Shown: one piece after another, positions 1 to 33,365 of the stretch
Position numbering within the stretch: position 1 is the stretch's first letter
How the letters are laid out: every line of letters starts with the position of its first letter
Source: Candidatus Faecalibacterium intestinigallinarum
GTDB taxonomy: Bacteria; Bacillota; Clostridia; Oscillospirales; Ruminococcaceae
Reading direction: 5' to 3'
NCBI GenBank assembly: GCA_019113345.1
Contig: DXHQ01000038.1
Location: 1 to 33,365, forward strand
Length of the DNA stretch: 33,365 nt
Program-made: the position numbers and the translations under genes
The notes under the pieces: model-generated
Seen by the model: only the letters and a program-made list of their open reading frames with translations
Databases searched by the model: none
What the model was told of the DNA's origin: nothing

Positions 1-167
1 GTCTCCAGCAGGTTGATGCAGCGCAGCAGGGTGGACTTGCCGCTGCCCGATGCACCGATGACGCAGGTGACGTCGCCGGGCTTGACGGTGAAATCCACGT
101 CCCGCAGCACCACGTGGGTGCCAAAGCTCTTGGACAGGTGGCGCACTTCAATGATGGGTTCAGACAT
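1..167 (-). CDS. Polar amino-acid ABC transporter ATP-binding protein, N-terminal part only
   Basis: This is the start of an ABC ATPase that runs off the left edge; about 55 residues are visible. It begins MSEPIIEVRHLSKSFG and contains the Walker A motif GASGSGKST near residues 38-46, followed by LLRCINLLE, which is typical of the GlnQ/HisP class that energises polar amino-acid uptake. The Q-loop, signature and Walker B are outside the window. The ATG overlaps the 3' end of the permease gene by 8 bases (ATGTCTGA), so the two are translationally coupled. It is the last visible gene of a binding-protein, permease, ATPase operon on the minus strand. The class is certain; the substrate cannot be read from this fragment. 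Confidence 0.93.
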   Translation of the reverse strand, partial: MSEPIIEVRHLSKSFGTHVVLRDVDFTVKPGDVTCVIGASGSGKSTLLRCINLLE

Positions 168-984
168 GGCTGGCGCCCTCCTTCATGTCAAGATTCTGGG
201 ATTTGTGGTCGGGGTCCGGGGCGTTGTACAGCCCGCTGGTGTAAGCCAGGGTGTCGGTGGTGTTGAGGTCGTAATTCCGGGGGCCGTCCAGCTTTTTCTC
301 CCACAGGCGGAGCAGGTAGCTGGCAATCAGCGTCATGGTCAGGTAGATGAGCATGACGAGGGCGGCGCTCTCAAAATAGGTGTACTCGGCGCCGACGACG
401 CTTTTGTGGACAAAGAACAGGTCGGTGATCGAGATGACCGACAGCACCGAGGTGTCCTTGATGTTGATGATAAAGTTGTTGCCGATCTGGGGCACGATGT
501 TGCGCAGCGCCTGCGGCAGGACGACGTGGAGCATGGTCTGCCAGTGGGTCATCCCGATGGCCATGGCGCCCTCGGTCTGGCCGGGGTCGATGGAGACGAT
601 GCCGCCGCGCACCGTCTCGGCCATGTAGGCGCCGGTGTTGATCGAGACGATCAGGAAACCGGCCGTCCACATCTCAAGGTGCAGGTTGAAAACATACATC
701 AGGCCGTAATAGATAAAGACGGCCTGGATCATCATGGGGGTGCCGCGGAACAGCTCGACATAGCAGCGCAGCAGTCCCCGCAGCAGCCGCAGGGGAATGC
801 GCTTGTGCAGCGGGTCCCGCTGGGGGTCGATGGGGATGGTCTGGACTGTGCCCACCGCAAAGCCGATCAGGCAGCCCGCCAGGGTGCCCACCAGGGCCAG
901 CAGCAGGGTGGTGCCTGCGCCCCGCAGATAGGAGGGGCCGTACTCCGCCAGCAGGGCGGCGCACTCATTCAAAAATGTGGTCAT
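160..984 (-). CDS. Amino-acid ABC transporter permease (HisM/GlnP family)
   Basis: A 274-residue inner-membrane permease that forms the channel of a polar amino-acid importer. Several hydrophobic segments are visible (for example around residues 19-45, 85-120 and 185-220). The cytoplasmic EAA loop, which contacts the ATPase, is seen as GGIVSIDPGQTEGAMAIGM followed by PQALRNIVPQIGNN. The C-terminal 45 residues or so are hydrophilic and longer than in many relatives, ending in KEGASHV. The ATG follows a good ribosome site (AAAGGAG, 6 bases upstream). The gene lies about 80 bases downstream of the binding protein and overlaps the ATPase start, so the three genes form one operon. Family assignment is secure; substrate is unknown. 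Confidence 0.93.
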   Translation of the reverse strand: MTTFLNECAALLAEYGPSYLRGAGTTLLLALVGTLAGCLIGFAVGTVQTIPIDPQRDPLHKRIPLRLLRGLLRCYVELFRGTPMMIQAVFIYYGLMYVFNLHLEMWTAGFLIVSINTGAYMAETVRGGIVSIDPGQTEGAMAIGMTHWQTMLHVVLPQALRNIVPQIGNNFIINIKDTSVLSVISITDLFFVHKSVVGAEYTYFESAALVMLIYLTMTLIASYLLRLWEKKLDGPRNYDLNTTDTLAYTSGLYNAPDPDHKSQNLDMKEGASHV

Positions 985-1011
985 GGATACTCCTTTGGCT
1001 TGTCCGGGAAC

Positions 1012-1026
1012 AGGCTGCGGCAGCCT
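1012..1026 (-). promoter_or_regulatory. Intercistronic hairpin between binding protein and permease
   Basis: AGGCTG and CAGCCT form a perfect 6-bp stem with a 3-base loop in the gap between the binding-protein stop and the permease start. There is no T-run, so it is not a strong terminator. Hairpins at this place in ABC operons often stabilise the upstream message, so that binding protein is made in excess; that role is an inference here. Confidence 0.35.
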
Positions 1027-1066
1027 TGCACAACCGCGCCCGCCCGGCTGACGGGTGCGGACGGGG

Positions 1067-1930
1067 TTAGCCCTGGTTCAGCGGCTGGGCCTTGATCGCT
1101 TCTTCCATCATGGCGTTGTAGTCGTCGGTGGTCATGGTGGCCAGCACCTCGTTGATGGCGTCTTTGAGGGCGGTGTTGCCCTTCTTCATCGAGATGCCGA
1201 TGTTGATCTCCTCCTCGCTGACGGCGAAGTCGTTTTCACCGCCGCCGAAGTCCAGCAGGGTAAAGTCGGGGTAGGCCACCAGCGCCGCCTGCCCGGTGGG
1301 CCGGTCGGTGACGACGATATCCACCGCGCCGCTGTCCAGGGCCACCAGCATGGCGGGGGCGGTCTCCTGGGCGGGCAGGATGTCGGCGTTTTCGATCTGG
1401 GGCAGGCAAATGTCATACCAGATGGTGCCCAGCTGGCTGGTGCAGGTGGCGCCGGCCAGGTCGGCCACGCTGGCGGCCGAGGCGTAGGGGCTGTCCTTCT
1501 TGACCAGGGTCACGATGGAGGCATAGTAGTAGGGGTCCGAGAAGTCGACCTGCTCGGCCCGCTTGCTGGTGATGGACTGGCCCGCGATGACGCAGTCGAC
1601 GTCGCCGCTCATGACGGCGGGAACCAGGCTGTCCCAGTCCAGCTTGACGATCTCCACTTCCTGCCCGAGGGCCTCGGCGATCTTCTTGGCCATGATAACG
1701 TCGTAGCCGTAGGCGTAATCACTCGAGTTGCGAATCTGGACCGCGCCGTTTTCGTCGCTGGTCTGGGTCCAGTTGTAGGGGGCGTAGGCGCACTCCATCG
1801 CCACCGTCAGGGTGGTGGGGTCGCCGTCCCCGTCGGGCAGGTCGGAAGCGGCGGTGCTGCCGCCGCAGGCCGTCAGCCCGGCCAGCATCACAGCCGCCAG
1901 GCCCAGGGCCAGCCATTTCATTCGTTTCAT
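1067..1930 (-). CDS. Amino-acid ABC transporter substrate-binding lipoprotein
   Basis: A 287-residue extracellular binding protein of the SBP_bac_3 family. The start chosen is the ATG of MKRMKWLALGL, which has an AGGAGA ribosome site; longer in-frame starts would bury the signal peptide. The lipobox is LAGLTAC near residue 22, giving a lipid-anchored protein after a Ser/Ala-rich linker. Family features are AYAPYNW near the first beta strand, GYDVIMAKKIAEALG, WDSLVPAVMSGDVDCVIAGQ and RAEQVDFSDPYY. It delivers substrate to the permease encoded just downstream. A strong promoter and a terminator-like leader hairpin precede it. The specific amino acid is not evident. Confidence 0.93.
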   Translation of the reverse strand: MKRMKWLALGLAAVMLAGLTACGGSTAASDLPDGDGDPTTLTVAMECAYAPYNWTQTSDENGAVQIRNSSDYAYGYDVIMAKKIAEALGQEVEIVKLDWDSLVPAVMSGDVDCVIAGQSITSKRAEQVDFSDPYYYASIVTLVKKDSPYASAASVADLAGATCTSQLGTIWYDICLPQIENADILPAQETAPAMLVALDSGAVDIVVTDRPTGQAALVAYPDFTLLDFGGGENDFAVSEEEINIGISMKKGNTALKDAINEVLATMTTDDYNAMMEEAIKAQPLNQG

Positions 1931-1966
1931 GTCAGTATCTCCTTTTCCCAAAAACCCTTCTCGCCA

Positions 1967-2001
1967 CAAAAGACCCGGCATCCGTGCTGGATACCGGGTC
2001 T
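1967..2001 (-). terminator. Terminator-like hairpin in the 5' leader of the ABC operon (candidate attenuator)
   Basis: On the minus strand AGACCCGGTATCC and GGATGCCGGGTCT pair over 13 positions (one G-U) with a 5-base loop, and the stem runs into TTTT. It lies between the promoter and the binding-protein start, about 40 bases before the ATG. No gene on either strand ends just before it, so it is most naturally a leader terminator that could be relieved by an unknown signal. No T-box consensus or recognised riboswitch core was seen in the leader. Confidence 0.55.
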
Positions 2002-2068
2002 TGAGGCTGCGTAAAAAGCTGTCGTCCGGCGCAGGCCGCTTGCCGCGCCAGAGGCGGCTTCCTGTGCT

Positions 2069-2097
2069 ATTGTATTCATCTATATAGGTTTTGTCAA
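2069..2097 (-). promoter_or_regulatory. Promoter of the left ABC operon
   Basis: On the minus strand TTGACA (2097-2092) and TACAAT (2074-2069) are separated by exactly 17 bases. This is a near-consensus housekeeping promoter. It gives a leader of about 130 nt before the binding-protein start. Its -35 box lies 20 bases from that of the gltX promoter on the other strand. Confidence 0.85.
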
Positions 2098-2117
2098 GAG
2101 CCGCGGCGCGGGAATGA

Positions 2118-2146
2118 TTGACAAACGCCGCCCGAGTGGGTAAACT
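2118..2146 (+). promoter_or_regulatory. Promoter of gltX
   Basis: TTGACA (2118-2123) and TAAACT (2141-2146) are 17 bases apart, a strong housekeeping promoter. Transcription would start near 2153, about 50 bases before the gltX ATG. Confidence 0.85.
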
Positions 2147-2205
2147 AGAGCTGTCTTTGCGTGAATGCGCTGCCTATGCAGCCTGCCATATTGAGGAGAA
2201 AGAAC

Positions 2206-3684
2206 ATGGAACAGAAAGTCAGAACCCGTTTTGCCCCGTCCCCCACGGGCTATATGCACGTAGGCAACCTGCGCACCGCCCTGTATGCCTACCTGACCGC
2301 CAAGCACGCCGGCGGCACCTTCATCCTGCGAATCGAGGACACCGACCAGGAACGCTATGTCGAAGGGGCGGTGGACGTCATCTACAACACCTGCCGGGAG
2401 GCCGGCCTGCTCTGGGACGAGGGTCCCGACGTGGGCGGTCCGGTGGGGCCCTATGTCCAGAGCGAGCGGATGGGCCTGTTCAAGCAGTACGCCGAGCAGC
2501 TGGTGGCCGACGGCAAGGCCTACTACTGCTTCTGCACCAATGAGCGGCTGGACGCCCTCCACGCCGAGCAGCGGGCCCGCGGCGAGATGACCCACTACGA
2601 CGGCTGCTGCCGCGACCTGCCCGCCGAGGAGGTCCGCCGCCGCCTGGCTGCCGGCGAGCCCTACGTCATCCGGCAGAAGATCCCCCGCACCGGGGTGACC
2701 GGCTTTGACGACCTGGTCTACGGCCACATCGAGGTGAACAACAGCGAGATGGACGACCAGATCCTGATCAAGAGCGACGGGATGCCCACCTACAACTTTG
2801 CCAACGTGGTGGACGACCACCTGATGGGGATCACCCACGTCATCCGCGGCAGCGAGTACCTGTCCTCCACCCCCAAGTATAACCTGCTCTACGAGGCTTT
2901 CGGCTGGGAGATCCCGGCCTATATCCACTGCCCCCCGGTCATGAAGGACGCGCAGAACAAGCTCTCCAAGCGCAACGGCGACGCCAGCTACCAGGACCTG
3001 ATCGCCAAGGGCTGCCTGCCACAGGCCATCCTGAACTATATCTGCCTGCTGGGCTGGAGCCCCAAGGGCGAATACGCCGAGCAGGAGATCTTCACCCTGC
3101 CCGAGCTGGTCAAGATCTGGGACCCGGCCGGCATCTCGAAGTCGCCCGCCATCTTTGACCCGCTCAAGCTGCGGGCCATCAACGCAGAGTATATCCGCCG
3201 GCTCTCCCCCGAGGAGTTCCGCCAGAAGGCCGACCCCTGGATCGACAGCGCCGTCCACTGCCCCGTCAACCGGGAGCTGCTCTGCGCCAATCTCCAGCCC
3301 CGCTGTGAGATGCTGAGCGACATCCCCGAGCAGATCGATTTCTTCGACGCCCTGCCCGACTACGACCTCAGCCTCTACACCAACAAAAAGCAGAAGACCA
3401 CCCCCGCCTCCGCCCTCGAAGCCCTGACCGCCCTCGAGCTGCTGCTCTCGGACGAGGGGACCGACTACGGCGACCGGGACGGCCTCTTCGACGCCTGCAA
3501 GGCTTTGGCCGAGCGGATGGAGCACAAAAACGGCTGGCTGCTCTACCCGCTGGGCATCGCCCTGTCGGGCAAGCAGCGCACCCCCGGCGGCGGGGTGGAC
3601 CTGGCCTGCATGATGGGCCGGGACAAGACGGTCGAGCGGCTGCACACCGCCATCGACCGGCTGCGGGCCGCAGTGCAGGAATAA
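2206..3684 (+). CDS. gltX: Glutamyl-tRNA synthetase
   Basis: A 492-residue class I aminoacyl-tRNA synthetase that charges tRNA-Glu with glutamate. The class I HIGH-type motif is PSPTGYMHVGN at residues 11-21 and the KMSKS-type motif is KLSKRNGD from residue 252. The length is usual for bacterial GltX. Whether it also charges tRNA-Gln cannot be told from the sequence alone; many Firmicutes use that route together with GatCAB. The ATG chosen has the ribosome site GAGGAG 7 bases upstream; an in-frame GTG at 2161 lacks one. The gene has its own promoter and a strong terminator, so it appears to be a single-gene transcript. Confidence 0.97.
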   Translation: MEQKVRTRFAPSPTGYMHVGNLRTALYAYLTAKHAGGTFILRIEDTDQERYVEGAVDVIYNTCREAGLLWDEGPDVGGPVGPYVQSERMGLFKQYAEQLVADGKAYYCFCTNERLDALHAEQRARGEMTHYDGCCRDLPAEEVRRRLAAGEPYVIRQKIPRTGVTGFDDLVYGHIEVNNSEMDDQILIKSDGMPTYNFANVVDDHLMGITHVIRGSEYLSSTPKYNLLYEAFGWEIPAYIHCPPVMKDAQNKLSKRNGDASYQDLIAKGCLPQAILNYICLLGWSPKGEYAEQEIFTLPELVKIWDPAGISKSPAIFDPLKLRAINAEYIRRLSPEEFRQKADPWIDSAVHCPVNRELLCANLQPRCEMLSDIPEQIDFFDALPDYDLSLYTNKKQKTTPASALEALTALELLLSDEGTDYGDRDGLFDACKALAERMEHKNGWLLYPLGIALSGKQRTPGGGVDLACMMGRDKTVERLHTAIDRLRAAVQE

Positions 3685-3721
3685 CGGCTGCCCCGCGCAC
3701 AAACAAAGCAAACACGACAGA

Positions 3722-3766
3722 AAAAGACCTCCGCACGGCCCAAAAACGGCCCTGCGGGGGTCTTTT
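3722..3766 (+). terminator. Terminator after gltX
   Basis: AAAAGACCTCCGCA (3722-3735) pairs with TGCGGGGGTCTTTT (3753-3766) with one G-U pair, and GGCC/GGCC extends the stem inside the loop. The A-run on the 5' side makes it able to work in both directions. Confidence 0.9.
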
Positions 3767-3818
3767 GCTCTTCTTTTGGGGGTTTGGGTCGTTCCTGCTT
3801 TCTGCGGCAAAAAGTGCG

Positions 3819-3836
3819 GCAGGGCCCTGCTAGAGT
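3819..3836 (+). promoter_or_regulatory. Possible extended -10 and palindrome upstream of spoIIE
   Basis: TGCTAGAGT (3828-3836) resembles an extended -10 element, and it abuts the perfect 12-base palindrome GCAGGGCCCTGC (3819-3830). No convincing -35 and no Spo0A box could be seen. In Bacillus spoIIE is Spo0A-dependent; here the control remains unproven. Confidence 0.3.
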
Positions 3837-3890
3837 ATATGCACAGGCCGGGCCGGGCATGACAAAGATTTGCAACAGGGGGAAACGACG

Positions 3891-6182
3891 ATGGAAAAGA
3901 GCTTTGTGGGGTTTGGACCGGGCAGCAGCCCGCTGCCGGTGCGCAGCCCGGAGGGGACCGAGGCCCTCATCCAGGCGGGACGGGGCCGGGCGGCCCTGCG
4001 GCAGCTGTTTGGGCTGGCGGCGGGCCTTGCCGGCGGATGGGCGGTGCTGTACGGGCAGCTGTGTCCCCTGGGGCTGGGGCTGGTCCTGGGCCTGGGGGAG
4101 GACTGCTTTGCCGCCTGCGGGGCGGGGGCGGTGCTGGCGCTGCTGCTGCGGGGGCAGGGAGTGCGGGCCGTCTGCCTGATCTGCGCGGTGGGCGGGGCGG
4201 TGGCGGCCCGGTGGCTCTGGCCCCGGCGGTATCTGCCGGCGGCGCTGGCCGGGTGCGTCCTGCTGATGGGCAGCGCCTGGTGCTTCAAAGCCTACATCGG
4301 CGGGGACGGGCTGCTCTTTTCGGGGGCGGACGCGGTGCTGGCCGCCGGGATGGGATACCTGCTCCGCCGCTCCCCGCCCGAAAAGCAGGGGGCCGGGCGT
4401 CTGGTGCTGGTCCTCGGCGGGGCGGCGGCGCTGGGCAGCCTCTTTGCCGGGCCGGTCAGTCTGGGGCTGACGGCGTCGGTGGTCTACACCCTGGCGCTGG
4501 CCTGCCGGGGCAAGGGACAGGCGGCCCTCGGCGGGGCGGCCGCCGCCGCGGCCGGCCTCTGCTGCGCCGGGCCGGACCTCGCCTGCGGCGGGGTGGGGGT
4601 CTGTCTGGGCGCGGCCCTGGGACTGTTTGCCCAGGGGGACAAGCTGGTCTGCATCGCCTTTTACATGGGCGGGGCGCTGACGGGAATTTTGGCGGTCCAG
4701 CCGCCCGGAGCGGCCTTCGGTTATCTGGCGGCCCTCGGGGCGGGGGCCGCAGTCTGCCTGCTTGTGCCCCGCCGGCTGCTGCTGCGGGACGAAAGTCTGG
4801 CGCACGACCCCGCCGAGAGCGCCGGACGGCCGCAGCTGTCGGCGGCGGCCACCCGGCTGAACGCGGCGGCCGAGAGCCTTTCCAGCCTGGCCGACACCGT
4901 CAACAAGGTCTATGAGGGACTGCCCCGCCGGCAGGAGGGCTGGCGCTGGGTGACCGACACCGTCCACGACGGGCTGTGCGCCAACTGCGGCCGGCGGGAA
5001 GCCTGCTGGAAGGAGGAATACGCCGTCACCATGGCGGGCTTTGAGGCGATGCGCCCCATTCTGGAAGAGAAGCAGCAGCTGGAAGCGCAGGACCTGCCGG
5101 GGCAGCTGTCCCGCTGCATCCACCCGGCGGCGCTGTCCGGGGCGGCGACCCGGGCTTTCGCCCTCTACAAGAGCCGGCAGGAGGCCCGGGTCCACGCCGA
5201 GGCCATGCGCACCGCCCTGACCGAGCAGTACAGCGCGGTGGCCCAGGCCCTCAGCGCCCTGGGAGACCAGATCGGCAGCCCGGGCAGCCCCGAGCCCTAC
5301 AAGTCGGGGCGGGTGGCGGCCTTCTTCTCCTCGCTGGGGATGCCGCCTCTCGAGTGCGCCGTCACCCTGGACGACCTGGGCCGGACTCGGGCGGCCGTCA
5401 CTCTGCCGCGGGCGCGGTTCAGTCAGGGGGAGCTGTCGGCCCTGGCGGGGGAGGTGGGGCGGCTGTGCCGCCGCAGCTTCGAGACGCCCCAAAAGCTGAG
5501 CTGCAAGGGGGTGACCACCCTGCTGTTCACCGAAAAGCCGCTGCTGCGGGCCCTGTTCGGCTGGGCCGGCGCGGCGGCGCAGGGGGAGGTGTCGGGGGAC
5601 GCGGTGCAGCAGTTCTGCAGCCCCACCGCCGCCCAGATGATCCTCTGCGACGGGATGGGCACCGGCCGCCCCGCCGCGGTGGACGGCAACCTGGCCGCCG
5701 ACCTGACCGGCCGGCTGCTGCGGGCCGGCTTTGCCGCCGAGCTGGCGGCAAGGCTGGTCAACGTCGCCCTCGCCCTCAAAAGCGAAGAGGAGAGCGGGGC
5801 CACCCTCGACCTGCTCAGCGTCGACCTCTACACCGGGGCGGCCCGGATCTTCAAGGCGGGGGCGGCCCCCGGCTTCATCGTCCACGAGGGGCGCGCCCGG
5901 ACGGTGGGAGAGGCCGGGCTGCCGGTGGGGGTGCTGGGCGGGGTCAGCGGCCAGAGCAAGATGGTCCGGCTGGCGGCCGGGGACCTGGCCGTCCTCGTCT
6001 CGGACGGACTGCTGGTGGACGGCCCCGGCTGGGTCCTCAAACAGCTGGAGCTGTCGGCCGCCGGCGCCGACACCCCCGAACAGATCGCCCAGACCCTGGT
6101 CGAAACGGCCCGGGCCCGGGCGGACAAATCCGGCCGCCCCGACGACATCACCGCCGCCGTCCTCCGGCTGGAGCGGTACTGA
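3891..6182 (+). CDS. spoIIE: Stage II sporulation protein E, membrane-bound PP2C phosphatase
   Basis: A 763-residue SpoIIE, slightly shorter than the roughly 830 residues of Bacillus. In the family, SpoIIE sits at the polar septum and dephosphorylates SpoIIAA, which frees sigma-F in the forespore. The N-terminal half (residues 40-300) is a run of about ten Gly/Ala/Leu-rich membrane segments. A central regulatory region with cysteines (CANCGRREACW near residue 363) follows. The C-terminal PP2C domain carries the metal-binding motif LCDGMGTGR with D587, and the second Asp in VSDGLLVDG near residue 705. The start chosen is the ATG; an upstream TTG is in frame. Its ribosome site (GGGGG) is weak. 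It indicates that the organism has at least part of a sporulation programme. Confidence 0.93.
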   Translation: MEKSFVGFGPGSSPLPVRSPEGTEALIQAGRGRAALRQLFGLAAGLAGGWAVLYGQLCPLGLGLVLGLGEDCFAACGAGAVLALLLRGQGVRAVCLICAVGGAVAARWLWPRRYLPAALAGCVLLMGSAWCFKAYIGGDGLLFSGADAVLAAGMGYLLRRSPPEKQGAGRLVLVLGGAAALGSLFAGPVSLGLTASVVYTLALACRGKGQAALGGAAAAAAGLCCAGPDLACGGVGVCLGAALGLFAQGDKLVCIAFYMGGALTGILAVQPPGAAFGYLAALGAGAAVCLLVPRRLLLRDESLAHDPAESAGRPQLSAAATRLNAAAESLSSLADTVNKVYEGLPRRQEGWRWVTDTVHDGLCANCGRREACWKEEYAVTMAGFEAMRPILEEKQQLEAQDLPGQLSRCIHPAALSGAATRAFALYKSRQEARVHAEAMRTALTEQYSAVAQALSALGDQIGSPGSPEPYKSGRVAAFFSSLGMPPLECAVTLDDLGRTRAAVTLPRARFSQGELSALAGEVGRLCRRSFETPQKLSCKGVTTLLFTEKPLLRALFGWAGAAAQGEVSGDAVQQFCSPTAAQMILCDGMGTGRPAAVDGNLAADLTGRLLRAGFAAELAARLVNVALALKSEEESGATLDLLSVDLYTGAARIFKAGAAPGFIVHEGRARTVGEAGLPVGVLGGVSGQSKMVRLAAGDLAVLVSDGLLVDGPGWVLKQLELSAAGADTPEQIAQTLVETARARADKSGRPDDITAAVLRLERY

Positions 6183-6198
6183 AAAGCGCCCATAGAAA

Positions 6199-6389
6199 GT
6201 CCCAGTCAGCCGACATGTGCGGATGACTGGGACACCGACAGGGAAATTTGACGGAGAGAGTGTGCGCGCCGCGGCGCGTGCGCGGTTCGACGGCAAATTT
6301 TGTCAAAAGGGGGATACCAGGGGGAAAGAATTTCTGACGCGCGGATGCGCGCAGAAATTGGTCCCCCCTGGAGCGTGTCGAAGACACGC
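6199..6389 (+). repeat. Structured dispersed element, copy 1 (candidate structured RNA)
   Basis: This 191-nt stretch starts 17 bases after the spoIIE stop and has a second copy at 25746-25939. It folds into successive parts. Helix A is GTCCCAGTCA (6199-6208) with TGACTGGGAC (6224-6233), capped by a conserved CGACATGTGCG loop. Helix B is AAATTTG (6244-6250) with CAAATTT (6294-6300), enclosing the conserved ACGGAGAGA and GGTTCGACGG and an inner GC hairpin. Helix C is CCAGGGGG (6317-6324) with CCCCCTGG (6364-6371), enclosing an AATTTCT/AGAAATT arm. Last is the hairpin GCGTGTC-GAA-GACACGC (6373-6389). Helices covary with copy 2 while the loops are conserved. No protein family was recognised in either strand. 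Function unknown. Confidence 0.85.
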
Positions 6390-6390
6390 T

Positions 6391-6427
6391 AAAAAAGAGG
6401 GCCTGCCGTGTGTTGCGGCAGGCCCTC
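6391..6427 (-). terminator. Terminator of the 43-residue peptide gene
   Basis: GAGGGCCTGCCG (6397-6408) and CGGCAGGCCCTC (6416-6427) form a perfect 12-bp stem with a 7-base loop. On the minus strand the stem is followed directly by TTTTTT (6396-6391), 14 bases after the stop codon. On the plus strand a T-run also follows 6 bases later, so it may end transcripts from the spoIIE/element side as well. Confidence 0.9.
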
Positions 6428-6440
6428 GGCGCGTTTTTTG

Positions 6441-6572
6441 TCAGTTTTCGTCCTCGCCGCCGTAGATGCGGATATAGTGGGGGGCGTTTTTGGCCTGGCA
6501 GAACAGCAGCAGAGCCGTGGCGGTGACGGCAAGGGTGGTGAGGGTGATGAGAATCGCTTTGAGAACTTTCAT
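6441..6572 (-). CDS. Small single-span membrane protein, 43 residues
   Basis: A short gene not recognised as a known family. It reads MKVLKAILITLTTLAV at the start, then ATALLLFCQ, and ends in a charged tail IYGGEDEN. Residues 4-25 form one hydrophobic segment preceded by two lysines, so the predicted topology is a single membrane span with an acidic, probably outward tail; a signal-peptide role cannot be excluded. The support is unusually good for so small a gene: an AGGAGG ribosome site 7 bases before the ATG, a near-consensus promoter at 6661-6689 and a perfect terminator right after the stop. It stands alone between spoIIE and the rnf operon. Function unknown. Confidence 0.75.
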   Translation of the reverse strand: MKVLKAILITLTTLAVTATALLLFCQAKNAPHYIRIYGGEDEN

Positions 6573-6660
6573 GTCTGGACCTCCTACGATCAAGATACAG
6601 AAGGCGGCGGCGACAGGTGCGCCGGCCGGCGCTCCATGCCCGGAGCGGATAGTTATTTAT

Positions 6661-6689
6661 AGTATAGCATATTCAAGGGCGGATAGCAA
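6661..6689 (-). promoter_or_regulatory. Promoter of the 43-residue peptide gene
   Basis: On the minus strand TTGCTA (6689-6684) and TATACT (6666-6661) are 17 bases apart, with the extended -10 form TGCTATACT. It predicts a leader of about 80 bases. Confidence 0.75.
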
Positions 6690-6790
6690 ACGGAAGGGAG
6701 CATTTCCCGCCGGCAGGGAAGAATCCAAGATTTTGGCAGAACTAACTGCAAATTTTTTTCGCTTTCCACAACTTTTTAGCGCGTTGGGCG

Positions 6791-6818
6791 TTGACTTAAG
6801 GCCGGGAAATGATACAAT
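6791..6818 (+). promoter_or_regulatory. Promoter of the rnf operon
   Basis: TTGACT (6791-6796) and TACAAT (6813-6818) with a 16-base spacer. It is the only convincing promoter seen upstream of rnfC, and it gives a leader of about 90 bases. Confidence 0.8.
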
Positions 6819-6837
6819 AAATATATTAGCAAGAAGC

Positions 6838-6885
6838 TGCCGCGGGGCCGCTCTGCCCTTTTTCGGGGCGCAGCCCCCCGCGGCA
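6838..6885 (+). promoter_or_regulatory. GC-rich hairpin in the rnf leader
   Basis: TGCCGCGGGG (6838-6847) pairs perfectly with CCCCGCGGCA (6876-6885), and a smaller GCCC/GGGC hairpin sits inside. The structure lies at the start of the message, about 30 bases before the rnfC ATG, with no T-run. It may stabilise the mRNA or act as an attenuating or protein-binding site; no known riboswitch was recognised. Confidence 0.5.
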
Positions 6886-6914
6886 AGAAAGCAGAATGGG
6901 GGATTGTATAGTTC

Positions 6915-8237
6915 ATGTTGAACAAGCTGAAACGTGCGGCGCTTGGCGCACATACGCCGCATGACAAAGCGACCGCTGCCAGCAAGCCCGTCCCGATGCC
7001 ACTGCCTGGGCAGGTGCGCATCCTGATGAGCCAGCACATCGGCGCCCCGGCGAAAGCCACGGTCAAAAAGGGCGACGAGGTCTGCGTTGGCACGCTGATC
7101 GGTGAGGCCGGCGGCTTCGTCTCGGCCAACATCCACTCCAGCGTGTCGGGCAAGGTGAAAGCTGTCGAGCCGTTCCGCCTGTCGAACGGCAAGCTGTGCG
7201 ACTCGGTCGTCATCGAGACCGACGGCAAGCAGACGGTCGACCCGTCCATCCAGCCGCCCGTCGTCACCGACAAGGCCAGCTTCCTGGCTGCGGTGCGGGC
7301 CAGCGGCCTGGTGGGCCTGGGCGGCGCGGGCTTCCCCACCGACGTCAAGCTGCAGCCCAAGAGCCCGGTGGACACCCTACTCATCAACGCCTCCGAGTGC
7401 GAGGTCTGGCTGACCAGCGACACGCAGGAAATGCTGACTTGCCCCGACGACATTGTCCGGGGCATCCAGGCGGTGCTGCAGTATACCGGCATCCCGCGCT
7501 GCATCATCGGCATCGAGAAGAATAAGCCCGAGTGCATCGACCTGCTCTGCCAGAAGACCGGCGGCATCTCGAACATCGACGTCAAGCCCCTGCCCAGCGT
7601 CTACGGCACCGGCGCGGAGCTGATCCTGATCGAAAAGTGCCTGGGCCGCGAAGTGCCCCACGGCGGCCTGCCCGCCGATGCCGGCGCCATCGTCATGAAC
7701 GTGACCTCGGTCAGTATGCTGGGCAAGTACCTGGCCACCGGTATGCCGGTGGTGGAGCGGATCGTCACCGTGGACGGCGACGCCTGCGCCAAACCCCAGA
7801 ACCTGATCGTCCCGGTCGGCACCTCCTACCAGGATGTGGTGAACGCCGCCGGCCTCAAGCCGGACGTCACCCTGGGCAAGGTGATCGCCGGCGGCGCCAT
7901 GATGGGCCCCGCCGTCGAGGACCTGAACTACCCCACCACCAAGACCACCGGCGGCCTGATCCTGCTGAGCGAGGCGTCCGCGGCGCAGCCCGCCGCCGAG
8001 CCCTGCATCCGCTGCGGCCGCTGCATCGAGTACTGCCCGATGGGCCTGGCCCCTGTGGAGGTCAACGCCGCCTACAACGCCCGCGACGTCAAGGAGCTGG
8101 GCAATCTGCACGTCGACTACTGCTTCAACTGCGGCTCCTGCTCCTTCGTCTGCCCGGCCAAGCGCCCCTGCACCCAGATGATGAGCCTGGCCAAGGCCTA
8201 TTACCTGAATGAGATCAAAAAAGGAGGCAATAAGTAA
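6915..8237 (+). CDS. rnfC: Rnf complex subunit C, ferredoxin/NAD electron transfer
   Basis: A 440-residue peripheral subunit of the ferredoxin:NAD+ oxidoreductase (Rnf) complex. In the family RnfC carries the NADH and FMN sites, related to the 51-kDa subunit of complex I. Visible features are a lipoyl-like N-terminal segment (MSQHIGAPAKATVKKGDEV), the glycine-rich GLVGLGGAGFPTDVK nucleotide-binding region near residues 131-145, and two [4Fe-4S] motifs, CIRCGRCIEYCP (from residue 364) and CFNCGSCSFVCP (from residue 403). It is the first gene of rnfCDGEAB. The ribosome site (GGGGGA) is weak and rather far from the ATG, in contrast to the strong sites of the following genes. Identification is secure. 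Confidence 0.96.
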   Translation: MLNKLKRAALGAHTPHDKATAASKPVPMPLPGQVRILMSQHIGAPAKATVKKGDEVCVGTLIGEAGGFVSANIHSSVSGKVKAVEPFRLSNGKLCDSVVIETDGKQTVDPSIQPPVVTDKASFLAAVRASGLVGLGGAGFPTDVKLQPKSPVDTLLINASECEVWLTSDTQEMLTCPDDIVRGIQAVLQYTGIPRCIIGIEKNKPECIDLLCQKTGGISNIDVKPLPSVYGTGAELILIEKCLGREVPHGGLPADAGAIVMNVTSVSMLGKYLATGMPVVERIVTVDGDACAKPQNLIVPVGTSYQDVVNAAGLKPDVTLGKVIAGGAMMGPAVEDLNYPTTKTTGGLILLSEASAAQPAAEPCIRCGRCIEYCPMGLAPVEVNAAYNARDVKELGNLHVDYCFNCGSCSFVCPAKRPCTQMMSLAKAYYLNEIKKGGNK

Positions 8238-8239
8238 AA

Positions 8240-9202
8240 ATGGATACAAAGCTTATTGTTTCGGCTTCCCCGCATGTCCGCTCGGATGAGACCACCCGGG
8301 GCCTGATGGCCAACGTCATCGTGGCGCTGTGCCCGGTGGTGGTCGCTTCGGCGGTCATCTTCGGGCTGCGCGCGCTGCTGGTCACCGCCTTCTCGGTGGT
8401 GGTCTGCGTGGCGCTGGAGTGGCTGTACTGCAAGCTGCTCAAGCGTCCCAACCCCGTCGGCGACCTGTCCGCCGTCGTCACCGGCATCATCCTGGCCATG
8501 AACGTCCCCGTCGGGATGCCTCTGGGCCAGATCGCGGTCGGCTGCGTGGCGGCCATCATCGTCACCAAGCAGCTGTTCGGCGGCATCGGCATGAACTTTG
8601 CCAACCCCGCCCTGGTCGGCCGCATCGTTCTGTTCGTCAGCTTTGCCTCCGAGATGAACGCCTGGGTCTTCCCCGACGCGGCGGTGGACCAGCTGGCCAG
8701 CGCCACCCCGCTGCAGGTGGCTGACCCCGCCCGGCTCAACCTGTTCGACCTGTTCATGGGCATCCACGGCGGCGTGCTGGGCGAGACCTGCGCCCTGGCC
8801 ATCGTCCTGGGCTTTGTCTACCTGGTGGTGACCAAGACCATCAGCCCCGCCATCCCCCTGAGCTATGTGGGCAGCATGTTCGTGTTCTACCTGATCGCCA
8901 CCGGCAGCGTCCACGAGAGCCTGGTGGAAGTGCTGAGCGGCGGCTTGCTGTTCGGCGCCGTCTTTATGGCCACCGACTACGTCACCAGCCCCTTTACCCT
9001 GAAGGGCAAGCTGCTGTACGGCATCTGCCTGGGCGTCGTTACATTTGCCATCCGTTACTGGGGCAGCTACACCGAGGGCGTCTCCTTCGCGCTGCTGTTC
9101 ATGAACCTGTGGGTGCCCTTCATCAATGACGCCACCCGCCAGACCCCGTACGGCTATGTCAAGCCGGCCAAGAAGGCAGGAAAGGAGGGCGCTTCCAAAT
9201 GA
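8240..9202 (+). CDS. rnfD: Rnf complex subunit D, membrane flavoprotein
   Basis: A 320-residue integral membrane subunit of the NqrB/RnfD family, with about nine to ten hydrophobic segments. It starts SASPHVRSDETTRG, a typical RnfD N-terminus. The flavinylation motif is LASATPLQ, with T156 the expected site of covalent FMN attachment by ApbE. The conserved NPALVGR and the late segment MATDYVTSPFT are also present. Family knowledge places RnfD in the ion-translocating core. It starts 2 bases after the rnfC stop, with AGGAGG about 13 bases before the ATG, and its stop overlaps the rnfG start (ATGA). Confidence 0.96.
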   Translation: MDTKLIVSASPHVRSDETTRGLMANVIVALCPVVVASAVIFGLRALLVTAFSVVVCVALEWLYCKLLKRPNPVGDLSAVVTGIILAMNVPVGMPLGQIAVGCVAAIIVTKQLFGGIGMNFANPALVGRIVLFVSFASEMNAWVFPDAAVDQLASATPLQVADPARLNLFDLFMGIHGGVLGETCALAIVLGFVYLVVTKTISPAIPLSYVGSMFVFYLIATGSVHESLVEVLSGGLLFGAVFMATDYVTSPFTLKGKLLYGICLGVVTFAIRYWGSYTEGVSFALLFMNLWVPFINDATRQTPYGYVKPAKKAGKEGASK

Positions 9203-9747
9203 CCAAATCCTCTAACTGGGAGAGCACCATCAAGCCCATCCTGGTGCTGACCATCTGCTCGCTGGTGGCAAGCCTGATGCTGGCGCTGGTCAACTCGGTC
9301 ACCGCGCCGGTCATCGAGGCAAACGAGAAGGCCGCCACCCTGGTGGCTTACGTCGAGGTGCTGCCCACCGTTTCGGACGCCACCGAGCTGGAAGAGATCA
9401 CCGACTACACCACCGCCGGCATCACCGGCGCGGTCCGCGCGCCCGACGGCTCCATTGCCATGCAGGCGTCCGAGAGCGGCTACAACGGCGGCATGGTCAA
9501 CGTCATCATCGGCTTTGACACCACCGGCACCATGACCGGCATCCACGTCGACGCTTCGAGCCAGACCAGCGGCATCGGCACCAATGTGGCGCTGCCCGAC
9601 TATCTGGCCCAGTTCGACGGACTGACCGCCAGCGAGAACATCGCCAAGGGCCAGGGCTACGACGCCGTGACCGGCGCGACCTACTCGACCGACGCCCTCT
9701 TCGCCGCCATCAACGACTGCATCAACTGCTACAACGAGCTCGCATAA
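9199..9747 (+). CDS. rnfG: Rnf complex subunit G, exported FMN-binding protein
   Basis: A 182-residue protein with one N-terminal membrane anchor (residues 12-36) and an extracytoplasmic FMN-binding domain. The attachment motif is DAVTGATYSTDAL, with T161 the expected covalent FMN site. It passes electrons between the membrane subunits of Rnf on the outer face. Its ATG overlaps the rnfD stop by 4 bases, showing translational coupling. The apbE flavin transferase that would be needed for RnfD and RnfG is not in the window. Confidence 0.96.
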   Translation: MTKSSNWESTIKPILVLTICSLVASLMLALVNSVTAPVIEANEKAATLVAYVEVLPTVSDATELEEITDYTTAGITGAVRAPDGSIAMQASESGYNGGMVNVIIGFDTTGTMTGIHVDASSQTSGIGTNVALPDYLAQFDGLTASENIAKGQGYDAVTGATYSTDALFAAINDCINCYNELA

Positions 9748-9766
9748 AGGAGGCTGAATCAATACA

Positions 9767-10441
9767 ATGGCACAAGAAAAAGTCTCCAAGGTAAGCATCC
9801 TTACCAATGGTATCATCAAGGAGAACCCGGTTCTCCGCCTGGTGCTGGGTACCTGCTCGGCCCTGGCGCTGACCACCTCGGTCTCCAACGCGTTCGGCAT
9901 GGGCGCGGCCTTCACCTTCGTGCTGGTGATGTCCAACATCATCATCGCGATGCTGCGCAAGATCATCCCCGCCAAGGTCCACCTGCCCTGCTACATCGTT
10001 GTCATCGCCAGCTTCGTCACCATCGTGCAGATGGTGATGCAGGCCTTTACCCAGAGCCTGTACGACGCCATGGGCGTGTTCATCCCCCTGATCGTCGTCA
10101 ACTGCATCATTCTGGGCCGCGCCGAGATGTTTGCCTGCAAGAACACCGTCGTTGACTCCGCCATCGACGGCGTCGGCATGGGCATCGGCTACACCCTGAC
10201 CCTGCTGCTGATGTCCACCATCCGCGAGATTCTGGGCAATGGCACCTGGATGGGCTTCCAGATCATGCCCGAGGGCTATGTGCCCATCGGCATCATGACC
10301 CAGTCTCCCGGCGCCTTCCTCTGCTTCGGCCTGCTGATGGGCCTGTGCATCTGGGTGGAAGAAAAGCTGGACGCCCGCATTGAGCGCAAGATCGGCTGCC
10401 AGCCGATCAAGGACCTGCAGGAAGGAGAGGATAACAAATGA
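9767..10441 (+). CDS. rnfE: Rnf complex subunit E, membrane protein
   Basis: A 224-residue hydrophobic subunit of the RnfA/RnfE/NqrD/NqrE family, with about six membrane helices in inverted topology. Typical features are the N-terminal LTNGIIKENPVLRLVLGTCSA region and the motif IPLIVVNCIILGRAEMFAC, whose cysteines in NqrD/E relatives help to bind an intramembrane iron-sulfur centre. The ribosome site AGGAGG lies 17-19 bases after the rnfG stop region, and the stop overlaps the rnfA start (ATGA). RnfE pairs with the homologous RnfA. Confidence 0.95.
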   Translation: MAQEKVSKVSILTNGIIKENPVLRLVLGTCSALALTTSVSNAFGMGAAFTFVLVMSNIIIAMLRKIIPAKVHLPCYIVVIASFVTIVQMVMQAFTQSLYDAMGVFIPLIVVNCIILGRAEMFACKNTVVDSAIDGVGMGIGYTLTLLLMSTIREILGNGTWMGFQIMPEGYVPIGIMTQSPGAFLCFGLLMGLCIWVEEKLDARIERKIGCQPIKDLQEGEDNK

Positions 10442-11070
10442 TCGTCAAACTTGCGGCCATCTTCTTCAGCATGATCCTTGTCAACAACTACGTGCTGGTG
10501 AAGTTTCTGGGCATCTGCCCCTTCCTGGGCGTGTCCAAAAAGCTGGACTCTGCGCTGGGCATGTCGGGCGCGGTCATCTTCGTCATGCTTATGGCGACGG
10601 CCGTCACCTTCCCCATCCAGATCTATGTCCTTGACCCGGCCGGGCTGGGTTATCTGCAAACCATCGTGTTCATTCTGGTCATCGCGGTGCTGGTGCAGTT
10701 CATCGAGATCTTCCTGAAAAAGTATATGGTCTCGCTGTACAACGCCCTGGGCGTCTACCTGCCCCTGATCACCACCAACTGCTGCGTGCTGGGCGTGGCC
10801 ATCCTGGTCGTGGACGACTACGGCGCGGATGTGGCTGCCCTGGGCTTCGGCTGGGCCTACATCGAGTCGCTGGTCTGCGCCGTGGGCGCGGGCGTCGGCT
10901 TCATGCTGGCCATGTGCATGTTCAGCTGCGTGCGCAAGCGGGTGGAAGTCTGCGACGCGCCCGGCCCCATGAAGGGTCTGCCCATCACCCTGGTCGCCGC
11001 GGCGATCACCAGCCTGTCCTTCATGGGCTTTGGCGGCATCGTCGAGAACCTGTTTAACGTCACACTGTAA
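10438..11070 (+). CDS. rnfA: Rnf complex subunit A, membrane protein
   Basis: A 210-residue hydrophobic subunit homologous to RnfE, with about six membrane helices. The hallmark is N-terminal NNYVLVKFLGICPFLGVSKK and, later, YLPLITTNCCVLGVAIL; the cysteines in ICPF and NCC match the positions used for the intramembrane cluster in the family. Its ATG overlaps the rnfE stop by 4 bases. RnfA and RnfE form the membrane core through which electrons cross during ion translocation. Confidence 0.96.
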   Translation: MIVKLAAIFFSMILVNNYVLVKFLGICPFLGVSKKLDSALGMSGAVIFVMLMATAVTFPIQIYVLDPAGLGYLQTIVFILVIAVLVQFIEIFLKKYMVSLYNALGVYLPLITTNCCVLGVAILVVDDYGADVAALGFGWAYIESLVCAVGAGVGFMLAMCMFSCVRKRVEVCDAPGPMKGLPITLVAAAITSLSFMGFGGIVENLFNVTL

Positions 11071-11088
11071 GGGAGGAGGAAACGGAAT

Positions 11089-11889
11089 ATGAGTATCGTA
11101 TTGGCTGTTGTCCTCTGTACCGTCGTGGGCGCCCTGGGCGCGGTGATCCTGGTCGCTGCATCCAAGTTCATGGCAGTGGAGGAGGACCCCCGCATCGAGC
11201 AGGTGACGGGCTGCCTGGCCGGCGCCAACTGCGGCGGCTGCGGCTACGCGGGCTGCGCCGACTACGCCAAGGCCATCGTCATGGACGGCGTGCCCTGTGA
11301 CAAGTGCGCCCCCGGCGGCCCCAAGGCTGCCGCCGCCATCGGCAAGATCATGGGCGCCGAGGTGTCGGCCGTCGCCAAAAAGGCGGTGGTCCAGTGCCAG
11401 GGCAACAAGGACAACTGCAAGCCCAGCTATGACTACAAGGGCATCCAGAGCTGCGCCGCTGCCGCTGCCCTCTACGGCGGCCCCAAGGACTGCTCCTTTG
11501 CCTGCACCGGCCTGGGCGACTGCGTCAAGGCCTGTAAGTTCGACGCCATCCACATCGTCAACGGCGTGGCCGTCGTCGATCAGGACAAGTGCACCGGCTG
11601 CGGCGCCTGCGCGGCGGTCTGCCCCAAGCACGTCATCATGATCCAGGCCGCCGGCCCGGACAAGCCGGTGGTCATGTGCTCCAACTGCGACCGCGGCCCG
11701 GTGGCCATGAAGGCCTGCGCCACCGCCTGCATCGCCTGCGGCATGTGCCAGCGCAACTGCCCGTCCGACGCCATCCATGTCACCGACAACCTGGCCCGGA
11801 TCGACTACGACAAGTGCACCGGCTGCGGCACCTGCGTGGCCAAGTGCCCCAAGAAGATCATCACCTACCCGCTGAAAAAGAATGCGTGA
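11089..11889 (+). CDS. rnfB: Rnf complex subunit B, multi-cluster ferredoxin subunit
   Basis: A 266-residue subunit that takes electrons from reduced ferredoxin. It has an N-terminal membrane helix (residues 2-25), then an Fe-S domain with the cysteines in GCLAGANCGGCGYAGC and CDKCAPGG, followed by ferredoxin-type [4Fe-4S] motifs including CTGCGACAAVCP, CIACGMCQRNCP and CTGCGTCVAKCP. The length fits the clostridial form. An AGGAGG-like site (GGGAGGAGG) precedes the ATG, and a terminator follows, so it ends the operon. Gene order C-D-G-E-A-B is that of Clostridia such as Acetobacterium. Confidence 0.96.
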   Translation: MSIVLAVVLCTVVGALGAVILVAASKFMAVEEDPRIEQVTGCLAGANCGGCGYAGCADYAKAIVMDGVPCDKCAPGGPKAAAAIGKIMGAEVSAVAKKAVVQCQGNKDNCKPSYDYKGIQSCAAAAALYGGPKDCSFACTGLGDCVKACKFDAIHIVNGVAVVDQDKCTGCGACAAVCPKHVIMIQAAGPDKPVVMCSNCDRGPVAMKACATACIACGMCQRNCPSDAIHVTDNLARIDYDKCTGCGTCVAKCPKKIITYPLKKNA

Positions 11890-11934
11890 GGGATGACCCC
11901 GGCCTGAACGGCCCGGGAACGGAACAAACGAACA

Positions 11935-11978
11935 CCCCCGCAGGATGCCCGGCCATGCCGGCCCTTGCGGGGGCTTTT
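11935..11978 (+). terminator. Terminator of the rnf operon
   Basis: CCCCCGCA (11935-11942) pairs with TGCGGGGG (11966-11973), an inner CCGGC/GCCGG stem extends it, and CTTTT follows. It lies 46 bases after the rnfB stop and only 16 bases before the next ATG, so the MFS gene may depend on partial read-through. Confidence 0.85.
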
Positions 11979-11993
11979 GCGTGAGGAAAAATC

Positions 11994-13142
11994 ATGAACG
12001 AACAACAGATCCTGGCCCGCCGGCGCAGCGCGGGCTTTGCGGCCTTTTTCTTCAGCGGCGTCTGCGCCATCTCGAGCGGGGTGGTGGTCAGCCTGCTGCA
12101 GGAGCAGTACGGCTTTGCCTACGGCGTCACCGGCACCCTGCTCAGCCTGATGAACATCGGCAACCTGGTGGCCGGCTTTTTGTCCGGAGTGCTGCCCGGA
12201 CTGCTGGGCGGAATGAAGCGCAGCGTTCTGCTTTTGAGCCTCGGCTACCTGGCGGGCTATGGCCTGATGGGCTTTACCGGCGCGGTGGCCCTGCTGGGGC
12301 TGGGCTTTTTCCTGGTGGGCGCGGCCAAGGGGCAGGTCATCAACACCTGCACCGTCCTGGTGGGGGACAGCAGCCCCGACCGCACCCGCGGCATGAACAT
12401 CATGCACAGCTGCTACGCCTGCGGCGCGCTGCTCTGCCCCTTCGTCATCGCGGCGGCGGGGCGGGCGGGGGAGAAGGCCCCGCTCTTTCTGCTGGCCCTG
12501 CTGGGCGCGGCGCTCTGGCTGGCCTTTGCCGTCACCCCGATGGGCCCCGGCGGCAAAAAGGCGGGCGGCAGGATCGACTGGAGCTTTCTGCGCAGCGTCC
12601 GCTTCTGGCTGTTGATGGGGCTGATCTTCTGCCAGAACGCCGCCGAGACCAGCGTCACCGGCTGGATGGTCACCTATTTCAAGGACAGCGGCATCATTGC
12701 CGGGGTCCTCAGCACCTACACCGTCACCGTCATGTGGGGCGCGACCCTCATCGCCCGGCTGCTGATCGCCTTCGTCTTTCCCTTCAAGAACCCCCGCAAG
12801 GCCATGGTGGTGATGGGGGCGGGCTGCATCGTGACCTACTTTGGGCTGATGCTGGCCCGCAGCCAGGGGGCGGCCATCGCGCTGCTGTTCTGCTTTGCCT
12901 TTGCAATGGCGGGGATGAACCCCACCGCCGTGGCGGCCGCCGGCCGGATGACCACCGTGACCAGCATTGCGATCCTGCTGCCGGCGGCCAGCCTCGGGGC
13001 CATCGTCATGCCCTGGATCATCGGGGTGGTGGCCGAGACGGTGGGTCTCGCCGCCGGAATGGCCTCCAACATCGTGCCCTGCGTGGGGATGCTGCTCTTC
13101 GCGGCGCTGGTGGCCCGCCTGCCCGAAGAAGAGGCGGCGTGA
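11994..13142 (+). CDS. Major facilitator superfamily transporter, substrate unknown
   Basis: A 382-residue transporter with roughly twelve membrane segments in two halves separated by a charged loop (GPGGKKAGGRIDW near residues 184-196). The first half shows GTLLSLMNIGNLVAGFLSGVLPG, an MFS-like helix 2 and loop, and the second half has MWGATLIARLLIAF, the equivalent position in the repeat. Secondary transporters of this family use a proton or ion gradient. The substrate cannot be deduced; fucose-permease-like or efflux roles are both possible. The ATG has GAGGA 6 bases upstream. No own promoter was found, and the gene sits immediately behind the rnf terminator. It converges with queH, with 3 bases between the stops. 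Confidence 0.85.
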   Translation: MNEQQILARRRSAGFAAFFFSGVCAISSGVVVSLLQEQYGFAYGVTGTLLSLMNIGNLVAGFLSGVLPGLLGGMKRSVLLLSLGYLAGYGLMGFTGAVALLGLGFFLVGAAKGQVINTCTVLVGDSSPDRTRGMNIMHSCYACGALLCPFVIAAAGRAGEKAPLFLLALLGAALWLAFAVTPMGPGGKKAGGRIDWSFLRSVRFWLLMGLIFCQNAAETSVTGWMVTYFKDSGIIAGVLSTYTVTVMWGATLIARLLIAFVFPFKNPRKAMVVMGAGCIVTYFGLMLARSQGAAIALLFCFAFAMAGMNPTAVAAAGRMTTVTSIAILLPAASLGAIVMPWIIGVVAETVGLAAGMASNIVPCVGMLLFAALVARLPEEEAA

Positions 13143-13145
13143 CGT

Positions 13146-13778
13146 TTATTCTTTCGCGTCGGGGGCGGCTTGTGCCCGCTGCGCGCTGAAAACGCACCCG
13201 CAGTAATCCTGCCGGTAGAGGCCGTATTCGGCCGAGAGCTGCAAAGAGCGCAGGTAGCCGTTTTTCTTTTTGAAATCGGAGGGCAGGTGGGGCACGCCGC
13301 ATTGGGCGGCCAGCTCCTGCCCGATCTGGTTGATCCGGGCGGCGTCCTTGTGGGGGCTGATGGAGAGAGTGGTGGTGAACCAGTCGAAACCGTTGGCCGC
13401 CGCGTATTCCGCCGCCCGGCGCATCCGCAGCCGGTAGCAGGCGGTGCACCGCACCCCCCGCTCGGGCTCGGCTTCCAGGCCGCGGGCCGCGGCGTAAAAC
13501 TCGTCGGGGTCGTAGCGGTCCTCCACCACCTGCACCCCCAGGGGATGGGCCTCGGCCACAAAGCGCTCCAGCTCTTCCTCCCGGCGGTGATATTCCTCCG
13601 CCGGCCAGATGTTGGGGTTATAATACAAAATGGTAATGTCAAAGTGCTGGCACAGCTGTTCCAGCACCGCGCTGGAACAGGGCCCGCAGCAGGCGTGGAG
13701 CAAAAGACGCGGCCGCCGGCCGGTAAGGCTTTGCAGCACCTTGTCCATCTCCCGCGCATAGTTGGGTACATTGGGCAT
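13146..13778 (-). CDS. queH: Epoxyqueuosine reductase QueH
   Basis: A 210-residue DUF208/QueH protein, which carries out the last step of queuosine synthesis by reducing epoxyqueuosine in tRNA. It is the unrelated alternative to the cobalamin-dependent QueG. Diagnostic features are the N-terminal LLLHACCGPCSSAVL (C30, C31, C34), PNIWPAEEYHRR, the motif RCTACYRLRM near residue 115, and a C-terminal YCGC; these cysteines bind the Fe-S cluster and metal centre in the family. The ATG has the site GAGGTGA 6-12 bases upstream. Its promoter overlaps the start of the divergent UPF0291 gene. No other queuosine gene is nearby. Confidence 0.93.
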   Translation of the reverse strand: MPNVPNYAREMDKVLQSLTGRRPRLLLHACCGPCSSAVLEQLCQHFDITILYYNPNIWPAEEYHRREEELERFVAEAHPLGVQVVEDRYDPDEFYAAARGLEAEPERGVRCTACYRLRMRRAAEYAAANGFDWFTTTLSISPHKDAARINQIGQELAAQCGVPHLPSDFKKKNGYLRSLQLSAEYGLYRQDYCGCVFSAQRAQAAPDAKE

Positions 13779-13798
13779 CGTTCGTCACCTCGACTGAC

Positions 13799-13827
13799 AG
13801 TATAGCACAAAGGAGACTGTATGACAA
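13799..13827 (-). promoter_or_regulatory. Promoter of queH
   Basis: On the minus strand TTGTCA (13827-13822) and TATACT (13804-13799) are 17 bases apart, with extended -10 TGCTATACT. The -35 box lies inside the first codons of the divergent UPF0291 gene, so the two genes share control DNA. Confidence 0.8.
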
Positions 13828-14051
13828 AGAAAAAGATCGCCCGCATCAACGAACTGGCGAAAAAGAGCAAAACCCCCGCCGGCCTGACCGAGGCCGAAAA
13901 GGCCGAGCAGGCCGCCCTGCGGCAGGAGTATGTGGCCGAGATGAAAGCCTCCCTCAGGGCGCAGCTGGACCACACCATGATCCAGGAGCCGGACGGCACC
14001 CTGCACCGGCTCGGCCGCAGGCCGGCGGAGCCCAAAACGCCCAAAAACTGA
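13821..14051 (+). CDS. UPF0291 (DUF896, YnzC-like) family protein
   Basis: A 76-residue basic helical protein. The segment IARINELAKKSKTPAGLTEAEKAEQAALRQEY is the family signature, followed by a second short helix with SLRAQLDHTMI. Relatives in Bacillus (YnzC) are small two-helix proteins whose job is not settled; YnzC lies with SOS-controlled genes there, which is not the case here. The ribosome site AAAGGAG is well placed. No clear own promoter was seen, and no terminator separates it from purA, which has its own promoter 50 bases after this stop. Confidence 0.88.
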   Translation: MTKKKIARINELAKKSKTPAGLTEAEKAEQAALRQEYVAEMKASLRAQLDHTMIQEPDGTLHRLGRRPAEPKTPKN

Positions 14052-14069
14052 AAAATTTCCCCGCGCCTC

Positions 14070-14098
14070 TTCCTTCCCGGGGCAAAACGTGCTACAAT
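14070..14098 (+). promoter_or_regulatory. Promoter of purA
   Basis: TACAAT (14093-14098) is a good -10; 17 bases upstream is a poorer -35, TTCCTT (14070-14075). A leader of about 75 bases follows. No purine riboswitch or PurR box was recognised in it. Confidence 0.6.
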
Positions 14099-14178
14099 AA
14101 ATTTGTATGTGCGGGCAGCGCATCCCGGGCAAGGTGCACGGAAAAGGCTGTCTTTCGTTCAATAAAGAGGTCATTATT

Positions 14179-15471
14179 ATGCTTACTGCAATCACTGGGA
14201 TCAACTGGGGCGACGAGGGCAAGGGCCGCATGGTCGACCTGCTCAGCCAGGATTACGACATCGTGGTCCGCTACCAGGGCGGCAACAACGCCGGCCACAC
14301 CGTCAAGAACGAGCGGGGCAAGTTCGTTCTGAACCTGTTGCCCTCCGGCATCCTGCGGCCCGATGTTGTCTGCGTCATGGGCAACGGCATGGTCATTGAT
14401 CCCCACCACCTCGACGGCGAGATCGCCCACCTGCGCGAGCAGGGCATCGCCGTCAGCCCGGCCAACCTCAAGATCTCGGACCGGGCCACCATCACCATGC
14501 CCTACCACGTCCTGCAGGACGGGCTGGAAGAGGCGCGCCTTTCCAAGACCGGCGCGCAGTTCGGCTCCACCAAGCGGGGCATCGCCTATGTCTACGGCGA
14601 CAAATACATGAAAAAGACCCTCCGCATGGGCGACCTGCTCCATCTGGACGACTCGGTCCGCAAGCGGCTGGAGACCATGGTCGACTCCAAGAACCTGGTG
14701 ATGGAGGGCAGCTACAACGCCGACCCCATCAGCGTGGACGAGATGTGGACCTGGCTGGAAAAGTACGCCGCCATCTTCAAGGACTACATCTGCGACGCCG
14801 GCGCCTACCTCGACGAGGCCGACCGTGCGGGCAAAAAGATCCTCTTTGAGGCACAGCTGGGCGCGTTGCGGGACGTCGATTTCGGCATCTATCCCTACAC
14901 CACCTCCTCCAACGTCATCGGCGCCTACGCCCCCATCGGCGCGGGCATCCCCGGCCGCAAGCTGGACCATTCCATCGGCATCATGAAGGCCTATTCCTCC
15001 TGCGTGGGGGACGGCCCCTTCACCGCCGAGCTGGCCATGACCGAAGAGGAAAAGCACCATCTGCGGGAGGCCGGCCATGAGTACGGCGCGGCCACCGGTC
15101 GTCCCCGCCGGGTCGGCCCCGTTGACCTGGTGGCCAGCCGGTACGGCGTGTCCTGCCAGGGCTGCGACGAGGTGGCCTTGACGCTGCTGGACGTGCTGGA
15201 CTACATGGAGCGGGTGCCGGTGGTCACCGCCTACGCCCTCGAGGATGGCAGCACCACCACCCGTTTCCCGATGGGCAAGGCCCTGGACACCGCCAAGCCG
15301 GTGGTGGAGTATCTGCCCGGCTGGCACTGCGACATCACCGCCGTCCGCCGCTGGGAGGACCTGCCCGCCGAAGCGCAGAACTACATCCTCTACCTGGAAC
15401 AGGCGGTCGGCTGCAAGATCACCTACATCTCGGTGGGCGCCGAGCGGGAGGCCTACATCCACCGCGCCTGA
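14179..15471 (+). CDS. purA: Adenylosuccinate synthetase
   Basis: A 430-residue enzyme that joins IMP and aspartate using GTP, the first committed step to AMP. The GTP-binding P-loop is GINWGDEGKGRMVD, with D12 (catalytic base) and H40 in GGNNAGHTV, as in the family. Also visible are AQLGALRDVDFGIYPYTTSSN for the IMP site and GAATGRPRRVGPVDLVA near the C-terminal third. The ATG chosen follows AAAGAGGT; in-frame sequence upstream has no ribosome site. Arg17 replaces the more usual Lys after GDEGKG. Identification is secure. degV follows after 36 bases without a terminator. Confidence 0.96.
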   Translation: MLTAITGINWGDEGKGRMVDLLSQDYDIVVRYQGGNNAGHTVKNERGKFVLNLLPSGILRPDVVCVMGNGMVIDPHHLDGEIAHLREQGIAVSPANLKISDRATITMPYHVLQDGLEEARLSKTGAQFGSTKRGIAYVYGDKYMKKTLRMGDLLHLDDSVRKRLETMVDSKNLVMEGSYNADPISVDEMWTWLEKYAAIFKDYICDAGAYLDEADRAGKKILFEAQLGALRDVDFGIYPYTTSSNVIGAYAPIGAGIPGRKLDHSIGIMKAYSSCVGDGPFTAELAMTEEEKHHLREAGHEYGAATGRPRRVGPVDLVASRYGVSCQGCDEVALTLLDVLDYMERVPVVTAYALEDGSTTTRFPMGKALDTAKPVVEYLPGWHCDITAVRRWEDLPAEAQNYILYLEQAVGCKITYISVGAEREAYIHRA

Positions 15472-15507
15472 CGTCCCCGCATCAGACAGAACGGGGGGAA
15501 GAAAACC

Positions 15508-16410
15508 GTGTTCGATATCATCACCGACAGCGCCTGCGACCTGACGCCCGAGATGGCGCGCCAGCTGAATCTGACCGTGGTGCCTTTCTACGTCTCCACC
15601 GACGGGGAACACTATCTGAAAGAGGGGCAGGAGATCGCCGTCCGGGACTTCTACCAGTTTATGGTGGACCATCCCGAGACCCTGCCCAAGACCAGCCTGC
15701 CCTCGCTGGAGGACTATGAGCGGGTCTTTCGGGAGAAGGCGGTCGCCGGCCGCGAGGTGCTCTGCCTGTGCTTTACCGGCAAGATGAGCGGCGGGGTGGG
15801 CAGCGCCCGCAACGCCCGCGAGCTGGTGCTGGAGGAGTATCCCGACGCCGTCATCGAGGTGGTGGACACCGCCGCCGCCACCGTCAGCGAGGGGGCGACC
15901 GTCCTCAACGCCGCCGCCATGCGGGACGCCGGCTGCACCCTGGCCGAGACCCTGACCTGGCTGGAGGGCACCCGGCCCACCAACCAGATCTTTTTCACGG
16001 TGGGCAATCTCGACTACCTCATCAAGGGCGGGCGGATCGGCAAGGTGACCGGCCTTGCGGCCAACTTCCTCAACGTCAAGCCGATGATCCATTTCGCCGA
16101 GGGGGAGATCTTCTCGGGCGGGATGGCCCGCGGCCGCCAGAAGAGCATGGAAAAGGCCATCGACCAGCTGCTGGGCTACCTCGCCGAGCGCAAGGCCAAC
16201 CCCGACGATTACCGCATCATCGCAGGTTACGGCTACGACGCCGACGAGGGCCGCCGCTTCTGGATGCAGCTGCGCGCCGCCCTGCGGGCCAAGTACCCCG
16301 CCAGCGCCTGCGACGCCGAGCTTTTGCAGATCGGCGCGACCATCGCCGTCCACACCGGGCCCTATGCGCTGGGGGTGGGCGTGATGCGCAAGTGGAAGCC
16401 CAAATCATGA
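15508..16410 (+). CDS. DegV family fatty-acid-binding protein
   Basis: A 300-residue DegV protein. The family binds a fatty acid in a two-domain fold; characterised members present fatty acids to the FakA kinase for phospholipid synthesis. Seen here are the start FDIITDSACDLTPE, the family segment LPKTSLPS with the conserved Thr-Ser, the loop FTGKMSGGVGSARNAREL, and the second-domain start NLDYLIKGGRIGKVTG. The start codon is GTG, preceded by GGGGGGAAG; no better ATG is available. It probably shares the purA transcript. No terminator is visible after its stop, which matters for the next gene. Confidence 0.93.
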   Translation: MFDIITDSACDLTPEMARQLNLTVVPFYVSTDGEHYLKEGQEIAVRDFYQFMVDHPETLPKTSLPSLEDYERVFREKAVAGREVLCLCFTGKMSGGVGSARNARELVLEEYPDAVIEVVDTAAATVSEGATVLNAAAMRDAGCTLAETLTWLEGTRPTNQIFFTVGNLDYLIKGGRIGKVTGLAANFLNVKPMIHFAEGEIFSGGMARGRQKSMEKAIDQLLGYLAERKANPDDYRIIAGYGYDADEGRRFWMQLRAALRAKYPASACDAELLQIGATIAVHTGPYALGVGVMRKWKPKS

Positions 16411-16437
16411 CAAAACGGTAAAGAAAAACAGAAATTA

Positions 16438-16466
16438 TTTACAATTCGCCTCCATTTTGGTACACT
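16438..16466 (+). promoter_or_regulatory. Promoter of the reductase lipoprotein gene
   Basis: TTTACA (16438-16443) and TACACT (16461-16466) with a 17-base spacer. The spacer contains GCCTCCATTT, the left arm of a 10-bp inverted repeat whose right arm holds the ribosome site of the downstream gene. Confidence 0.75.
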
Positions 16467-16526
16467 TGGTGTAGCTATCGAACTTGTTCGGATAACTACA
16501 GGACAAGGGTATTGAGAAATGGAGGC
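16448..16526 (+). promoter_or_regulatory. Inverted repeat joining the promoter spacer and the ribosome site
   Basis: GCCTCCATTT (16448-16457) and AAATGGAGGC (16517-16526) are perfectly complementary over 10 bases. The right arm includes GGAGG (16521-16525), the ribosome site of the reductase gene. An RNA starting upstream of 16448 could pair the arms and hide that site. An RNA from the local promoter would start near 16473 and lack the left arm. Confidence 0.55.
16471..16499 (+). promoter_or_regulatory. Imperfect palindrome at the transcription start (operator or 5' hairpin)
   Basis: GTAGCTATCGAAC and GTTCGGATAACTAC are nearly complementary around a TT centre: GTAG/CTAC, TATC/GATA and GAAC/GTTC. 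The dyad begins 4 bases after the -10 box, so it can be a repressor operator over the start site or a hairpin at the very 5' end of the mRNA. Confidence 0.5.
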
Positions 16527-16531
16527 TTTTT

Positions 16532-18640
16532 ATGAAAAAACGGATCCTGGCAGGGGTCATGGGGCTGGCAATGCTTCTGACCGCCTGCGGCGGCGGGGCG
16601 TCTTCGTCCACCGCAGCAAGCACCCCGGCATCTTCGGCTGCATCCTCTGCGGCTGCCGTGTCGGGCACCTTTGAAGGTTCCTCGGTCGGTATGCAGGGCA
16701 CCGTCACGGTGTCCATGACCGTCGAGGACGGCAAGATCACGGCTGTCGAGCTGACCGAGTGCCATGAGACCCCGTCCATCGCGTCGGTGGCCATGGAGCG
16801 GCTGCCCCAGCTGATGGTCGAGCATCAGACCACCACCCTCGACAACGTCACCGGCGCGACCCTGGCCAGCGGCGCCATCATGCGGGCGGCCACCGCCGCC
16901 GCTGAGGCTGCCGGCCTGGACATGGACCAGCTGGAAGCCAACGCCTACTCCGAGCCGGCCGGCGAGGATGAGACCTGGGATACCGACGTCCTGGTCGTGG
17001 GCGGCGGCGGCGCAGGCTTCTCCTCCGCCATCACCGCAGCCCAGGAGGGCGCGAACGTCATCCTGATCGAGAAGAGCTCCGCGCTGGGCGGCAACACCCT
17101 GATGCAGGGCGGCGCCTTCAACGCGGTGGACACCGCGGCTCAGTCCGAGGTCATCCTGACCGAGGCCCAGAAGGGCACCCTGGACAGCTACCTGGCGCTG
17201 AGCACCGACGATCCCGACCTCCACTTTGACGAGTTCCCCGAGTGGGCCGAGGTCCTGACCCAGCTGCAGAGCGACATCAACACCTTCTACGCCGAGAACG
17301 CGGGCACCACCGCCGGCGTCGATATGCCCGGCTTTGACTCCATCGCCCTGCATATGTGGCACATCTATGTAGGCGGCCTGCGCCAGATGAACGACGGCAC
17401 CTGGATGGCCTCCGACATCGACCTGGCCCGCCAGCTGGCCGAGAGCGCCCTGGGCACCTTCGAGTGGATGCGGGACGGCTTGGGCCTGAACGCACCCTCC
17501 GGCGAGGGCGCGGGCAGCGACCTGTTCACCGTTCTGGGCGCCATGTGGCCCCGGACCCATCCGGTCGAGACCAGCACCGAGCTGATCGACAAGCTGCGCG
17601 ACGTGGCTGAGGCAGCCGGCGTCACCATCTACACCGAGACCGCCGCCACCAGCCTGCTGACCGACGACACCGGCCGGGTCATCGGCGCGACCGCCGAGCA
17701 GGCCAACGGCACCAAGATCACCATCAACACCACCAAGGGCGTCGTGCTTGCCAGCGGCGGCTACTGCGCCAACCCCGCCATGGTCAAGGAGTACGACAAG
17801 TACTGGGGCGACGACCTGTCCGACCACACCCTGACCACCAACGTGGGCACCAATGAGGGCGACGGCATCATCATGGCGCAGGCCATCGGCGCCGACGTCG
17901 TGGGCATGGAAGTGGCCCAGATGATGCCTTCTTCCTCCCCGCTCAAGGGCACCATGACCGACGGCGCCTGGGGCGACGCTTCGGAGCAGATCTGGATCGA
18001 CGGTGAGGGCAACCGCTTCGTCGACGAGTACGCCGAGCGCGACGTTCTGGCCAAGGCTTCTCTGGCGCTTGAGGACGGCATCTTCTACATCATCTACGCC
18101 GGCACCAACCGTGCCAGCGCCGGCGACACCACCGTCAAGGGCGCTTCCCTGGACGACGTGATGTTCGGCACCTCCATTCAGGACATGGTCGACAACGGCC
18201 ACGTCTGGTACGGCGACACCCTGGCCGAGCTGGCTGAGGCCACCGCCACCAGCGCCGGCGGCGCTGCTCCTGCCTTCACCGAGGAGGCCCTGCGCAACAC
18301 CATCGAGAAGTACAACAGCTACGTGGAGGCCCAGGAGGACCCCGACTTCCACAAGGAAGTCCTGGCCGGTGCCATCGACATCGAGGCCATCGACGCTGAC
18401 CCCAACGTGGGCTACGTCATCTCGCCCCGCAAGGCGTCCCTGCACCACACCATGGGCGGCCTGAAGATCGACACCGAGGCCCAGGTCATCAACACCGAGG
18501 GCGAAGTAATCCCCGGCCTGTGGGCAGCGGGTGAGGTCACCGGCGGCATCCACGCCGGCAACCGTCTGGGCGGCAACGCCGTGGCCGATATCTTCACCTA
18601 CGGCCACATCGCGGGCGCCAACGCAGCCGCGGGCAACTGA
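16532..18640 (+). CDS. Flavinylated fumarate-reductase-like flavoprotein, surface lipoprotein
   Basis: A 702-residue lipoprotein that combines an FMN-binding domain with an FAD-dependent fumarate reductase/succinate dehydrogenase-type domain. The signal peptide ends in the lipobox LLTAC (Cys19), followed by a Ser/Ala linker. The FMN domain has DNVTGATLAS, with T110 the expected covalent FMN site. The FAD domain starts DVLVVGGGGAGFSSAI near residue 152. Residues matching the family active site are visible: H343 in PRTHP, R495/R503 in NRFVDEYAERD, H639 in HHTMGG and R678 in GNRLGGN. Such exported enzymes reduce fumarate, urocanate or similar acceptors in anaerobic respiration; the true acceptor is unknown. 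GGAGG lies 6 bases before the ATG. Confidence 0.9.
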   Translation: MKKRILAGVMGLAMLLTACGGGASSSTAASTPASSAASSAAAVSGTFEGSSVGMQGTVTVSMTVEDGKITAVELTECHETPSIASVAMERLPQLMVEHQTTTLDNVTGATLASGAIMRAATAAAEAAGLDMDQLEANAYSEPAGEDETWDTDVLVVGGGGAGFSSAITAAQEGANVILIEKSSALGGNTLMQGGAFNAVDTAAQSEVILTEAQKGTLDSYLALSTDDPDLHFDEFPEWAEVLTQLQSDINTFYAENAGTTAGVDMPGFDSIALHMWHIYVGGLRQMNDGTWMASDIDLARQLAESALGTFEWMRDGLGLNAPSGEGAGSDLFTVLGAMWPRTHPVETSTELIDKLRDVAEAAGVTIYTETAATSLLTDDTGRVIGATAEQANGTKITINTTKGVVLASGGYCANPAMVKEYDKYWGDDLSDHTLTTNVGTNEGDGIIMAQAIGADVVGMEVAQMMPSSSPLKGTMTDGAWGDASEQIWIDGEGNRFVDEYAERDVLAKASLALEDGIFYIIYAGTNRASAGDTTVKGASLDDVMFGTSIQDMVDNGHVWYGDTLAELAEATATSAGGAAPAFTEEALRNTIEKYNSYVEAQEDPDFHKEVLAGAIDIEAIDADPNVGYVISPRKASLHHTMGGLKIDTEAQVINTEGEVIPGLWAAGEVTGGIHAGNRLGGNAVADIFTYGHIAGANAAAGN

Positions 18641-18677
18641 TCCGCCCCGCTGCGCCTGTTGTAGGCACACAGAAATC

Positions 18678-18705
18678 GAGGGCTGCCGCGTTTGCGGCGG
18701 CCCTC
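18678..18705 (+). terminator. Weak terminator after the reductase gene
   Basis: GAGGGCTGCCGC (18678-18689) and GCGGCGGCCCTC (18694-18705) form a 12-bp stem (one T-G pair) with loop GTTT. Only TTCTGT follows, so termination is probably partial and would let through some transcription of the next gene, 19 bases later. Confidence 0.65.
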
Positions 18706-18724
18706 TTCTGTATGGAGAGACTGC

Positions 18725-19096
18725 ATGAACAAAGAACGCAAAAACCAGAACCTGAAAAAGAACCTGATCTTCGCGGCGGCGGTGCTGCTTCTGGCGGCGG
18801 TCATCGGCGGCTATTACCTCATCCGGCGGGCGAACCGCCCCGACAAGGTGGCCCACCTGGTCTACGGCACCTTTGACCGGGCCCAGACCGACATCGACCT
18901 GCGGGAGGACGCCGACTACAGCTTCCAGTCCAACGGCTACGAGATCCATCTGCAGGTCCGGGACGGGGCCATCGCCTTTGTGGACAGCCCCTGCCCCGAC
19001 CACGTCTGCGAGCAGTTCGGCCAGCTGAGCGAGGTCTACGACTGGGCCGCCTGCATCCCGGCGCAGGCCATGCTGACCATCGAACCGGTGGAGTAA
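18725..19096 (+). CDS. NusG domain II-containing membrane protein
   Basis: A 123-residue protein with a basic N-terminus, one membrane helix (about residues 14-33) and an exported domain of the NusG_II type. The signature is the spaced cysteines in SPCPDHVCEQFGQLSE followed by AACIPAQAMLTIE. In Firmicutes such proteins are frequent neighbours of ApbE, FMN-binding lipoproteins and Gx-type transporters in extracellular electron-transfer loci, though their own role is not defined. The ATG has GGAGAG 6 bases upstream. It shares the transcript of the flavoprotein reductase through the leaky terminator, which supports a link with it. Confidence 0.85.
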   Translation: MNKERKNQNLKKNLIFAAAVLLLAAVIGGYYLIRRANRPDKVAHLVYGTFDRAQTDIDLREDADYSFQSNGYEIHLQVRDGAIAFVDSPCPDHVCEQFGQLSEVYDWAACIPAQAMLTIEPVE

Positions 19097-19114
19097 CGCG
19101 CCCAAAACAAACGA

Positions 19115-19152
19115 AAAACCGCATCGTCAGGAATTCCCGGCGGTGCGGTTTT
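19115..19152. terminator. Bidirectional terminator between convergent genes
   Basis: AAAACCGCATCGTC (19115-19128) pairs with GGCGGTGCGGTTTT (19139-19152), including G-U pairs, around a 10-base loop. T-runs occur on both strands, so it serves the NusG-II gene on the plus strand and the CxxC-protein gene on the minus strand. Confidence 0.9.
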
Positions 19153-19163
19153 GCTGTCAGTTT

Positions 19164-19544
19164 TTACGGATGGTGGACGTATTGGAGCTCCTGCGCGCTG
19201 TCCTGGGCGCTCTGGCCGCAGCGGTCGCAGACATAGTGCTTGACGGCGGTGCGCTCCAGCACCTCGTCGCGCCGCCAGGGGTCGTGATGGACGCAGGGGA
19301 CGGCCCCCTCCACGCCGTGGGAGACCCAAGACGTGTACTCGGCGCCGGTCAAAATCAGGTGGCCCTGACCGCAGCTCTCGCAGACGGCATCGGTGACGAC
19401 GCCGTCTTTCATGGCGGCGGCAATGGCGGCATTGACAGCCTTGTGATGGGCGGCGGTTTCGCCGCCGGCATCGCTGGCGAAAGCGGGCAGGGCCAGCAGG
19501 GCGGCCAGAGCCAGCGCAGCGGCGGCAGGTTGGATGCGTTTCAT
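19164..19544 (-). CDS. Small exported CxxC/His-rich protein, function unknown
   Basis: A 126-residue protein not recognised as a named family. It has a clear signal peptide (MKRIQPAAAALALAALLALPAFAS, cleavage near residue 24). The mature part contains two CxxC pairs, VCESCGQGH and VCDRCGQS, plus a cysteine and two histidines in PCVHHDPW. That is the layout of a zinc-ribbon-like or redox/metal-binding fold outside the cytoplasm. An excellent ribosome site (AAAGGAGG) and a consensus promoter precede it, and a shared terminator follows. It converges on the reductase/NusG-II pair; a role in metal handling or redox is possible but unsupported by homology. Confidence 0.75.
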   Translation of the reverse strand: MKRIQPAAAALALAALLALPAFASDAGGETAAHHKAVNAAIAAAMKDGVVTDAVCESCGQGHLILTGAEYTSWVSHGVEGAVPCVHHDPWRRDEVLERTAVKHYVCDRCGQSAQDSAQELQYVHHP

Positions 19545-19589
19545 GGCGGACCTCCTTTGCTTTGTGAAAAGTAAGTGGAAACTACTTTC

Positions 19590-19618
19590 AGTATAGCATG
19601 AGGGTGTGCGATTTTCAA
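19590..19618 (-). promoter_or_regulatory. Promoter of the exported CxxC protein gene
   Basis: On the minus strand TTGAAA (19618-19613) and TATACT (19595-19590) are 17 bases apart, with extended -10 TGCTATACT. Just downstream, between start site and ribosome site, AAAGTA and TACTTT form a 6-bp dyad (19569-19590 region) that could be an operator. Confidence 0.75.
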
Positions 19619-19686
19619 CGGATTTATGTAAAATTCTTGTAAAATGCGGCGAAACCGGGCGAAGGCGGCGCGGTTTTGCCTTCTGT

Positions 19687-19715
19687 TTGCCATTTTGGCC
19701 CGCGCGTGATACAAT
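19687..19715 (+). promoter_or_regulatory. Promoter of the ftsK operon
   Basis: TTGCCA (19687-19692) and TACAAT (19710-19715) with a 17-base spacer, about 45 bases before the ftsK ATG. Confidence 0.75.
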
Positions 19716-19760
19716 AAAAGAACCTATGAAATTTTTTCTGAACGAGGTAGAAGGCAGAGA

Positions 19761-22571
19761 ATGGCGAGAACAAAACGCAAATCATCCGCCCGGGGCCGCA
19801 GGGCGAACCGCCGCGGCGGGCAGCAGGCGCAGCGCCGGCTGCTGGCCAGCAGCGCGACCCTTTTTGCGGGCATCCTGCTGGGGCTGCTGGCCTTTGTAGA
19901 CGGACAGGCCGCCTGGCACACCGCCCACGACATCCTGTTCGGGCTGTTTGGGGCGGGCAGCTTTGTGCTGGGGCCGGCGGTCTGCTATATGGCCGTCCTC
20001 ACCGCGCGGGAAGAGCCGGTGGCCCCCTGCGCGGGCAAGCTGCTGCTGGGGCTGGCGTTTCTCAGCGGGGCGGCAGTGGTCTTTTCGGACATCCCCGCCC
20101 AGGGGCTGACGGTGGCCCAGATGGGGGTGGCCTGCTACGACAACGGGGTCAGCGCCTGGTTTGGCGGCGGCTCGATGGGCGGCCTTTTGGGCGGCACCCT
20201 GCTGCTGCTCTGCGGCCGGCCGGCGGCCAACCTGATCGTGATCGCGCTGGCCGTCTGCGCCAGCTGTTATATCTTTGATATCACCCCGGCCGACATCTGG
20301 CAGTGGCTGGCCGGGGCGGCCGACGGCGCGCGGGAAAAGGGACTGGCCGTCTATGCCGACGGCCGCGCCGCCCATGAGGAGCGCCGGGCCGCCCGTCTGG
20401 CCGCCCGCGCCGAGGCCGAAGCCGCCGCCCTGGCCGAGGCCGAAGCGGAGGAAGCCGCAGACGCCGAGGTCGCCGAGGAGATGCTGCTGGACGGCGACCC
20501 CGACGCCGCGCCGGCGGGCGGCTTCCACATCGGGATGCCGGCCTGGCTCAAGAACATCTTCGGGCACGGCAGCCTGCCGGGTGCGGAGGGGAGCGAGGCG
20601 GACCCCAGGCCCGAGTCCCCCCTGCAGTCGGCGGCGGTCAGCCACCCGCGCGCCCCCTTTGACATCGACCTTGGGCCCGACCCGGCGTCGGTCACCGACG
20701 GGGGCAGCGAGCCCATCGAGCCCATCATCCCGGGCCCGGGCGGCACCTTTGGGCTGAATCCGCTGCGGCCCGCCCCGGCGGCCCAGACCCAGCCGGCTCC
20801 GGCGGCCGGCGTCCCGGCGGCAGATACGCCGCCCGCCCCCCACGCGGCCCTGTACGACCAGGACAAGGATGACGGGACCCTGCCCGCCGCGCCGGTCGTG
20901 CCGGCTGCGCCGCCCGCACAGCCTGCGCCGCCGGTGGACGGCAGCGAGGACGAGGACGGCTGGATCACGGTGGACGACACCGTCCCGCAGGACACCGGCG
21001 ACATCGCCACCCTGGTGGCGGCGGCCATGGAAAAGCCGGCCGACGCCGAACAGGCGGCCGCGGCAGCCGCCCCCTCCGCCCCGGAGGAGCCGGAGGTCCC
21101 CGCCGCCTACGAATACCCGCCCATCGAATTGTTTGACAAAGCCCCCGAGGACGCCGACGAGGGCGCGACCGCCGAACTGCAGGCCAACGCCCAGAAACTG
21201 GTGGACACCCTCGAGAGCTTCGGGGTCAAGACGCGGGTGCTCGATATCTCCCGCGGCCCCGCCGTCACCCGGTACGAGGTGCAGCCGATGGCCGGCGTCA
21301 AGATCAGCCGGATCACCTCCCTTGCCGACGACCTGGCCTTGAACCTTGCCGTGGCCGATATCCGGATGGAGGCGCCCATCCCCGGCAAGCCGGCGGTGGG
21401 CATCGAGGTGCCCAACCGCAAGCGGTCGGCCGTCAGCATCCGCAGCATTTTTGAGAGCCAGAGCTTCCGCCGGATGACCAGCCCGCTGACCCTCGCCCTC
21501 GGCAAAGACATCGCCGGCGTGGCCCAGGTGGCCGACCTGTGCAAGATGCCCCACCTGCTCATCGCGGGCAGCACCGGCAGCGGCAAGTCGGTCTGCGTCA
21601 ACAGCATCATCATGAGCGTGGTCTTCCGCTCGGGGCCCGAGGACGTCAAACTGATCCTGATCGATCCCAAGGTGGTCGAGCTGGCCGAGTACAACGGCAT
21701 TCCCCACCTGCTGATGCCGGTCATCACCGAGCCCAAAAAGGCCGCCGGCGCGCTGAGCTCGGCGGTGGCCGAGATGGAGCGGCGCTACCGCCTCTTTGCC
21801 GACAACAACGTCCGCGACATCAAGACCTTCAACAAACTGGCCGCTTCGGACCCCATGCTGGAAAAGCTGCCCTACATCGCCATCGTCATCGACGAGCTGG
21901 CCGACCTGATGATGGTGGTGGGCAAGGATGTGGAGGATTCGATCTGCCGCATCGCCCAGAAGGCCCGCGCCGCCGGGATGCACCTGATCGTGGCCACCCA
22001 GCGGCCCAGCGTGGACGTCATCACCGGCCTGATCAAGGCCAACATCCCCAGCCGCATCGCCTTTGCGGTGTCCAGCCAGGTGGACAGCCGCACCATTCTG
22101 GACGGCGCGGGCGCCGAAAAGCTGCTGGGCATGGGCGATATGCTCTTCATGCCGGTGGGCGCGCCCAAGCCCATCCGCATCCAGGGCACCTACGTCACCG
22201 ACGAGGAGATCAGCCGGGTGCTGACCTTCATCAAGGCGTCGGGCACCGTCCAGTACGACGAGGCCATGATCCGCGCCATGGAGGAGCACGCCACCCAGGA
22301 CAAGAACGGCAAGGACCGCGACGACGAGGAGGGCGGCGCCGACGACCCGATGCTGAAAGCCGCCGTCGAGGTGGTCATCGACGCGGGGCAGGCCTCCACC
22401 AGCCTTTTGCAGCGGCGCTGCAAGCTGGGCTACGCCCGCGCCGCCCGCATCATGGACGAGATGGAACAGAAGGGGATCATCGGCCCCTACGAGGGCGCGA
22501 AACCCCGCGCCGTCCTCATCAGCCGCCAGCAGTGGCTGGAAATGTGCATGAACCAACCCGATAACCCGTAA
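19761..22571 (+). CDS. DNA translocase FtsK/SpoIIIE
   Basis: A 936-residue hexameric DNA pump that moves chromosome ends through the closing septum; in spore formers the same type (SpoIIIE) fills the forespore. The basic N-terminus is followed by about four membrane helices (residues 30-170), a long linker rich in Ala/Glu (residues 195-240) and then Pro/Ala (250-450), and the motor. Walker A is GSTGSGKS at residues 603-610 and Walker B is IVIDELADLM with D711/E712. The C-terminal gamma winged helix shows SLLQRRCKLGYARAARIMDE. The long linker makes it larger than Bacillus SpoIIIE (about 790). The start has only a modest AAGG site. Whether it acts in division or sporulation cannot be separated by sequence. 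Confidence 0.95.
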   Translation: MARTKRKSSARGRRANRRGGQQAQRRLLASSATLFAGILLGLLAFVDGQAAWHTAHDILFGLFGAGSFVLGPAVCYMAVLTAREEPVAPCAGKLLLGLAFLSGAAVVFSDIPAQGLTVAQMGVACYDNGVSAWFGGGSMGGLLGGTLLLLCGRPAANLIVIALAVCASCYIFDITPADIWQWLAGAADGAREKGLAVYADGRAAHEERRAARLAARAEAEAAALAEAEAEEAADAEVAEEMLLDGDPDAAPAGGFHIGMPAWLKNIFGHGSLPGAEGSEADPRPESPLQSAAVSHPRAPFDIDLGPDPASVTDGGSEPIEPIIPGPGGTFGLNPLRPAPAAQTQPAPAAGVPAADTPPAPHAALYDQDKDDGTLPAAPVVPAAPPAQPAPPVDGSEDEDGWITVDDTVPQDTGDIATLVAAAMEKPADAEQAAAAAAPSAPEEPEVPAAYEYPPIELFDKAPEDADEGATAELQANAQKLVDTLESFGVKTRVLDISRGPAVTRYEVQPMAGVKISRITSLADDLALNLAVADIRMEAPIPGKPAVGIEVPNRKRSAVSIRSIFESQSFRRMTSPLTLALGKDIAGVAQVADLCKMPHLLIAGSTGSGKSVCVNSIIMSVVFRSGPEDVKLILIDPKVVELAEYNGIPHLLMPVITEPKKAAGALSSAVAEMERRYRLFADNNVRDIKTFNKLAASDPMLEKLPYIAIVIDELADLMMVVGKDVEDSICRIAQKARAAGMHLIVATQRPSVDVITGLIKANIPSRIAFAVSSQVDSRTILDGAGAEKLLGMGDMLFMPVGAPKPIRIQGTYVTDEEISRVLTFIKASGTVQYDEAMIRAMEEHATQDKNGKDRDDEEGGADDPMLKAAVEVVIDAGQASTSLLQRRCKLGYARAARIMDEMEQKGIIGPYEGAKPRAVLISRQQWLEMCMNQPDNP

Positions 22572-22583
22572 GGGAGGAGCGCT

Positions 22584-24533
22584 ATGAACGACACGACCTA
22601 CACCCCGTACACCGAGTTCCTGCCTATCTGCCGCGCCGACATGGAGGCGCGCGGCTGGGATCAGCTGGACTTTGTGGTGGTGGGCGGCGACGCCTACGTC
22701 GACCACCCCAGCTTTGGCACCGCCATCATCAGCCGCCTGCTGGAAGCCGAGGGCTACCGGGTGGGGGTGCTGGCCCAGCCCCGCTACACCGACTGCGAGG
22801 ACTTCAAGCGGTTCGGCAAACCGAAGTACGGCTTTTTCATCGGCGGCGGCAACGTGGACAGCATGGTCAGCCACTACTCGGTGGCCAAGATCCCCCGGGC
22901 CGAGGACGAATATTCCCCCGGCGGCAGGGCCGGCGCCCGGCCCGACCGCAGCGCCACCGTTTACACCCGGCTGGCCAAGCAGGCATACCCCGACCTGCCG
23001 GTCGTTCTGGGCGGGCTGGAGGCCTCGCTGCGGCGGTTTGCCCATTATGACTACTGGCTGGACACCGTCCTGCCCAGCATCGCCGAGGACGCCGGCTGCG
23101 ACCTCATCAGCTTCGGGATGGGGGAGCACCAGACCGTCGAGATCGCCCGCCGGCTGGCGGCCGGGGAGCCCATTGAGAGCATCACCGACGTGGCCGGCAC
23201 CTGTTACATGACCGACTTTGAGCATCTGCCCGAGCGGTACGTCGAGTGCGCCGGCTACAAAAAGGTGGCCGCGGACAAGGTGGCCTACGCCAAAGCCTGC
23301 CGCATCCAGATGGACAACCAGGACGTGGTCAGCGGGCAGATCATCGTCCAGAAGCAGAGCGAAAAGTATCTGGTCCAGAACCTGCCCGCCAAACCGCTGG
23401 TCCGCTGGGAGCTGGACAAGGTCTACGCCCTGCCCTATACCCGCCGCTACCACCCCATCTATGAGCCGATGGGCGGGGTGCCCGCCATCCGGGAGGTGCA
23501 GTTCTCCATCATCCAGAACCGCGGGTGCTTCGGCGGGTGCAACTTCTGCGCCATCCAGCTGCACCAGGGCCGGCGGGTGACCAGCCGCAGCGCCGACAGC
23601 ATCGTGGCCGAGGCCGAGCGGATGACCCACGAGCCCGATTTCAAGGGCTACATCCACGACGTGGGCGGCCCGACCGCCAATTTCCGCTTCCCGTCCTGCG
23701 GGCAGCAGATGAAAAAGGGGATGTGCACCGGAGGCAAGCACTGCCTGGCCCCGCAGCCCTGCCCCCACCTGATCGTCGACCACAAGGATTACCTCAATAT
23801 CCTGCGCCGGCTGCGGGCGCTGCCGGGGGTCAAAAAGGTGTTTGTCCGCAGCGGCATCCGCTTCGACTACCTGATGGCCGACCCCGACGAGACCTTCTTC
23901 CAGGAGCTGGTGGAGCACCACGTCTCGGGCCAGCTCAAGGTGGCCCCCGAGCACTGCGCCCCCAACACCCTGGCCTATATGGGCAAGCCGCCCATCGAGG
24001 TCTTTAACCGGTTCAAGGACAAGTTCTACGAGCTCAGCCGCAGGGCGGGCAAAAAACAGTATCTGGTGCCCTACCTGATGTCCAGCCACCCGGGCAGCAC
24101 CTTGAAGGACGCGGTCTATCTGGCCGAGTACCTCTACAAAAACCATATGCGCCCCGAGCAGGTGCAAGATTTTTACCCGACGCCGGGCACCGTCAGCACC
24201 TGTATGTTCTACACCGGCCTTGACCCCTACACCCTCAAGCCGGTCTTTGTGGAAAAGACCGCCGAGGGCAAGGCGCTGCAGCGGGCGCTGCTGCAATACT
24301 ACGAGCCCCGCAACGCCGAAAAGGTGGTCAAGGCCCTCAAGATGACCCACCGGGAGGACCTGATCCCCCTGCTGGTGCCGGCCGCCGGCCGCCGCGCCGT
24401 GCAGCGGACCGCCCGCAAGGCCGCTGCCCGGGACGTCACCATCCATTCGGACGGCAGCTACACCGTCCACCCGGGGGCGCGCTTTGCCCCCCGCACCAAA
24501 CCAAACAAAAAGAAGGGGAACAAGAGCAAATGA
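22584..24533 (+). CDS. YgiQ family radical SAM protein
   Basis: A 649-residue radical SAM enzyme of the YgiQ family. The N-terminal domain (residues 1-280) has the typical DFVVVGGDAYVDHPSFG and ISRLLEAEGY. The Fe-S/SAM motif is RGCFGGCNFCAI near residue 313, with three cysteines in a CxxxCxxC pattern. The C-terminal part shows VRSGIRFDYL and QDFYPTPGTVSTCMFYTG, both usual for the family; the end is Lys/Arg-rich. The biochemical reaction of YgiQ is not known. The gene follows ftsK after 12 bases with the ribosome site GGGAGGAG, and overlaps the next gene by 4 bases, so the three are co-transcribed. Confidence 0.93.
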   Translation: MNDTTYTPYTEFLPICRADMEARGWDQLDFVVVGGDAYVDHPSFGTAIISRLLEAEGYRVGVLAQPRYTDCEDFKRFGKPKYGFFIGGGNVDSMVSHYSVAKIPRAEDEYSPGGRAGARPDRSATVYTRLAKQAYPDLPVVLGGLEASLRRFAHYDYWLDTVLPSIAEDAGCDLISFGMGEHQTVEIARRLAAGEPIESITDVAGTCYMTDFEHLPERYVECAGYKKVAADKVAYAKACRIQMDNQDVVSGQIIVQKQSEKYLVQNLPAKPLVRWELDKVYALPYTRRYHPIYEPMGGVPAIREVQFSIIQNRGCFGGCNFCAIQLHQGRRVTSRSADSIVAEAERMTHEPDFKGYIHDVGGPTANFRFPSCGQQMKKGMCTGGKHCLAPQPCPHLIVDHKDYLNILRRLRALPGVKKVFVRSGIRFDYLMADPDETFFQELVEHHVSGQLKVAPEHCAPNTLAYMGKPPIEVFNRFKDKFYELSRRAGKKQYLVPYLMSSHPGSTLKDAVYLAEYLYKNHMRPEQVQDFYPTPGTVSTCMFYTGLDPYTLKPVFVEKTAEGKALQRALLQYYEPRNAEKVVKALKMTHREDLIPLLVPAAGRRAVQRTARKAAARDVTIHSDGSYTVHPGARFAPRTKPNKKKGNKSK

Positions 24534-25678
24534 AGGAACACCGCAATCATACAGCCCTGACCGCGCTGCTGCGCCGGGTCGCTGCGCTGGCGCTGGCCGC
24601 CGCGCTGGTTCTCAGCCTGGCCGGCTGTCAGGACCTGCTGACTGCCCTGCAGCAGGCGCAGCAGCCCGCCGCCAGCACCGCGCAGCCCGTTCAACCCGCC
24701 GAGGGCGGCGGCTTTTCGATCGACTTCATCGACGTGGGACAGGCCCTGAGCGTCCTGGTGACCTGCGACGGGCAGAGTATGCTCTACGACGGCGGCAACG
24801 TCGAGGACGGCAGTCTGGTCGTCTCCTACCTGCAAAATAAAGGCGTCACCCGGCTGGAGTACGTCTTTTGCAGCCACGCCCACGAGGACCACGTCGGGGG
24901 CCTCGCGGCGGTGATGGCCAAGTTCCCGGCGGGGCACGCCTACGCGCCGGTGACCACGGCCGACACCCAGTGCTTTCAGGACTTTGTCAGCTACACCCAG
25001 CAGCAGGGGCTGACCCTCGAGGTGCCCGCCGTCGGCGCCGTCTGGCAGCTGGGCAGCGCCACTGTCCAGTTGCTGGGCCCGGTGACGCAGTATGACGACA
25101 CCAACGACACCTCTCTGGTGCTGCGGATCGACTACGGCGAGACCAGCTTCCTCCTGACCGGCGACATGGAGCAGGACGCCGAGGACGACCTGGTCGCCTC
25201 GGGCGCGCCCCTCGATGTGGACGTGCTGCAGGTGGGCCACCACGGCAGCGAGACGTCCACCGGCTACGTCTTTCTGAACGCCGTTCTGCCCGAGGTGGGG
25301 GTCATTTCGGTGGGGGAGGGGAACAGCTACGGCCACCCCCATGAGGCGGCCCTCAGCCGCCTGCGGGACGCCGGGGTGGACGTCTGGCGCACCGACCTTG
25401 CGGGCACCGTCCGCATCCTCTCGGACGGGGTCAACTACACCGTCGCCGCCGACAGGGACGTTGCGCCCGAGCAGCAGAACCCCACCCTCTCGGACGGCAG
25501 CGGCCAGCAGGCGTCCAGCCAGCCGGCCATTCAGGCTTACATCGGCAACGTCAACTCGAAAAAATTCCACCTGCCCAGCTGTCCCAACCTGCCCGACCCG
25601 TCCAACCAGACCCTCTTTTCCAGCTACGAGCAGGCCGTCGAGGCCGGCTATACCCCCTGCGGGAACTGTCTGGGCTGA
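24530..25678 (+). CDS. ComEC-like metallo-beta-lactamase lipoprotein with C-terminal Zn-binding motif
   Basis: A 382-residue exported hydrolase. The lipobox LSLAGC gives a lipid anchor near residue 25. The metallo-beta-lactamase domain begins SIDFIDVGQALSVLV and has the metal motif SHAHEDHVGG (H116, H118, D120, H121), then TGDME and VGHHGS, matching the C-terminal domain of ComEC and free-standing relatives. A separate C-terminal module, IGNVNSKKFHLPSC... TPCGNCLG, is the Ada-like metal-binding repeat often found on such proteins. ComEC-type domains are thought to degrade one DNA strand or other phosphodiesters; no membrane channel is present here, so DNA uptake is not implied. It overlaps the YgiQ gene by 4 bases. 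Confidence 0.9.
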   Translation: MKEHRNHTALTALLRRVAALALAAALVLSLAGCQDLLTALQQAQQPAASTAQPVQPAEGGGFSIDFIDVGQALSVLVTCDGQSMLYDGGNVEDGSLVVSYLQNKGVTRLEYVFCSHAHEDHVGGLAAVMAKFPAGHAYAPVTTADTQCFQDFVSYTQQQGLTLEVPAVGAVWQLGSATVQLLGPVTQYDDTNDTSLVLRIDYGETSFLLTGDMEQDAEDDLVASGAPLDVDVLQVGHHGSETSTGYVFLNAVLPEVGVISVGEGNSYGHPHEAALSRLRDAGVDVWRTDLAGTVRILSDGVNYTVAADRDVAPEQQNPTLSDGSGQQASSQPAIQAYIGNVNSKKFHLPSCPNLPDPSNQTLFSSYEQAVEAGYTPCGNCLG

Positions 25679-25745
25679 CCTCTCTGTGTAAAAGTCCTGC
25701 CTGGATTTGGAGAACCCTCTGAAAGAAAGACTGACTTTTCAAAAC
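25679..25745 (+). other. Spacer before element copy 2, with a duplicated helix arm
   Basis: No gene or terminator is seen here. GTCCTGCCTG (25694-25703) nearly repeats the 5' arm of helix A of the following element (GTCCCGCCTG, 25746-25755) and could pair instead of it with the 3' arm at 25771-25780. AAAAGTC (25690-25696) and GACTTTT (25733-25739) are also complementary and would bracket the spacer. Confidence 0.45.
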
Positions 25746-25939
25746 GTCCCGCCTGGACGACATGTGCGTACAGGCGGGACACCTCCAGGGAAATTTGACG
25801 GAGAGAGTGTGCGAGCCCGCAGGGCGAGTGCGCGGTTCGACGGCAAATTTTGTCCCCAGGGGGATACTAGGGGGAAGGAATTTCTGTCCCGCAACTGCGG
25901 GCAGAAATGGGTTCCCCCTAGAGCGTGTCGGAGACACGC
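25746..25939 (+). repeat. Structured dispersed element, copy 2 (candidate structured RNA)
   Basis: This is the second copy of the element at 6199-6389, in the same orientation and again downstream of a plus-strand gene. Helix A is GTCCCGCCTG (25746-25755) with CAGGCGGGAC (25771-25780), capped by CGACATGTGCG. Helix B is AAATTTG (25791-25797) with CAAATTT (25844-25850), with the same ACGGAGAGA and GGTTCGACGG inside. Helix C is CTAGGGGG (25867-25874) with CCCCCTAG (25914-25921), enclosing AATTTCT and a CCCGC/GCGGG hairpin. The terminal hairpin GCGTGTC-GGA-GACACGC is at 25923-25939. Five consecutive pairs in helix A differ from copy 1 with pairing kept. Unlike copy 1, no terminator follows. Confidence 0.85.
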
Positions 25940-25955
25940 AGGTCTATGCCCTAGA

Positions 25956-26019
25956 AGTATGGTAGGATATGCAATACAGGTATTTGCTTTCCGGAAGGGT
26001 TCGTGCTATAGTATGGTAG
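25956..26019 (+). promoter_or_regulatory. Promoter of the right ABC operon with flanking repeated boxes
   Basis: TTGCTT (25984-25989) and TATAGT (26007-26012) are 17 bases apart, with extended -10 TGCTATAGT. The 10-base direct repeat AGTATGGTAG occurs at 25956-25965 and again over the -10 region at 26010-26019. An imperfect dyad, GCAATAC-AG-GTATTTGC, overlaps the -35. These are candidate operator sites for a regulator of amino-acid uptake; the regulator is not in the window. Confidence 0.65.
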
Positions 26020-26058
26020 CCCCGAAGTATCTGAAACCCCTGAGAAAAGGCTGAGTAT

Positions 26059-26742
26059 ATGATCGAAACATTGCTGCAAAACCGCACCGTACAGGTGCTG
26101 ATCGAATCCTTTCCCCGCATTCTGCTGCCGGGACTGGCCGTCACCATCCCGCTGACGGTGCTCTCGTTTGCGTTTGCGCTGGTCATCGCGGCGGCGGTGG
26201 CTCTGGTGCAGTATGCGCAGGTGCCGGTGCTGCGCCAGCTGGCCCGGCTGTATATCTGGGTGGTGCGCGGCACCCCGCTGCTGGTCCAGCTCTTTATCAT
26301 CTTTTACGGGCTGCCCAGCATGGGCATCGTGCTGGACGCTTTCCCCACCGCGGTGATCGCCTTCTCCATCAACGAGGGGGCCTACTGCGCCGAGACCATC
26401 CGCGCCGCGCTGGAATCGGTGCCCGCCGGTCAGCTGGAGGCGGGCTACTGCGTCGGGATGTCCTGGTGGCAGGTCATGCGGCGGATCATCCTGCCGCAGG
26501 CGCTGCGCACCGCCTTCCCGCCGTTGTCCAACTCCCTGATCGGCATGGTCAAGGACACCTCCCTCGCGGCCAACATCACCGTCGCCGAGATGTTCATGGC
26601 GACCCAGCGGGTGGCGTCCTACACCTACCAGTTCCTGCCGGTCTACTGCGAGCTGGCCGTCATCTACCTGATGTTCTGCACCGTGCTGACCTGGGTGCAG
26701 AAGCGGGGCGAAAAATATTTGAACGCCCATGGTTTCAACTGA
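26059..26742 (+). CDS. Amino-acid ABC transporter permease
   Basis: A 227-residue permease of the HisM/GlnP family with about five membrane segments. The cytoplasmic EAA loop reads ALESVPAGQLEAGYCVGMSWWQ followed by RRIILPQALRTAFPPLSNS, the ATPase contact. VRGTPLLVQLFIIFYGLP is the standard family segment. It is shorter at the C-terminus than the permease at 160-984 and only moderately similar, so the two operons are not a recent duplication. The ribosome site is poor (AAAAGGCTGAGT). It is the first gene of a permease, ATPase, binding-protein operon, the reverse order of the left-hand system. Confidence 0.92.
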   Translation: MIETLLQNRTVQVLIESFPRILLPGLAVTIPLTVLSFAFALVIAAAVALVQYAQVPVLRQLARLYIWVVRGTPLLVQLFIIFYGLPSMGIVLDAFPTAVIAFSINEGAYCAETIRAALESVPAGQLEAGYCVGMSWWQVMRRIILPQALRTAFPPLSNSLIGMVKDTSLAANITVAEMFMATQRVASYTYQFLPVYCELAVIYLMFCTVLTWVQKRGEKYLNAHGFN

Positions 26743-26755
26743 GGAGGGACGGCCC

Positions 26756-27499
26756 ATGCCGATGCTGGAAGTACATGATATCCGCAAATCCTTTGGCCCG
26801 CGCGAGGTGCTGAAAGGGGTGGACCTGACCGTCGAAAAGGGGGCGGTGGTGGCCATCCTGGGGCCCTCCGGCTCGGGCAAGACCACCCTGCTGCGCTGCA
26901 TCAACTTTCTGGAAAAGGCGGACGGCGGCAGCCTGGTTTTTGACGGGGAAAAGGTGGACCTGGCCCGCGTTTCCCACGCCGACGTCGCCCGGCTGCGCCG
27001 CAAGACCGCCTTTGTGTTCCAGAGCTACAACCTGTTCCGGAACAAGACGGTGCTGCAGAACGTGACCGAGGGACTGATCGTGGCCCGCAAAATGCCCAAA
27101 GCCGAGGCCGAGGCGGTGGCCGTCCGGATGCTGGAAAAGGTCGGGATGGCCGACCGGTGCAGCCAGTACCCCCACCAGCTCTCGGGCGGGCAGCAGCAGC
27201 GGGTGGCCATCGCCCGCGCCCTCGCCACCAGCCCCGAGATCATCTATTTCGACGAGCCCACCTCGGCGCTCGACCCCGAATTGACCGGCGAGGTGCTGGA
27301 CGTCATGCGGCAGCTGGCCGCCGAGGGGATGACCATGCTGGTGGTGACCCACGAGATGGCCTTTGCCCGGGACGTGTCCAGCCAGGTCATCTTTATGGAG
27401 GACGGCCGGGTGGTCGAGAGCGCCCCTTCGGACGCCTTCTTCGCCGATCCCAAACAGGAACGCACCCGCGCCTTCCTGAGCCGGATCGCCAACCGATAA
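26756..27499 (+). CDS. Amino-acid ABC transporter ATP-binding protein
   Basis: A 247-residue ATPase of the GlnQ/TcyN class that powers uptake. It has Walker A GPSGSGKTT (residues 36-44), the Q-loop AFVFQSYNLF, the signature LSGGQQQRVAIARAL, Walker B IIYFDEPTSALD and the switch histidine in VVTHEM. The ATG chosen is preceded by GAGGAGG; an in-frame ATG 27 bases upstream would be inside the permease end. It starts 13 bases after the permease stop and is followed by the binding-protein gene, so the three are one transcript. Confidence 0.95.
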   Translation: MPMLEVHDIRKSFGPREVLKGVDLTVEKGAVVAILGPSGSGKTTLLRCINFLEKADGGSLVFDGEKVDLARVSHADVARLRRKTAFVFQSYNLFRNKTVLQNVTEGLIVARKMPKAEAEAVAVRMLEKVGMADRCSQYPHQLSGGQQQRVAIARALATSPEIIYFDEPTSALDPELTGEVLDVMRQLAAEGMTMLVVTHEMAFARDVSSQVIFMEDGRVVESAPSDAFFADPKQERTRAFLSRIANR

Positions 27500-27523
27500 A
27501 AAGCATAGAGAGGTGTTTTTGCT

Positions 27524-28366
27524 ATGAAGAGAAGAAACTTTATCTCCCTGCTGGCCGTTATGGCCGCCGCCGGCGCGCTGAGCGCCTGCGGGGCTTCCTC
27601 GTCGGCGGAGGGCGCCGGCAGCACGGCCGCCTCCGCCGGAAGCGAAGCCGATGACCGCCTGGCCGCCGCCCAGGCCCGCGGCACCCTGATCGTCGCGCTG
27701 GAGGGCGCGTGGTCCCCTTGGTGCTACCACGACGACACCGACACCCTGGTGGGCTACGACGTTGAGGTCTCCCGCGCCATTGCCGGGCAGCTGGGCCTCG
27801 AGCCCGAGTACGTCGAGGGCGAGTGGGACGGCCTCTTCGCCGGGCTGGACGCCGGCCGCTACGACATCGTCTGCAACGGCGTCGAGGTGACCGAGGAGCG
27901 GGCCAAGAGCTACGATTTCTCGCAGCCCTACGCCTACATCCACACCGCCCTGGCCGTCCGGGAGGACAACACCGACATCACCAGCTTTGAGGACCTGGCC
28001 GGCAGGACCACTGCCAACTCGATCGCCAGCACCTACATGACCCTGGCCGAGAGCTACGGCGCCGAGGTGCTGGGGGTTGACACCCTGGACGAGACCATCC
28101 AGATGCTGCTGGCCGGCCGGGTGGACGCCACCCTCAACGCCGACGTCTCCTTCTACGACTACCTGAACGTCCATCCCGACGCCGCCTTCAAGCTGGTGGC
28201 CGAGACGGAGGAGGCTTCCCACGTCTGCATCCCGGTCCGGAACGACGGCAGCGCCGACACCCTGCTGGCCGCCGTCAACGAGGCCATCGACGCGCTGCGC
28301 GCCGACGGCACCCTGGCCGAAATTTCGGAGAAGTATTTCGGCAGCGATATCTCCAGCGAGGATTGA
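27524..28366 (+). CDS. Amino-acid ABC transporter substrate-binding lipoprotein (possibly cystine)
   Basis: A 280-residue SBP_bac_3 lipoprotein. The signal peptide begins MKRRNFISLLAVMAA and ends in the lipobox LSAC near residue 22, followed by a Ser/Ala/Gly linker. The domain shows GTLIVALEGAWSPWCYHD, LVGYDVEVSRAIAGQLG, EWDGLFAGLDAGRYDIVCNG and RAKSYDFSQPYAY. This form of the first strand (EGxWxPWxYHD) resembles cystine-binding proteins such as TcyA/FliY, so cystine is the best guess, at low certainty. The gene follows the ATPase by 24 bases and ends at a good terminator. Confidence 0.92.
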   Translation: MKRRNFISLLAVMAAAGALSACGASSSAEGAGSTAASAGSEADDRLAAAQARGTLIVALEGAWSPWCYHDDTDTLVGYDVEVSRAIAGQLGLEPEYVEGEWDGLFAGLDAGRYDIVCNGVEVTEERAKSYDFSQPYAYIHTALAVREDNTDITSFEDLAGRTTANSIASTYMTLAESYGAEVLGVDTLDETIQMLLAGRVDATLNADVSFYDYLNVHPDAAFKLVAETEEASHVCIPVRNDGSADTLLAAVNEAIDALRADGTLAEISEKYFGSDISSED

Positions 28367-28379
28367 GTTTGTATACCAG

Positions 28380-28409
28380 GCCCTTTCGCCTTTGGCGGGA
28401 GGGCTTTTT
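28380..28409 (+). terminator. Terminator of the right ABC operon
   Basis: GCCCTTTCGCC (28380-28390) and GGCGGGAGGGC (28394-28404) form an 11-bp stem with two T-G pairs and loop TTT, followed by TTTTT. Confidence 0.88.
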
Positions 28410-28481
28410 GCATATCCGGCCGCCGGCCCGCATAAGGATAGGCTGTACCCAAAAACGAGCAGAGCGTGGGGAGGCAGAACT

Positions 28482-29138
28482 ATGTTTGTGGTGACATTGA
28501 ACCGGGCGCGGCTGCGCCAGATCGGCGTAGGGGCCATGTGCTGCGCGGTGGTGGTATGCAGCGCCCTGCTGGGGCGGTACATCAGCACACGCACCGTGGA
28601 GGCGGCGGCCGGCGCGGCCGGCCAGAAGGCCAGGATCGAAACGGCCCAGGATATCCAGACCTGGTTTACCGGCTACGGCATCGAGGTGGACGGCGCGTCC
28701 ATCACGGCCGACAAGGTCAAGATCCCCCGCAAGTGGGACGACAGCTTTTCGGCTTTCAACACGGTGGTGGGGCAGAGCGGGCTGGATCTGGAGCGCTACA
28801 AGGGCAAGACGGTGGAAAAATGGCAGGCTCTGATCCCGTCGGCCTCGACCGGGGAGGAGAGCTGCTACGGCGTCCTGCTGGTCTACAAGAAAAAGCCGGT
28901 GGGGGCCTACCTGCTGGCAAAGCCATCGGGGCTGGTGACCGGGCTGGGGGACGCGCAGGCCGCCATGGCTGAGGCCGCCGCCAGCGCGGAACAGGCCGCC
29001 GCCGCGGCAGAGCAGCCGGCCGCGGCAGACCCCGGCGAGCCGGTGCAGGAGACGTCGGGGGAGCCGGAGGTCTATGAAGAGAGCACCGCCCCCTACACCG
29101 ACCTGCCCCTCGATCTGGAAGGATACCCTGTGGAATAG
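28482..29138 (+). CDS. DUF4830 domain-containing membrane-anchored protein
   Basis: A 218-residue protein of unknown function. One membrane helix (about residues 13-30) follows a basic N-terminus. The DUF4830 domain is recognised by GYGIEVDGASITADKVKIPRKWDD, then SGLDLERYKGKTVEKW and GVLLVYKKKPVGAYLL. The last 60 residues are Ala/Glu/Pro-rich and probably disordered. The ATG chosen has GGGGAGG 9 bases upstream; a longer in-frame start begins inside the preceding terminator region. It lies between two terminators and so looks like a single-gene unit, although no clear promoter was identified in the 70 bases before it. Confidence 0.8.
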   Translation: MFVVTLNRARLRQIGVGAMCCAVVVCSALLGRYISTRTVEAAAGAAGQKARIETAQDIQTWFTGYGIEVDGASITADKVKIPRKWDDSFSAFNTVVGQSGLDLERYKGKTVEKWQALIPSASTGEESCYGVLLVYKKKPVGAYLLAKPSGLVTGLGDAQAAMAEAAASAEQAAAAAEQPAAADPGEPVQETSGEPEVYEESTAPYTDLPLDLEGYPVE

Positions 29139-29148
29139 CCAGCAGCGG

Positions 29149-29186
29149 CCCCGTCCGGCGCAGTTTTGCGCGCCGGACGGGGTTTT
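29149..29186 (+). terminator. Terminator after the DUF4830 gene
   Basis: CCCCGTCCGGCGC (29149-29161) and GCGCCGGACGGGG (29170-29182) form a perfect 13-bp stem with an 8-base loop, followed by TTTT. Confidence 0.92.
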
Positions 29187-29411
29187 GCGCTGCCATTTTG
29201 TGGTTTGGGTGGGCAAAAATGGGACGGTTATGCACAGTTCTGTTCAAATGACACAAAAATTTGAGCAAAAAATTGGCAAAATGAAAGGGTGCAAAAATTC
29301 CGTGCAGGGTTTATAATAATGATATCGAAACGTGTGTATCGCTTGTCTGCACATGGATCAAGGGGCAGCTGCGCTGCCGCAAGTTTACACGAATATAAGG
29401 AGAAATGATCT
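29187..29411 (+). promoter_or_regulatory. ptsH promoter and structured leader
   Basis: A perfect -10, TATAAT, is at 29312-29317; the -35 is weak (GTGCAA at the 17-base distance). TGAAAGGGTGCAAA just upstream (from 29282) is a poor cre-like match and is not claimed. The leader can fold with CGTGT (29331) to ACACG, CTTG to CAAG, and an inner GGCAGC/GCTGCC hairpin. The ribosome site AAGGAG is 9 bases before the ATG. The rest of the stretch is A-rich, with nothing else recognised. Confidence 0.6.
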
Positions 29412-29669
29412 ATGAAGGAATTCCAGTATACCATTAAGGATGCCTGCGGCATCCATGCCCGTCCCGCCGGCCTGCTCGTCAAGGTCGTCAAGAGCCATGC
29501 CAGCACCGCCACCATCGAGAAGGACGGCAAGAGCTGCGATATGCGCAAGCTGATGGCCCTCATGGGCATGGGCGTCAAGCAGGGCGACACCGTTACCATC
29601 AAGGTCGAGGGTGACGATGAGGACGCCGCCGCCGAAGCCATCCAGAAGTTCATGACCGAGAACCTCTGA
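29412..29669 (+). CDS. ptsH: Phosphocarrier protein HPr, lacking the Ser46 regulatory site
   Basis: An 85-residue HPr that carries the phosphoryl group from enzyme I to sugar-specific EII proteins. The active site is GIHARPA with His15. At the position of the HPr-kinase target Ser46 the sequence is MRKLMALMGMGV, with Lys46 instead of serine (Bacillus has LKSIMGVMSLGI). So this protein should work in sugar transport but should not be a target for the usual Ser46-P/CcpA carbon control. It is followed by a terminator and then ptsI, in the usual order. Confidence 0.95.
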   Translation: MKEFQYTIKDACGIHARPAGLLVKVVKSHASTATIEKDGKSCDMRKLMALMGMGVKQGDTVTIKVEGDDEDAAAEAIQKFMTENL

Positions 29670-29686
29670 GCAGTACGTTCTATTGA

Positions 29687-29717
29687 GCCCTCGCGGAAAA
29701 CTGCGGGGGCTTTTTTT
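29687..29717 (+). terminator. Terminator between ptsH and ptsI
   Basis: GCCCTCGC (29687-29694) and GCGGGGGC (29703-29710) form an 8-bp stem (one T-G) with seven T residues after it. No promoter was seen between it and ptsI, so it probably sets the HPr to enzyme I ratio by partial read-through. Confidence 0.85.
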
Positions 29718-29725
29718 GAAGGGGA

Positions 29726-29761
29726 CCGCCGGCCCTGACGCTTTGTCAGGCGGAGCGGCGG
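29726..29761 (+). promoter_or_regulatory. Nested hairpin just upstream of ptsI
   Basis: CCGCCG (29726-29731) pairs with CGGCGG (29756-29761), and inside it CCTGAC (29734-29739) pairs with GTCAGG (29745-29750). It lies between the ptsH terminator and the ptsI ribosome site (AAAGGATG). It could protect a processed 5' end or modulate translation. Confidence 0.5.
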
Positions 29762-29778
29762 AGAAAGGATGAGAAGAT

Positions 29779-33005
<3,227 letters not shown>

Positions 33006-33021
33006 ATCATACAGAACGTGC

Positions 33022-33054
33022 AAAGGGCGTCCGGTTTGGCCGGGCGCCCTTTTT
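33022..33054 (+). terminator. Terminator after the GH1 gene
   Basis: AGGGCGTCCGG (33024-33034) and CCGGGCGCCCT (33040-33050) form an 11-bp stem with one T-G pair and a 5-base loop, followed by TTTT; AA/TT extends the stem. Confidence 0.9.
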
Positions 33055-33112
33055 GTAACAAAAAGGTCACGAAAAGCTTGGAGAAAAATGCCTGTTTTTG
33101 GCCGGCCGGCTG

Positions 33113-33121
33113 TGCTATAAT
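33113..33121 (+). promoter_or_regulatory. Extended -10 promoter of the last gene
   Basis: TGCTATAAT is a perfect extended -10. No good -35 is found at 16-18 bases (the sequence there is T-rich), as is common for extended -10 promoters. It lies about 60 bases before the ATG. Confidence 0.65.
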
Positions 33122-33180
33122 GGCAATAAAGAAGTGAAAACACTTGCCTGTCCGCCGCCGGGCGGAGAAAGGAGGCCCCC

Positions 33181-33365
33181 ATGCTGCGCGACTTTTTGAA
33201 CCGTCTGCTGTTCGACCGCTATGTGGAAGCATACAACACCTACAATCTGCGCGACAAGGCGCGGGTGGGGGCGCGGCTTCAGGCGGCCAGGATCCCGTAC
33301 CGGATACGGGTGCGGGGCGCGAGCGGGCCGATGCGCTCGGCCCGGGGGCTGATCCCCACCATCGG
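33181..33365 (+). CDS. Hypothetical protein, N-terminal part only
   Basis: About 61 residues are visible before the right edge. It starts MLRDFLNRLLFDRYVEAYN and continues NLRDKARVGARLQAARIPYRIRVRG. The layout (an N-terminal helix, then a helix and a strand ending in IPYRIRV) resembles small Firmicute proteins of about 80 residues of unknown function, but no family could be named. The evidence for a real gene is AAAGGAGG 6 bases before the ATG, the extended -10 promoter, and an open frame to the window end. Confidence 0.7.
   Translation, partial: MLRDFLNRLLFDRYVEAYNTYNLRDKARVGARLQAARIPYRIRVRGASGPMRSARGLIPTI

Follow-up and report, generated by a model that had tools for sequence, protein, structure and literature searches.

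The window, that is, the whole stretch of 33,365 nucleotides analysed here, is contig C121 of a 2.21-Mb assembly in 130 contigs from the genus Faecalibacterium. Two copies of a structured element had been described in it, at 6199-6389 and 25746-25939, and both were found at these positions. The preliminary description had also proposed a covariance-model search. Such a model, R1, was built from 30 copies of the window's genome and many further copies were retrieved in this genome and in the genus. In the window itself, scanned with R1 at an E-value of 1e-8 or better, no third copy was detected. The genes listed below come from a custom gene caller, and the identity of a protein is confirmed only where a Pfam or protein match names it.

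3891-6182, + strand: gene upstream of copy 1, with SpoIIE domains (Pfam PF07228 and PF19732; own gene caller)
6196-6394, + strand: element copy 1 (R1 match at 6196-6372, 185.4 bits, plus the 3' terminal hairpin)
6199-6233, + strand: copy 1, hairpin 1, with the heptaloop ACATGTG at 6213-6219; covarying helix 1, loop class kept across families
6243-6301, + strand: copy 1, hairpin 2; the core strands GTGTGC (6260-6265) and GTGCGC (6278-6283) form a GU-wobble helix
6317-6371, + strand: copy 1, hairpin 3 (helices 3 and 4 of the 30-copy alignment)
6373-6389, + strand: copy 1, 3' terminal hairpin, GCGTGTC..GACACGC, which holds the 3' inverted-repeat end in other copies
24530-25678, + strand: gene upstream of copy 2, metallo-beta-lactamase superfamily with an Ada zinc-binding domain (Pfam PF00753 and PF02805)
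25743-25942, + strand: element copy 2 (R1 match at 25743-25922, 192.3 bits)
25746-25780, + strand: copy 2, hairpin 1, with the heptaloop ACATGTG at 25760-25766
25790-25851, + strand: copy 2, hairpin 2 with the conserved core
25867-25921, + strand: copy 2, hairpin 3
25923-25939, + strand: copy 2, 3' terminal hairpin
26059-26742, + strand: gene downstream of copy 2, ABC transporter inner-membrane component (Pfam PF00528)

The 3' terminal hairpin was delimited from the 3' ends and duplication boundaries common to other copies. Folding of the two copies gave z-scores of -8.55 (6196-6394) and -9.54 (25740-25942), each against 200 dinucleotide shuffles. The base-pair changes reported between them were all recovered: the five-pair switch of helix A (AGTCA/TGACT versus GCCTG/CAGGC), the C-G to A-T change above a G-A mismatch and, in the third hairpin, the C-G to T-A change and the G-C to C-G change of the inner arm. 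The conserved stretches had been presented as unpaired, which is correct only in part, as ACGGAGAGAGTGTGC and GGTTCGACGG for the most part pair with each other to form helix 2, which has purine internal loops. Comparison of the flanks revealed no duplication above background at either copy, so that the window copies look old, and the inverted-repeat end is lost from their 5' ends.

Distribution and fold of the element

In the window's own genome, R1 scored at least 150 bits at 50 sites and 69-135 bits at 15 others, where the copy is shorter or diverged, i.e. about 65 copies (counted by hand from 113 rows, the remaining rows being opposite-strand or partial matches). Copies lie at the ends of contigs C26, C30, C75, C88 and C106. 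As such a repeat may break the assembly, the copy number is probably underestimated. Long variants with a GC-rich extra domain of about 100-130 nt between hairpins 2 and 3 were seen at L117:3289-3576, L124:3063-3354, L177:1170-1459 and L182:912-1201 and on the own-genome contigs C29, C6, C63, C71 and C92, and the stretch C92:3648-4048 resembles a tandem array of modules.

Outside this genome, R1 identified 11 carriers among 61 genomes, all of them within the 31 examined members of the window's genus; the eight single-contig genomes of that genus gave no R1 match. A pattern scan of named genomes matched at least 92 stretches, 80 of the 92 being listed; the matches listed include Faecalibacterium gallistercoris, F. 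faecigallinarum, sp. An121, sp. An122 and an uncultured Faecalibacterium, and also the Oscillospiraceae MAG Lapin-012 and a short contig of Pullilachnospira. In Lapin-012 the copies were recovered by the pattern and not by R1; they resemble the others in loop class, in the hairpin 2 core and at the element ends. The Pullilachnospira copy (L118:765-945, 206 bits) may reflect a binning error or a transfer; its contig, of 3.3 kb, is classified as Candidatus Pullilachnospira stercoravium. One exact-pattern scan of viral_contigs gave no match.

With the core model R2, multi-copy families were found in three genomes (G188, G221 and G370) of another family of the order, here called f14, in a search of 394 genomes. 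No carrier except the own genome was obtained with R2 in 391 genomes drawn from the class. The two-hairpin model R3, built from 20 sequences from which Faecalibacterium was excluded, matched 202 of 400 f14 genomes, belonging to 70 of 106 genera. These carriers are mostly multi-copy, often with at least 12 scored R3 matches, a minority having a single match. Of 398 genomes drawn from the phylum, two were carriers by R3, the own genome and G049 of f14; since R2 had missed G049, absence by R2 is weak evidence.

The pairing of the stems was analyzed in three alignments. In the 30-copy alignment of the window's genome (A1), 24 of 59 pairs had changed on both sides, a count that does not represent independent events because copies of the same genome are related, and 98.4% of the cells were paired. 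The covariation score was 0.287 against 0.120 in shuffled alignments, none of 500 being as high, and structures slid along the alignment reached at most 0.055. In the f14 alignment A7 (95 R3 matches, 93 of them distinct), both-sided changes were present in 15 of 19 pairs, 98.6% of the cells were paired and none of 500 shuffles was as high; the A7 loci were picked among the best-scoring ones, and pairing is favoured by the fitting of this alignment to the model. For A1 and A7 this held for every measure, whereas in the 20-sequence alignment A6 two of the five covariation measures were reached by 19 and 63 of 500 shuffles. Between families the stems have little sequence in common and the loop and core are retained. 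An artefact of recent copying is ruled out, as the stems differ between copies and between families.

Hairpin 1 is common to the families and has a seven-base loop RCRUGNR. In 95 f14 sequences the end bases of this heptaloop are A..G in 58 cases, G..A in 36 and G..G in one, and this swap follows the pattern that would be expected of a purine-purine pair. A linker joins hairpin 1 to hairpin 2, in whose core GUGUGC pairs with GUGC(G/A)(C/U) via conserved wobbles, usually beside a CGAG/CGAG tandem G.A as judged by eye. A pseudoknot between loop 1 and the linker was considered and found no support by eye because the linker varies. Downstream there is usually a hairpin 3; where the ends are intact, the structure closes with one more hairpin, in which the 3' end is contained. 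In many f14 copies an extra hairpin was seen by eye 5' of hairpin 1. In eight G188 loci (L294, L296-L299 and L301-L303) a stem of the GGCCCC/GGGGCC type replaces the tandem G.A and the wobble helix is kept.

The direction of the wobbles was used to compare the two strands. In hairpin 1 of the f14 set, 62 GU cells (most at one pair) were counted against one AC cell, and the outer stem of hairpin 2 gave two against one. In 101 Faecalibacterium copies, where the pairs are mostly Watson-Crick, there were 93 GU against 29 AC cells, 28 of the GU cells being located in two pairs beside the core; in the stems common to the predictions of both strands in the first 30 copies, the gap was small (20 versus 13). 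Furthermore, the plus strand folds with a lower energy than its complement in 101 of 101 Faecalibacterium copies and in 86 of 93 f14 copies. The strand given in the preliminary description is the selected, folded one, and its proposal of selection on this strand, most likely as RNA, is in agreement with covariation, wobble asymmetry and folding energy alike. As G.T wobbles also occur in single-stranded DNA, these data identify the folded strand and make RNA likely, not certain. An RNA of the reverse strand, the strand on which the U-tract and the host gene run, is disfavoured as the functional form by wobble direction and folding.

The view that the element belongs to no known RNA family was upheld by a scan of Rfam 15 at gathering threshold, which gave no match in the window or in 16 further loci. 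Known Rfam families were rejected as its identity, nothing having reached the gathering level in the window or in those 16 loci. In a scan of 10 other loci, the only match was an unrelated malK-I RNA (RF03069, 147 bits) at L151:2527-2711 on the minus strand, near a Lapin-012 copy. At a lax threshold only matches with chance-level E-values were obtained, far under the family thresholds. HEARO, or omega RNA, whose model was presumably among the families scanned, had no match at gathering level in the all-family scans. A literature search, with subscription journals, bioRxiv and supplements outside its scope, found no paper on this element. Thousands of microbiome RNAs have been predicted (PMC8040213), and an earlier unnamed prediction of the element may exist, for example in that work.

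Transposon ends, target duplications and gene context

The element measures about 200-270 nt, about 200 nt in Faecalibacterium, which leaves no room for a transposase gene. Young copies have ends of the CAGNNTGTCAAA type, flanked by duplications of about 20-40 nt of a palindromic terminator, and their inverted ends are of the CAGNNTGTC type. In Faecalibacterium the inverted repeats are CAGACTGTC(A/G)AAA at the 5' end and CAGCGTGTCGCAAA as the reverse complement of the 3' end; in G221 they are CAGTCTGTCAAA and CAGCGTGTCGAA. These ends are imperfect and are lost in many copies. The 5' end of young copies (for example L024 and L242) has the reverse complement TTTTTTGACA, which resembles the -35 box of an outward promoter.

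Duplications at or above the 99% null level were found in 11 of 88 Faecalibacterium copies, the other 77 having none; the 88 were retained from 150 matches after duplicates, matches outside 160-200 nt and those too near a contig end had been left out. The 99% null level was 12 for Faecalibacterium and 13 for a 22-locus f14 set. Nine of 11 Lapin-012 copies scored at least 13.5 and 21 of 23 G221 copies (23 fetched of 26 found) at least 17.5, the scores of these two sets having no null of their own. Nearly all duplicated stretches are palindromes resembling intrinsic terminators, and the element ends adjoin them. The 23 G188 copies showed no clear duplication, the best score being a marginal 13.5 at a hairpin, and only two of the 22 f14 loci equalled or exceeded the null maximum, 20 being without duplication. 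In L338 (G049), a copy at about 1501-1576 lies between direct duplications of about 26 nt derived from the 3' end of a coding gene and not from a hairpin.

The element is thus short and devoid of a transposase gene, with terminal inverted repeats and target-site duplication, as in miniature elements of the MITE type. It belongs to the class of non-autonomous transposons and has an internally selected fold, and this identity is well supported. The argument raised earlier against a transposon fails, since relatives have transposon ends and target duplications. The preliminary description had regarded such ends and duplications, combined with the absence of a transcript, as a sign against its RNA reading; the ends and duplications are present in the relatives, yet strong covariation is present too. 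Its choice between RNA and transposon is wrong, as the element is both.

The window copies had been said to share one orientation and to follow unrelated genes. The neighbours are indeed unrelated, but the orientation is not random. Among 102 unique Faecalibacterium copies, 85 had genes on both sides and 75 had them within 300 nt; in 68 of these 75, the gene on the 3' side runs towards the element. The same was observed in 11 of 11 Lapin-012 copies, 22 of 23 in G221, 4 of 4 in G370, 19 of the 21 G188 copies with a called gene (of 23) and 81 of the 93 f14 copies with a called gene (of 95), the last set overlapping some of the G188, G221 and G370 copies. Convergent sites being symmetric, the fair comparison is that of antisense with sense copies at codirectional sites. 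It gave 29 to 7 in Faecalibacterium (p 0.0003), 13 to 1 in the locus analysis that comprised G221 (p 0.002) and 48 to 9 in f14 (p 1.5e-7), whereas G188 gave 2 to 2. Relative to the gene at whose 3' end they lie, most copies are antisense, and at antisense codirectional sites the folded strand is not transcribed by the neighbour genes. This polarity could come either from polar insertion by the transposase or from selection against sense insertions.

In Faecalibacterium, hairpin 1 is preceded by an A-tract, which reads as a U-tract when the host gene's strand is considered. Among convergent copies 34 of 39 have this tract, as do 11 of 16 antisense copies whose next gene is at least 60 nt away, against 4 of 13 whose next operon gene is closer than 60 nt (Fisher p 0.0007). 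This distribution suggests that the Faecalibacterium element has also been adapted to terminate transcription of the host gene.

Persistence was followed at three pairs of f14 sites that are orthologous by both flanking genes: murT/gatD and nrdD/nrdG, each within a genus, and rsh/dtd, in two genera (nrdG being so named from a radical-SAM match next to the NRDD gene). The rsh/dtd pair showed five both-sided and two one-sided changes and no unpaired position, with flanks about 69% identical. The murT/gatD pair had one both-sided change and a loop swap; the nrdD/nrdG pair had no both-sided change, one one-sided change and one pair unpaired in a copy. By eye, orthologous Faecalibacterium copies mostly retain pairing, although not in every case; L074, for instance, has a new mismatch. 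Some orthologous copies, for example L029 and L166, differ block-wise, and as such differences resemble gene conversion they could mimic selection in place.

To relate the element to a mobiliser, its ends were compared with those of transposase-bearing IS1182-family elements of the same order. The CAGNNTGTC end pair was present in 6 of 31 distinct IS1182-bearing loci (L196, L312/L416, L202, L414, L418 and L436), and the pattern used detected no such pair in the other 25. The IS1182 elements of L196 (G049) and L312 (G188; the same element as L416) carry near-perfect palindromic duplications of 31-32 bp, and both genomes contain the RNA element as well as matching IS1182 elements. In L196 the palindromic flanks are identical except for an inverted loop, AGAT versus ATCT, so that they may not be a plain direct duplication. 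The RNA core was found in none of the 31 distinct loci and in none of the other IS1182 loci examined, within the stretches covered, and an autonomous RNA-bearing IS1182 was thus not found there. What is weakened by this absence is solely the idea that the MITE arose from such an IS by internal deletion.

The own genome contains one weak IS1182 fragment, Lapin-012 has fragments only and G221 has a remnant in which a single end matches. Six IS1182 loci passed the cut-off in five carriers of the window's genus: those of G004, G013 and G021 have different inverted ends, and no inverted ends were identified for those of G002 and G016. G020 (L202) is a member of the genus with matching IS1182 ends and carries no element.

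IS1272 is a member of the IS1182 family. Inverted repeats are its reported targets, and one route in the model proposed for it would duplicate the stem-loop as a whole (PMC5678879). The inverted ends, the inverted-repeat targets and this route are features that IS1182/IS1272 and the present element have in common. However, IS1272 was reported to have no duplications, the stem-loop being replaced (PMC5678879), and the element differs from IS1272 in having no transposase gene, in its length of about 200-270 nt and in its RNA fold. By its ends and targets, the element looks like a non-autonomous IS1182-type element of the MITE class. With fair but indirect support, we infer that IS1182-type transposases would move it into terminator hairpins.

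Possible role of the fold

The reading that we prefer, to which we give a probability of roughly 55%, is that of an IS1182-type MITE whose interior would be a conserved structured RNA bound through the heptaloop and the wobble helix. An IS1182-family transposase acting in trans would cut at the feet of the extruded terminator hairpin; a cut at this place should duplicate the whole palindrome and make the insertion mild for the host. Transcription of the plus strand would start at an outside promoter or come from a convergent neighbour, in whose 3' UTR it would lie, and the transcript would fold into a scaffold. The heptaloop, with its A.G/G.A closing pair, and the wobble helix would be bound by a protein, this binding being kept by selection for the element, for the host or for both. 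An action of the fold as RNA, with a protein that recognises the loop and the wobble core, is proposed only tentatively.

The other explanations address the role of the fold, and not all of them exclude mobility. The hairpins could form a self-insulating 3'-end module that only replaces or strengthens the invaded terminator: hairpin 1 and its U-tract would end transcription on the strand of the host gene, copies would be tolerated and domesticated, and no sequence-specific RNA partner would be needed. The A-tract distribution by gene context is the best support for this explanation, which also agrees with a hand count in which 27 of 36 copies with an opposite-strand 3' gene and no recognised end hairpin lie at most 25 nt from the gene end. 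It leaves unexplained the conserved heptaloop, the wobble core and the better folding of the opposite strand; moreover, G221 and many f14 copies have, by eye, no U-tract after hairpin 1 on the gene strand. We regard it as possible, with a probability well under even. Selection could also act on folded single-stranded DNA, the hairpins being recognised by an enzyme while the element transposes or is replicated, in the manner of attC sites or IS200/IS605 ends. The restriction of the fold to one strand, the conserved loops with free stems, the strong polarity to genes and the palindromic nature of the target duplications themselves are compatible with such a role. The ends and duplications nevertheless fit a DDE-type family, in which internal hairpins are not required, and IS1182 elements with such ends exist without the fold; in addition, motifs such as tandem G.A and wobbles are characteristic of RNA. 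Selection of folded DNA is considered unlikely.

Two further explanations are given very little weight. If the element were an ordinary MITE with a functionless interior, the fold would derive from ancestral palindromes and the covariation from copying and gene conversion within subfamilies; related copies do inflate covariation counts, and orthologous copies do differ block-wise. This reading is strongly disfavoured by stems that share little sequence between families while loop and core are kept in 70 genera, and by a wobble asymmetry unexpected from neutral palindromes. Equally improbable is a guide-like RNA, i.e. one that would serve as guide scaffold to a nuclease or transposase from another locus, in the way that HEARO serves IscB. 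HEARO is the precedent, and the present element is a structured RNA carried in many copies by mobile DNA, next to variable flanks, but no Rfam family matches, the examined IS1182 loci carry no such RNA and the long target duplications are unlike IS200/IS605-type insertion.

Relation to known systems and significance

Structured RNAs, MITEs and unions of RNA and transposon such as IStrons and HEARO are already known kinds. MITEs are usually defined by their ends. Bacterial MITEs, reviewed in PMC10969869, are described as short, non-autonomous elements with many intergenic copies, inverted ends and target duplication, like the present one, whose interior differs in being a covarying fold conserved over about 70 genera. 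In IStrons, a structured RNA is united with a DNA transposon and is said to render insertions harmless; they carry a self-splicing group I intron (PMC4227781), whereas the element has no Rfam intron match. BOX and RUP of pneumococcus (PMC3049150) and the bcr1-type repeats of Bacillus cereus are interspersed intergenic repeats with a predicted structure and mobile-element traits, and differ from the element in host, sequence and ends. We know of no comparable conservation of loop and core across genera in bcr1 or BOX/RUP. HEARO, the omega RNA of IscB, is a structured RNA with many copies on mobile DNA, has non-autonomous forms and is included in Rfam; the present element differs by its lack of an Rfam match, its IS1182-type ends and its long duplications. 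REP/RAYT systems consist of tagged, short hairpins and a Y1 transposase gene, and long palindromic duplications do not fit them. The fold, its breadth and its carriage by IS1182-type elements appear to be new, having been found neither in Rfam 15 nor in the papers searched.

Present in about half of the sampled f14 genomes, often in at least 10 copies, the element could rank among the more abundant uncatalogued RNA elements of that family. It is conceivable, though doubtful, that a new class of ribonucleoprotein has been spread by a terminator-seeking transposon. Genomes would then hold dozens of antisense copies of one protein-binding fold, placed between genes or after them (murT/gatD, rsh/dtd, nrdD/nrdG). 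Those retained at fixed operon sites would make up a regulatory network spanning the genome, and the fold might aid the choice of terminator and orientation. Faecalibacterium sp. An121 and An122, which we take to be cultured isolates, carry the element, so that its expression, binding partners and mobility are directly testable. The question raised is why a transposon that needs only its ends should keep an RNA fold through 70 genera.
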